Assembly: GCA_028821125.1 (NCBI GenBank)
Contig: JAPPHD010000027.1
Location: 1 to 50,577 of the forward strand
Reading direction: 5' to 3'
From: Gammaproteobacteria bacterium
Lineage (GTDB): Bacteria > Pseudomonadota > Gammaproteobacteria > Pseudomonadales > Azotimanducaceae
DNA length: 50,577 nt
Under the pieces are notes generated by a model. That model made no database searches, had not been told where the DNA came from, and saw nothing but the letters and a program-made list of their open reading frames with translations. A program made the translations under genes and the position numbers. Positions 1 through 50,577 of the stretch are shown in pieces. Each line of letters opens with the position of its first letter. Positions within the stretch are counted from its first letter, which is position 1.

Positions 1-1
1 G

Positions 2-82
2 CTTGGCGTGCCGGATACCCGTACCGCATACCTGCTCTCGGTGCCGGGTCATCGACATTATGTCAAATTGAATATCTATTGA
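2..82 (+). CDS. 3' end of an unidentified protein (partial)
   Basis: The second reading frame is open from the window edge to a TGA at 80-82 and encodes 26 residues ending ...YVKLNIY. The composition looks like the tail of a globular protein, but it is too short to place in a family. The rest of the gene would lie to the left of the window. It points toward the convergent idi gene, about 140 nt away. This could equally be a chance open stretch, so it is listed as a tentative partial gene. Confidence 0.3.
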   Translation, partial: LGVPDTRTAYLLSVPGHRHYVKLNIY

Positions 83-225
83 AATCAACGAGTTGAAAGT
101 TGTTCCATGCGAGAGGGACTCGTCTACCATGGGCTGGACTTCGACGACTCCGCGCGATCCGGCAGCCTGTAGGCCATGCCCGTCCCGTCGTAAACCGGGA
201 ACACAATCGTTCCAGGCCCCCTCGG

Positions 226-819
226 TCACGGCGGCAATTCGCGTGCGCCTGTCGGCAGCATGTCGGCGTGGCGCTCGCAAAGCGCCGCCCATTCGAGCCG
301 CAGCCACGGCGTGTACTCGTCGGGCCGCTCCTCGAGGCGGCGGTTCAGCTCCGTACCGGCGATCCATTGCCAGTCGTCGATTTCCGTGGTGTTGACGACG
401 GGCGTGCCTGTGGTGCGGGCAAGATAGACCGAGCACAGCTCGTGCTCGCTGCCGTTCGCGCCGAAACCCGCCTGGTATTCGAACTTGTAGACGAAACGCA
501 GATCGTGCAGGAGGCTCGCGTCCAGCCCCAGCTCCTGTTCGATGCGCCGGTGCACGGCGGTGTCCATCGACTCCCCCCGGCGTGGATGGGAACAGCAACT
601 GTTCGACCAGAAATTCGGCCAGAGCCTCTTTTCGCGGCCGCGTTTCTGCAGAAGCAGCTCGCCCCGGGCGTTGAAGACGAAAGCGGAGAACGCCCGGTGT
701 AGCTGCCCCTCACCGTTGTGACAGGCGGCCTTGTCCAGAAAACCGAGCACCCGGTCGGCGGAATCGACAAGGATGAGGGGCTCGTCATCGAAGGAGACGA
801 CTTCAGACTTGGTGTTCAT
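226..819 (-). CDS. idi: Isopentenyl-diphosphate delta-isomerase, type I (Nudix fold)
   Basis: Interconverts isopentenyl and dimethylallyl diphosphate, the two C5 units of isoprenoid synthesis, in the cytosol. The 197-residue product shows the type I hallmarks: the NSCCSHP motif, whose second Cys (C76) matches the catalytic Cys of the family, and the EHELC motif with E125 and E127 matching the catalytic Glu pair. A Nudix-like segment RRIEQELGL follows at about 91-99. The frame stays open to an upstream ATG at 888. The ATG at 819 is preferred because it places the protein at family length (E. coli Idi is 182 residues); the extra 23 upstream residues are low in family-like character. No carotenoid or other isoprenoid genes lie nearby, so it looks like an isolated gene. 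Family assignment is secure; the start is likely. Confidence 0.93.
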   Translation of the reverse strand: MNTKSEVVSFDDEPLILVDSADRVLGFLDKAACHNGEGQLHRAFSAFVFNARGELLLQKRGREKRLWPNFWSNSCCSHPRRGESMDTAVHRRIEQELGLDASLLHDLRFVYKFEYQAGFGANGSEHELCSVYLARTTGTPVVNTTEIDDWQWIAGTELNRRLEERPDEYTPWLRLEWAALCERHADMLPTGARELPP

Positions 820-1008
820 GGGCCGGCCCTGGTGCTGTCGGAGATTCGGATTGAAGATGCAGCCGCCATTGTAATGCGGTTTCTTCACACATTGGCGGAT
901 GTACGGGAACCAGGGACGTGGAGCAGCGTCAAATGGTTCGAATCCGATACATTCGCGTAGGCCGGGCGCCTCGACGCCCTCGCGACGAAAGGCGGTGACG
1001 GATGCGGG

Positions 1009-1905
1009 TCACTCGTCCTCCGTCCCCCCCATCGCCGCCCGCAGCGTGCGGGTCATCTGGTCGAGCAGGGCGACCCTGGGGGAACTGCCCCGCCAGGCGA
1101 TACCGATCGTTCTGGACGGCGGCTCCGGCTCGTCGAAGGGTATGTAGCTCACACCCGCCCCTTCGGCGGAGACGGCGAGTTCCGGCATCAGGGTGGCACC
1201 GACGTTCGCCGCCACCATTTGACGCAGCGTTTCCAGGCTGGTTGCCCGGAAGTTGGTGTTCTCCACGGCGTTGTGCGACTTGCAGACCTCCAGCGCCTGG
1301 TCTCTCAGGCAATGGCCGTCCTCAAGCAGCAGCACCTGCTCGTCGTCGAGGTCAAGAACGCTGACCGACTCGCGGCCGGCTTTCGCGTGCCGGCTCGACA
1401 CCGCGAGGTAGAAGGGCTCGCGGTAAATCGTAGACTCGACGATGTTGTCCTCGCCAAGCGGCAGGGCCAGGATCACCGCATCCAGGTTGCCCTCTCTGAG
1501 CATTCGCGCAATCACCGCGGTCTGGGCCTCGGTCAAATGTATCTTCAGGTTGGGAAGCGCGTCACGCACAGGGCCGAGAATTCGCGGCAGAAGATACGGA
1601 GCCACCGTGGGAATGATGCCGAGGCGGAACTCCCCGCCCAGGGGATCGCGGTGTTCCTCCGCGAAACCCACCAGCCGATTCACCTCGCCCAGCACCCTCT
1701 CGGCCTGCGCCACGATCGACTCTCCCACCGGCGTCAGCATCACCTGCCGGTTGGTTCGCTCGATGAGCGTCACGCCCAGGGTTTGCTCCAGCTTCTTGAG
1801 CTGCGTCGACAGCGTCGGCTGGCTGACGAAACAGGCGGCGGCGGCGCGGCCGAAATGGCGGTGTTCCGCCACGGCCACCAGGTAGCGCAGATCGCGCAGG
1901 TTCAT
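1009..1905 (-). CDS. oxyR: LysR-family hydrogen peroxide sensor OxyR
   Basis: Transcription activator of the peroxide response, switched by a reversible disulfide. The 298-residue protein opens with the LysR winged helix (residues 1-60, MNLRDLRYLVAVAEHRHFGR) and continues into the effector domain. The redox cysteines sit at C199 (in LLEDGHCLRDQ) and C208, the same numbers as in E. coli OxyR, and the following FRATSLETLR motif is also typical. It is transcribed toward idi, with about 190 nt between them. The LRAT-like gene upstream on the same strand ends 81 nt before its start. No katG, ahpC or recG partner is adjacent in the window, so its targets probably lie elsewhere. Function is confident from the two cysteines. 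Confidence 0.94.
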   Translation of the reverse strand: MNLRDLRYLVAVAEHRHFGRAAAACFVSQPTLSTQLKKLEQTLGVTLIERTNRQVMLTPVGESIVAQAERVLGEVNRLVGFAEEHRDPLGGEFRLGIIPTVAPYLLPRILGPVRDALPNLKIHLTEAQTAVIARMLREGNLDAVILALPLGEDNIVESTIYREPFYLAVSSRHAKAGRESVSVLDLDDEQVLLLEDGHCLRDQALEVCKSHNAVENTNFRATSLETLRQMVAANVGATLMPELAVSAEGAGVSYIPFDEPEPPSRTIGIAWRGSSPRVALLDQMTRTLRAAMGGTEDE

Positions 1906-1986
1906 GACGTGTCAGTCTCCCTCACGGCGCCGCGCCCTGAGCGGCGCAGGATGGCGGGCGCCGCTCCCGGCCGTCGGGCCGCTGCA

Positions 1987-2454
1987 TCAGGACTGCCGCG
2001 ATCGCGACGCCCCGTTGCGCAACTTCCTGACCAGCCCCCGGCCGAGCGCGAATGCCGTCGCGGCCGCCACGGGATGCCGCAGCACCGCGATCGCCACCAC
2101 CGCGAGCCCTGCGCCGGCAATCCAGCCCTGCAGTTGCGGGCTGGTGGCGCGGCCGGTCGTCGCGCGGTTCACGGTGTGTTCGCAGTTGTTCGTGAACAGG
2201 TTGTAACGGCGCGCCCCGTGCGGCACCGCGCCCGCCACGCGCCGCCCTGTCCGCCGGTCCGTCGGGGTCACGCGCAACCGCCGCCCGGCCCGAAACTCAC
2301 CCAGCGTGGAGGCGTGTTCTCCGCGCCAGGGCGTGTTGTGCAGAATACGGCCATCGTCAAGCACCACACCCTTGTGCATGACCAACCACTTGCGGCGGGC
2401 AACGATGTCGCCCGGCTGACAGTCCGGCTGCATCAGGCAGTTCCCGATCGTCAC
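1987..2454 (-). CDS. LRAT-like (NlpC/P60 superfamily) membrane-anchored protein
   Basis: A 155-residue protein with the lecithin:retinol acyltransferase fold. The pieces visible are GDIVARRKWLVMHKG with H27, a second histidine H39 twelve residues later (the same gap as the two catalytic His of LRAT), and TNNCEHTVN with the nucleophile C91. Residues about 110-135 form one hydrophobic segment, followed by an Arg-rich tail, suggesting a C-terminal membrane anchor facing the cytosol. Family members are thiol acyltransferases or phospholipases acting on lipids; the substrate here is unknown. The start is a GTG; an ATG seven codons in (2433) is an alternative. Upstream lies the palindromic element at 2595-2862. 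Confidence 0.72.
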   Translation of the reverse strand: MTIGNCLMQPDCQPGDIVARRKWLVMHKGVVLDDGRILHNTPWRGEHASTLGEFRAGRRLRVTPTDRRTGRRVAGAVPHGARRYNLFTNNCEHTVNRATTGRATSPQLQGWIAGAGLAVVAIAVLRHPVAAATAFALGRGLVRKLRNGASRSRQS

Positions 2455-2594
2455 TCCTGCCTGAAACCTAACACATTCCGTGCCAGTCTTGCCTCCATGC
2501 CGCGCTTCCTTGCCGTTCGTGGGCCGGCCCTCCCCGATTCACCCCCACGAACGGCCCCGGGATGGCGAAACCCGCCGGTATCTGGCAGAAACCG

Positions 2595-2862
2595 CTAGTG
2601 CTCCTTCCAACTGATAATTCGGGATCAGCGCGTTCGCAAGCGTGCAGATGCAAGGCGCGGTTCCGAAAGCGTATCTGGATACGGTGAGGGACCGCAACGA
2701 AGCAGATGTGCGCTTGCGAGCGCGCCCTTCGGGTGGCCGCGGGCACGCCCCTGGCCGCGTTGCGACCCTTGGCAAGGGCTGGGCCATTCCCGGCGGGCCG
2801 CGCCTTGCCAGGAACGTGCCCGCGGCCACTGATCCCGAATTATCAGTTGGAAGGAGCACTAG
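2595..2862. repeat. Composite palindromic (MITE-like) element 1
   Basis: A 268-bp element bounded by perfect 34-bp inverted repeats (2595-2628 and 2829-2862), each outer end reading CTAGTG inward. Two further hairpins nest inside. Unit A (2630-2723) is bounded by 20-nt arms matching at 15 positions, with a GTATC/GATAC tip at about 2671-2682. Unit B (2734-2828) is bounded by perfect 14-bp arms, the right one abutting the outer right arm. Units A and B are related in opposite orientation: each has a GCAAGGCGCGG core near one end and CGCAACG at the other. Folded, the strand would form a three-way junction. No open frame of its own is convincing. It lies between divergently transcribed genes, so it is not a simple terminator. 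A related single-unit copy is at 9717-9891. Confidence 0.85.
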
Positions 2863-2965
2863 CCCGCGTCCAGTTCGTTACAGTCCGGCGTCGGGCCGGG
2901 GATTGCATCGGCCAAGGCAGGCAGTGAACAATCGGCGCTTTCTGATTCTGCACAGGCAATCGTCG

Positions 2966-3997
2966 ATGGCTGATTTTCCCGTCACACCCGAAGCGCTGAC
3001 GCCGCAATGGCTGAGCGAGGCGCTCGGCTTCCCGGTTCAGGGCTTCGAAGTCGCCCGGTTCGGCGAGGGCGCCGGGATGATCGCCATGGTGACCCGGGTG
3101 CTGCTCACGACGGGGCCCGGCAACCCCGCGTCGGTGATCGCCAAGTTTCCCACCCCGAATCCGACCAACCGTTCCATCGCCAGAACCTACAGCATGTATG
3201 CGCGCGAAGTGATGTTCTATCAGGGCATCGTCGACCAGGTGGCGATAAGGGCGCCCCGCTGTTTCTTCGCGGCCATCGACCCGGCCACCGAGGACTTCGT
3301 CATGCTGCTGGAAGACCTGGGCCATCTGCGCCTGGGCGACCAGGTGGCCGGCTGCACGCTGGCCGAGGCGCGGGCGGTGCTCTCCGCGGTGGCCGGCCTG
3401 CACGCCAGCACATGGCGAACCACCCGGTTTCCCCGCGTGATTTCGCACAACAACCCCGCCCAGCGCGACGGCATGATCTACGCCTTCGAGGTGGGTTGGC
3501 CGGCCGTGAACGCCAGGTTTCCAGAACTCATTCCGGACAGCGCCCGAGTCGCCGGCGAAAAAATGACCGGCGCCGTGGGGCGATTGCTCGAGGAGATGTG
3601 CCGGGACCCCGTGTGCCTGACACACGTGGACGTGCGCCTCGACAACCTCTTCTTCGACGGGGACGAGGTGGTCTTCTTGGACTGGCAGTCGGTCTGTACG
3701 TCGGCCCCGGAGCAGGACGTGGCCTATTTCATCACCCAGAGCGTTCCGCCGTCCGTCCGCGGAAAGGAGGACCTGGTTGCGTACTATCACACCGAACTGG
3801 CCGGGCACGGCGTGGAATACGACCTGGCCCGCTGCCGGGAACGCTATCGACTGTGCGCGCTGTACCTGATGTGTTTCGCGGTCAGCATCGCCGGCCAGCT
3901 CGACCCCGGGAACGAACGCGGCCAGGCTCTTGGCCGCGTATTGCTGGGAAACGCGATGAGCGCGCTCGACGAGATGGACGCTTTCGCGTTGCTGTAA
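2966..3997 (+). CDS. APH/EcKinase-like phosphotransferase
   Basis: A 343-residue protein of the aminoglycoside-phosphotransferase-like kinase fold. The N-lobe has VIAK (K60) and a helix Glu (E81). The catalytic loop reads HVDVRLDN (H220, D222, N227), and the Mg-binding Asp is D239 in VFLDWQ. Such enzymes phosphorylate small molecules such as drugs, choline or fatty-acyl and steroid-like alcohols; this sequence does not identify the substrate. The frame stays open back to 2642 through the palindromic element, but those residues are not kinase-like, so the ATG at 2966 is chosen. A GTG at 2927 is possible. No strong ribosome binding site is seen. It stands alone between element 1 and the convergent cytochrome gene. 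Confidence 0.8.
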   Translation: MADFPVTPEALTPQWLSEALGFPVQGFEVARFGEGAGMIAMVTRVLLTTGPGNPASVIAKFPTPNPTNRSIARTYSMYAREVMFYQGIVDQVAIRAPRCFFAAIDPATEDFVMLLEDLGHLRLGDQVAGCTLAEARAVLSAVAGLHASTWRTTRFPRVISHNNPAQRDGMIYAFEVGWPAVNARFPELIPDSARVAGEKMTGAVGRLLEEMCRDPVCLTHVDVRLDNLFFDGDEVVFLDWQSVCTSAPEQDVAYFITQSVPPSVRGKEDLVAYYHTELAGHGVEYDLARCRERYRLCALYLMCFAVSIAGQLDPGNERGQALGRVLLGNAMSALDEMDAFALL

Positions 3998-4046
3998 CGC
4001 CCCGCAACCCTTCCGGTGAAAACCATGAACGGGCCGCGTGAGTACG

Positions 4047-4388
4047 TTACCTGTTCTGAACCAGCATGTAGTCGATCGCGTCGGTCAACTGCTCGTCCGA
4101 GCAATCGAAACAGAGCCCCCGCGCCGGCATCCCGGGGGGCATCCCGTCGACGGTGGATTGCAGCATTTGATCCATGCCCCTCGCCAGGCGCGGCGCCCAG
4201 GCGTCCGCATCGCCCGTTTTCGGTGCACCGGCGATACCCGCCGCATGGCAGGAGAAGCAGAACCGCTCATAGGTCGCCTTGCCCGGATGCACCGGTGCGG
4301 CCGCGCCGTCCGCCGTACCCGGCCCGGACTCGGAACAGGCGGCCAGCAGCAGCAAAGAAGCGCAACAGGCGTTTTTCCAGCGTTGCAT
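4047..4388 (-). CDS. Lipoprotein c-type cytochrome, cytochrome c5-like
   Basis: A 113-residue exported monoheme electron carrier. The N-terminus is a lipoprotein signal peptide ending in the lipobox LLAAC (C18), so the mature protein should be lipid-anchored and periplasmic. The heme site is CFSCH (C44, C47, H48). The likely axial Met lies in the GMPPGMPARG stretch, and the following CFDC pair matches the disulfide found in c5-type cytochromes. It points toward, and ends about 50 nt from, the phosphotransferase gene. Its redox partner is not evident nearby; c5 cytochromes usually feed terminal oxidases or reductases. Confidence 0.88.
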   Translation of the reverse strand: MQRWKNACCASLLLLAACSESGPGTADGAAAPVHPGKATYERFCFSCHAAGIAGAPKTGDADAWAPRLARGMDQMLQSTVDGMPPGMPARGLCFDCSDEQLTDAIDYMLVQNR

Positions 4389-4716
4389 TCGGTTAACGGG
4401 GCGATGCCCCGGCGCGCCGGGTTGCCGACTTGCATGAAACTATTCGCGGATTTGGGTTACCGAGCACCGAGCGGCCTCGCCTTTGTCGCCATCTCGGGAA
4501 TTGCCATGGTTGTTCACGGCGGCGTCGACTCCGTTGGACTACCTCGACAGGCGCGAAGAATAGCCGCTTTCGTACGATCAGGTACATGACGGACCGCAAT
4601 TTCGACGCCTGCACCGCGCAGCCGGTCCGTCGCCCGCATCGGCTTTGGTCGGGATTGGCGCAGGGTCGATGCTGATAAAGACAAGCGAGGTAGCGGCCCT
4701 TGGCGCAGTGTGCGGG
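4389..4716. other. Region without a recognisable gene
   Basis: These 328 nt separate the cytochrome start from the end of the purN-aminotransferase frame. Short open frames exist on both strands, but none resembles a known protein or has a convincing start. No tRNA, hairpin terminator or repeat was recognised. It must contain the cytochrome promoter, reading leftward from about 4400, but I cannot point to a clear -35/-10 pair. Confidence 0.5.
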
Positions 4717-6477
4717 TCAGAGGTCCCGCAGAATCTCCGCGCCGCGCCGGAGCGTGTCGTCGTCCTTGCAGAAACAGAAGCGAAGCACCCGGTGGTCGTT
4801 CGCATCCGGGTTGCCGTAGAAGATCGACACGGGAATGGACGCGAGCTTCGCTTCCCGCGTGAGGCGGAAAGCCAGGTCCGAATCCCTCTCGTTGAACAGG
4901 CGCTCGTAACCGAGAAGCTGGAAGTAGGTTCCGGCGCTGGGCGTTACGCTGAACCTCGAGCCTTCGAGCAACTCGCAGAAAAGGTCCCGCTTGCGCTGGT
5001 AGAACGAGCCGAGTTCCAGGTGGTGTTCCGGGTGGTTGGCGAGAAAGTCCGCCAGCCCGTGCTGCACCGGGGTGTTGGAGGTGAAGGTGACGAACTGGTG
5101 CACCTTGCGGAACTCTGCGGAAAGCGGCGCCGGCGCCACGCAGTAGCCGATCTTCCAGCCGGTGACGTGATAGGTCTTGCCGAAGGAGGAGACGGCGAAG
5201 CTGCGCTCGAAAAGCCCCGGGAACCGGCAAACGCTCTGGTGCTGCCGGCCGTCGAAGATGATGTGTTCGTAGACCTCGTCGGCGAGTACGTGGAAGCCGT
5301 ACCGGGCGACCAGCGCCTCCAGGCGTTCGAGGTCTTCGCGTTCCCAGACGGTACCGGTCGGATTGTGGGGCGTGTTGAAGATCAGGAGCCGCGTTCGCGG
5401 GCCGACCGTGGCCTCCAGGAGATCCCAGTCAACCCGGTATCCGGGCGGCCGCAAGGGCACATGGCGGGTTATCCCCCCCTGTAGCCGAATCCCCGGTTCG
5501 TAGCTGTCGTAGGCCGGGTCGAAGACAATCGCCTCGTCCCCGGGATGAATCACGGCGGCCATGGCGCAGAACAGCGCTTCGGTGGCGCCGGAAGTCACCG
5601 TCACTTCCGTCTCCGGGTCGACCGCCAATCCGTAAAGATCCCGCACCTTGACGGCAATGGCCTCGCGCAGCGCGGCCACGCCCGCCATGGGGGGATACTG
5701 GTTGAACCCGTGGGTGAGATAGTGCTGGACCCGCTCGATCAATTCCTTCGGCCCGTCGAAATCCGGGAAACCCTGGGAAAGATTCAGGGCGCCCTCTTCG
5801 GCCGCCAGCGCCGACATCACCGTGAATATGGTGGTGCCCACCTCCGGCAGTTTGCTCACCGGATGCGGGGCCGAGTGCTCCCTGCCGGTTGTAATCGTTC
5901 CGCGAACCAGATCGCGAAGCGTGTCGACCACCAGTACACGCTCGGCGGCCTGCACGCGCTGTTCCAGGTCTTCGACGGCATCGTCGGGCTGCACGGGAAC
6001 CCGCACCTGGGCGACGGTGGGGCCGGTGTCGTAGTCGGCGTCCACCAGGTGCACGGTGGCGCCGGATTCGCGCTCGCCGGCATCGATCACGGCCCGATGC
6101 ACCTTGCGGCCGTAGAAGCCGCGGCCGCCGAATTTCGGCAGCAGGGCAGGGTGGGTATTGAGGATACGGTTGGGAAAGGCTTGCAGGGTCTCGTTTCCCA
6201 GCTTTTTCATGTAGCCCGCGAGCATGACCCAGTCGGCCCCTGCGCCCTGCAGTGCGTCGCGAATGGCGCGATCGAGGCTGTGCGGGTCGGAATGCGTGCG
6301 GCTGCTCAGGTGCAGCGTCTCGATGCCGGCGTTCGCGGCGCGCCGCAACGCCAGCGAGCCGCTGTTGTTGCCGATCACAAGCACCACCTCGGCGGGCAGT
6401 TCGCCGGTGGCGCAGGCATCCATTATGGCCTGCAGGATCGAGCCTCCGTGGGAAGCGAGTACGGCGATGCGGCTCAT
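4717..6477 (-). CDS. Fusion protein: PurN-like formyltransferase plus YbdL-type methionine aminotransferase
   Basis: One uninterrupted 586-codon frame with two enzymes. Residues 1 to about 193 are a phosphoribosylglycinamide formyltransferase (PurN) domain: GGSILQAI near the start, then ILNTHPALLPKFGG with N107 and H109, and D150 in YDTGPT, the N-H-D catalytic set. Residues about 207-586 match PLP methionine/kynurenine aminotransferases such as E. coli YbdL: SKLPEVGTTIF, LNLSQGFPDFDGP, NTPHNPTG (372-375) and the PLP lysine K434 in SSFGKTYH. No stop or frameshift lies between them. A GTG at the junction (valine 207) could start a separate aminotransferase. The gene follows dctM by 60 nt on the same strand and probably belongs to the TRAP operon. 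Each domain is secure; whether it works as one chain is inferred. Confidence 0.9.
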   Translation of the reverse strand: MSRIAVLASHGGSILQAIMDACATGELPAEVVLVIGNNSGSLALRRAANAGIETLHLSSRTHSDPHSLDRAIRDALQGAGADWVMLAGYMKKLGNETLQAFPNRILNTHPALLPKFGGRGFYGRKVHRAVIDAGERESGATVHLVDADYDTGPTVAQVRVPVQPDDAVEDLEQRVQAAERVLVVDTLRDLVRGTITTGREHSAPHPVSKLPEVGTTIFTVMSALAAEEGALNLSQGFPDFDGPKELIERVQHYLTHGFNQYPPMAGVAALREAIAVKVRDLYGLAVDPETEVTVTSGATEALFCAMAAVIHPGDEAIVFDPAYDSYEPGIRLQGGITRHVPLRPPGYRVDWDLLEATVGPRTRLLIFNTPHNPTGTVWEREDLERLEALVARYGFHVLADEVYEHIIFDGRQHQSVCRFPGLFERSFAVSSFGKTYHVTGWKIGYCVAPAPLSAEFRKVHQFVTFTSNTPVQHGLADFLANHPEHHLELGSFYQRKRDLFCELLEGSRFSVTPSAGTYFQLLGYERLFNERDSDLAFRLTREAKLASIPVSIFYGNPDANDHRVLRFCFCKDDDTLRRGAEILRDL

Positions 6478-6537
6478 CGGTTCATTGTGCCCGGTGCGGC
6501 CGGGCGAATCATGGTGGTTCCGTATCCCATGCAGGCG

Positions 6538-7887
6538 CTACCGGTATGCCTGCGCCGGCAGCCAGGTGACGAGATCCTGCCAGTTGAAGATGACGATGAG
6601 CCCGATCAACTGCAGCGCGATGAACGGGATCACGCCCCGGTAGATGGTGCGTACGTCGATCTCCGAAGGTGCCACGCCCTTGAGGTAGAAGATGGAGAAT
6701 CCCACCGGCGGGGTGAGGAAACTCGTCTGCAGGCAGACGGCGAACAGCACCGTGAACCACACCGGGTCGAACCCGAGATTGACGACCACCGGCGAGACCA
6801 GGGGCAGGATGATCAGGGTCAGCTCGATCCAGTCGAGGAAGAAACCGAGCAGGAAGGTCGCGAACAGTATGGCGATGACGATGCCCGCCGGCTCGAACGG
6901 CAGGTTCAACAGGGCGCGCTCGATCAACTCGTCGCCGCCCAGGCCGCGCAGCACCAGCGCGAAAGCGGTGGCGCCGAGCAGGACGCCGAATATGAAGGCC
7001 GTGGTTCGGGTGGTCTCGATCAGTACGGTCTTCATGACGCCGCGGTCGAGCTGCCGTTTCACGAACGCCAGCAGAAGGGCCGCCGCCGCGCCCACGCCCG
7101 CCGCTTCCGTGGGTGTTGCCAGGCCGAAGAAGATGCTGCCCAGAACCGCCAGGATCAGCAGCGCCGGCGGCAGAATCGCCACGAACAGCGCCCCGATGGC
7201 TTTCCAGTCCACCGTTTCCCGCTCGCCCGCCGGCGCGGCCTGAGGGCGCAGCCAGGCGTAGCCCAGGAGGTAGGCGACATAGAGACTGCCGAGCATGATC
7301 CCGGGAAAGACGGCGCCCAGAAAGAGATCGCCGACGCTCATGGCCATGCGGTCGGCCATGAGCACCAGCATGATGCTGGGCGGGATCAGAATGCCGAGCG
7401 TGCCGACCGCGCACACGGTTCCCGACGCCAGGGATTTGTCGTAGCCCTGATTCAGCATCACGGGCAGCCCGAGCAGCGCCAGCAGCACCACGGATGCGCC
7501 GATGATGCCGGTGGTGGCGGCGAGCAGTACCCCAATCAGCGTGACGGTCACGGCGAGCCCGCCGCGCACGCCCCCGAAAAGGCGCGAGAAACTCACCATG
7601 AGTTCCCGGGCGATGCCGGAGCGGTCGAGCATCAGGCCCATGAAGATGAACATGGGCAGCGCCACCATCACCCAGTTCTCCATGACGTTCCAGGAGCGGT
7701 CGACGATGAGCGAGGTGTAGTTCCAGTCGATGGAGAACGGGACGTTGAAGTCGACGTGCAGCACGATGGCCAGCGCCGTGAACAGGATCGACAGCCCGCC
7801 CAGAATCCAGGCCACCGGATAGCCGGTGAACACCAGGCCGATGAAGCTGAGGAACATGCAGAGCGCGAGAATCTCATTCGGCGCCAT
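6538..7887 (-). CDS. dctM: TRAP transporter large membrane subunit DctM
   Basis: The 12-helix-type permease of a tripartite ATP-independent periplasmic transporter, which couples uptake of an organic acid to sodium entry at the inner membrane. The 449 residues are hydrophobic throughout. They carry the conserved features of the family: a start with GYPVAWILGG, the MENWVMVALPMFIFMG segment, the TGIIGASVVLLALLGLPVM loop and the CAVGTLGILIPPSI helix hairpin. It lies 35 nt after dctQ and precedes the purN-aminotransferase fusion. Substrate is set by the DctP partner. Confidence 0.93.
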   Translation of the reverse strand: MAPNEILALCMFLSFIGLVFTGYPVAWILGGLSILFTALAIVLHVDFNVPFSIDWNYTSLIVDRSWNVMENWVMVALPMFIFMGLMLDRSGIARELMVSFSRLFGGVRGGLAVTVTLIGVLLAATTGIIGASVVLLALLGLPVMLNQGYDKSLASGTVCAVGTLGILIPPSIMLVLMADRMAMSVGDLFLGAVFPGIMLGSLYVAYLLGYAWLRPQAAPAGERETVDWKAIGALFVAILPPALLILAVLGSIFFGLATPTEAAGVGAAAALLLAFVKRQLDRGVMKTVLIETTRTTAFIFGVLLGATAFALVLRGLGGDELIERALLNLPFEPAGIVIAILFATFLLGFFLDWIELTLIILPLVSPVVVNLGFDPVWFTVLFAVCLQTSFLTPPVGFSIFYLKGVAPSEIDVRTIYRGVIPFIALQLIGLIVIFNWQDLVTWLPAQAYR

Positions 7888-7922
7888 GGGCGCTCCGGTT
7901 GAGTGCGGGCCGTGGCTCTTGC

Positions 7923-8513
7923 TCAGGCATTCCGGCTGCCGCTGCCGTTATCGCCGCCGGAACCGAGGAACAGGAAGGTCCACACCCTCGACAGGCGCGA
8001 GAGGGCGGCCAGCAGAAGCAGTGCGAACCCGAGCGGCAGCATCGCCTTGATGGCCCACCGGTAGGGCAAACCGCCGGGCGATACGGATACCTCGCCGAGT
8101 TCGAAACTGGCGCGCACGAACGGCGCGCTGTAGACCAGCATCACCAGGATGAACGGTAATGCCAGGAGGAGCAGGCCGTACAGTTCGATCCAGGCCTTCA
8201 GCCCCGGCGGGAACCGCTCGTGCAGCACATCGACGCGAATGTGCGCATCCGCCTGCAGGGCATAGCCGAGGCCGAGCAGAAACCCGGCAGCATAGATGTG
8301 CCACTGGATCTCCTCGAACTCGATGCGGCCTTCGCCGAAGGCATAGCGCAGGATCACGTTGACGACGATGATCGCCACGAGAATCAGCCACAGCCACGAC
8401 GACCACTCGCCGATGCGCACCAGCCAGGGATCGACCGCCCGGGACAGGCGCGTCTGCGGCAGCTCCAGGGCCGGCCCGGCGATGGAAGAATCGAGGGAAC
8501 GTGGCTCGTCCAT
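7923..8513 (-). CDS. dctQ: TRAP transporter small membrane subunit DctQ
   Basis: The 196-residue small integral subunit that pairs with DctM. Four hydrophobic helices are visible: SSWLWLILVAIIVVNVILRY, the AAGFLLGLGYAL region, LLLLALPFILVMLVYSAPF and MLPLGFALLLLAAL. The EEIQWHIYAAGFLLGLGYAL stretch with its tryptophan is characteristic of the family. The start ATG shares one base with the dctP stop (TGATG at 8515-8511), so the two are translationally coupled. A long hydrophilic N-terminal leader of about 30 residues precedes helix 1. Confidence 0.9.
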   Translation of the reverse strand: MDEPRSLDSSIAGPALELPQTRLSRAVDPWLVRIGEWSSWLWLILVAIIVVNVILRYAFGEGRIEFEEIQWHIYAAGFLLGLGYALQADAHIRVDVLHERFPPGLKAWIELYGLLLLALPFILVMLVYSAPFVRASFELGEVSVSPGGLPYRWAIKAMLPLGFALLLLAALSRLSRVWTFLFLGSGGDNGSGSRNA

Positions 8514-9640
8514 CAGAAATCCCTGGGCAGGTAGCCTCGTGCCTTCCAGTGGGCATAGTCGGCCCGGAAGGCGTTCTGTGAAGCCAGGATCGCGGCGAAA
8601 TCCGGATCCCGTTGGGCTTCCTCTTCCAGGACGGTCTCGGTGATGCGCTCGAGTTCCCGCAGCAGGTCTACGGGAAGGGTTTCCGCGCTGACGCCGACGT
8701 CGGGGAACCCGGCGATTACCGCCCCCTGCAGCGCCTCGCTACGCGCCAGGTTGCGCAGTACGCCGGCCGTGCAGGCGGTTTCGATGAGGACCTGGTCGGC
8801 CGCGGACGTTTCGTTCCAGACTTCCATGTTCACCACCATGTGGGACGCCGTGGATGGCTGGTGCCAGCCGGGGTAGTAGTTGTAGGTGGCCACCCGGTTG
8901 AATCCGAGCGCCTGGTCGACGATGGGCAGGGCGTACTCGGTGGCGTCGATGGCTCCTTTCTCGAGGGCCTGGAAGATCTCGCCGCCGGGCAGCATGGTGA
9001 CCGAGGCGCCCGTCCGCTCGATGACCTTGCCGCCAATGCCGGCGAAGCGGATCTTCAGGCCCTGAACGTCCGCCAGGCTCCTGACCGGTTCCCGGAACCA
9101 GCCTGCGGTCTCCGGCCCGGTCAAACCGCAGAAGATGATGTGCGTGTTGTGCTTGGCGTACAGCGCCCGGCCCACCTCCTCACCGCCGGCGTCGAACCAC
9201 CAGGCGGCAAACTCCCAGGGCTCCATGCCGAACGGCACCGCGGCCAGCAGCGCCGCGGAAGGTATGCGCCCCTGGTCGTAGCCGAGCCAGGTATAGCCGG
9301 CTTCGATCTTGCCGTCGCGAACCGCCTCGCTGATCCCGAATGCCGGCACCACTTCGCCGGGCTCGAAGAGGCGGATATCCACGGCGCCGCGGGAGGCCGC
9401 CCGCAAGGCTTCGGTGACGTAGATCGGATTGTCGCCCAGCACCGGCATGGTGGTCTGAAACGACAGGGGCAGGCGCCAGTTGACGCGCCGTGCCACTTCG
9501 CCGGTGGAAGTGGAGTCGACGCTGACGGAGGCGGCCGGCCCTCCGGCCGGGCGTAACGCCAGGCTGCCGATCAGGCCGGCGAGAAAAGCGATGACGACGG
9601 CAAACGCTGCCGAGGCGTTGGTGATCTTGCTGCGGCTCAT
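8513..9640 (-). CDS. dctP: TRAP transporter periplasmic binding protein, TakP-like
   Basis: The 375-residue solute receptor of the TRAP system. An N-terminal hydrophobic segment (about residues 10-30) serves as a signal peptide or anchor. The body resembles TakP-type receptors for 2-oxo acids: LGYDQGRIPSAALLAAVPFG, then EPWEFAAWW, KIRFAGIGGKV and YNYYPGWHQPS. The first gene of the dctP-dctQ-dctM operon, it overlaps dctQ by one base. A 2-oxo-acid substrate would fit with the aminotransferase encoded downstream, but that link is inference. Element 2 sits about 75 nt upstream of its start. Confidence 0.88.
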   Translation of the reverse strand: MSRSKITNASAAFAVVIAFLAGLIGSLALRPAGGPAASVSVDSTSTGEVARRVNWRLPLSFQTTMPVLGDNPIYVTEALRAASRGAVDIRLFEPGEVVPAFGISEAVRDGKIEAGYTWLGYDQGRIPSAALLAAVPFGMEPWEFAAWWFDAGGEEVGRALYAKHNTHIIFCGLTGPETAGWFREPVRSLADVQGLKIRFAGIGGKVIERTGASVTMLPGGEIFQALEKGAIDATEYALPIVDQALGFNRVATYNYYPGWHQPSTASHMVVNMEVWNETSAADQVLIETACTAGVLRNLARSEALQGAVIAGFPDVGVSAETLPVDLLRELERITETVLEEEAQRDPDFAAILASQNAFRADYAHWKARGYLPRDF

Positions 9641-9716
9641 CGGTTTCCTTCCCCATGCCGATTGCCCGGCCCGTCCCGGACACAGGAATTCAACTCTAAC
9701 CCGCCGCGGAGTGCCT

Positions 9717-9891
9717 AGTGTCGTGTCACACGTCTTTTTGCGTATTCAGCGTGCCCCACGGGGCCTGTGGCAAGGCGCGGCCCGCAGGCAATATCCAGCA
9801 TATTGCCAAGGGTTGCAACACCGCCACTTACCCCCGTGGGGCGCGCCCTCCGCAAGCTCTGAATGCGCAAAAAGACGTGTGACACGACACT
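9717..9891. repeat. Palindromic (MITE-like) element 2
   Basis: A 175-bp element with 33-bp terminal inverted repeats (9717-9749 and 9859-9891, one mismatch). The left end is again preceded by CT, giving CTAGTG at 9715-9720. Inside are nested perfect arms of 11 bp (9753-9763 and 9832-9842) and a tip hairpin GGCAATAT/ATATTGCC (9787-9794 and 9800-9807). The core at 9769-9820 (GGCAAGGCGCGGCCCGC ... GCAAC) matches the reverse complement of unit B in element 1, while the outer arms of the two elements differ in sequence. It lies between divergent dctP and kdgK and encodes no protein. The structure suggests a non-autonomous mobile or extragenic palindromic element. Confidence 0.85.
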
Positions 9892-9996
9892 GGTTACTTG
9901 ATCGTTGGAGGCATAATGGGGCGACAATGCATTGCCCCGGGGCGCCGTCCGACGAGGTGGAGCGGGGCGATCTTGCACAGGCGGAGGAAATGACCC

Positions 9997-11019
9997 ATGG
10001 CGGATGTCGTCTGTTTCGGGGAGATCATGTTGCGGCTGACGGCGCCGGGCCACGAACGGCTGCTGCAATCGCCGCGCTTCGAGACGGCGCTCGGCGGGGC
10101 GGAAACGAATGTAGCCGTGGCGCTGGCGGGATTCGGCATCGATGTGGCCGTGGCGACCGCACTGCCGGAGAACCCGATCGGCGATGCCGCCGTGGCGGCC
10201 CTGCGCGGGTTCGGCGTCGGTACGGACGGCATCTCCCGGCGCGGGAAACGCATGGGCATCTACTATGTGGAGACCGGCTCCGGCTATCTCGGCACGAGGG
10301 TGACCTACGACCGCACGGGCTCCGCGCTCGCGACGGTCGGGCCCTGCGACTTCGACTGGCCGGCCATACTGGCAGGCGCCCGATGGCTGCACATTTCCGG
10401 CATAACGCCGGCACTCAGCGAAGCCGCGGCGGATGCAACCCGCACCGCGGTCGAGTGCGCCCGAAAACTCGATGTCACCGTGTCCTGCGATGCGAACTAC
10501 CGCAGCAAGCTCTGGAACTATGGCGCATCGCCCGCATCGGTGATGAAGGAGATCGTCACCGGCGTCGACGTGCTGGTCGCCGGCGCGGACGACTTTCGCG
10601 AAATGTTGGATGTCGTCGCCGAACCTGCGGATGGCGGCGATTATGGGAGCATCTTCGAGGCGTTGAGCGAGCAGGCGATGACGGCATATCCGAATCTCTC
10701 GCTGATGGCCGGCACCTGGCGGGATGTGCGCGGCGCCAACAGCAACGGCTGGTCGGGCTGCCTGCGCTGCCGGGACGGCTTCCACCGCGCGCGTTACTAC
10801 GACATCGGCCACATCGCCGACCGCATCGGCACCGGAGACGCCTTCTCCGCCGGACTGATCTACAGCCTGCTTAACGATGCTTCGCCTGGAGAGGCCCTGG
10901 AGTTTGCTGTGGCGACGGGATGTCTGAATCACGCGATTCCAGGTGATTTCCACCGCACGGGGGTAAATGAAGTAAGAGCGTTGTTAAGCGGTGAAGGACT
11001 AGCACGCGTCCAGCGCTGA
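9997..11019 (+). CDS. kdgK: PfkB-family 2-keto-3-deoxygluconate kinase-like sugar kinase
   Basis: A 340-residue ribokinase-fold kinase, most like KdgK, which phosphorylates 2-keto-3-deoxygluconate to KDPG for cleavage to pyruvate and glyceraldehyde-3-phosphate. Visible motifs are the N-terminal VVCFGEIMLRL, the GGAETNVAVALAGFG substrate loop and the C-terminal signature DRIGTGDAFSAG with the catalytic Asp. SD-like GGAGG precedes the ATG by 8 nt. The gene is single, with element 2 upstream and the VapB45/C45 module downstream. The last codons include one copy of a CTAGCAC direct repeat. Sugar specificity is inferred from overall similarity, and other PfkB substrates are possible. Confidence 0.82.
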   Translation: MADVVCFGEIMLRLTAPGHERLLQSPRFETALGGAETNVAVALAGFGIDVAVATALPENPIGDAAVAALRGFGVGTDGISRRGKRMGIYYVETGSGYLGTRVTYDRTGSALATVGPCDFDWPAILAGARWLHISGITPALSEAAADATRTAVECARKLDVTVSCDANYRSKLWNYGASPASVMKEIVTGVDVLVAGADDFREMLDVVAEPADGGDYGSIFEALSEQAMTAYPNLSLMAGTWRDVRGANSNGWSGCLRCRDGFHRARYYDIGHIADRIGTGDAFSAGLIYSLLNDASPGEALEFAVATGCLNHAIPGDFHRTGVNEVRALLSGEGLARVQR

Positions 11020-11110
11020 GAACGGTGAGAACGCGATCAGTGCGATTGTTCGGCAGGGTGGTGTCTCCGGACAGTATTCAACCAGGAAACACTGGAGCCG
11101 AATTTCGTAC

Positions 11111-11569
11111 TTAGGATTCGCCGGGCCAGATTTTTCGGAGCGTTCTGTTCCGGTATAAGCCGGCCACGAACGGCGCAGGCACCTCTTCCGCAAACCTTGC
11201 TATTCGACCTCTTGCGCTTGCCAACAAGTCCGCCATGTCTGGACCCGTCGCGTTCTTCATTCGGATCACGACGACTCGCGCTGAGTGTTTGCCTACAGAA
11301 TCGAGTTCACCGGTTCGGTACAGGATGTTCCTGTCTTTTGTAATCGCCACCCAATTCCTCTTGCCTACAAGCGCGATCCATTCCTCGTCAGGTGCGTCGA
11401 TGGCAAGGTGATCATCGTGTACCTCGACCTGAATTCCTTCCGGACGAAGGCGTTCGGGAATGATCTTCTTCCCGAGATTGCGATCAAGGAATAAGGTTGG
11501 TGCTTCAGGCGGCGATGGCGGTGAACTCACACCGGATCGCTTCTTCGATTTCCGCATTGGGGCGCTCAT
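11111..11569 (-). CDS. PIN-like toxin of the VapC45 type
   Basis: A 152-residue protein resembling the PIN-like VapC45 family (Rv2019 in Mycobacterium tuberculosis). Acidic and other family positions are visible in LFLDRNLGKK, PDEEWIALVGKRNWVAITKDRNI and ARVVVIRMKN. Such proteins are thought to act as ribonucleases held in check by the partner antitoxin. The coding region overlaps the antitoxin 3' end by 65 nt, or 53 nt if the second ATG (11557) is used, so the pair is translationally coupled. It lies convergent to kdgK with about 90 nt between. Toxicity is inferred from family and arrangement. Confidence 0.8.
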   Translation of the reverse strand: MSAPMRKSKKRSGVSSPPSPPEAPTLFLDRNLGKKIIPERLRPEGIQVEVHDDHLAIDAPDEEWIALVGKRNWVAITKDRNILYRTGELDSVGKHSARVVVIRMKNATGPDMADLLASARGRIARFAEEVPAPFVAGLYRNRTLRKIWPGES

Positions 11570-12191
11570 AGTCGTAGGCCAGATCGCGGATCGATTCGCC
11601 CAACTTGTAGCGCTCGGCGATGATCTGAGTAGCCAATCCGGTACCGGCGATCACGGGGCGTCCGGCGGAAAGCGCCGGGTCGATCACCACGGTCGTCGGC
11701 GCATCCTTGATGGAAGATCTCGTAAACGGGTAAAACTTCACTGGTATGCCGCTCGTGTCGCAGTCGATACGACGCAGCGCCACGTTGATGAGTTCGCGCA
11801 TGGCCTGCTGACCTGCGCGACTGACGTTTGTCAGCCCACCGTAGTATTCAGTGAACAGGTCCAATCCATCTGTTTCCAGCACCCGGCTGATAAGCGGGTG
11901 CCGCCTTTCAAACTCTGTAGTCGCCTTCCGGGACAAATATTCGATGGCATTTCGAATGCTGGGCATCCTGACTTTGTGGTCCCGTCGGAGCGCAGAGAGT
12001 ACGTGTAACTCTGTGAGATCGAGAAATGAAAGAAGCGCTGGCGTTCGCCTCGGGGCGGAGACTATCGGCGCATAGTGGTCACGACCAACCGACCAATAGC
12101 GGATCGTTGTCGCAGGGACCGCCAAGTAGTGTGCGGCCTCGGCGATTGTGTACGCTGGCGATTCGCGTGGGTCATTCACGATGCTGCTCAT
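11505..12191 (-). CDS. VapB45-type antitoxin: MerR-like HTH plus DUF433
   Basis: A 228-residue antitoxin for the adjoining PIN-like toxin. The N-terminal part (YTIAEAAHYLAVPATTIRYW) is a MerR-like helix-turn-helix for DNA binding. The C-terminal part (VVIDPALSAGRPVIAGTGLA ... then a segment starting AEIEEAIRCEF) is DUF433, the usual partner of this toxin class, as in Rv2018. An upstream in-frame ATG at 12278 exists, but the ATG at 12191 follows GAAGGA by 5 nt and is the better start. The promoter region just upstream is AT-rich and holds inverted repeats that could be its own operator. Confidence 0.85.
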   Translation of the reverse strand: MSSIVNDPRESPAYTIAEAAHYLAVPATTIRYWSVGRDHYAPIVSAPRRTPALLSFLDLTELHVLSALRRDHKVRMPSIRNAIEYLSRKATTEFERRHPLISRVLETDGLDLFTEYYGGLTNVSRAGQQAMRELINVALRRIDCDTSGIPVKFYPFTRSSIKDAPTTVVIDPALSAGRPVIAGTGLATQIIAERYKLGESIRDLAYDYERPNAEIEEAIRCEFTAIAA

Positions 12192-12279
12192 TTTTCCTTC
12201 GACGAGATGATCATTCACTCCAATTTTACATTTTAGTGTCTGAGCGTTCTGCCGGGATCGATTTAAATGATCTATCAAT

Positions 12280-12304
12280 ATAGATTTTCATCGATCGAAT
12301 CTAT
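12280..12304. promoter_or_regulatory. Candidate operator of the VapB45/C45 module
   Basis: Perfect 7-bp inverted repeat ATAGATT (12280-12286) and AATCTAT (12298-12304) about 90 nt upstream of the antitoxin ATG. It is enclosed by a weaker outer repeat (about 12244-12254 and 12305-12317, TTCTGCCG against CGGCAGAA). Antitoxins with HTH domains usually repress their own promoter by binding such palindromes. Binding here is inferred. Confidence 0.4.
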
Positions 12305-12342
12305 CGGCAGAACACGCTAGCACCAAATGCGAGAGGGCTTTT

Positions 12343-12369
12343 GGAACCATTTCAATCTGAAACGGTTCC
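12343..12369. repeat. Near-perfect palindrome upstream of pntAA
   Basis: Two 12-bp arms (12343-12354 and 12358-12369) complementary at 11 positions, with the outer ends GGAACC and GGTTCC, separated by 3 nt. It ends about 90 nt before the pntAA start and just upstream of a possible promoter. No T-run follows on either strand, so an intrinsic terminator is unlikely; a protein-binding operator is more plausible. Confidence 0.6.
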
Positions 12370-12384
12370 GGGATGTTGGATGGC

Positions 12385-12412
12385 TTGCTTTCACGGTGCT
12401 GTCTAGTAAAGT
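12385..12412 (+). promoter_or_regulatory. Possible pntAA promoter
   Basis: TTGCTT (12385-12390), 16 nt, then TAAAGT (12407-12412) resembles a sigma-70 promoter about 50 nt ahead of the pntAA ATG. The match is moderate and the call is tentative. Confidence 0.3.
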
Positions 12413-12460
12413 CGCCGCTTTCCGCGACCGGCGTCACGCCGGGAACCACTGGGGAAGTTC

Positions 12461-13588
12461 ATGCTTGTTGCGACGCCTAAGGAAAGCTGGGCTGGCGAAT
12501 TGCGGGCGGCGCTTGTGCCTGCCGGCGTGAAGAAGCTGGTCGGTGCGGGGCTTGAGGTAGCGGTGGAAGCGGGTGCGGGGGCTGCCGCGGGGTATCCGGA
12601 CAGCGAATACATATCGGCGGGCGCAACGATTGCGGGTGACCGGGCGGAACTGCTCGGTTCGGCGGACGTGCTGCTGCGTGTGCGCAAGCCGGAAGCTGCC
12701 GAGACGGGCCTGCTCAAACCGGGCTGTGTTCACATCAGTTTTCTGGACCCGTTCAACGAGAAGCCGCTAGTGGCGTCCCTGGCCGAACGGGGTGTCACGC
12801 TCGTTTCCATGGAAATGATTCCGCGCACCACCAAGGCCCAGAAGATGGATGCGCTTTCCTCCCAGGCGAACCTGGCCGGCTACGTCACCGTGGTGCTTGC
12901 GGCGCATCACAGCAGGAAGATCTTTCCGATGATGATGACGCCTGCCGGCACGATCGCGCCGTCCCGGGTGTTCGTCATCGGTGCGGGCGTCGCCGGGCTG
13001 CAGGCCATCGCCACGGCCAAGAGGCTCGGCGCCCGGGTGGACGCGTTCGATACCCGTCCGGTGGTGGCGGAACAGGTGCGCTCGCTCGGCGCCAGGTTCG
13101 TCGAGATCGACCTCGGGGAGATCGGCCAGACGGAACAGGGCTATGCACGGGAACTGACCCCGGAGCAGCTTGAGATGCAGAAGGAGGGGCAGAAGCAGGT
13201 CATCGCCCGGTCCGACGTGGTCATCACGACCGCCCAGGTCTTTGGCCGCGCGGCGCCGCGCATCGTCACCGCCGACATGGTCGCGGCGATGCGGCCCGGC
13301 AGCGTGGTCGTCGACATGGCCGTGGAATCCGGCGGCAACGTGGAGGGCTCGGTGCTTGACGAAGTGGTCGATGTCGGCGGCGTGAAGATCGTGGGTCTCG
13401 GCAACCTCCCTTCGGATGTGAGCCGGCATGCCAGCGACATGTACTCGGCGAATCTCGTCAACCTGATCGAAGAGTTCTGGGATGCGGATGAGAAAACCCT
13501 CAAACTCGACCCGGACAACGAGATCGCCGCCGGCTGCGTGATCGCCCGGGACGGCCGTATCGTCAACGAGACCATCGCAAACCTCTGA
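12461..13588 (+). CDS. pntAA: NAD(P) transhydrogenase subunit alpha part 1 (NAD-binding domain I)
   Basis: The cytosolic NAD(H)-binding subunit of the proton-translocating transhydrogenase, which uses the proton gradient to make NADPH from NADH. The 375 residues hold the alanine-dehydrogenase-like fold, with the dinucleotide-binding motif VIGAGVAGLQAI near residue 170 and the mobile-loop region around YARELTPEQ. In this lineage alpha is split in two, as in Rhodospirillum rubrum, with the membrane part encoded by the next gene. pntAA is followed after 11 nt by pntAB, and the whole set reads as one operon through pntB and the phosphatase. Confidence 0.95.
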   Translation: MLVATPKESWAGELRAALVPAGVKKLVGAGLEVAVEAGAGAAAGYPDSEYISAGATIAGDRAELLGSADVLLRVRKPEAAETGLLKPGCVHISFLDPFNEKPLVASLAERGVTLVSMEMIPRTTKAQKMDALSSQANLAGYVTVVLAAHHSRKIFPMMMTPAGTIAPSRVFVIGAGVAGLQAIATAKRLGARVDAFDTRPVVAEQVRSLGARFVEIDLGEIGQTEQGYARELTPEQLEMQKEGQKQVIARSDVVITTAQVFGRAAPRIVTADMVAAMRPGSVVVDMAVESGGNVEGSVLDEVVDVGGVKIVGLGNLPSDVSRHASDMYSANLVNLIEEFWDADEKTLKLDPDNEIAAGCVIARDGRIVNETIANL

Positions 13589-13599
13589 CGGAGCCCGAC

Positions 13600-13901
13600 A
13601 TGGAAGCCGTATTCCTCGCCTTCGTATTGATGCTGTCCATCTTTCTCGGCTTCGAACTCATCTCGAAGGTACCGGCCACCCTGCACACGCCCCTGATGTC
13701 GGGCGCCAACGCCATTTCCGGCATCACCATCGTCGGCGCGCTCATCTCCGCCGGCGCCGGCCACGCCCAGGTGGCCACCTGGCTAGGCGCGCTGGCGGTG
13801 ACGTTCGCGACCGTCAACGTGGTCGGCGGCTACCTGGTCACCAACCGCATGCTCGGCATGTTCAGGAAGAAGGACGACAAGGGGCAGCCGGGAGCAACGT
13901 C

Positions 13902-13905
<4 letters not shown>
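13600..13905 (+). CDS. pntAB: NAD(P) transhydrogenase subunit alpha part 2 (membrane)
   Basis: A 101-residue membrane subunit of the transhydrogenase proton channel. Three hydrophobic helices are visible: LAFVLMLSIFLGFELI, NAISGITIVGALISAGA and AVTFATVNVVGGYLV. The conserved HTPLMSGANAISGI stretch links helices 1 and 2. The stop overlaps the GTG start of pntB by four bases, so the two are translationally coupled. Confidence 0.94.
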
Positions 13906-15259
<1,354 letters not shown>

Positions 15260-15263
<4 letters not shown>

Positions 15264-16114
15264 AGGGGGCTGCATTGGCCACCTCGCCCGGCAACGACGG
15301 CAAAGGGCCGCATTCCAGGCGGCTGTTGCCCCTTAAGGGCGGCCGCAACTTCCGCGATCTCGGCGGCTACCCTGCCGCGGACGGGCGTACCGTCAAGTGG
15401 GGGCAGGTCTATCGCTCCGGTGCGACGACGCACCTTACCGATGCGGACTACCGCTACCTGTCAGCCATCGGCCTTCGCGTGGTGTGCGACTTTCGGTCCA
15501 ACGAAGAACGGCTGGACGAACCGGCGCGCTGGCCGGAATTCCCGGCAATCGATTACTGCATCTGGGACTACTCCCGCGAGGACGGCAGCGAAAAGGGGAA
15601 GAGCCTGACGGCATCGCTCATGCAACCGGGCCTGACCGCGGAGAAAGTGCGCATCATCGCAATCGAGTCGTATGACGACATCGTCGAGCGGCACAAGGAG
15701 AAGTTCCGCGAGGTTTTCCGGCGGCTGGCCGACGGCCGCCTTCCCCTGGTTTTCAACTGCTCCGCGGGCAAGGACCGCACCGGGGTCGCCGCCGCGCTCC
15801 TGCTCACGGCTCTCGGCGTGGCGCGCGATGCCATCGTCGAGGACTATGCGCTCAGCGACAAGGTGGTGGACTTCGAAAAGGAACTGCTCAGGACCAATCT
15901 CGGCGAGACGGCCTTCAAGGACGAATTGTCCCTGTGGGTGGCCAGAACGCCGGTGGAGGTATTGCGCCCCCTGCTGCGCTCCGATCCCGAGTACATCGAG
16001 CGGGCTTTTGCCTGCCTGGATGCCCGTTACGGCGGCGCGATGGGTTACATAAGGGGAGCCCTTGAGATTGACGACGGCACCCTGAACCACATTCGGGAAC
16101 GATTGCTGGAATAG
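15260..16114 (+). CDS. Tyrosine/serine phosphatase of the Y_phosphatase3 family
   Basis: A 284-residue cytosolic phosphatase. The P-loop is CSAGKDRTG (near residue 173), with the catalytic Cys and Arg of the Cx5R motif, and the N-terminal GGRNFRDLGGYP is typical of this family, which removes phosphate from protein tyrosine/serine or from phosphoinositide-like substrates. The frame can begin at a TTG overlapping the pntB stop (15260) or at a second TTG at 15275, which has AAGGGGG 5 nt upstream and may be the real start. Either way it is cotranscribed with the transhydrogenase genes. Its link to NADPH supply is unknown. Confidence 0.88.
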
Positions 16115-16317
16115 CTGCCCGGCAATGCCAATGAGGCCGGGCCGCCTCGGCGTTCAATCGACCGCCCACGGCCACGTGAAACGGCAGGAGGGCTTGCTGC
16201 GCTTTGTCGGCCGGCCGCGCGCGAGCCGTGTCATTGGTTTTATACTTCCGGGCGCGGCGGACTGTCTTCGATCATCCGGAGGCTCTTGTAGCAGTCTTCC
16301 GCAGGGGAATTCGATCG

Positions 16318-17163
16318 ATGTCGATACTTTCCATCAAGATCATTGCCGCTCTGGCGATTCTCGGGGTCGGGATCGTGGGCGGCCTCATCCCGCTGCTGGC
16401 GGCGCGCCGTCAGGCCGGCCGGCGTTACCTGTCGCTCGGTAACGCGCTCGCGGGCGGCATCTTTCTCGGGGCGGGGTTCATTCACCTGCTTCCGGAAGCC
16501 GCCGAGGCTCTCGAGGAAGTGGCGGAGTACCCCCTGGCCGCGCTGCTGGCGGCGCTTGGCGTCGGTGTCCTGCTGCTGATCGACCGTGTGGTGTTCGAGA
16601 GTTCCCGCGCCCAGGGCTCGGAGCAGGCCGGCGGCGCCGGCCAACCCATCTACCCCATCGTGCTCCTGGTGGTGCTGTCGATCCACTCCGTCATCGCGGG
16701 CATTGCCCTTGGGCTGGAGCCCGAGGTCGCGGCCTCCGTGCTGGTCATGGTCGGCATTCTGTTCCACAAGGGTTCGGCGGCCTTTGCCCTGATGGTCAGC
16801 GCACATTCTTCGGGCGCCGACAAGGCCCGGCTCAGGCTGATTCTGACGGTGTTCGTGCTGATGACGCCGCTCGGCATCCTGCTCGGCACCGTTGCGGCGA
16901 ACATGCTTGAAGGCCCGGCCGCCTCGTTGATCGAGGGCAGTTTCAACGCGCTTGCTGCCGGCACGTTCATTTACGTGGCTATCCTGGATGTAATCGATGC
17001 GGAGATGTCCCGGTTCGACGATCGCCTCGCGCGGTTCGTAAGCAGCGCACTGAAGGGCGAAGACGACGTGGCCATGCCGGTGCGGGATACCGACCGCATC
17101 CTCAAGTTCCTGCTGGTTCTGGCAGGCCTCGGCAGCATGGCGATACTCGGCATCTGGATGTAG
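16318..17163 (+). CDS. ZIP-family divalent metal transporter
   Basis: A 281-residue inner-membrane protein of the ZIP (zinc/iron permease) family with about eight helices. Helix 4 has SIHSVIAGIALG and helix 5 has LFHKGSAAFAL, the two helices that form the metal site, and the pattern is closest to the ZIP1-3 group. The usual Glu after HSV is replaced by Ala (HSVIAG rather than HSVFEG), which may change selectivity. A longer frame opens at 16204, but the ATG at 16318 follows AGGGGA at suitable distance and directly precedes helix 1. It may share transcription with the nitroreductase 24 nt downstream. Confidence 0.87.
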   Translation: MSILSIKIIAALAILGVGIVGGLIPLLAARRQAGRRYLSLGNALAGGIFLGAGFIHLLPEAAEALEEVAEYPLAALLAALGVGVLLLIDRVVFESSRAQGSEQAGGAGQPIYPIVLLVVLSIHSVIAGIALGLEPEVAASVLVMVGILFHKGSAAFALMVSAHSSGADKARLRLILTVFVLMTPLGILLGTVAANMLEGPAASLIEGSFNALAAGTFIYVAILDVIDAEMSRFDDRLARFVSSALKGEDDVAMPVRDTDRILKFLLVLAGLGSMAILGIWM

Positions 17164-17187
17164 GCAACCTGGAGGAATCAGGAAAAA

Positions 17188-17853
17188 ATGGAACTCTATG
17201 ACGTAATGCGCACGACCTTCGCAGCCCGGGAATTCACCGACGACCCCGTCCCGGATTCGGTGCTGCACAGGATTCTGGACAATGCGCGCTTCGCCGCGAG
17301 CGGCGGCAACCGGCAGGGCTGGCGGGTGGTGGTGGTGCGCGAAGCGTCGACCCGGGCGTTGCTGGCATCGTTGATCGAACCGACCTTCAAGCGCTATTTC
17401 ACCCAGATGATGGCCGGCGAGGCGCCCTACAACACGATAACTGCATCGAAGGTGACCGAGGAACAGGTCGCCGCGGCAAGTCCGCCCATTCACTACATCG
17501 ACGGCGTCGTCAATGCGCCCGTCGTCCTGCTCGTCTTCGTCGACCTCAGCGTGGTCGCATCGTTCGACAGCGGGCTGGACAGGATAGGGGTCATTTCCGG
17601 CGCATCGATCTACACGTTCGTGCAGAACATTCTGCTGGCGGCGAGAAACGAGGGATACGGCGGCACCCTGACCACGTTTGCCGGAGCCGGCGAGAACGAG
17701 TTGCAGCAGCATCTCGGCATGCCCGGGCACATGGCGTTCGCCGCCATGCTTCCGATGGGCCGTCCGGTCAAGCAGCTCACCAGGCTCAAGCGCAAGCCGG
17801 TGGAGGAAATCGCCGTCCTCGAGCGGTGGGACGGCCCGGCCCTCGGAGCCTGA
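17188..17853 (+). CDS. Nitroreductase-family flavoprotein
   Basis: A 221-residue FMN-dependent oxidoreductase of the NfsA/NfsB-like fold. The N-terminal MRTTFAAREFTDDPVPDSVL with its R-x-F pattern, AASGGNRQGWRVVVV (FMN contact) and the late NILLAARNEGYGG are family signatures. GGAGG lies about 10 nt before the ATG. Typical reactions are two-electron reduction of nitro groups, quinones or flavins by NAD(P)H; no specific substrate can be read from the sequence. Confidence 0.87.
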   Translation: MELYDVMRTTFAAREFTDDPVPDSVLHRILDNARFAASGGNRQGWRVVVVREASTRALLASLIEPTFKRYFTQMMAGEAPYNTITASKVTEEQVAAASPPIHYIDGVVNAPVVLLVFVDLSVVASFDSGLDRIGVISGASIYTFVQNILLAARNEGYGGTLTTFAGAGENELQQHLGMPGHMAFAAMLPMGRPVKQLTRLKRKPVEEIAVLERWDGPALGA

Positions 17854-17877
17854 AGCGCCATCGGGGCCGTTGTCCGG

Positions 17878-17906
17878 TTGAAACCTCCGGCTCCGGGCTG
17901 TAACTT
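17878..17906 (+). promoter_or_regulatory. Possible promoter of the cox cluster
   Basis: TTGAAA (17878-17883), 17 nt, TAACTT (17901-17906), ending 28 nt before the coxG start. The -35 is good and the -10 is weak. Tentative. Confidence 0.3.
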
Positions 17907-17933
17907 GGCCCGGGCGACCGACAGGGGGAAGGC

Positions 17934-18449
17934 GTGGACCAATCCGGCGAGTACCGCATCCCGGCCGAGCGGGCCGACGTATGGCGCGCGCTCAACGATC
18001 CGGACACGCTCAAGCGGTGCATCGACGGTTGTCAATCCATGGAAAGGCGCCCCGACGGCGGCTTCGCCGCGGTGGTCAAGGCCCGGGTGGGTCCGGTGCG
18101 GGCGGTCTTCAACGCGGCCCTGGATCTCGCCGACATCAATCCCCCTGAAAGCTATACGATTAATGTCGCCGTCAAGGGCGGCCCGGCGGGCTTCGCCAGG
18201 GGGTCGGCGGCGGTGACGCTTGCCGCGCAAGGGGAAGAGACGATGCTCCGCTACGCGGCGAGCGCCAACATTGGCGGCAAGCTGGCACAGATCGGCTCCC
18301 GGCTCATCGACGGGGCCGCACGCAAGATGGCCGACGATTTCTTCAAGGCGTTTCACGCCGAAATGTCCGGCCGCACGCCGAACCCCGCCCCACGGCCGCA
18401 GGACGACGGCCGAGCGGCGGTACCGATCAACATTCAAGTGAACACCTGA
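17934..18449 (+). CDS. coxG: CoxG-like SRPBCC protein
   Basis: A 171-residue protein of the carbon monoxide dehydrogenase subunit G family (SRPBCC fold). The opening [20 protein letters not shown] and the segment [15 protein letters not shown] are typical. In Oligotropha carboxidovorans CoxG helps attach the enzyme to the membrane; other family members act as recruiting or maturation factors. The GTG start is preceded by AGGGGGAAGG. It heads the coxG-coxS-coxL-coxM set. The C-terminal 30 residues are Pro/Arg-rich and probably flexible. Confidence 0.88.
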
Positions 18450-18500
18450 GAGCTGCCCGCCGGTACGACGCGGCGGGCGCTTCGCACGTAAGGACGCGAG

Positions 18501-18974
18501 ATGAACATGACGATAACGGTGAATGGCGCATCCCACCAACTGGATGTGCCGGACAATGAGCTTCTGGTCGACCTGCTGCGGGAGCGGCTGCGGCTGACCG
18601 GCACCCATGTGGGCTGCGACACCAGCCAGTGCGGGGCCTGCACCGTCCATCTCGACGGGCGCGCCGTGAAGTCCTGCAGCCTGTTCGCCGCCCAGGCGGA
18701 CGGGGGCTCGGTGACCACCATCGAGGGCATCGGCACGCCGGGCGACCTGCACCCGATGCAGCGGGCATTCCGCGAGTGCCACGGCCTGCAATGCGGCTTC
18801 TGCACGCCCGGCATGATCATGCGCGCCATCGACCTGGTGGCGCGTTCGGACGGTCTGGACGGCGGGGCGGTGCGCGACGGCCTGGAAGGCAATCTCTGCC
18901 GCTGCACGGGCTATCACAATATCGTGCACGCGGTGCTCAAGGGGCAGGAACTGATGGGAGGCAACGATGAGTGA
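18501..18974 (+). CDS. coxS: Molybdenum hydroxylase small subunit, two [2Fe-2S] clusters
   Basis: The electron-transfer subunit of a CO-dehydrogenase/xanthine-dehydrogenase family enzyme, 157 residues. Four cysteines hold the plant-ferredoxin cluster (C39, C44, C47, C59; CDTSQCGAC), and four hold the second cluster (C98, C101, C133, C135; CGFCTPGM and CRCTGYHN). It overlaps the coxL start by 8 nt (18967-18974). Electrons should pass from the Mo centre in CoxL through these clusters to FAD in CoxM. Confidence 0.95.
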
Positions 18975-21306
18975 AGGCACCGGTATCGGCGCATCGGTAA
19001 AGCGCCGCGAAGACGTTCGATTCCTGACCGGTTCCGGTACCTATACGGACGACCTGAACCAGCCCGGGCAGACCTACGGCGTATTCCTGAGGTCGCCGCA
19101 TGCGCGCGCCCGCATCGGCGCGATTGATGCATCCGAAGCTTTGGCGCTTGACGGCGTGCTGGCGGTGTACACCGGCCAGGACTCGGCTGCCGACGGGCTC
19201 GGCGACCTGCCCTGCGGCTGGCTGGTCAAGTCCAAGGACGGTTCCGACATGGTATCGGCCCCGCGTCCGCCGCTGGCCGTCACCCAGGTCAACTACGTCG
19301 GCGAACCCTACGGCCTGGTGGTCGGGGAAACTCTGGCGGCCGCGCAACAGGGCGCCGAACTGGTAATGACCGATTTCACCGAGTTGAACCCGGTTGTCGA
19401 CCCGGCGTCCGCGGCGGATTCGGAAACCATTCACGAGGGGCTCGACAGCAACGTCGTCTACGACTGGGGGCTCGGCGATGAGGAGGCGACGGATGCGGCG
19501 CTGGCCGGCGCCGCGCACGTGACCCAGCTCGACCTCTCCAACAACCGGCTGATTCCCAATGCCATCGAACCGCGCGCGGCCATCGGCGTCTACGAGGCTG
19601 CGAGCGGCGACTACACGCTGTATGCGACCACGCAGAATCCCCACCTGGAGCGGCTGGTGCTGGCGGCTTTCGTACAGGTCGCGCCGGAACACAAGCTGCG
19701 GGTGGTCGCCCCCGACGTGGGCGGCGGTTTCGGGTCGAAGATCTTCATCTACCCGGAAGAGACCATCGTGCTCTGGGCGGCGGGCAAGCTGGGCCGGCCG
19801 ATCAAGTGGACGGCGCACCGCTACGAGTCTTTCCTGGCGGATGCGCACGGGCGGGACCATATCACCCACGCACAACTCGGCCTGGATCGCGACGGGCGCT
19901 TCGTGGCGCTGAAGGTGAGCACCACGGCGAATATCGGCGCCTATCTCTCGACCTTCGGCTCGTCGGTGCCGACCTTCCTGTACGGCACCCTGCTGGCCGG
20001 CCAGTACAAGACGCCGAATATCTATGTCGAGACGCTCGGGGTCTACACCAACACCTGCCCGGTGGATGCGTACCGGGGTGCCGGCAGGCCGGAAGCCACC
20101 TTCGTGGTGGAGAGGATGGTGGAGACGGCCGCCCGGGAACTCGGCCGCGACCCGGCGGAACTGCGGCGCCTCAACATGATCCAGCCGGAGGACTTTCCCT
20201 ACGAGACGCCGGTGGCCCTGGTTTACGACACCGGCGACTACGAGGCAAGCCTCGACAAGGCGCTGGAGTTGGCCGACTACGGCGGCTTCGAGGCGCGCCG
20301 GCGCGAATCGGCGGCGGCGGGCAAGCGGCGCGGGGTGGGCTTCGCCTGCTATATCGAAGCCTGCGGCATCGCGCCGTCGCAGCTCGCCATTTCCCTCGGG
20401 GCCGGAGTGGGCCTCTACGAGAGCGGCGAGATACGGATCAACCCGACCGGTTCGGTCTCGGTGTTCACCGGAGCGCACAGCCACGGCCAGGGCCACGAGA
20501 CCACCTTTGCCCAGGTGGTTTCCGACAAGCTCGGCATACCCTTCGACGACATCGAGATCGTGCACGGCGACAGCGGCCGGATGGAGTTCGGCCTGGGTAC
20601 CTACGGGTCCCGTTCGCTGGCGGTGGGCGGTTCCGCCCTGATCGTCGCGGCCGACAAGATCATCGCCAAGGGCAAGAAGATCGCCGCGCACATGATGGAA
20701 ACCACGGACGACAACGTCGACTTCGAGGACGGCACGTTCTCCAGCGGCAACCAGCAGGCGACGATCCAGGAGGTGGCGTTCGCGTCGTACGTGCCCGCAG
20801 ACTATCCGGAAGACCTGGAACCCGGGCTGTCGGAAAAGGCCTTCTACGATCCCAAGAACTTCACCTACCCGGCGGGCACCCATATCGCCGAGGTGGAAGT
20901 CGATGAGGAGACGGGAGAGGTCGACCTGGTGAGTTTTGTGGCGGTGGATGATTTCGGCGAGATCATCAATCCCATGATCGTCGACGGCCAGGTGCACGGC
21001 GGGCTCGCCCAGGGCGCCGGCCAGGCGCTCATGGAACACGGCCGGTACGACGACTACGGCCAGTTGCAGACCGGTTCGTACATGGACTACTGCATGCCGC
21101 GGGCAGACGACCTGCCTGATTTCGTCGTCGACACCACGGTGACGGCCTGCACTCACAATCCCCTGGGGGTGAAGGGGTGCGGCGAAGCCGGGGCCATCGG
21201 CTCGCCGGCGGCAATAATCAATGCCATCTCCGATGCACTGGATGGCCACAACATCGCCATGCCAGCGACCTCGGAACAGGTCTGGCGAGCGCTTGGGGGT
21301 AAATAG
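18967..21306 (+). CDS. coxL: Molybdenum hydroxylase large subunit, form II CoxL-like
   Basis: The 779-residue catalytic subunit binding molybdopterin cytosine dinucleotide. The active-site loop reads AYRGAGR (368-374), which marks form II CoxL-like proteins; true CO dehydrogenases (form I) have AYxCSFR with a copper-binding Cys, absent here. The catalytic Glu is E740 in GCGEAGAIG. The GGGFGSK and GQGHETT-type motifs of the family are present. With subunit order S-L-M, as in form II clusters, the substrate is more likely an aldehyde, purine or other heterocycle than CO, but this cannot be settled from sequence. It overlaps coxS and abuts coxM. Confidence 0.93.
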
Positions 21307-22107
21307 ATGTATCAGTTCAATTACGCGAAGCCCGCCACGGTGGCGGAAGCCGCAACGCTGTACGCGAACGCGGAAGATCCGGTGTTCCTTTCGGGGGGCC
21401 AGACCCTGATACCGACGCTGCGCCAGCGGCTCGCCGCGCCAACGGACGTCATCGACCTGTCCGGCATCGGTGAATTGAGCGGCATTGCCGTGGGCGACGG
21501 CAAGGTCACCGTAGGCGCCTTCACGCGGCATTGTGCGGTGGCGGAATCCGCCGAGGTGCAGGCAGCCATTCCTGCCCTGGCGGACCTCGCCGGGCGCATC
21601 GGCGACGCCCAGGTGCGCAACTGCGGCACCATCGGCGGGTCGGTGGCCAACAGCGACCCCGCCGCGGACTATCCCGCCGCGGTGGTTGCGCTGGGCGCCA
21701 CCGTGCGCACGGACAAGCGGAGCATTTCAGGCGACGATTTTTTCAGGGATCTCTTCGAAACGGCCCTGGAGCCAGGTGAAATCATCACCTCGATCGAGTT
21801 TCCGATTCCCGACCGGGCCGCCTACCGCAAGTTCCCGAACCCCGCTTCCCGCTACGCCGTGGTTGGGGTCATGGTCGCCGACTTCGGCGGCAACGTGCGC
21901 GTCGGCGTCACGGGTGCGGGCCCCTGCGCGTTTCGCGCACGCACCATAGAGGACATGCTGAACGCGAACCTGAGCACTTCGGCACTGGACGGCGTGGAAG
22001 TGCCGGACGCGGGTTTCAACAACGACCTGCACGCATCGGCGGAATACCGCGCCCACCTCGTGAAGGTGATGGCCAGGCGCGCCGTGTCCGACCTGCTCGG
22101 GGCATAG
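21307..22107 (+). CDS. coxM: Molybdenum hydroxylase medium subunit, FAD-binding
   Basis: A 266-residue FAD subunit. The FAD-binding motifs are SGGQTLIPTLRQR near residue 34 and NCGTIGGSVANSDPAADYP near residue 107. It starts directly after the coxL stop and completes the enzyme. No maturation genes (coxD/E/F) or MCD cytidylyltransferase are seen in the window, so cofactor insertion must be encoded elsewhere. Confidence 0.94.
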   Translation: MYQFNYAKPATVAEAATLYANAEDPVFLSGGQTLIPTLRQRLAAPTDVIDLSGIGELSGIAVGDGKVTVGAFTRHCAVAESAEVQAAIPALADLAGRIGDAQVRNCGTIGGSVANSDPAADYPAAVVALGATVRTDKRSISGDDFFRDLFETALEPGEIITSIEFPIPDRAAYRKFPNPASRYAVVGVMVADFGGNVRVGVTGAGPCAFRARTIEDMLNANLSTSALDGVEVPDAGFNNDLHASAEYRAHLVKVMARRAVSDLLGA

Positions 22108-22167
22108 GAACCCTAACGAACCAGCCTCCGGCAAAAACCGGGTTGATTCAAACACGGGTGTGCGACG

Positions 22168-23178
22168 ATGCGCGCGGCATTGATGGAGCGGGGGCGCATT
22201 CGGGTCGAAGATGTTCCGGACCCGACCCCTGCCGAGGGCGAAGTGGTCGTGAAGTCGGTGGCGTGCGGCATCTGCGGGTCGGACTTGCACGCCGCCAGGC
22301 ATACCGAGGAGTTCGTCGCCACCAGCATCGAGGCGGGCGGGGCGTTCAAGCTCACGACCTTCGACCCCGTCGTACTCGGCCACGAGTTCTGCGCCGAGGT
22401 GATGGAGAGCCGGGGCGGGTTTCGTGCCGGCGACCTCGTCTGCTCGGTGCCCGTACTCGCCCGGCCCACCGCAGTTGCGGTCGGATACTCCGTCGAGGCG
22501 CCCGGCGGGTTCGGTGAATACATGCTGCTGTCGGAACGTCTGCTCATGCCGGTGCCTGCCGGAACGTCGAAAGAGCGTGCCGCACTCACCGAGCCGATGG
22601 CCGTCGGTTGCCACGCCGTCAACATGGCCCGCCTCACCGGTGGCGAGGCGGTCGTCGTAATCGGGGCCGGGCCCGTCGGATTGGCCGTCACGGCAAACCT
22701 GAAGGCCCGTGGCGCCGGGCCGGTGGCGGTCTCGGAGCTGTCGGCCAGGCGGCGCGAACTCGCCATCGAGATGGGCGCCCACCTGGTGGTGGATCCGCGG
22801 CGGGAGAGCCCCTACCGACTGGGTGACATCACGAGGCGGGACACCCTGGTGGTTTTCGAGTGCGTCGGCGTACCCGGCATGATCGATGACATCTTCCTCA
22901 ACGTCCCGCACGGGGCGCGAATCGTGGTGGTCGGCGTCTGCCTGCAGATGGACCGGTCCCGGCCGCTGATCGCCGTGAACAAGGAACTCAACGTGCAGTA
23001 CGTACTCGGCTACAGCGTGCGGGAGTTCCACGACACGTTGCAGCGCATCGCCGACGAAACCCTGAGTGTCGAGCCCATCGTCACCCACACCGTCGGCCTG
23101 GACGGCATTGCCGGTGCGTTCGACGACCTGGCGAGGCCCGACGCGCACGGCAAGGTGGTCGTGCGGCCCTGGAACTGA
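22168..23178 (+). CDS. Medium-chain zinc-type alcohol dehydrogenase
   Basis: A 336-residue MDR-family oxidoreductase. The catalytic zinc ligands are C36 in CGICGSDLH and the H72-E73 pair in GHEF; the NAD(P) motif is VVIGAGPVGLAV near residue 168. The four-cysteine structural zinc lobe found in classical alcohol dehydrogenases is missing, as in several polyol- and threonine-type members. Sixty nucleotides after coxM and on the same strand, it may be cotranscribed and act on a product or precursor of the molybdenum hydroxylase. Substrate unknown. Confidence 0.83.
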   Translation: MRAALMERGRIRVEDVPDPTPAEGEVVVKSVACGICGSDLHAARHTEEFVATSIEAGGAFKLTTFDPVVLGHEFCAEVMESRGGFRAGDLVCSVPVLARPTAVAVGYSVEAPGGFGEYMLLSERLLMPVPAGTSKERAALTEPMAVGCHAVNMARLTGGEAVVVIGAGPVGLAVTANLKARGAGPVAVSELSARRRELAIEMGAHLVVDPRRESPYRLGDITRRDTLVVFECVGVPGMIDDIFLNVPHGARIVVVGVCLQMDRSRPLIAVNKELNVQYVLGYSVREFHDTLQRIADETLSVEPIVTHTVGLDGIAGAFDDLARPDAHGKVVVRPWN

Positions 23179-23195
23179 TTCAGGGCCGGCGCCGT

Positions 23196-23954
23196 CTAGT
23201 TTTCGCCGGCCTGGAGCGACGTCCGCGCAACTTCTTCGACGGTGAACTCGATGCTACCCAGTTTGCCGTAGTCGGCGAGGTAACTGCCGGGAAGCGCCGG
23301 GTGAATGCCGCCGCAGGCGCCCGTGATGAAGAGCATGTTCTCGGCGACCGGGAAGCCGCGCGAGCGGGATTCGCGGAGCATCCATTGCACGGCGGCAACG
23401 GGGCCGCCAAGCGCTTCGATCGCCGGTGCCGAACTCAATGTTTCGCCGTTCCGGGTAAGGGTGACGTTGATGTTGTCGTAGGATTCGAACAACGGTATTT
23501 GCGTGCCCACGATGTAACGGTCTGCACTGATGCCGCAGGCGACAAAGTTGACGCCGGTCATGTCCTCGCTGTCCGCAAACGCCATGCGCGGCACCTCGAT
23601 GACGGGGCCCGCGGTCTTCGGGGCGCCGCCCTTGCCGAGCACCACGCCGATCTCGCACTCCAGCATCACCCCGGGCGCGCTGGGGAAAGAGACTCCTGGC
23701 GCCATGCGGCCGGCGGCGAACAGCGTTCCGAGTAGCGGGCGGTCGATTCCGAACTGCTTCCGGGCCGCCGCTGCCGTCATGCCGGCCTTGCGGCCTGCCA
23801 CCGCATTGCCGGCCACCGCGGCGACCAGGGCCATCTGAATCTCGTAAGCCTCATCGAAGGTAAGGCCGGTTGGCATTTTCGGAAGCGTTCCGCCCTCGCG
23901 AGTCGCCGCCGCCATGTCGCTAACGAGGGAATCAATATCATCGAATCGGGTCAT
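23196..23954 (-). CDS. 2-keto-4-pentenoate hydratase-like protein (FAH fold)
   Basis: A 252-residue protein of the hydratase/decarboxylase branch of the fumarylacetoacetase superfamily, which acts in meta-cleavage-type degradation of aromatic or steroid rings. The acidic metal site is visible in MLECEIGVVLG, and GRKAGMTAAAARKQFGI and GGPVAAVQWM are typical. The ATG at 23954 follows GGGAG by 5 nt and is preferred to the GTG at 23966. It is convergent with the alcohol dehydrogenase. No ring-cleaving dioxygenase is nearby, so the role is inferred only from family. Confidence 0.83.
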   Translation of the reverse strand: MTRFDDIDSLVSDMAAATREGGTLPKMPTGLTFDEAYEIQMALVAAVAGNAVAGRKAGMTAAAARKQFGIDRPLLGTLFAAGRMAPGVSFPSAPGVMLECEIGVVLGKGGAPKTAGPVIEVPRMAFADSEDMTGVNFVACGISADRYIVGTQIPLFESYDNINVTLTRNGETLSSAPAIEALGGPVAAVQWMLRESRSRGFPVAENMLFITGACGGIHPALPGSYLADYGKLGSIEFTVEEVARTSLQAGEN

Positions 23955-24098
23955 CTTCGCTCCCACGGGACGCCCATTCCGGCGTCGGTGGCCGATAGTT
24001 TACCTGTCCAGGCGCGCGAATCCGCCCCTGGCCCGAAGGCTGCGCCCCGCAGCAGAATCATCTGTCTGACCGGGTTTCAGGCTGCTAGTATGCGCGCC

Positions 24099-24524
24099 AT
24101 GGCCTACGACCCCGACAACATTTTTGCCAAGATCCTGCGCGGCGAAGCGAGTGCCCACGTGGTCCTCGACGAAGAACATTGCCTGGCCTTCATGGACCTG
24201 ATGCCCCAGGCTCCCGGTCATACGCTGGTGATCCCCCGGGAGCCGGTTGAGAACCTGTTCGATCTCAGCGATGCGGGACTGTCTCATCTGATCGTCGCGA
24301 CGAAGCGGGTGGCCCACGCGGTGCGGGCGGCGTTCAATCCGCCAGGGATGATGATTGCCCAGCTCAACGGCGCCGATGCCGGGCAGACGGTGTTTCACAT
24401 CCATTTCCACGTCATCCCCCGGAAAGGCGGCGTGGCGATGCCGTTGCACGCCCGCACCGTCGCTGATGCGGCGGAACTGGCAGACAACGCGGCGCGGATT
24501 CGCGCGCAGCTTGACGCCGGCTGA
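24099..24524 (+). CDS. HIT-family hydrolase
   Basis: A 141-residue histidine-triad protein with the catalytic FHIHFHVIP (H100, H102, H104). Such proteins hydrolyse nucleotide phosphoramidates or dinucleoside polyphosphates in the cytosol. The start at 24099 (MAYDPDNIFAKILRGE) matches the family N-terminus; ATG 24090 is an alternative. The longer upstream frame to 23988 is not family-like. It begins a short plus-strand run with the SCP2 and sulfotransferase genes. Confidence 0.91.
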   Translation: MAYDPDNIFAKILRGEASAHVVLDEEHCLAFMDLMPQAPGHTLVIPREPVENLFDLSDAGLSHLIVATKRVAHAVRAAFNPPGMMIAQLNGADAGQTVFHIHFHVIPRKGGVAMPLHARTVADAAELADNAARIRAQLDAG

Positions 24525-24573
24525 GAGCGCCGCCCAACCCTTCCAACCCGGTTGAACAACACGGACGGAATCC

Positions 24574-24876
24574 ATGAACATCGAAGAAATCTGTGCCGAC
24601 ATGGCGGAGAAAGCCGGCTCGATCGAGCCGCTGGGAAAGACGCTCCTCTTCCAGCTCGACGACGAGCGAATGCTGCTCGACGGCTCTGGAGACAGCAATC
24701 GCGTTTCCATCGTCACGGGTCAGGAGGTGGATGCGGAATGCACCGTGCGCATGTCGCTCGACACCTACGGCAAGCTCCAGAGAAAGGAGATCAAGCATTT
24801 CATGGCCGTCGCGTCCGGCAAGATCAAGGTGGTGGGTGACTTTTCAATTGCGGCCAAGCTCAAGAAGCTGACCTGA
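24574..24876 (+). CDS. SCP2 sterol-carrier-domain protein
   Basis: A 100-residue single-domain protein with the SCP2 fold: LLFQLDDERMLLDGSGDSNRV, then ECTVRMSLDTYGKL and AVASGKIKVVGDFSIAAKLKKL. SCP2 domains bind lipids, sterols or acyl-CoAs in a hydrophobic tunnel. It lies 49 nt after the HIT gene and 6 nt before the sulfotransferase, so it is probably cotranscribed with the latter and might supply its lipid substrate. Confidence 0.88.
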   Translation: MNIEEICADMAEKAGSIEPLGKTLLFQLDDERMLLDGSGDSNRVSIVTGQEVDAECTVRMSLDTYGKLQRKEIKHFMAVASGKIKVVGDFSIAAKLKKLT

Positions 24877-24882
24877 GGCTTC

Positions 24883-26151
24883 ATGTACGACTCGCCCATC
24901 GCCATCGAGCATTCCAGGAGCTTGAGGGTCTTCAATGCCGTAGGCGCGTTCGCCGGGCGGTTGGGATTCGACCTGTTCGGCCTCGACCGCGACCGAATTC
25001 TGAACCAGGCCGCTGAGGCAACGGAATTCTCCTTTGCCGACGATGCGATGACGGAAGGGCTCGACCGGCTGATCGCCTCGCTCGACGCAGATTCCGGGCT
25101 GAACCCGTTCGGTGCCTTCGCGCTGAACCGCACCCTGCAGAGGATGGCCGTGTCCCGCTTCGGGGTAGAGAAGGCCATCGCCGAACGCCCTGAGATACTA
25201 GAAGACCGGATCGCCGAACCGGTGTTCATCATCGGCATGCCGCGCTCCGGTACGTCGATACTGCAGGCACTTCTGTACCGGGACGCCGCGCACCGCTCGC
25301 CACTTTCCTGGGAGTGCCTGCTGCCGAACCCCGCGCCGACACCGGACGACTACCGGGACAACGACCGCATCGACGCCATACGCACGGAGTTCGACCAGGT
25401 CTTCAGGCTGGTTCCGGACTTCAGGAAGAAGCACTACATGGAAGCCGACTCGCCGCAAGAGTGCGTAGGGGTCACGGCGCTCAATTTCACGAGCTTCCAG
25501 TACATCGCAACGGCGTACCTGCCCGGCTACCACGAGTGGTTTGTGGATGCGGCCGATCAGTTGGCGAACCTCCGCTGGCACAAGCGGTTCCTCCAGTTCC
25601 TGCAGTCGGGCGGCGTGCGCAGAACCCGGTGGCTGCTCAAGTCTCCGGTACACCTCATGCGCCTGAAAGCGCTGTTCGAGGTTTATCCCGACGCCCGCGT
25701 CATCATGTCCCATCGCCATCCGTCGGAAGTCGTGTCTTCCGTCACCAGCCTGGTTTCGTCCATGCGCTCCCTGTACTCCGATACCGAAAGCGTCGAACGA
25801 ACCGGTCATGAACAACTGCGCCTCTGGGCGCGGTATTTCGATCGGTTTCTCGAGGCCCGCCGGTCATTGAACCTGGAAACCCAGATCGTCGACATCCGGT
25901 TCGACGACTTCGTGAACGATCACATGAGCGTGGTGAACCGGATCTACGGGCGTTTCGGCTGGCGGCTGGACGAGGCGGGCGCGGCCCGCATGCGGGCCTT
26001 CCTCGACACCGAGCGCAAAGACAAGCACGGCAGGCACGAGTATTCGCTGGAGATGTTCGGACTGAAAACCGGCGACGTGGAAAAACACTATTCGGGCTAC
26101 CTGGAATTCCTGGATGGCCTGGATGCGACGCCGGAGTTGCGGATCGCCTGA
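24883..26151 (+). CDS. PAPS-dependent sulfotransferase family protein
   Basis: A 422-residue protein of the Sulfotransfer_3 type. The 5'-phosphosulfate loop is VFIIGMPRSGTSILQALL (R121, S122, G123, T124, S125), and the 3'-phosphate-binding segment is RVIMSHRHPSEVVSS near residue 270. These enzymes move sulfate from PAPS to hydroxyls of lipids, sterols or sugars. It directly follows the SCP2 gene. The acceptor is unknown; the neighbours suggest a lipid or steroid. Confidence 0.87.
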   Translation: MYDSPIAIEHSRSLRVFNAVGAFAGRLGFDLFGLDRDRILNQAAEATEFSFADDAMTEGLDRLIASLDADSGLNPFGAFALNRTLQRMAVSRFGVEKAIAERPEILEDRIAEPVFIIGMPRSGTSILQALLYRDAAHRSPLSWECLLPNPAPTPDDYRDNDRIDAIRTEFDQVFRLVPDFRKKHYMEADSPQECVGVTALNFTSFQYIATAYLPGYHEWFVDAADQLANLRWHKRFLQFLQSGGVRRTRWLLKSPVHLMRLKALFEVYPDARVIMSHRHPSEVVSSVTSLVSSMRSLYSDTESVERTGHEQLRLWARYFDRFLEARRSLNLETQIVDIRFDDFVNDHMSVVNRIYGRFGWRLDEAGAARMRAFLDTERKDKHGRHEYSLEMFGLKTGDVEKHYSGYLEFLDGLDATPELRIA

Positions 26152-26195
26152 AGGCGGTAGCGGAATAGCCGGCACAACCTGGGAAGTATCGGATC

Positions 26196-27245
26196 ATGCA
26201 AAGCAAAGAGGCGCTGAACGAGTTTCTCGACGTAATCCGCAATGCGGATCAGACCTTCCTCGATCCGGAAAAAGGGCTGGATCACCAGGGCAAGGTCGAC
26301 GGTTATCGCCACATGTTCCACCTGCTGCAGACAGCGGTGGATTTCTACCTGCACAACGATCCGTTGCAACCGCAATTCATGTTGCTTTCCGACGGCAATC
26401 GCAAGCTCTACGGCGACAACGTCGATTCCGTCTACTACTTCACCCAGGTGCGCGGCGACCAGGAGTACGTCATCCGGGGGCAGCGCTTCGACAGTTGCTA
26501 CCTGAGCTTCTGCGTCTACGGCGGCGACCCGCACGGCGAGCTGGCCGACCGGGTGTCGCTCAACGTCAATCAGCGCGACATAGTCTTCGAGGAGGACGGC
26601 TCCTTCGAGATCAGGCTGACGCCGAACCCGAACGGCGTCAACGAGTTCAGGATCGACCCCGACTCGGTAACGCTTTTCACCCGGGAATACTTCTTCGACC
26701 GGCCGAATTCACGGGAAAGCCTGCTCAGCATCGAAAACGTCGCACCTCAACCCTCCCAGCTCCCGCTCACCGACGAGCAACTGGCCCGGCGCATCCGCAC
26801 CATGGCGATGTTCTTCCAGTGCACGACCTGGGTCGCCCCCCTGCCGGTACAGTTTCCCATCAACGTCTTCCTGCCCCCCTTCGAGTTCGATGCGGAACAG
26901 GGCGCCTGGGGCTGTGTCGACAATATCTACTGCTTCTGCCGTTACCGTCTGCAGGAAAACGAATACCTGAAGATCCGTTTCAAATCACCGGAAGCCTGTT
27001 ACTGGGGCCTGCAGACCTGGAACTTCCTGATGCAGTCCACCAATTTCAATGACTTCCCCGTCTGCATCAACAAGCAGACCGCGGTTCCCGAGCCCGACGG
27101 CAGCCACGTCATCCACCTGAGCCACCGGCCCGTCGAGCACAACTGGATAAGCACCGCCGGCTACAGCGAAGCGATCATCTTCATCCGCTGGCTGCTCGCC
27201 GAAGAGATGCCCGACACACCTACCCTCGAACTCCTGAGGTGGTAG
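26196..27245 (+). CDS. DUF1214 domain protein
   Basis: A 349-residue protein with a C-terminal DUF1214 region; its late part includes YWGLQTWNFLMQ and HVIHLSHRPVEHNW. The function of the family is not established. No signal peptide is visible, so a cytosolic protein is likely. It lies 44 nt after the sulfotransferase on the same strand and is convergent with the SDR. Proteins of this type are often encoded near sulfotransferases and SDRs, which would fit a shared lipid-related pathway, but that is inference. Confidence 0.78.
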   Translation: MQSKEALNEFLDVIRNADQTFLDPEKGLDHQGKVDGYRHMFHLLQTAVDFYLHNDPLQPQFMLLSDGNRKLYGDNVDSVYYFTQVRGDQEYVIRGQRFDSCYLSFCVYGGDPHGELADRVSLNVNQRDIVFEEDGSFEIRLTPNPNGVNEFRIDPDSVTLFTREYFFDRPNSRESLLSIENVAPQPSQLPLTDEQLARRIRTMAMFFQCTTWVAPLPVQFPINVFLPPFEFDAEQGAWGCVDNIYCFCRYRLQENEYLKIRFKSPEACYWGLQTWNFLMQSTNFNDFPVCINKQTAVPEPDGSHVIHLSHRPVEHNWISTAGYSEAIIFIRWLLAEEMPDTPTLELLRW

Positions 27246-27273
27246 ACGCGAACTCGCTGCCGTTCCATGGAAG

Positions 27274-28044
27274 TTATTGAGATTCTTCCCGAAACCGCTG
27301 CTGCAACCGCCGCATTCCGTGCAGCCATCGGTCGTAGTCGGACGTCTTGCGGCGAATGTACTCGGCCACTTCCGGGTGCGGCAGCACGAGAAACCACTCT
27401 TCCCTGAGCGCCTCGACAACGGCGTCCGCAGCCTGCTCCGGCTCGATCATGCCGTCCACCGCCGCAACTCCGGGCCCATCCGCAGTCATGGCGGTGCGCA
27501 CCGCCTGCGGACAAAGCACGGAAACCTTGATGCCCTGCCGGCCGTGGGTGATGGCGATCCATTCCGCCAGGGCGACCGCCGCGTGCTTGGTGACCGCGTA
27601 GGTGACCGACCCGATCTGCGACAGCAGCCCGGCGGCCGAGGCGGTATTCAGCAGGTAACCGCCGCCGCGCCCGACCATGCGCGGCACCAGGTGGCGCGCC
27701 GCCCAGACGTGCGCCATGGTGTTAACCCGCCAGATGGCGTCCCACACCTCGTCCGGCTCATCGAGCTCCCTGCCGATGCTGATGCCGGCGTTGGAGCAGA
27801 ACAGGTCGATCGGCCCGATGCCCGACTCGGTGGCGTCGATCAGTTCCACGATGTCTTTTTCCACGCCGACGTCGACCCGCCGGCTCGTCCCGCCGATGGC
27901 CGCCGCCACTTTGGCGGCGCCGTCGCCGTTCAAGTCGGCCACCACCACGTGGCGGGCGCCCTCTGCCGCAAAGCGCTCACACATCGCCCTGCCGATTCCG
28001 CTGGCGCCGCCGGTAACGACGACGATCCTGTTCGCGACTTCCAT
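27274..28044 (-). CDS. Short-chain dehydrogenase/reductase (SDR)
   Basis: A 256-residue classical SDR. Cofactor motif TGGASGIG (11-18), SNAG (84-87) and the catalytic set S136, Y149, K153 (YAVTK) are all present. A longer frame reaches 28185, but the ATG at 28044 follows GGGAG and starts at the normal family position. D37 after the second strand (VVVADLN) favours NAD(H). The substrate is not evident; hydroxysteroid and hydroxyacyl substrates are common in this group. It is divergent from the small membrane protein gene, with a palindrome between. Confidence 0.9.
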   Translation of the reverse strand: MEVANRIVVVTGGASGIGRAMCERFAAEGARHVVVADLNGDGAAKVAAAIGGTSRRVDVGVEKDIVELIDATESGIGPIDLFCSNAGISIGRELDEPDEVWDAIWRVNTMAHVWAARHLVPRMVGRGGGYLLNTASAAGLLSQIGSVTYAVTKHAAVALAEWIAITHGRQGIKVSVLCPQAVRTAMTADGPGVAAVDGMIEPEQAADAVVEALREEWFLVLPHPEVAEYIRRKTSDYDRWLHGMRRLQQRFREESQ

Positions 28045-28099
28045 GCCTGCTCCCGGATGTTTGGATTCGGCAACCGTAGACGTTTCCGGCGCCCGGCAC

Positions 28100-28145
28100 C
28101 AGCCACAGCCACTCGGCCCTATGGCAGTCCGAAAGGCTGTGGCTG
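28100..28145. repeat. Inverted repeat between divergent SDR and membrane-protein genes
   Basis: Perfect 11-bp arms CAGCCACAGCC (28100-28110) and GGCTGTGGCTG (28135-28145) with a 24-nt loop, in the 202-nt gap between two divergent start codons. It could be an operator shared by both genes. No T-run follows, so a terminator is unlikely. Confidence 0.5.
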
Positions 28146-28246
28146 ACGGGATGGAGTTGCGTTTGGATTCCCCGTCCGCGGGCACTTATGCTGTCGCTAT
28201 CGCGCCCCCTCGATGGGGTGCCCGCTCTACAATCGACGGAGTCTCC

Positions 28247-28669
28247 ATGGCGTTGATCAGCATCTTCCTGTTGGGATTCCTCGAAATCAGCTTCCCGCTG
28301 CCGATCGTCATCGCCATGGACGGGCCCATGGAGCCCGCGTTCCTGGTCATTGCCGTTTCCGGAACGCTCGGAACGCTGTTCTTCGTCTACCTCTCGCAGC
28401 CGATCAGGCGCTGGCTGGTACGGCGCTACGGCATGGACAGCGTGCTGTTCACCCGTACCGAGCGGTTCCTGGTTCGTTACGGGGCGATCGGGGTCGGCCT
28501 GCTCGCCCCGATGATACTGGGCCACGCACTGACCGCGGTCGCAGGCGTGGTGCTGGGCGCCCCGGCCAACAAGCTGGCGTTCTGGACGATTGCGGGCGTC
28601 TGGGTGTGGACCCTGATTTACTATGTCGCTTTCCTGACCGGAGGGTCGCTGATCGCAATGGGCGGCTGA
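28247..28669 (+). CDS. Small integral membrane protein of unknown function
   Basis: A 140-residue hydrophobic protein with about four helices: ALISIFLLGFLEISFPLPIV, AFLVIAVSGTLGTLFFVYL, GAIGVGLLAPMILGHALTAV and FWTIAGVWVWTLIYYVAFL. The Gly/Pro-rich third segment recalls small multidrug-export or DedA-like proteins, but I do not recognise it with confidence. ATG 28247 precedes helix 1 directly; the frame upstream to 27677 is antisense to the SDR gene. It is followed after 12 nt by the PLP dehydratase gene and may be cotranscribed. Confidence 0.65.
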   Translation: MALISIFLLGFLEISFPLPIVIAMDGPMEPAFLVIAVSGTLGTLFFVYLSQPIRRWLVRRYGMDSVLFTRTERFLVRYGAIGVGLLAPMILGHALTAVAGVVLGAPANKLAFWTIAGVWVWTLIYYVAFLTGGSLIAMGG

Positions 28670-28681
28670 GCGGCAATCGAC

Positions 28682-29662
28682 ATGTTCACTCTTGACGAAC
28701 TGGAACAGGCGGGCACCCTGATTGCCCCGCAGGTTGCGCCAACACCGGTCTATCGCTGGCCGGGGCTGTGCAGCCGTGCTGGCTGCGAAGTCTGGCTCAA
28801 GCACGAAAACCACACGCCGATCGGCGCGTTCAAGGTGCGGGGCGGCCTCGTGTACCTGGACGAGTTGTCGCGCGGCCCCGGTTTGCCGCGCGGCATCGTC
28901 ACGGCCACCCGGGGCAATCACGGCCAGAGCATCCCCTTCGCCGCGCGCCTGTACAACGTGCCGGTGACCGTACTGGTGCCGGAGGGCAACAGCGTGGAAA
29001 AGAACGAGGCGATGCGGGGCTGGGGGGCCGAGGTGGTGGTGCACGGCCAAGATTTCGACGTCGCGCGGGTAGAGGCCGGGCAGCGCGCCGAGCGGGAAGG
29101 GTTGTTGTTCGCGCCATCGTTTCATCCGGCCCTGGTGCGGGGGGTTGCCACCTATGCGCTGGAACTGTTCCGCGCGGTTGAGAACCTCGACACCGTGTAC
29201 GTGCCCATCGGCATGGGCTCGGGGATCTGCGGCTTGATCAAGACCCGGGATCTGCTTGGATTGAAAACCGATGTTGTCGGCGTGGTGGCCGCTGAAGCAC
29301 CGGCCGTGGCCCTGAGCTTCTCGGCAGGCCGGATCGTCGAGACGAATTCGGCCGACACCTTCGCGGATGGCATGGCCTGCCGGGTGCCGATGCCGGAACC
29401 CCTTGCCGTTGTTCGGGCCGGCGCGGCTCGGGTGATTCAGGTGACCGAGACGGAGATAGCTGGGGCCATGCGCGCCCTGTACGCGGATACCCACAATGTA
29501 GCCGAAGGAGCGGGCGCCGCCGCTTTTGCGGCACTGATGCAGGAACGGGGGCGTCAGCGGGGCAGGCGAGTCGCCGCCGTCCTCACCGGGGGCAATGTGG
29601 ATACCGATGTATTTCGGACCGTGCTCGCAGGCGATGTACCCCTGGTAGGTTCGAAGCGGTGA
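28682..29662 (+). CDS. Threonine/serine dehydratase-like PLP enzyme
   Basis: A 326-residue fold-type II PLP enzyme. The PLP lysine is K51 in HTPIGAFKVRGG, the substrate loop is TRGNHGQS and the phosphate-binding glycines are IGMGSGICG. It belongs to the threonine dehydratase/serine racemase group but lacks the C-terminal ACT-type regulatory domain of biosynthetic IlvA, so it is probably a catabolic ammonia-lyase or racemase. Which reaction it performs cannot be told from sequence. Confidence 0.87.
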   Translation: MFTLDELEQAGTLIAPQVAPTPVYRWPGLCSRAGCEVWLKHENHTPIGAFKVRGGLVYLDELSRGPGLPRGIVTATRGNHGQSIPFAARLYNVPVTVLVPEGNSVEKNEAMRGWGAEVVVHGQDFDVARVEAGQRAEREGLLFAPSFHPALVRGVATYALELFRAVENLDTVYVPIGMGSGICGLIKTRDLLGLKTDVVGVVAAEAPAVALSFSAGRIVETNSADTFADGMACRVPMPEPLAVVRAGAARVIQVTETEIAGAMRALYADTHNVAEGAGAAAFAALMQERGRQRGRRVAAVLTGGNVDTDVFRTVLAGDVPLVGSKR

Positions 29663-29811
29663 GAAACCGTTGGCCTGGGGTTCTTGGCGTTGCGCTCAAA
29701 GCGGCGGTCGAGTTGGCGATGAGCGCTTGCGGCGAATGCATTAGAATGCGGGTACGCCTTCCCGGTCCGGCGCAATCGAGACGCCCGTGCCGGTTCGCGG
29801 TAACGGTTTCT

Positions 29812-29887
29812 GCGGGAATAGCTCAGTTGGTAGAGCCCTTGCTTCCCAAGCAAGATGTCGCGGGTTCGAGTCCCGTTTCCCGCTCCA
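29812..29887 (+). tRNA. tRNA-Gly (anticodon CCC)
   Basis: A 76-nt cloverleaf. The acceptor stem GCGGGAA pairs with TTCCCGC, followed by T and an encoded CCA. The D arm is GCTC/GAGC. The anticodon stem CTTGC/GCAAG encloses the loop TTCCCAA, with anticodon CCC. The T loop is TTCGAGT. A TAGAAT (29742-29747) upstream could be the -10 of its promoter. The protease gene begins 47 nt after its 3' end. Confidence 0.97.
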
Positions 29888-29933
29888 ATACAATTCGGGG
29901 CCGAATGGCCGCATGGGCGAACGGATAACACGA

Positions 29934-31304
29934 ATGCATCGCAATCTTCTGGCTGCAACGCTCGTTGCGGCGACCCTGGCGCTGCCCGCGGGGCTGGGCA
30001 TGCCCGCCCACGGGGCACTGCCGCTGGAACTTCCCGGCGGCCAGGAGCTGCCGACCCTGGCGCCGATGCTCGACCGGGTCAATCCCGCCGTGGTGAACAT
30101 CGCCACATCCACCACCGTGCCGGTGCGGAACCCCCTGTTCGAAGACCCCTTCTTCCGCCGTTTCTTCAACGTGCCGGACCGGCAGCGGTATCGCCAGACC
30201 CGCAGTGCGGGCAGCGGCGTGGTCGTGGATGCGGAGCGGGGATACATCGTCACCAACAACCACGTCGTGCAGCGTGCCGACAACATCGATGTGACCCTCT
30301 CCGACGGCCGGCTGCTGGAGGCGACGCTGGTCGGCAGCGATCCGCAGGTCGACCTGGCGGTGTTGAAGGTGGAACCGGATGAGTTGGTGGAAATCGGATT
30401 CGGCGACTCCGACAGCCTGCGCGTCGGCGACTTTGTGGTGGCGATCGGCAATCCGTTCGGGCTCAACCAGACCGTCACCAGCGGCATCATCAGCGCGCTT
30501 GGCCGCAGCGGCCTTGGCATCGAGGGGTACGAGGATTTCATCCAGACCGATGCCTCCATCAACCCGGGCAACTCCGGTGGTGCGCTCGTAGACCTGAACG
30601 GCAGCCTGGTCGGCATCAATACGGCGATCTTCGCGCCGTCCGGGGGCAATGTCGGCATCGGCTTTGCCATTCCCGCCAACATGGCCCGGGCAGTCATGGG
30701 GCAACTCATCGACCACGGCGAGGTGCGGCGCGGCCACCTGGGCATCGTCGTCCAGGACCTGGCGCCGGAACTGGCGGAAGCCTTCGACGTGGACTTTCGG
30801 GAAGGGGTGCTGGTGGTGGAAGTCATGCCGGAAAGCTCGGCGGAAGCCGCGGGCCTCGAGGCGGGCGACATCATCACCCGGGTGCGCGACCGTGAGGTCA
30901 GCAACGTCGACGAGTTCAAGAGCCAGACGGCGACCATCTTCATCGGCGACGAGGTCGACCTGGCGGTGCTGCGGGACGGCCGGTCCAGGACGCTCGAACT
31001 CAACGTCAAGGAGGACGATCTCGAAAAGGTGCGGGGCTCCCGCATCGACCGGCGTCTTTCCGGCACCGAATTGCAGAACTTCCGCGACCAGGAAGAAGTC
31101 GGGGCCGGCGTGCTGGTGACCGGTGTGGAGGCGGACAGCAAGGCGGCCCGGGCGGGCCTGCGGCCGGGCGACGTGATCGTCGAAGTCAATCGCAAGGCCA
31201 TCCGCGACCTGCGCAACCTGCGCGAAGCGGCGCGGCTCAACACGGAACAGATTCTGCTCAGGGTTTACCGTTCGGGACGGTTCGGATACATCGGCATTCG
31301 TTGA
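29934..31304 (+). CDS. DegP/DegQ-type periplasmic serine protease (Do family)
   Basis: A 456-residue periplasmic protease that degrades or refolds damaged envelope proteins. A signal peptide (MHRNLLAATLVAATLALPAG, cleavage after AHG) precedes the trypsin-like domain with the triad H110 (TNNHVV), D140 (DLAVLKV) and S214 (GNSGGAL). Two PDZ domains follow, at about 255-345 and 365-455. An ATG at 29913 would lengthen the signal peptide by seven residues. The length matches DegQ/MucD. It directly follows the tRNA gene. Confidence 0.93.
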   Translation: MHRNLLAATLVAATLALPAGLGMPAHGALPLELPGGQELPTLAPMLDRVNPAVVNIATSTTVPVRNPLFEDPFFRRFFNVPDRQRYRQTRSAGSGVVVDAERGYIVTNNHVVQRADNIDVTLSDGRLLEATLVGSDPQVDLAVLKVEPDELVEIGFGDSDSLRVGDFVVAIGNPFGLNQTVTSGIISALGRSGLGIEGYEDFIQTDASINPGNSGGALVDLNGSLVGINTAIFAPSGGNVGIGFAIPANMARAVMGQLIDHGEVRRGHLGIVVQDLAPELAEAFDVDFREGVLVVEVMPESSAEAAGLEAGDIITRVRDREVSNVDEFKSQTATIFIGDEVDLAVLRDGRSRTLELNVKEDDLEKVRGSRIDRRLSGTELQNFRDQEEVGAGVLVTGVEADSKAARAGLRPGDVIVEVNRKAIRDLRNLREAARLNTEQILLRVYRSGRFGYIGIR

Positions 31305-31323
31305 TGGGTATCCGGCCGGCGAG

Positions 31324-32406
31324 TCAGTCGAACATGATGATGTTGCGCGCAACCTCGCCGGTCTTGAGCTGTTCCAGGGCCTCGTTCACCTGTTCCAGGC
31401 GGATTCGCCCGGCGATCATCCTGTCGAGGTGCAGCTTGCCCTGCAGGTAGAAATCGATGAACCGGGGCATGTCGACCCGGAACCGGTTGGACCCCATGTT
31501 GCAGCCCTGGAGTTTCTTCTCGCCCAGGAACTCGGGGCCGTGAATCTCCACCATGGTGCCGACGGGGATCATGCCGATGACCGTGGCGGTGCCGCCCCGG
31601 CGCACCATCTTGAAGGCCTGCTGGGTTGTCTTGGGCAACCCGATGGCTTCAAAAGAGTAGTGCACGCCGCCTCCGGTGAGTTCCCGAACGGCACGGACCG
31701 GGTCGACCTCCGCGGAGTCGATGGTGTCCGTCGCTCCGAATTGCGTTGCCAGGTCCAGCTTGGCGGGAACGCGGTCGATGGCGATGACCCTGCCGGCACC
31801 GGCAATGACGGCGCCGTTGATGGCCGAAAGCCCCACGCCGCCGCAGCCGATCACCGCGACGCTGCTGCCGGGTTCCACGCCGGCCGTGTGGATCACCGCC
31901 CCGATACCCGTGGTGACGCCGCAGCCGATCAATGCAGCCAGGTCGAAGGGCATGTCTTCGCGGATCCTGGCGATAGCGTGCTCGTGGACGAGCATGTATT
32001 CGGCGAAGGAGGAGAGGTTGAGGAACTGGGCGACCGTTTCGCCGTTTTTCGCAAGACGCGGCTCCTCATCGGCGGCGCGCTGCAGTTCGGGTTCGAAACA
32101 GAGCGCCATGTTGCCGGTCAGGCACTGCTCGCAGTGCCCGCAGAAAGCCGACAGGCAGGTAATGACGTGGTCCCCGGGTTTGACGTAGGTCACCATGCTG
32201 CCTACCGCTTCCACCACGCCGGCCGACTCATGGCCGAGCACCATGGGCAGTGGGTGCGGCCAGGAGCCGTCCTGAAAGTGCAGGTCGGAGTGGCATACGC
32301 CCGCCGCGCGGGTGCGCACCAGCACCTCCCGGGGCCCCGGGTTGCCGTGCTGGATGTCTTCGATTTGCAGCGGTGTGTTGACTTCGCGCAGTACGGCGGC
32401 TTTCAC
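31324..32406 (-). CDS. Zinc-dependent class III-type alcohol dehydrogenase
   Basis: A 360-residue MDR dehydrogenase. The catalytic zinc site is AAGVCHSDLHF plus GHE in LGHESAG. The structural zinc lobe is intact (CGHCEQCLTGNMALC), unlike the dehydrogenase at 22168. The NAD site is VIGCGGVGLSAI. The GTG at 32406 sits 5 nt after GGAGG and is the best start, although the frame is open to 32502. It acts on primary alcohols or a thiol-adduct of formaldehyde in related enzymes. It converges with the protease gene. Confidence 0.9.
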   Translation of the reverse strand: MKAAVLREVNTPLQIEDIQHGNPGPREVLVRTRAAGVCHSDLHFQDGSWPHPLPMVLGHESAGVVEAVGSMVTYVKPGDHVITCLSAFCGHCEQCLTGNMALCFEPELQRAADEEPRLAKNGETVAQFLNLSSFAEYMLVHEHAIARIREDMPFDLAALIGCGVTTGIGAVIHTAGVEPGSSVAVIGCGGVGLSAINGAVIAGAGRVIAIDRVPAKLDLATQFGATDTIDSAEVDPVRAVRELTGGGVHYSFEAIGLPKTTQQAFKMVRRGGTATVIGMIPVGTMVEIHGPEFLGEKKLQGCNMGSNRFRVDMPRFIDFYLQGKLHLDRMIAGRIRLEQVNEALEQLKTGEVARNIIMFD

Positions 32407-32464
32407 TGTGCCTCCCGTCGGGACGGTTAAGGGATCCGGGCGGAAAGTTTGCCAAACAGCATGG

Positions 32465-33382
32465 GTGATTGCCATCTCCACCAGCCCCGCACATGGACCC
32501 ACCTTCTACGCCCGGATTCCGGCGGCGGGTATCGTGGCGCTCTGCATGCTCGCCGGCTTTGCGGCGGGACCGGCACGCGGCTACGAACCGGACATCCACC
32601 AGAAGCTCACCTTCGTTGCCGCCAAGCTGCTCAATCGCTGTGTCGAGGGGTCCGGGGTGCCGGGGGTGAATGCCCTGCAGGTACGCATCATCGCCAAGGC
32701 CAACACGCGGCAGGCGGATGCCAACCTGTTTGTGCGCATGTTCCGCTGGAACTACTACGATCGCAGCGGCGTCGGCGACCGGAACATACTCTGGGTTATC
32801 GATACGCGCTTCCACGAGCATTTCGACGAAGTGGTCCGGCGCGTCGGGGCGGCTGAGCAAGCCAGCGACCGCTACAAGGAACTCGGGCGCATCGTCGGCT
32901 ACGTTCAGGACGTCACCTCACCGCCTCACGCGGTTCCGGTCTATGCCACGCGCTGGTGGCGCCTTGCCCTCAAGGACCGGTTCGACCGGTATCCTGTAGA
33001 CGAGGATGCGGTATCCGGGCTGGTCGAAGGAAGCTGCGACGAGGTGACGAAACCGGCGCCCGATTTCCACGCCGTGCTCGAAGAGGCGGCGCGGGATACG
33101 CTGGCGGCCGTACGGGAGCCGGTCACCGGCCTGCCCGTAACCTGGGAGGTTTTCTGGAGACCGGATGAAGACCCGGGAAAGTTCGGCTCCTATGGCCCGG
33201 CCGGAAACAAGTTCGGGCGCGATGCGCGATTCCCCTGCGGGCAGTCGGAACGATGCGTGCTGCTCGACGACGACCCCCTGTATGCGGAGTTTGCGATGCA
33301 GCGGCATGCGGCAGCGGTGATGGCCAGCGTGCGCGCGATGATGATCGCGCAAAGGATTCAGAAAGGGGTGTCGGGCCAGTGA
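32465..33382 (+). CDS. Exported phospholipase C/P1-nuclease-like protein
   Basis: A protein of about 305 residues with a hydrophobic N-terminal segment (AAGIVALCMLAGFAAGPARG) that looks like a signal peptide. The mature part begins YEPDIHQKLTFVAAKLLN and later has GRIVGYVQDVTSPPHAVPVY, a pattern like the His/Asp zinc ligands of zinc-dependent phospholipase C and S1/P1 nucleases. The assignment is tentative because the full metal-binding set cannot be confirmed by eye. The GTG start is also uncertain; the frame is open back to 32312. It is divergent from the alcohol dehydrogenase. Confidence 0.55.
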   Translation: MIAISTSPAHGPTFYARIPAAGIVALCMLAGFAAGPARGYEPDIHQKLTFVAAKLLNRCVEGSGVPGVNALQVRIIAKANTRQADANLFVRMFRWNYYDRSGVGDRNILWVIDTRFHEHFDEVVRRVGAAEQASDRYKELGRIVGYVQDVTSPPHAVPVYATRWWRLALKDRFDRYPVDEDAVSGLVEGSCDEVTKPAPDFHAVLEEAARDTLAAVREPVTGLPVTWEVFWRPDEDPGKFGSYGPAGNKFGRDARFPCGQSERCVLLDDDPLYAEFAMQRHAAAVMASVRAMMIAQRIQKGVSGQ

Positions 33383-33488
33383 TGCATGGAGGTTGTGCGC
33401 GCTCTGGTCCGCGCACTCGGTGTTTTGGTTGCTCCCGCCGGCCTTGCGACGTTCATTCACGAACAGCCCGGGCCGGCACGTTGTGAAA

Positions 33489-34400
33489 ATGCGCCCCGGC
33501 CTGACTCCCTGGGATTTCAGCGACCGTTCGGCGGCGTCGCTCTCCCGGCAGGCAACGATTGCCGAGTCGCTCGGTTACGAATCCTTCTGGTTGCCGGAGA
33601 GCCACTTCATCGCAGACGCCATTCCCGACCCGCTGATGCTGCTGGCCGCGGTTGCCGCCGGAACCGGGAGGCTGCGGCTCGGCACCACCTCTTACCTGGT
33701 TCCGCTACGCAATCCCCTGCAGGCGGCGGAGCAGGTGGCGGTGCTCGACCGGCTGTCGAACGGGCGGGTGATTCTGGGCGTGGGGCGGGGCTATGCGTCC
33801 GCCATGTTGCGGGCATTCGATGTGGCCCCGAGGGAAAAGCGCGCGCGGTTCGAGCGCAATCTGGACATGATGATGAGCGCGTGGCGGGGGGAGGCGGTGC
33901 ATGCCGGCGAGGGCGGCGAAGCCGTGGTGCTCGATCCGCTGCCGGTACAGAAGCCGCACCCGCCGGTCTGGGTGGCGGCGTTCGGCCCCAAGGCGCTCGC
34001 CCAGGCCGGACGGCTGGGGTTGCCCTATCTCGCTTCGCCCATGGAGACGCTCGAGAACCTGAAGGCGAACCTCCGATTGCACGAAGAGGCAGCCGAAGCC
34101 GCCGGGCACGACCGGGTGGCGGATCGGCCGATCATGCGCACGGCGTTCCTCGGGCACCGCCGCCGGGAAGTGGATGCCCTGAAGGCGAGGCTCGAAGCCG
34201 CGGGCCGGCCGCGCCGCGACGACCGTGCCGCCGTCGACGACTGGGCGATCGTCGGCGACCGCGGATTCGTCGCCGCCAAGCTGGACGAATACCGGGAGGC
34301 GCTGGGCGTCACCCACATGGTGGTGACGCGATTGCGCATCGGCGGCATCGACGAAGAGCGGCTGCGTGAATCGGTCGCTGAAATCGCGGAACTGTTCTGA
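33489..34400 (+). CDS. LLM-class flavin-dependent oxidoreductase
   Basis: A 303-residue protein of the bacterial luciferase-like fold, using F420 or FMN. Typical segments are AESLGYESFWLPESHF near the start, TTSYLVPLRNPLQAAEQVAVLDRLSNGR and VILGVGRGY. The start ATG 33489 precedes the normal N-terminus; no clear ribosome site is seen, and a GTG six bases upstream is possible. It is followed after 8 nt by the yhhQ gene, so the two may be cotranscribed. Substrate unknown. Confidence 0.86.
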   Translation: MRPGLTPWDFSDRSAASLSRQATIAESLGYESFWLPESHFIADAIPDPLMLLAAVAAGTGRLRLGTTSYLVPLRNPLQAAEQVAVLDRLSNGRVILGVGRGYASAMLRAFDVAPREKRARFERNLDMMMSAWRGEAVHAGEGGEAVVLDPLPVQKPHPPVWVAAFGPKALAQAGRLGLPYLASPMETLENLKANLRLHEEAAEAAGHDRVADRPIMRTAFLGHRRREVDALKARLEAAGRPRRDDRAAVDDWAIVGDRGFVAAKLDEYREALGVTHMVVTRLRIGGIDEERLRESVAEIAELF

Positions 34401-34408
34401 GCGGGGCG

Positions 34409-35200
34409 ATGCAGGAGGCCGGCAAGGTGGCGCAATCCACGGAGAACCCCGACTACAGGAAGCGGCGGCAGCGCGTCTTCCTGGTTCTTTCGGGCATCTT
34501 CCTGGGTACGCTGGCGCTCCTGAACGTGCTGGGCATCAGCCGCTTCATCGATCTTTCCTTCACGGTGTTCGGCATCTCGATACCCATGGTGGTCGCGGTG
34601 GGGGTCCTGCCTTATCCGATCACGTTCCTGTGCACCGACCTGATCAGCGAACTGTACGGCGAGAAACGCGCCCGGGACATGGTGTGGGTGGGCCTCTTGC
34701 TGAACGGCTGGGTGGTGTTCCTGCTCTGGCTGGGCGGGGCCCTGCCGGGATTCGAGCCGGTGGATGCGGCCACCGGCCTGCCCGTCCCCGATGCGGCAGG
34801 GCGCCTGCCGGTCTTCTACGAGGTGCGGCAACTCGCCTTCGGCGCGGTGGCCGCATCGATGATCGCCTACATGGCCGCCCAGTTCTGCGACGTGCGGCTC
34901 TTTCACTTCTGGAAAAAACTCACCCGTGGCCGCCACCTCTGGCTGCGCAACAACGCATCCACCATGACCAGCCAGTTGCTCGACACCACCGCCGTGATAC
35001 TGATCACGCACTTCTATGCCCATGCGCTGCCGGTGGCTTCGGATGAACCCCTCTGGCCGCAGCTTCTGGTATTCATCGCCTCAGGATACGTATTCAAGCT
35101 GTCGGTCGCGGCGCTCGATACGGGCCCCGCCTACCTGGCGGTCCGCTGGCTGCGCCCCTACCTCGGGCTCAAGGCGAACGAGGAAGCCGTCGAGGATTGA
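34409..35200 (+). CDS. yhhQ: Queuosine precursor transporter YhhQ family
   Basis: A 263-residue inner-membrane protein of the YhhQ/QPTR family, which imports queuine precursors such as preQ0 or preQ1 for tRNA modification. The signature PYPITFLCTDLISELYGEKRAR and later NNASTMTSQLLDT are characteristic. Six or so helices are visible. The ATG at 34409 is listed; a GTG at 34427 has an AGGAGG site 8 nt upstream and may be the real start. Confidence 0.92.
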   Translation: MQEAGKVAQSTENPDYRKRRQRVFLVLSGIFLGTLALLNVLGISRFIDLSFTVFGISIPMVVAVGVLPYPITFLCTDLISELYGEKRARDMVWVGLLLNGWVVFLLWLGGALPGFEPVDAATGLPVPDAAGRLPVFYEVRQLAFGAVAASMIAYMAAQFCDVRLFHFWKKLTRGRHLWLRNNASTMTSQLLDTTAVILITHFYAHALPVASDEPLWPQLLVFIASGYVFKLSVAALDTGPAYLAVRWLRPYLGLKANEEAVED

Positions 35201-35232
35201 GCGGTTCCGCATCGGCGCCGCGCGCCGCTGAG

Positions 35233-35640
35233 TCAGGGGTATAGTTCGAATGCGCGCCCGTTGCGGTTTCTGATCACGGAAAAGTGGCGGCGGTCCAGTG
35301 TGACTATGCCTGTCGTCTTGAGCCTGTCTGCAAGAATCGCTACGGAGGCGTCGGTTGCGCCAAGGGGCAGATCCGAGTACCTGTGCACAAGGGCACCGAT
35401 ACGTGGCCAGTCCTCCGGGTCTGGAGCCAATACCCGGAAGTCAACGAGACCGGATACGAACTTTCCTTCAGCGTCCGCGCCAAGGCGCTGGCCGAGAAGG
35501 TAACAGATCTCCGCCACACACAGGGCGGGAATGACGATATCGACGTCGCCGCGCGTCAGGAACTCTACGCAGGCTGCGTGATCCGGATCCGCGTCGTTGG
35601 CGGTAGCCAGCAGGGGTCCGGTGTCAACGATCGCCAGCAA
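35233..35640 (-). CDS. VapC-type PIN-domain toxin
   Basis: A 135-residue PIN-domain ribonuclease. Acidic active-site residues are seen in AIVDTGPLLA, VAEICYLLG, GATDAS and TLDRRHF. The start is a TTG at 35640, with GGAG 8 nt upstream. It overlaps the antitoxin 3' end by 17 nt, the usual antitoxin-toxin coupling. The frame is open further upstream, to 35709, but that part lies inside the antitoxin gene. It presumably cleaves RNA when free of its partner. Confidence 0.88.
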   Translation of the reverse strand: MLAIVDTGPLLATANDADPDHAACVEFLTRGDVDIVIPALCVAEICYLLGQRLGADAEGKFVSGLVDFRVLAPDPEDWPRIGALVHRYSDLPLGATDASVAILADRLKTTGIVTLDRRHFSVIRNRNGRAFELYP

Positions 35641-35863
35641 TCCGGTCGCTCCATGACTCGGCCAGCAGGTCGTCGAGATCCCGCGCTCGAATGGAGGGAT
35701 CGCTGACAATGCCCTGCCAGGGGAGCCTTGCGCCGGGCGGTTTTAGCAACGCGGCTTTCAGCGAGTCCCGGATTACAGCCGAAAGGCTGGTGCCACGCCT
35801 CCTGGCTTCGTTGCGCGCCAGTTCCGCCAGATCGTCCGATAAGGAAATGGTGGTGCGAGTCAA
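35624..35863 (-). CDS. VapB-type ribbon-helix-helix antitoxin
   Basis: A 79-residue antitoxin. The N-terminus TRTTISLSDDLAELARNEAR and RGTSLSAVIRDSLKAAL form a ribbon-helix-helix DNA-binding unit, and the C-terminal acidic and Trp-containing tail (DLDDLLAESW) would wrap the toxin. It should repress its own promoter in complex with VapC. Confidence 0.88.
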   Translation of the reverse strand: MTRTTISLSDDLAELARNEARRRGTSLSAVIRDSLKAALLKPPGARLPWQGIVSDPSIRARDLDDLLAESWSDRIAGDR

Positions 35864-35971
35864 CTGGATATGCCCCGGTTATGAGAGTATGTCTTTATGC
35901 ACTTGTGAACCAGTTTGGCGATCCTATCACAGCAGAAACGGGAATGCCGCGACGAGCAGCCGAATCTGAAA

Positions 35972-36667
35972 CTATCGCTCCACCTGGCCGAGGTTGGCGT
36001 GAATTACAGCACCGTTGACAACCGGGTTCCGAGAGGCCCAGAACAGGGTTTCGGCGATCTCGTCGGGTTCGATGAGCCGGTTGTATGCGGACATGCCGCG
36101 CACCGCGTCCATCGCTTCGGCGGGAACGTGGGTCCTGAGCATCTCGGTGTCGGTGAATCCCGGGCAGATGCAGGCCGTGTGGATGCCCTGACCGGCAAGG
36201 TCCTGGCAGGTTGCGCGCATCATGCCGATCAGTGCGTGCTTGGAGAGCACGTAGGAGAAGCTGTTGGGAACCGCCTTCTCCGCGAGCGTGGAGCCGACGT
36301 ACAGGATGGAGGACCCGGGTTTCATCAAGGGGATCGCGAACCCGTTCAGGGAATTTGGTGCGACCAGGTTGATCTCCAGGGTCGTCCTGAGACTCTCGCT
36401 CGGCGTATGTACGGCGCTGTCGTTGACGAGCCTCGATGCGTTGTGGATGAGGACGACCTGTTCGGCGCCGGCAAGCGTCGTGCGCAGGCATGCACCGACT
36501 GTTTCCAGAAAGTCAGGGGCAGAGAGGTCGCAGGGGATATGGTCGACGGCATCCACCGGACAGGGCCGGCGTGAAAGGTTGACGACGCGATACCCTTCGT
36601 CGGCGAAGCGTTGTGCAGTGTGCAGCCCGATACCGGCACTGGCACCGGTGACCACTGCGCATTTCAT
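35972..36667 (-). CDS. Short-chain reductase coupled to a PTPS-like synthase
   Basis: A 231-residue SDR. The cofactor motif TGASAGIG (8-15) is followed by LSRRP, whose arginines favour NADPH. The catalytic Tyr-Lys lies in FSYVLSKHA. Its ATG overlaps the stop of the upstream PTPS-like gene by four bases (ATGA, 36664-36667), so the pair is made together. By analogy with sepiapterin reductase or FolM, it may reduce a pterin; this is inference from context only. It ends the run that starts with the CULT gene. Confidence 0.85.
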   Translation of the reverse strand: MKCAVVTGASAGIGLHTAQRFADEGYRVVNLSRRPCPVDAVDHIPCDLSAPDFLETVGACLRTTLAGAEQVVLIHNASRLVNDSAVHTPSESLRTTLEINLVAPNSLNGFAIPLMKPGSSILYVGSTLAEKAVPNSFSYVLSKHALIGMMRATCQDLAGQGIHTACICPGFTDTEMLRTHVPAEAMDAVRGMSAYNRLIEPDEIAETLFWASRNPVVNGAVIHANLGQVER

Positions 36668-37233
36668 CGGGCGGCGATTCCGGTTGCGGGATTGTCTCCG
36701 GCGGCAGATTTCTTGATCGACTCTGCAGTCTCACGCTGGAAAATCGATGCTTCCGGCGCAAAGGAGGATTGCGCCCACTGCCCGGCTCCGGATGACACCT
36801 TGACCGTCAGCCTGTGCATGTCCAACGTGGCGATGTCCGGATCCTTGAACAATTCGCCGCCCAACCAGTCCGCCAGGGCTTCCACGGTGATGTTTGCTAC
36901 GGGGAGCGTGAGAACGTCTCTGGGGAGAAACGGGATTCGCTCATCGTCGAAGATGGCGACCGTATATCCCTGCTCCTCTTTGATCGCCAGATGCGGCGAG
37001 CGCCCGGGCAGCAAGGTGCGCTCGTCCAGCCCGTCGCACAGTGTTTGCAGGGTGCGCTTGATCAGGTTGTAGTCGAACGCCAGGCCGTCCTCTCCCACAT
37101 CCGCATCGATGTCAGCGGCCACCTGAAAGTTGTGCCCGTGCAGATTCTCGCGTTCCGTGGCCGAAAAAATCGTGAAGTGGGCCGCGGCGAAGTGCAACGC
37201 TTCCTTGGTAATGCTGATGGTGGTGCGGGCCAT
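36664..37233 (-). CDS. 6-pyruvoyl-tetrahydropterin synthase family protein, PTPS-III-like
   Basis: A 189-residue protein of the T-fold PTPS/QueD family. Zinc ligands are H19 (AAAHF) and H32 and H34 in LHGHN. The catalytic Cys of QueD and PTPS is replaced: the segment reads ERENLHGHN, an ExxHGH motif (E29) that is known from PTPS-III proteins, which can make 6-hydroxymethyl-dihydropterin for folate synthesis. The sequence continues with TSE-like zone VANITVEALADWL. The start is ATG 37233; the longer frame to 37410 is not family-like. Coupled to the SDR. The PTPS-III function is inferred from the motif. Confidence 0.82.
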   Translation of the reverse strand: MARTTISITKEALHFAAAHFTIFSATERENLHGHNFQVAADIDADVGEDGLAFDYNLIKRTLQTLCDGLDERTLLPGRSPHLAIKEEQGYTVAIFDDERIPFLPRDVLTLPVANITVEALADWLGGELFKDPDIATLDMHRLTVKVSSGAGQWAQSSFAPEASIFQRETAESIKKSAAGDNPATGIAAR

Positions 37234-37310
37234 TGCCCATGCTAACCCCAGCCCACGCAGGTCACCAAGCCCTGATGGAATGCCCGAACGCCGGGCGGAG
37301 CACCCCGAAA

Positions 37311-38000
37311 TCAGCTCACGGAGTCGGCAAACTCGGCGAGGCTGGTAAAGGTCCAGGTCGGATTGGCTTCGACAGGCCTGGCGGCGCCGAGGGAGGGGCG
37401 GTCGATCCATACGGTGTCGAGGCCGGCGGCGGTGGCGGGGACGATGTCGTGGAAACGGCTCTGGGCGACGTGGAGGACGGGGCTTTCGACCGTCTCTAGG
37501 GCGGCGGCGAACATTGCCGGCGCGGGCTTGTAGACGCCGATCTGCCCGGCCGTAATGACGTGCCGGAAAGGTACCTCCAGGGCTTTCGCCGACATGGCGA
37601 AGAGATCGTCGTCAATGTTCGAAACCACCGCGAGTTCGAAGTGCTCCGAGAGCGTCTTCAGGGCATCGACGGTGTCCGGAAACGCCGGCCACCGCTCGAT
37701 GCTGTCGGCGAATCCCTCCAGCTCGTTGTCCTTGGGCGTGAACGCGAGCCGTTTTCCGAAGCGCTGCAGAACCTTGGACAGCACGGCCCGGTAGGAGCCG
37801 CCTTCAGCCTGGGCTTCCGGCTCGTAGCGGCTGTAGCACTCCAGCACGAACTCGTCGATCACATGCACGTCGTAGCCTTCGAACAGGGGCTTGAGGTAAG
37901 CCAGGATGCCGGTTTCCCAGTCGATCAGGGTGCCGTAGCAATCGAAGGTGAGTGTCCGGTATTTCGCCGGGTCGATGCCGTCGGGTTCGGTGTCAGTCAT
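37311..38000 (-). CDS. HAD hydrolase, haloacid-dehalogenase type II-like
   Basis: A 229-residue HAD-superfamily enzyme. Motif I is FDCYGTLIDW with nucleophile D20, motif II is SNIDDDL, and motif III is YKPAP followed by FHDIVPA. It groups with 2-haloacid dehalogenase-like proteins, although many of these are phosphatases. Its start overlaps the CULT gene stop by 8 nt (37993-38000), so it is translationally coupled to it. Confidence 0.9.
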   Translation of the reverse strand: MTDTEPDGIDPAKYRTLTFDCYGTLIDWETGILAYLKPLFEGYDVHVIDEFVLECYSRYEPEAQAEGGSYRAVLSKVLQRFGKRLAFTPKDNELEGFADSIERWPAFPDTVDALKTLSEHFELAVVSNIDDDLFAMSAKALEVPFRHVITAGQIGVYKPAPAMFAAALETVESPVLHVAQSRFHDIVPATAAGLDTVWIDRPSLGAARPVEANPTWTFTSLAEFADSVS

Positions 38001-38394
38001 GCTGGATCCGGTCGAGTATCAGGCCGTAGAAGAAATCGCTCTCCGAGCCGGGCGTGACCCGGTCGAAATACCAGCCGAGGTGCCGTTGACATTCGCTGCA
38101 GGCAGCGATGCGCCATTGATAGCCCATGAACCAACTGTCGGCCGCCTCGGGCGTGCCCGCGATGCTGCAGCCGAGCGCTTCGCTGAAACAGCCGATGTGG
38201 AAGAGGAAGCCGTACGGGTTGGCAAAACGGTGGTCGTGGCTGCCGGTCACCTCGATGCGGTCGCTGTTCTTGCCGATGACCGTGGAGCAGGTTCCGCAAT
38301 AGATGAAATCCCGAGCCTCTTCCTCCTCGTGTTCGAGCAGGTCCTTGAGTTTGGGGTCGAGCGCTTGACGCTCCTTGTCGACAACATCGATCAT
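37993..38394 (-). CDS. CULT-domain protein, bacterial cereblon homologue
   Basis: A 133-residue protein that is almost only a CULT domain, the ligand-binding domain of human cereblon. Zinc cysteines are C33, C36 (YCGTC) and C99, C102 (CSEC). The aromatic cage is W88, W94 and W108, with N59-P60 and F110. The gaps (N to W 29, W to W 6 and 14, W to F 2) equal those of human N351, W380, W386, W400 and F402, and GYQWRIAACSECQRHLGWYF aligns with the human segment GY-W...C--C--H-GW-F. Bacterial members bind uridine- and thalidomide-like ring compounds; their role is unknown. It is coupled to the HAD gene and divergent from the Tag gene. An unrelated ubiquitin system is not implied. Confidence 0.88.
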   Translation of the reverse strand: MIDVVDKERQALDPKLKDLLEHEEEEARDFIYCGTCSTVIGKNSDRIEVTGSHDHRFANPYGFLFHIGCFSEALGCSIAGTPEAADSWFMGYQWRIAACSECQRHLGWYFDRVTPGSESDFFYGLILDRIQHD

Positions 38395-38421
38395 GGCAAC
38401 CCTTTCCTGAAGGCGCCGGGC

Positions 38422-39090
38422 GTGGACAGTTTCGATAGCATCTTTCAGCGCGCTGCGGAGCGCAAGGGGGGCGAAGCGGCCGTGGAGGGCCTGCTGCCGG
38501 CAGCGGAATCGGCGGCAGGGCTGCGCAGCCTGCCGGACGACCGGGCGCTGTCCGAAATGACCAAGTGCATCTTCCGCTCAGGATTCGTCTGGAAGATTGT
38601 CGAGAACAAGTGGCCGCATTTCGAAGCCGCCTTTCACGGCTTTGACGTCACCCGGTGCGCCATGCTGTCGGATGAGGAACTCGAGGCGCTGGCAGTGGAC
38701 GAGCGCATCATCCGCAATGCGAAAAAGATCCAGTCCGTGCGCAGGAACGCCGCCTTCGTGCTCGACGTGCGCGCGGAACACGGCAGTTTCGGCAGCTATC
38801 TCGCCGACTGGCCGGTCACCGACATCTTCGGTCTTTGGGCCGATATCAAGCGGCGGGGCGACCGGCTCGGCGGCCACACCGGCGGCTATTTCCTGCGCTT
38901 CATCGGCAAGGACACGCCCATGTTTTCCAGCGACGTGGTCAAGGCGCTCATCGAACAGGGAGTCGTCGACAAGGAACCGACCAGCAAGCGGGACCTGGCT
39001 GCAACCCAGGCGGCGTTCAATCAGTGGCGTGAGGAGAGCGGCCGCGACCTGTGCCAGATTTCCCGCGTGCTTGCCTGTTCCGTGCCGTAA
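38422..39090 (+). CDS. DNA-3-methyladenine glycosylase I family protein
   Basis: A 222-residue protein of the Tag-like helix-hairpin-helix glycosylase family, which removes alkylated adenine from DNA. Family segments include ALSEMTKCIFRSGFVWKIVE, DERIIRNAKKIQSVR and KEPTSKRDLAATQAAFNQW. It belongs to the longer branch (about 220 residues versus 187 in E. coli Tag). The GTG start is preceded by GAAGG. Only 27 nt separate its start from that of the divergent CULT gene. Confidence 0.86.
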   Translation: MDSFDSIFQRAAERKGGEAAVEGLLPAAESAAGLRSLPDDRALSEMTKCIFRSGFVWKIVENKWPHFEAAFHGFDVTRCAMLSDEELEALAVDERIIRNAKKIQSVRRNAAFVLDVRAEHGSFGSYLADWPVTDIFGLWADIKRRGDRLGGHTGGYFLRFIGKDTPMFSSDVVKALIEQGVVDKEPTSKRDLAATQAAFNQWREESGRDLCQISRVLACSVP

Positions 39091-39124
39091 TCCGGGCTGG
39101 CTCCCCCCAGGGACGAGCGGGGTT

Positions 39125-40333
39125 TCAGAGCAGGGACTTCAGGTCCGTATCCGGGTCGGCCAGGGCTTGTTGGTCCACCGTCCGGCCGATCAGGCGGCGG
39201 CAGATCATGAATTCCTTGGGACTGTTGACAGCGTCCACTGCGGCGATGGCGCCGTCTTTCAGGTGGAAGACGGCGAAACTGTTCGCGGACTTGTCTCCCC
39301 GCAGCACTTCGGTGTCTCCGTCGGCGGCGAAGCCGACCATCTGGAGCTTCAGATCGTACTGATCGGACCAGAACCAGGGTACGGAGGCGTAGACCTTGTC
39401 GCCGCCCGACATGTTGGCCGCGGCTACGCGAGCCTGTTCCATGGCGTTGGGCACGGACTCCAGGCGCAGGCGCCGGTTCAGCAGCGGGTTGGGGTGATTG
39501 GTGCAGTCGCCGGCGGCGTAGATGTTGGGGTCGGCGGTGCGGCAACGGTCGTCGACGACGATGCCGTTGTCGCACGGCAAGCCGGCCTCCGCCGCCAGTT
39601 CCACGTTGGGCACGATGCCGATGCCGACGATGACCAGGTCGGCAGCGAATGTCGATTCGCTGCAAAGTACCTGGCTGACCGCGCCGTTGCCGGCGAAGCC
39701 CGTCACCCTTGTGCCGGTGTGAATGGTCACGCCGCGACCGCTGTGCAGGCCGTGGTAGAACTCGGACATGGCCGGTGTGGTCACCCGTTGCAGTATGCGG
39801 TCTTCCATCTCGATTACCCGGACCTCGAGGCCGGCTTCGATGCAGACGGCGGCCACCTCCAGGCCGATGTAGCCCCCGCCGACCACGGCGACTTTGCGGC
39901 CGGGCGCCATTTCTGCCCGGATGGCATCCACGTCCGCGATGGTCCTGAGATAGTGGATGCCCGCAAGGTCGCCGGTGTCGAGTTGCAGCAGCCGCGGCCG
40001 GCTGCCGGTGGCTAGCAGCAGTTTTTCATAGGAGAGGGAGTCGCCGTCTGACGTGGCGACGGTGTGCGCGGCACGGTCGATGGCTTCAACCCGCACGCCG
40101 GACCGGATGATGACGTTCCGGTCGGCGTAGAACTTTTCCGGGCGCAGGTAGACGCGTTCCAGGCCGTGCTCACCGGCCAGGTACTGCTTTGAGAGCGGCG
40201 GGCGCTGATAGGGAATGTGCGGCTCGTCGCCGATGACGACGATCTCTCCCTCGAATCCTTCCTGACGCAGGCTGGCGGCGGCTTGTCCTCCGGCGTGTCC
40301 TGCTCCTGCGATGATGATTGACGACACCTTCAA
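39125..40333 (-). CDS. FAD-dependent ferredoxin/rubredoxin reductase
   Basis: A 402-residue pyridine-nucleotide:FAD oxidoreductase of the BphA4/ThcD type, which passes electrons from NAD(P)H to a ferredoxin or rubredoxin serving a monooxygenase or dioxygenase. FAD motif GAGHAGG (10-16), NAD motif VVGGGYIGLEVA and the final FAD motif AAGDC are clear. No ferredoxin or oxygenase gene is adjacent. The TTG at 40333 or GTG at 40327 may be the start. Confidence 0.92.
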   Translation of the reverse strand: MKVSSIIIAGAGHAGGQAAASLRQEGFEGEIVVIGDEPHIPYQRPPLSKQYLAGEHGLERVYLRPEKFYADRNVIIRSGVRVEAIDRAAHTVATSDGDSLSYEKLLLATGSRPRLLQLDTGDLAGIHYLRTIADVDAIRAEMAPGRKVAVVGGGYIGLEVAAVCIEAGLEVRVIEMEDRILQRVTTPAMSEFYHGLHSGRGVTIHTGTRVTGFAGNGAVSQVLCSESTFAADLVIVGIGIVPNVELAAEAGLPCDNGIVVDDRCRTADPNIYAAGDCTNHPNPLLNRRLRLESVPNAMEQARVAAANMSGGDKVYASVPWFWSDQYDLKLQMVGFAADGDTEVLRGDKSANSFAVFHLKDGAIAAVDAVNSPKEFMICRRLIGRTVDQQALADPDTDLKSLL

Positions 40334-40456
40334 GTTCCGTCCCGAAAAAAGCGGGCATTGTAGCCCGACGCGATGCGAACGGGTGGAACAGGGCGCGCTC
40401 GCTCGGAGGATGTGGGTTCGCCCCGGCGGGCGAGGTTCGCCGAATTTCCTCCCGGA

Positions 40457-41746
40457 TCAGGAAGAAGGCTGGTACGCCAGGTCTCCGGCCAGGTGCTTTC
40501 CGGCCACCCAATAGTGATAGGCAGCCCAGAGTTCCACCAGCGTGCAGATGGCCAGCGCATAACGCACCGACTCGTCGCCGAAACGGCCGGACAGCAGGTC
40601 GGTGAAGAAGCCGACGGCAAAGGGGCCGAGCCCGAGCCCGATGATGTTGAGGATGAACAGCAGCACGGCGGCGGCCACCGCCCGCATCCGCAGTTCCACC
40701 AGGCCCTGGGTCTGGGAGAAGGTGGTTGCCTGGTAGAAGTTGCCGAACAGCACCGGCACGATCATCAGCGTCAGCGCCCAGTAGGGATTGGGCAGGAAAT
40801 ACATCGCCAGTGTAGGTGGCACGATACCGGCCAGCGCGATCGCCGCGATCCACAGGTACCAGCGCTTGTCCCGGGCGCCGAGGCGATCGGCCAGGAAGCC
40901 GCCCCAGGCGATGCCGATGGCGCCGGGGATGCCGAATATCAGCCCCAGCCAGGTGCCGAGTTCGCCGGTGGGCATGCCGTGCACGCGGATGAAGAAGACG
41001 GGCGCCCAACCGGCCAGGCCGTAACCCACGAAGGCGGTGAGCGCGCCGCCGAAGGCCATGTGCCGAAAGGTGCGCTTGCGCCAGAGAAAGGCGAAGGTCT
41101 CCATGGCCGACGGCATGGGGCCGGTATCCTCCCTGCCTTCCGAAAGCCCCCGGCGCGGCTCGCGCACGGTGAAGCGCACGACCAGCGCCAGCAGCAGGCC
41201 GGGTATCCCCACCACGAAAAACGCGGTGCGCCAGCCGAAGAACTCGTTGATCCAGCCGCCGGCGGTGAAGCCGAACAGAATGCCCAGCGGAATGCCCAGA
41301 GAGTAAATGCCGAGGGCAGAGGCACGCCGTTCCGGAGGATAGTAATCCGAGATCATTGAGTGTGCGGGGGGGCTGCAGCCCGCCTCCCCGACCCCGACGC
41401 CGATGCGGGCCAGCAGCAGGTGCCAGAAATTGAGCGCCAGGCCCGAAATCGCCGTCATCGCGCTCCACACGGCCAGCGCCAGGGCGATCAGGTTGCGGCG
41501 GTTGTGGCGGTCGCCCCAGCGGGCGATCGGAATCCCGAGGGTGGCGTAGAAAAGCGCGAAGGCGAAGCCGCTCAACAGTCCGAGCTGGGTATCGGACAGG
41601 CCGAGGTCCAGCTTGATGGCTTCCATGAGGATGGAGAGAATCTGGCGGTCTATGAAGTTGAAGGTATAGACCACCACCAGCACGCCAAGGGCGTAGGTGC
41701 GAAAGGACGTCTGCGCGCCGTCCGGGACAAGGCGATCTTGTGTCAT
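40457..41746 (-). CDS. MFS transporter, spinster-like
   Basis: A 429-residue permease with 12 predicted helices. The segment FNFIDRQILSILMEAIK and the loop GIPIARWGDRHNRRN between helices 2 and 3 are the family signatures of the spinster-like group. VGVGEAGCSPPAHSMISDYYP and PPERRASALGIYSLG are also typical. Substrate unknown; such transporters often export or import organic anions and lipids. Confidence 0.9.
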   Translation of the reverse strand: MTQDRLVPDGAQTSFRTYALGVLVVVYTFNFIDRQILSILMEAIKLDLGLSDTQLGLLSGFAFALFYATLGIPIARWGDRHNRRNLIALALAVWSAMTAISGLALNFWHLLLARIGVGVGEAGCSPPAHSMISDYYPPERRASALGIYSLGIPLGILFGFTAGGWINEFFGWRTAFFVVGIPGLLLALVVRFTVREPRRGLSEGREDTGPMPSAMETFAFLWRKRTFRHMAFGGALTAFVGYGLAGWAPVFFIRVHGMPTGELGTWLGLIFGIPGAIGIAWGGFLADRLGARDKRWYLWIAAIALAGIVPPTLAMYFLPNPYWALTLMIVPVLFGNFYQATTFSQTQGLVELRMRAVAAAVLLFILNIIGLGLGPFAVGFFTDLLSGRFGDESVRYALAICTLVELWAAYHYWVAGKHLAGDLAYQPSS

Positions 41747-41806
41747 GCCGGCTCTATACGACCTGGGCCGGATCGGGCAGGGCTGGCCGGCGCGGCGGGC
41801 AGGCCG

Positions 41807-42142
41807 CTATTTCTTGCCCCTGTCGCCGGGAACCGGCATGGGGAACGGCGTGACGTTGCCGGTGGTGGTTTCGGTCACCTTGGCGACGCCCTCTTTCTCC
41901 ACCTCGTCGATGCGGATCACCGCGTGCATCGGGATGAAGCTGCGCTGCACCCCTTCGAACTCGGTGCGCAGCTTGTCTTCGCCAGGATCGATGACCACCT
42001 GGGTGCGCTTGCCGAATATATAGTCCTCCACCTCGATGAATCCGTAGAGATCGCTCGAGTAGATGTTGTGGGCGTAGACCTCGAAGATCTGGCCCATGCT
42101 GTGGAACAGCACCTTGTAGATATGGGATTGGTTGTCGCTCAT
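41807..42142 (-). CDS. DUF1820 family protein
   Basis: A 111-residue protein matching DUF1820, a family found in gammaproteobacteria: YKVLFHSMGQIFEVYAHNIY, FIEVEDYIFGKRTQVVIDPG and FIPMHAVIRIDEVEKEG. No function is known. It is soluble, with no signal peptide, and lies upstream of the MFS gene on the same strand. Confidence 0.9.
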   Translation of the reverse strand: MSDNQSHIYKVLFHSMGQIFEVYAHNIYSSDLYGFIEVEDYIFGKRTQVVIDPGEDKLRTEFEGVQRSFIPMHAVIRIDEVEKEGVAKVTETTTGNVTPFPMPVPGDRGKK

Positions 42143-42201
42143 TGGCCCTATATAGGTACAACCGGCCCGGGTTGCAACCGTTTATCGGCGTTGCCCGCCC
42201 G

Positions 42202-43011
42202 TTACCAGCTCAACTCGACGCCAAGCAGGGCGCCGTTCAGGTCTACATCGACGACGGTGTCGCCGGTCGTGTATCTGGCGCTGGCGATGCGGTATCCCAC
42301 CCCCAGCGCAACCCGGTCGCTCACGCGGTAGCGCAGCGCGAGCAAGACGTTGTAGAAATCCTTGAGCCCACCGGAGAAACCGGAATGAACGGTTCGCAGC
42401 GACAGCCTGAACCTCTTGTCGAGAGCGGCGCTGACGGTGCCCCCGATTGTCAGGCCGGTCCAGCTATAGTCAATGTCCATGTCGAACGTTCCCGACACCT
42501 CTCCGTTCAGGCTGCCATGCAGAATGCCGAGGTGAGGCGAAACCAGGATTTCCCGTACCGGCCCCGAACCCGGTCTCAGCAGGAAGTGCCGGCCATAACC
42601 CGTTTCGACCACCCTGAAATCGACCTTGAGAGGATCGTTGAAGAACGGTTCGAACTCGTCGGTGTCCATGCCGGCCGCGGTCCCGTCGGCAAACAGGAAG
42701 TTGTTGTTGAAATTCCATTGCAGGTAGCCCATTGCGCCGTACTTGACATAGGAAAGGACATCGCCGACGTTCATTTTGACCGGCACCGAATCTGGCCCCA
42801 GCGCGAGTTCCGCATCGACGTTCGTTGCCCAGACATAAGGCGCTACCAGGAAACGGTTGCCGTCCGGGGGCGCCGTTGCCGCAGAGTCGGGTGCCCCTAG
42901 AATGAGGATGACGACCAGATTGGCCTGTGCGGCAAGGCGCAGCATTCTCCGCCGTGAATGAGCCCCGGCGGTTTCCGAAGTCAAATCAACCCTTCCGGGT
43001 ACCTGGTGCAT
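42202..43011 (-). CDS. Outer-membrane beta-barrel protein
   Basis: A protein of about 270 residues. A hydrophobic signal (LAAQANLVVILILGAPDSAATA) is followed by alternating amphipathic strands, for example FLVAPYVWATNVDAELALG, GRHFLLRPGSG and LGVGYRIASARYTTGDT, ending with the aromatic tail ELSW typical of barrels folded by BAM. The ATG at 43011 gives a long n-region containing SRRRML; ATG 42945 gives a short signal and is also possible. It is divergent from miaB. Specific role unknown. Confidence 0.78.
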   Translation of the reverse strand: MHQVPGRVDLTSETAGAHSRRRMLRLAAQANLVVILILGAPDSAATAPPDGNRFLVAPYVWATNVDAELALGPDSVPVKMNVGDVLSYVKYGAMGYLQWNFNNNFLFADGTAAGMDTDEFEPFFNDPLKVDFRVVETGYGRHFLLRPGSGPVREILVSPHLGILHGSLNGEVSGTFDMDIDYSWTGLTIGGTVSAALDKRFRLSLRTVHSGFSGGLKDFYNVLLALRYRVSDRVALGVGYRIASARYTTGDTVVDVDLNGALLGVELSW

Positions 43012-43216
43012 CCGTTCGTGATCCTCGTGAGTGTGAACATCAGTGACTGCGCGGATTGTAACGGCGGGTAGCCTGCTTTAGCGACCGTGAAGCAATACCG
43101 GGCCTGGCCGCGTGATTCTTCCTGGGTTGGGTGCGCCTTCCGGCATCGGGGTATGAACTTTTGGGCCGGTCTGTAGTAGATTCGCGTCCCCCTTTGCAAG
43201 CAGGCAGCCGAGCGCC

Positions 43217-44554
43217 TTGTCCAACCCCGCCACCAACCGGCTCTACGTGAAAACCCACGGGTGCCAGATGAACGAGTACGACTCGGCACGGATGGTGGAC
43301 GTGCTGCGGGAGAGCCACGGCTACGAGTCCGCCGGATCCGAGGCCGAGGCAGACCTGATCCTGCTCAACACCTGCTCGATCCGGGAGAAAGCCCAGGCGA
43401 AGGTTTTCGATCAGCTCGGGCGCTGGCGCAAGCTCAAGCAACGCAGGCCCGGCCTGCTGATCGGCGTGGGCGGCTGCGTGGCCAGCCAGGAGGGCGCGGC
43501 GATCGCCGAGCGGGCGCCCTTCGTGGATATCGTCTTCGGGCCGCAGACGCTGCACCGGTTGCCGCAGATGGTCGACGAGGCCAGGGCGCGCATCTCCGGG
43601 CCGGTGGTGGATATCAGCTTCCCGGAGATCGAGAAATTCGACAACCTGCCGCCGCCGGGCGCCGAAGGGCCGAGCGCGTTTGTTTCGGTGATGGAAGGCT
43701 GCAGCAAGTACTGCACGTTCTGCGTCGTGCCCTACACCCGGGGCGAGGAGGTCAGCCGCCCGGTGGCCGATGTGCTGCGCGAAGTCGGGCAACTCGCCGC
43801 CCAGGGCGTGCGGGAGGTCAACCTGCTCGGCCAGAACGTCAACGCCTACCGGGGGCCGATCGAGGGCGATCTGGCGGATCTTGCCGAGTTGATCCATTAC
43901 GTGGCTGCGGTGGACGGCATCGAGCGCATCCGTTACACCACCTCACACCCGGTGGAGTTCAACGACAACCTGATCGAGGCCTATGCGGACGTGCCGTCGC
44001 TGGTGGACCACCTGCACCTGCCGGTGCAATCCGGTTCCGACCGGATTCTCGCGGCGATGAAGCGGGGGCACACGGTTCTCGAGTACAAGTCGAAGATCAG
44101 GAAGCTGCGCGGGGTGCGCCCGAACATCAGCCTCTCCTCGGATTTCATTGTCGGCTTCCCGGGGGAGACGGACGCGGACTTCGATGCCACCATGGCGCTC
44201 ATCGAGGAGATCGGCTTCGATACCTCCTTCTCCTTCATCTACAGTGCCCGCCCGGGCACACCCGCCGCCTCCCTGTCCGATCCCACCCCGTTGGAGGTCA
44301 AGAAACACCGGTTGGCGATCCTCCAGGACCGCTTGCGTGAGCACGCTGCTGAAATCGGGGCAGCCATGGTCGGCAGCCGCCAGCGGGTGCTCGTCACCGG
44401 AATCTCGAAGCGGGATTCGGGGCAGTTGCAGGGGCGCACGGAAAACAACCGGGTGGTCAACTTCTCCTGCGGGGACAAGGGCCTGATCGGAAACTTCGCG
44501 GACGTGCTCGTCACCGAAGCCCTGCCGAACTCTTTGCGCGGCGATCTCGCCTGA
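43217..44554 (+). CDS. miaB: tRNA-2-methylthio-N6-isopentenyladenosine synthase MiaB
   Basis: A 445-residue radical-SAM methylthiotransferase that modifies A37 of tRNAs reading UNN codons. N-terminal cluster cysteines are C16, C53 and C87; the radical-SAM triad is C162, C166, C169 (GCSKYCTFC). The C-terminal TRAM domain follows from about 375. The start is TTG. The stop is followed after about 20 nt by a strong promoter that serves phoH. Confidence 0.96.
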
Positions 44555-44573
44555 GGAATTCAGCCTTTGTCCA

Positions 44574-44602
44574 TTGACAGTCACCGTCTGTGAGCCTATA
44601 TG
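44574..44602 (+). promoter_or_regulatory. Strong sigma-70-like promoter of the phoH operon
   Basis: TTGACA (44574-44579), 17 nt, TATATG (44597-44602). The -35 is a perfect match. It overlaps the GTG at 44590 that the open frame would otherwise suggest as the phoH start, which argues against using that start. Confidence 0.6.
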
Positions 44603-44643
44603 GTAATGGCCAACAGGGGACACAAGAGGCGCAACCGGAACCA

Positions 44644-45762
44644 TTGAGCGATGAGCAATCCCGCGCGGAGCCGCGGGAAGACAAGCGCGCGGCGTCACAG
44701 GCAGAACGCGAAGCGCCGCAGGAACAACGCGTAGCGCCACAGGAAAAAAAAGTGGTGCAACTCACCACGACCATCGGCCTGGAACCCAACGACGCACATC
44801 GCCTGGTTGTTCTGTGCGGCCCGTTCGACCAGAACCTCAAGCACCTCGAGACGCGGCTGGGCGTGCATATCCGCGGCCGCGGCAACCGCTTCCAGATCAG
44901 CGGGCCCGACCAGCGGGTTCGCGCGGCGGGCGCCCTGCTGTCGCAGCTCTATCGGGAGACCCTCGAGCGCAAGGTCATCGAACCCGACCTGGTGCATCTG
45001 TTTCTCCAGGAGGCCGGCGTCGAGGCGCTGCTCGCCCAGCCGGAAGGGGAGCCGGACAACGAAGGCGTGGTGATCCGCACCCGGCGCAGGACAGTCAAGC
45101 CCCGGGGGCGCAACCAGACCAACTACACCCTGGCGATCCGCGAACACGACCTGACTTTCGGCATCGGCCCCGCCGGTACCGGCAAGACTTACCTTGCCGT
45201 TGCCTGCGCCGTGGAATTCCTGGAAAGCGACCGGGTCGCGCGCATCCTGCTGGTGCGCCCGGCGGTGGAGGCGGGTGAAAAGCTCGGGTTCCTGCCGGGC
45301 GACCTGGCCCAGAAGATCGACCCGTACCTGCGGCCCCTGTACGACGCGCTCTTCGAGACCATGGGCGTCGAGCGGGTCAACAAGGCCATCGAGCGCAACA
45401 TCATCGAGGTGGCGCCGCTCGCCTACATGCGCGGCCGCACGCTGAACAATGCCTTCATCATTCTGGATGAGAGCCAGAACACCACCATCGCACAGATGAA
45501 AATGTTTCTGACCCGCATCGGGTTCGGTTCCACGGCGGTGGTTACCGGCGACATCACCCAGATCGATCTGCCGCCGGGGCAGAAGTCGGGCCTGGTCAAC
45601 GTGCGCAATGTGCTGCGCGGGGTGCCGGGCATCAGTTTCACGCATTTCGGATCGCGGGATGTGGTGCGCCACCCGCTGGTGCAGAGCATCGTCGATGCCT
45701 ACGCGCGGCAGCCGGATACGTCGCCCGGCCGGGGCAAGCAGGCCGATCTGGATGCGGGTTGA
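44644..45762 (+). CDS. ybeZ: PhoH-like ATPase (YbeZ)
   Basis: A PhoH-family ATPase of about 372 residues that works with YbeY in ribosome quality control and rRNA processing. The Walker A is GPAGTGKTYLA, Walker B is FIILDESQN, and the core matches E. coli YbeZ (VRPAVEAGEKLGFLPGDL-type segment). The open frame begins at GTG 44590, but a promoter lies over it, so TTG 44644 is listed. GTG 44752, with AGGA upstream, would match the E. coli N-terminus closely. The first 35 residues are Glu/Gln/Arg-rich and not conserved. It overlaps ybeY by 11 nt. Confidence 0.92.
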   Translation: MSDEQSRAEPREDKRAASQAEREAPQEQRVAPQEKKVVQLTTTIGLEPNDAHRLVVLCGPFDQNLKHLETRLGVHIRGRGNRFQISGPDQRVRAAGALLSQLYRETLERKVIEPDLVHLFLQEAGVEALLAQPEGEPDNEGVVIRTRRRTVKPRGRNQTNYTLAIREHDLTFGIGPAGTGKTYLAVACAVEFLESDRVARILLVRPAVEAGEKLGFLPGDLAQKIDPYLRPLYDALFETMGVERVNKAIERNIIEVAPLAYMRGRTLNNAFIILDESQNTTIAQMKMFLTRIGFGSTAVVTGDITQIDLPPGQKSGLVNVRNVLRGVPGISFTHFGSRDVVRHPLVQSIVDAYARQPDTSPGRGKQADLDAG

Positions 45763-46189
45763 CGTGCAGATCGCCGCCGGCGGCTGTACGGCGCCGGCGG
45801 CGGCGAACCTGCGGCGCTGGGCCGAGCGCGCCCTTCAGGACGATACCGGTGAAGTCTGCGTGCGGGTGGTGGGCGCCGCGGAGGCAGGAAGGCTGAACGG
45901 CCGTTACCGGGGAATCGACGAGCCGACAAACGTGCTGAGCTTCCCGTCGGGGGCGGAGTTAACGGGGAAGAAACACCTGGGCGATGTGGTGGTCTGCGCG
46001 CCCGTGGTCGAAGCGGAGGCACAGGAACAGAACAAGCTTGCCTGTGATCACTACGCCCACATGGTGGTGCACGGGGTGCTGCACCTGCGCGGGTTCGACC
46101 ATGAATCCGCCGGGGAAGCCCAGGTGATGGAAAGCCTCGAGACAGCCATCCTCAACGAGATGGGCATCGCCGACCCCTACACTGTATGA
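45752..46189 (+). CDS. ybeY: Endoribonuclease YbeY
   Basis: A 145-residue single-strand-specific endoribonuclease for 16S rRNA maturation. The zinc motif is HGVLHLRGFDH with H107, H111 and H117. Its ATG lies inside the 3' end of the phoH frame (11 nt overlap), which is normal for this pair. Normally a corC/ybeX gene follows; here there are 180 nt without one. Confidence 0.95.
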   Translation: MRVDVQIAAGGCTAPAAANLRRWAERALQDDTGEVCVRVVGAAEAGRLNGRYRGIDEPTNVLSFPSGAELTGKKHLGDVVVCAPVVEAEAQEQNKLACDHYAHMVVHGVLHLRGFDHESAGEAQVMESLETAILNEMGIADPYTV

Positions 46190-46369
46190 CCGGGAACCAG
46201 CGCATTCCGGAGGTGGACCGCCGACTGGAAAGGGGCTTGCGCGGGCTCGCAAAGAACGGCCCTCACCCTGCAACCAGACGCTGTTTCCTGCGTGTCAGCG
46301 CCTTGGTGTACCGGTCGAGGGCGCGAAACGTCGTAGTCAGTCCAGCAGCGAGAGTTCGAACGAATCAGT

Positions 46370-47908
46370 TTGAGTATTCGAGAGTTTTTATCAGGTGACC
46401 AGCGCTTTCGTACGCTGTTCGCGCTGAGTCTGGCCGCCGGCTGCGGCGCGCTCCTGCCGCTGACGCTCGCTCCTTTCGGCTGGTGGCCGCTCGGCATGCT
46501 GTCCATCGGCGGCTGGTTCTGGCTGCTCAACCTGCTACCCCGCAATGCCGCGGCACTCGGCTTCGCCTACGGCATCGGCAAGTTCGGCGTCGGGGTCTCC
46601 TGGGTATACGTCAGCATGCGCCTCTATGGAGAGGCTTCGGTGCCGCTGGCGGCATTCCTGGTGCTGCTGTTCGTGGCGGGGCTGTCGGTGTTCACGCTGT
46701 TGCAGGCGTGGCTGTACAGCCGGGTCGCCGGTGGCTGCGCCGGCCTGTTGGGCGCCGGGTTGTTCGCGGCGGTGTGGGTGCTGTTCGAATGGCTCCTTAC
46801 CTGGTTTCTGACCGGGTTCCCCTGGCTCTATCCCGGTTATGCGCACCTGAACACACCGCTTGTTCACCTGGTTCCGCTGGGAGGCGTGAGCCTGGCGAGC
46901 CTGGGCATCGTCGCTACATCGGCTTTCCTCGTGGTTGCGCTGAATAATGCGCTCGCCCTCTCGGTGCGCGGGCGCAGCGCCGCGCTGCTGCTCGCCGCCG
47001 CGCCCTGGCTGGCGGGCCTGGCGTTGTCGCCCATGGAATGGGTGCGGCCCGCCTCTTCCCACAAGGCCGCGCTGGTGCAGGGCAATGTGGACCAGTCCAT
47101 CAAGTGGCAAGCGGAAAACCGCATGCCGATCGTCGAGCGTTACCTGGATATGACCGGGCCGTACTGGGGGCACGATCTCATTGTCTGGCCGGAGGCGGCG
47201 ATCACGCTGTATGAGCACCAGGCCGCAGCAGTCCTCGAGGCACTGGACGAGCGGGGAGAACGAACGGGGACCACGGTGCTGTTCGGCATACCCACAGCGG
47301 AGCGTACCCCCGGCGGCGACTGGTTTGTCTACAACAGCGCGCTCGCCACCGGCGTGGGCAGCGGGCGCTATACCAAGCGCCGGCTGGTTCCCTTCGGCGA
47401 CTATGTGCCCTTTGAGGGGCTGTTGCGTGGGCTGATCGGATTCTTCGACCTGCCCATGTCCGCGTTTCGGCCGGGACCATGGGAGCTGGGCACCCTGGAC
47501 GCGGGCGTCGGACGGGCGGCCGTGGGCATCTGCTACGAGATCGCCTACGGGGAACTGATGCGCGCCTCGGCGGCGCAGGCCGACCTGCTGGTGACGATTA
47601 CCAACGACACCTGGTTCGGAGCCAGTATCGGGCCCCTGCAGCACGCCCAGATCGCCCGCGCCCGGGCGGTGGAGAACGGCCGCTGGCTGCTGCGCGGCAC
47701 CAACAACGGCGTCACCGCGATCGTCGATCACCGGGGAAGGATCGTCAGTGCGCTGCCGCAGTTCGAACGCGACGTTCTGGCCGGCGAATTCCGCATCATG
47801 GAGGGTCGTACCCCCTACAACCGGCACGGCGATGCGTGGCTGGTGGCGCTGTGTTTCGCCGGCCTGCTTGCGGCCCTTCTGAAAGCCCAAGCGCGCACCG
47901 CTAGATGA
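46370..47908 (+). CDS. lnt: Apolipoprotein N-acyltransferase Lnt
   Basis: A 512-residue inner-membrane enzyme that adds the third acyl chain to lipoproteins. About eight helices are visible in residues 1-220, then a nitrilase-like periplasmic domain with the catalytic Glu (VWPEAAI), Lys (YTKRRLVPFGDYVPFE) and Cys (VGICYEIAYG). The start is a TTG at 46370. Normally reached from corC, here from ybeY after a 180-nt gap. Confidence 0.95.
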   Translation: MSIREFLSGDQRFRTLFALSLAAGCGALLPLTLAPFGWWPLGMLSIGGWFWLLNLLPRNAAALGFAYGIGKFGVGVSWVYVSMRLYGEASVPLAAFLVLLFVAGLSVFTLLQAWLYSRVAGGCAGLLGAGLFAAVWVLFEWLLTWFLTGFPWLYPGYAHLNTPLVHLVPLGGVSLASLGIVATSAFLVVALNNALALSVRGRSAALLLAAAPWLAGLALSPMEWVRPASSHKAALVQGNVDQSIKWQAENRMPIVERYLDMTGPYWGHDLIVWPEAAITLYEHQAAAVLEALDERGERTGTTVLFGIPTAERTPGGDWFVYNSALATGVGSGRYTKRRLVPFGDYVPFEGLLRGLIGFFDLPMSAFRPGPWELGTLDAGVGRAAVGICYEIAYGELMRASAAQADLLVTITNDTWFGASIGPLQHAQIARARAVENGRWLLRGTNNGVTAIVDHRGRIVSALPQFERDVLAGEFRIMEGRTPYNRHGDAWLVALCFAGLLAALLKAQARTAR

Positions 47909-47938
47909 TATATTGCCGCCCTTTGAGCAGGGCAGACC

Positions 47939-50386
47939 ATGGCCGCCGCGAACGAGAAGTACGATCCCCAGGCGGTGGAGCTCAAGTGGCAGGAGAAGTG
48001 GGATAGCGAAGGCACGAACCGCTTCACCGAAGACGACCTGAGGAACGCCAGGGACCCGTACTACAACCTGATGATGTTTCCGTACCCGTCGGCGGAAGGG
48101 CTGCATATCGGCAACATCTACGCCTACACCGGCGCCGACGTGAACGGGCGTTACTGGCGGCTGCGCGGCAAGGACGTGTTCGAGCCCATCGGTTTCGATG
48201 CCTTCGGCATCCACTCGGAGAACTACGCGCTCAAGGTCGGCACCAACCCCAACGACCTGATACCCCGGAACATCGAGAACTTCACCCGCATGCTCAAGCG
48301 CTTCGGCGGCATGTACGACTGGGACCACACGGTAAACACCACCCACGTGAGCTACTACAGGTGGACCCAGTGGGTGTTCCTGAAGCTCTACGAGGGCGGC
48401 CTGGTGGAGCGCCGCGAAGCGCCGGTGAACTGGTGTCCTTCCTGCATGACGGTGCTGGCCAACGAACAGGTGATCCAGGGGCAGTGCGAGCGCTGCGATG
48501 CCGTCGTCGAGCAGCGGCAGCTTCCCCAGTGGTTCTTCAGGATCACCCGCTATGCCCAGCAACTGCTCGACAACCTGGAGCACATCGACTGGTCCGACAA
48601 GACGCGGAAAGCCCAGGCCAACTGGATCGGCCGCAGCGAGGGCGCCGATGTTGACTTCGCGCTAGCCGGAAATGACGGGATCATCCGGGTGTTCACCACA
48701 CGTCCGGATACGCTGTTCGGGGCCACCTACATGGTTCTGGCGCCGGAGCATCCCCTGGTGGATGCCGTCACCGCGCCCGCGCAACGGGATGCCGTGAACG
48801 CCTACCGCAAGGAGGTGGCCGGGCGCGATCTCATCGAACGCCAGAAGGTCGACAAGGAGAAGACCGGGGTCTTCACCGGCGGCCATGCCATAAACCCGGT
48901 CAATGGCTCGGAAATACCGGTCTGGATCGCGGACTACGTGCTGATGGGTTACGGCACCGGGGCGATCATGGCGGTGCCGGGCCACGACGAGCGGGATTTC
49001 GAGTTCGCCACGGAGTTCGGGCTACCCATCGTGCGGGTCATCGCCGGCCCCGGCGAAGATGCGGCGTCGCCGCTGGAAGCCGCCTGGCCCGGCGACGGCG
49101 TGCTCGTCAATTCCGGGCGCTACGACGGGCTGGGGGTGGCGGAAGGCAAGCGGGCCATCGTCGCCGACCTGGAAGCCGACGGATTGGCGGTATTCCGGGT
49201 CAACTACCGCCTGCACGACTGGTGCGTCTCGCGCCAGCGCTATTGGGGCCCGCCCATTCCCATCGTGCATTGCGCCGATTGCGGCGCGGTGCCGGTACCC
49301 GAAGCGGACCTGCCGGTGGAGTTGCCGTATCTCGAGGATTTCCGCCCGGACGATACCGGCGTCAGCCCGCTGGCGCGGGCGACCGATTGGTATGAAACGA
49401 CCTGCCCGTCCTGCGGCGGCAAGGCGCACCGCGAAACCGACGTCACCGACAATTTCCTGTGCAGCGGCTGGTACTTCCTGCGCTACCCCTCGGCGGGCCT
49501 GCACGACGGGCCCATCAACCGGGAGCTGACCGAGAAGTGGCTGCCGGTGGACTGCTACATCGGCGGCCACGAGCACGCCGTGCTGCATCTGATGTACGCC
49601 CGCTTCCTCACCATGGCGCTGCACGAACTCGGCATCATCGGTTTTGCCGAGCCGTTCCGGAAATTCCGCGCCCACGGGCTGCTCATCCGCGAAGGCCGCA
49701 AGATGTCGAAGAGCCGCGGCAACGTGATCGTCCCCGACGAGATCATCGCCCAGCACGGTGCCGACACCATGCGCCTGTACCTGATGTTCCTGGGGCCGTA
49801 CCAGCAGGGAGGCGACTACCAGGGCAAAGGCATCCAGGGGCCGCAGGGTTTCCTCAACCGCCTGTGGCAGAGCGTCGCCCGCTCGCTCGAGGAGGATGCC
49901 GGCGAAGCACCGGACCCGGATGTCGAACGGGCCCTGCACCGCACCATCAAGCAGGTGACCGAACAGGTGGCCGACCTGCACTACAACACGGCCATCGCTG
50001 CCATGATGGAGTACCTGAACCTCGTGCGCGAAGGCGGACGGGCGCCGCGGCAGGCGGAACTCAAGCCGCTGGTTATCCTGTTGGCGCCCTTCGCTCCCCA
50101 TGTCGCCGAGGAACTGCATGCCAGGCTCGGCGCCACCGGTGGCCTTTTCGCATCAGCCCACTGGCCCGACTACGACGAATCGAAAATCTCGGAGGAGTTC
50201 GTGGAGATTGCCGTGCAGGTGAACGGCAAGCTGCGCGGGCAGGTCAGCGTGCCCAACGCCGCGGCCGCCGAGGTGGTGCGGGAGGCGGCCTGCAGCAACC
50301 ACAATGTCGCCCGCCATCTCGACGGCAAAACGGTGCGCAAGGTCATCCATGTGCCGAACAAGTTGATCAACCTGGTGGCCGCGTGA
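47939..50386 (+). CDS. leuS: Leucyl-tRNA synthetase
   Basis: An 815-residue class I aminoacyl-tRNA synthetase. The HIGH-like motif is GLHIGN near residue 55, the editing (CP1) domain spans about 220-415 with GTGAIMAVPGHDERDF, and KMSKS is near residue 587. It is shorter than the E. coli enzyme (about 860 residues). It follows lnt by 30 nt and is probably cotranscribed. Confidence 0.97.
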   Translation: MAAANEKYDPQAVELKWQEKWDSEGTNRFTEDDLRNARDPYYNLMMFPYPSAEGLHIGNIYAYTGADVNGRYWRLRGKDVFEPIGFDAFGIHSENYALKVGTNPNDLIPRNIENFTRMLKRFGGMYDWDHTVNTTHVSYYRWTQWVFLKLYEGGLVERREAPVNWCPSCMTVLANEQVIQGQCERCDAVVEQRQLPQWFFRITRYAQQLLDNLEHIDWSDKTRKAQANWIGRSEGADVDFALAGNDGIIRVFTTRPDTLFGATYMVLAPEHPLVDAVTAPAQRDAVNAYRKEVAGRDLIERQKVDKEKTGVFTGGHAINPVNGSEIPVWIADYVLMGYGTGAIMAVPGHDERDFEFATEFGLPIVRVIAGPGEDAASPLEAAWPGDGVLVNSGRYDGLGVAEGKRAIVADLEADGLAVFRVNYRLHDWCVSRQRYWGPPIPIVHCADCGAVPVPEADLPVELPYLEDFRPDDTGVSPLARATDWYETTCPSCGGKAHRETDVTDNFLCSGWYFLRYPSAGLHDGPINRELTEKWLPVDCYIGGHEHAVLHLMYARFLTMALHELGIIGFAEPFRKFRAHGLLIREGRKMSKSRGNVIVPDEIIAQHGADTMRLYLMFLGPYQQGGDYQGKGIQGPQGFLNRLWQSVARSLEEDAGEAPDPDVERALHRTIKQVTEQVADLHYNTAIAAMMEYLNLVREGGRAPRQAELKPLVILLAPFAPHVAEELHARLGATGGLFASAHWPDYDESKISEEFVEIAVQVNGKLRGQVSVPNAAAAEVVREAACSNHNVARHLDGKTVRKVIHVPNKLINLVAA

Positions 50387-50577
50387 GGCCCGTCCAGGTT
50401 TTCTCCACGGACAAAAGCTTCCGGTCTGTACCGGGCCCGACAGGACGCTGCCGCGGAAGGAACAACGCCGGATTCCGGGGAGAGAGTTCGCATACGGGGC
50501 TGCCCCTTAGGGGCGGGAAGAGAGGGCCAAAAACAAGAGGACAGCAGGGAGGGGTGGGCGGGGGGCGGCAAGGGAGC

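Follow-up and report, generated by a model that had tools for sequence, protein, structure and literature searches.

A Bacterial Single-Domain CULT Protein Encoded with an Azetidine-2-Carboxylate Hydrolase-Like HAD Protein

What do the bacterial relatives of cereblon bind, and with which partner do they act? In the passages concerned, the paper that defined the CULT domain left the ligand open and drew its bacterial members mainly from the deltaproteobacteria (PMC4287342). Natural ligand and role are likewise left open in the corresponding parts of PMC4449219, even though crystallographers often use MsCI4 (MGR_0879), the cereblon isoform 4 from Magnetospirillum gryphiswaldense (PDB 4V2Y and others), in place of the human drug target. 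Thalidomide and uridine both bind to MsCI4 with low-micromolar affinity, and its authors state, where they discuss uridine, that they found no biological context for it (PMC4449219). The window, the whole stretch of 50,577 nucleotides analyzed here, raises the question anew: The original prediction placed in it a CULT domain that stands alone and keeps its thalidomide-type cage intact, made together with a HAD hydrolase and lying next to a pterin-type gene pair. The newer part of what we report is this gene context, above all the coupling to the HAD gene, rather than the CULT domain itself. In the open-access literature, we found nothing pairing cereblon with Magnetospirillum and operon, and cereblon together with haloacid dehalogenase occurred only in work on phosphatases in schizophrenia.

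The Product of 37993..38394 Is a CULT Protein

The gene at 37993..38394 on the reverse strand starts with ATG, has no internal stops, and encodes 133 residues. A phmmer search against the PDB retrieved MsCI4 with an E value of 1.7e-22 and, as the best vertebrate cereblon construct, a match at 2.7e-11; judged by sequence, the similarity to MsCI4 and cereblon is far beyond chance. Profile libraries were less informative, with Pfam returning PF03226 (Yippee-Mis18) alone, at 22.9 bits and thus below its gathering score of 26.6, and NCBIfam nothing at E 0.001. The AlphaFold model has a mean pLDDT of 85.2 and a pTM of 0.72, with the first 30 residues weak and residues 1–9 below 50. When this model was used as a Foldseek query, MsCI4 crystals came out on top with a probability of 1.00 (ligands there being thalidomide, deoxyuridine, and valerolactam; 33–38% identity in the listed alignments), and cereblon entries followed at about 2e-9 to 2e-8 with 23–25% identity. 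The predicted fold is thus a beta-tent like that of MsCI4 and cereblon.

All residues named in the original prediction are present: the zinc cysteines C33, C36, C99, and C102, arranged in two CxxC motifs, the cage tryptophans W88, W94, and W108, and N59-P60 and F110. The spacings given for them are correct by count (N–W 29, W–W 6, W–W 14, W–F 2, C99–W108 9). An alignment of 36 CULT sequences, including the query, showed C33, C36, N59, P60, W88, F89, W94, C99, C102, W108, and F110 to be invariant in all 36, whereas position 92 is occupied by Phe in 18, Tyr in 16, and Cys and His in one sequence each. In human cereblon, the residues corresponding to N59 and F110 are N351 and F402. F110 aligns with Tyr101 of MsCI4, where 4v32, titled a Y101F mutant, has Phe and the other MsCI4 sequences have Tyr. 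The equivalence is confirmed for the cage tryptophans, which in human cereblon (W380, W386, and W400, as numbered in the relevant part of PMC4949186) have the same spacing as in the query.

Like the query, MsCI4 is a single-domain CULT protein with zinc CxxC pairs and a three-tryptophan cage. Human cereblon, in contrast, carries a LON domain and a DDB1-binding region; neither is present in the 133-residue protein, which shows no further Pfam domain at E 0.001, so that it does not qualify as a substrate receptor of the cereblon E3 kind. On sequence and model together, the product is a genuine single-domain CULT protein, of a domain kind already known. The alignment with MsCI4 begins only at query residue 31, the N-terminal segment not being common to the two by sequence. 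Within 11 aligned close relatives (query included), the N-terminal 27 residues are conserved, with V4, D6, L12, P14, and L16 invariant, and residues 14–27 are predicted to form a helix; it is possible that this partly helical segment is a partner-binding element.

A search of the window's own genome for paralogs at E 10 gave this single CULT match, and a scan for promoters and terminators gave signal no greater than in shuffled sequences. A frame antisense to the CULT gene (37948–39090, forward strand) is open into a 3-methyladenine glycosylase gene and misled our home-made gene caller; its recognizable part (residues 206–287) is the glycosylase.

The Overlapping Gene Encodes a Putative Opener of Small Nitrogen Rings

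As originally predicted, the CULT protein is made together with a HAD hydrolase: The start of a HAD type II-like gene (37311..38000, reverse strand, 229 residues) overlaps the CULT stop by 8 bp. The best phmmer match of its product was 3SMV, the L-azetidine-2-carboxylate hydrolase of Pseudomonas sp. A2C, at 2.4e-44. With a model of pLDDT 94.5, the six best Foldseek matches (1e-22 to 1e-24) were three chains of this hydrolase (PDB 3SMV and 8YWO; 38–39% identity), the nearest among solved structures, and 8HP5–8HP7 (30–31%), which are deposited as (S)-2-haloacid dehalogenase and include one structure in which (2R)-4-amino-2-hydroxybutanoate is trapped. The next group, comprising haloacid dehalogenases and cis-epoxysuccinate hydrolases, started from about 3e-15 at 18–25% identity. 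Counted along the phmmer alignments, D20 and K158 correspond to the catalytic D12 and K152, residues that are mutated in deposited structures of the azetidine-2-carboxylate hydrolase/8HP5–8HP7 group, and neither varies in any of the 31 aligned sequences. The nearest NCBIfam model, TIGR01428 (haloacid dehalogenase type II), scored 113.1 bits and thus below its cut-off of 125.4.

The Pseudomonas enzyme converts azetidine-2-carboxylate to 2-hydroxy-4-aminobutyrate, as described in the relevant part of PMC8016842. The HAD protein is thus probably of the azetidine-2-carboxylate hydrolase type, that is, a candidate opener of a small nitrogen ring by aspartate attack. A nucleotide phosphatase was considered and rejected: The YjjG and pyrimidine nucleotidase models scored far below cut-off, Foldseek favors the azetidine hydrolases, and the motif I +2 position, where phosphatases carry Asp, is a Tyr. 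A more distant homolog (E 2e-13, partial) is encoded elsewhere in the same genome.

CULT and HAD Are Coupled within the Family

According to the original prediction, a few bacterial CULT proteins are known structurally. This holds for solved structures, in which the bacterial CULT chains are named cereblon isoform 4 and one MsCI4 sequence alone accounts for 47 PDB entries, but sequences are far more plentiful. Of 200 genomes from the window's family, 94 gave a CULT match (E up to 0.001), as did 50 of a draw of 293 from the order and 18 of a draw of 397 from the phylum; it should be noted that the window's own genome is included in every draw and that the order draw takes in family members. The best 80 of 146 CULT loci lie mostly in assemblies titled Pseudomonadales or Gammaproteobacteria. 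Carriage by phages or plasmids was set aside, as tblastn at E 1e-5 gave no CULT match in either of the two collections.

The HAD gene was found in 62 of the 200 family genomes at a strict cut-off (E up to 1e-30) that selects the azetidine-hydrolase-like subfamily, and 61 of these also encode CULT. In 59 of the 61 both genes lie on the same contig (on different contigs in two), within 139 bp of each other in 56 and 495–2223 bp apart in three. Overlap between the two genes was seen in 17 of 31 loci with an adjacent HAD call, a count resting on the approximate calls of our home-made caller. The reverse dependence is weaker: HAD is missing from 33 of the 94 CULT genomes, CULT from only one of the 62 with HAD, namely G135, in which HAD occupies the same locus and CULT gave no match.

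Fisher's exact test gives P 7e-26 for this co-occurrence, ignoring the relatedness of the genomes. By genus (n = 37), all 12 genera with HAD fall within the 24 with CULT (P 0.0015), a test that counts g9, in which HAD is a weak match on another contig, and g46, whose sole HAD genome is G135. Mapped onto a tree of CULT sequences, the presence or absence of HAD switches 11 times, six or more of these on starred branches, with several long branches unsure and the direction of the changes not inferred. The HAD–CULT linkage may be largely vertical inheritance of one locus. At two loci, L055 and L060, the HAD matches beside CULT are only 59 and 68 residues long and possibly represent decaying copies.

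The Pterin Pair Looks Incidental

The predicted pterin-type neighbors are there, as judged by Pfam and NCBIfam matches. A PTPS/QueD-like protein is encoded at 36664..37233 on the reverse strand (start from the home-made caller; the open frame reaches 37410), and the start of an SDR oxidoreductase gene (35972..36667, reverse strand) overlaps its stop by 4 bp. Further neighbors are a DNA-3-methyladenine glycosylase I-like gene, divergent from CULT (38557..39090, forward strand, start chosen by eye), and a conserved upstream gene for a ferredoxin-NAD reductase-like flavoprotein (39125..40333, reverse strand). In 60 neighborhood loci (L031–L090, of which L080–L084 are from other families of the order), a block of ferredoxin reductase, CULT, HAD, PTPS, SDR, a Vut_1 transporter, and an LLM oxidoreductase recurs, often with the 3-methyladenine glycosylase on the opposite strand between ferredoxin reductase and CULT. 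PTPS and SDR are conserved members of it, and HAD was found by tblastn in 32 of the 60, with fragments in two more.

The suggestion that the pterin pair hints at the ligand is weakened by its distribution. PTPS occurs in 172 of the 200 family genomes (E up to 1e-15), so that at least 78 of the 106 without a CULT match carry it; HAD tracks CULT, whereas PTPS does not, and HAD is the informative partner. With PTPS present with or without CULT, a pterin was set aside as a ligand lead. PTPS is nearest to solved 6-pyruvoyl tetrahydropterin synthases (6e-16), which are Plasmodium proteins, and its QueD score is below cut-off. A FolK cluster (one member scanned) lies nearby in 11 of the 60 loci. Given these relatives and neighbors, the pair would most simply serve ordinary pterin or folate supply, and its position beside CULT looks incidental. 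The neighbor clusters c8 and DUF2244 yielded no functional lead.

CULT Has Other Neighbors in Other Lineages

Among 48 further loci (L163–L210; some are from family genomes, L165 and L172 are the same contig, and several of the contigs are short), tblastn placed HAD directly downstream of CULT only in L168 and L170, both from family genomes; L174 has a weak HAD match of 27% identity at 2.6 kb from CULT. A cluster of RluA-type pseudouridine synthases (one member scanned) is instead found immediately downstream of the CULT gene in 8 of the 40 loci L171–L210, in four other families of the order (L174, L177, L179, L180, L181, L182, L187, and L188). A short rhodanese gene (one member scanned) takes this place in L199, L201, L202, L205, and L206, in three families elsewhere in the phylum, and a Bat-like three-gene set, labeled by eye, precedes CULT in three loci of one family. 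That the partners differ by lineage suggests a portable binder rather than the subunit of one enzyme, and the varying neighbors fit a generic small-ring binder paired with different enzymes.

A Possible Role for CULT and HAD, and Its Rivals

By analogy with the MsCI4 crystals, we infer the ligand class of the CULT protein: As a soluble zinc beta-tent, it would capture in its three-tryptophan cage a small ring with an NH-C=O edge, such as a cyclic imide, a uracil-like ring, or a lactam. It would then bind, sense, or hand on a small nitrogen heterocycle, either a free metabolite or a damaged residue, and the HAD protein, translated with it, would act in the same clearance step. That CULT is a small-ring binder functionally tied to HAD in this lineage is the reading we tentatively prefer, though with somewhat less than even confidence; that the two form a system capturing and opening one and the same small nitrogen heterocycle is doubtful, the shared substrate being a guess. 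Points against the tie include the chemistry, since azetidine-2-carboxylate does not have the imide edge known to be recognized by CULT, and the 33 CULT genomes noted above that do without HAD. The alternatives weighed below are not mutually exclusive.

The tie to HAD could be no more than ordinary synteny, CULT, HAD, PTPS, and SDR sharing a locus by descent with no joint function. The wider block, from flavoprotein to LLM oxidoreductase, does recur across genera, CULT, PTPS, and SDR remain together in many HAD-less loci, and the arrangement was not found outside the family among L163–L210. Descent of a common locus sits less easily with the single HAD genome lacking CULT when PTPS is so widespread, and with g8 and some g50 genomes, which keep CULT and HAD adjacent with PTPS elsewhere; we regard the absence of any joint function as rather unlikely, although a serious competitor. 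A second set of readings concerns the ligand. Low-micromolar uridine binding by MsCI4 and the eight RluA-type neighbors would suit a binder of uridine- or pseudouridine-type nucleosides working with RNA-modification enzymes, as a sensor or accessory, and in L176 the gene next to CULT falls into a cluster of which the member scanned (L184) was identified as a TrmJ/YjtD-family RNA methyltransferase, with the next gene in L084 similar to it by eye. The other 32 of these 40 loci nevertheless lack an RluA cluster next to CULT, and none was recognized among the recurring neighbors in the window's family, where single neighbors were not all named; this reading seems improbable to us.

The CULT protein might, instead, recognize C-terminal cyclic imides of proteins that are damaged or have been modified by PIMT and pass these on for repair or degradation, as in animals, with HAD as a mere neighbor. 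Human cereblon reads such imides and PCMT1 can make them, according to the relevant parts of PMC11974815 and PMC13001092. In the family, PIMT (TIGR00080) is found in 187 of the 200 genomes, and 57 of the 94 with CULT have at least two copies compared with 19 of the 106 without. The same direction is seen within some genera, where two or more copies occur in 4/8 genomes with CULT versus 0/26 without in g35, 3/3 versus 0/1 in g13, 3/4 versus 0/1 in g16, and 2/5 versus 0/2 in g46; a DegP-type protease cluster (labeled by eye) also lies in 12 of the 60 family loci, several genes off. However, g9 and g31 run the opposite way, CULT genomes are larger on average, and across genera the association is gone (PIMT copy number vs. 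CULT, rho -0.06, P 0.7), the second PIMT copy following HAD only (rho 0.45, P 0.005), as it does once genome size is included in a logistic model (CULT z 0.9, HAD z 4.0). The evidence for PIMT as the writer of imides for CULT is therefore mixed, with an association at the genome level and in some genera and none across genera, and we consider an imide reader with HAD as a bystander unlikely.

If the two did form such a system with a shared substrate, the natural ligand of bacterial cereblon would be a cyclic compound, toxic or damaged, that the enzyme encoded in the same operon clears, and bacterial cereblon would gain a partner gene as well as a function in the cell. A tightly coupled partner, catalytically intact as judged by its conserved residues, gives a concrete lead to the ligand and would reduce the question to a small number of assays.
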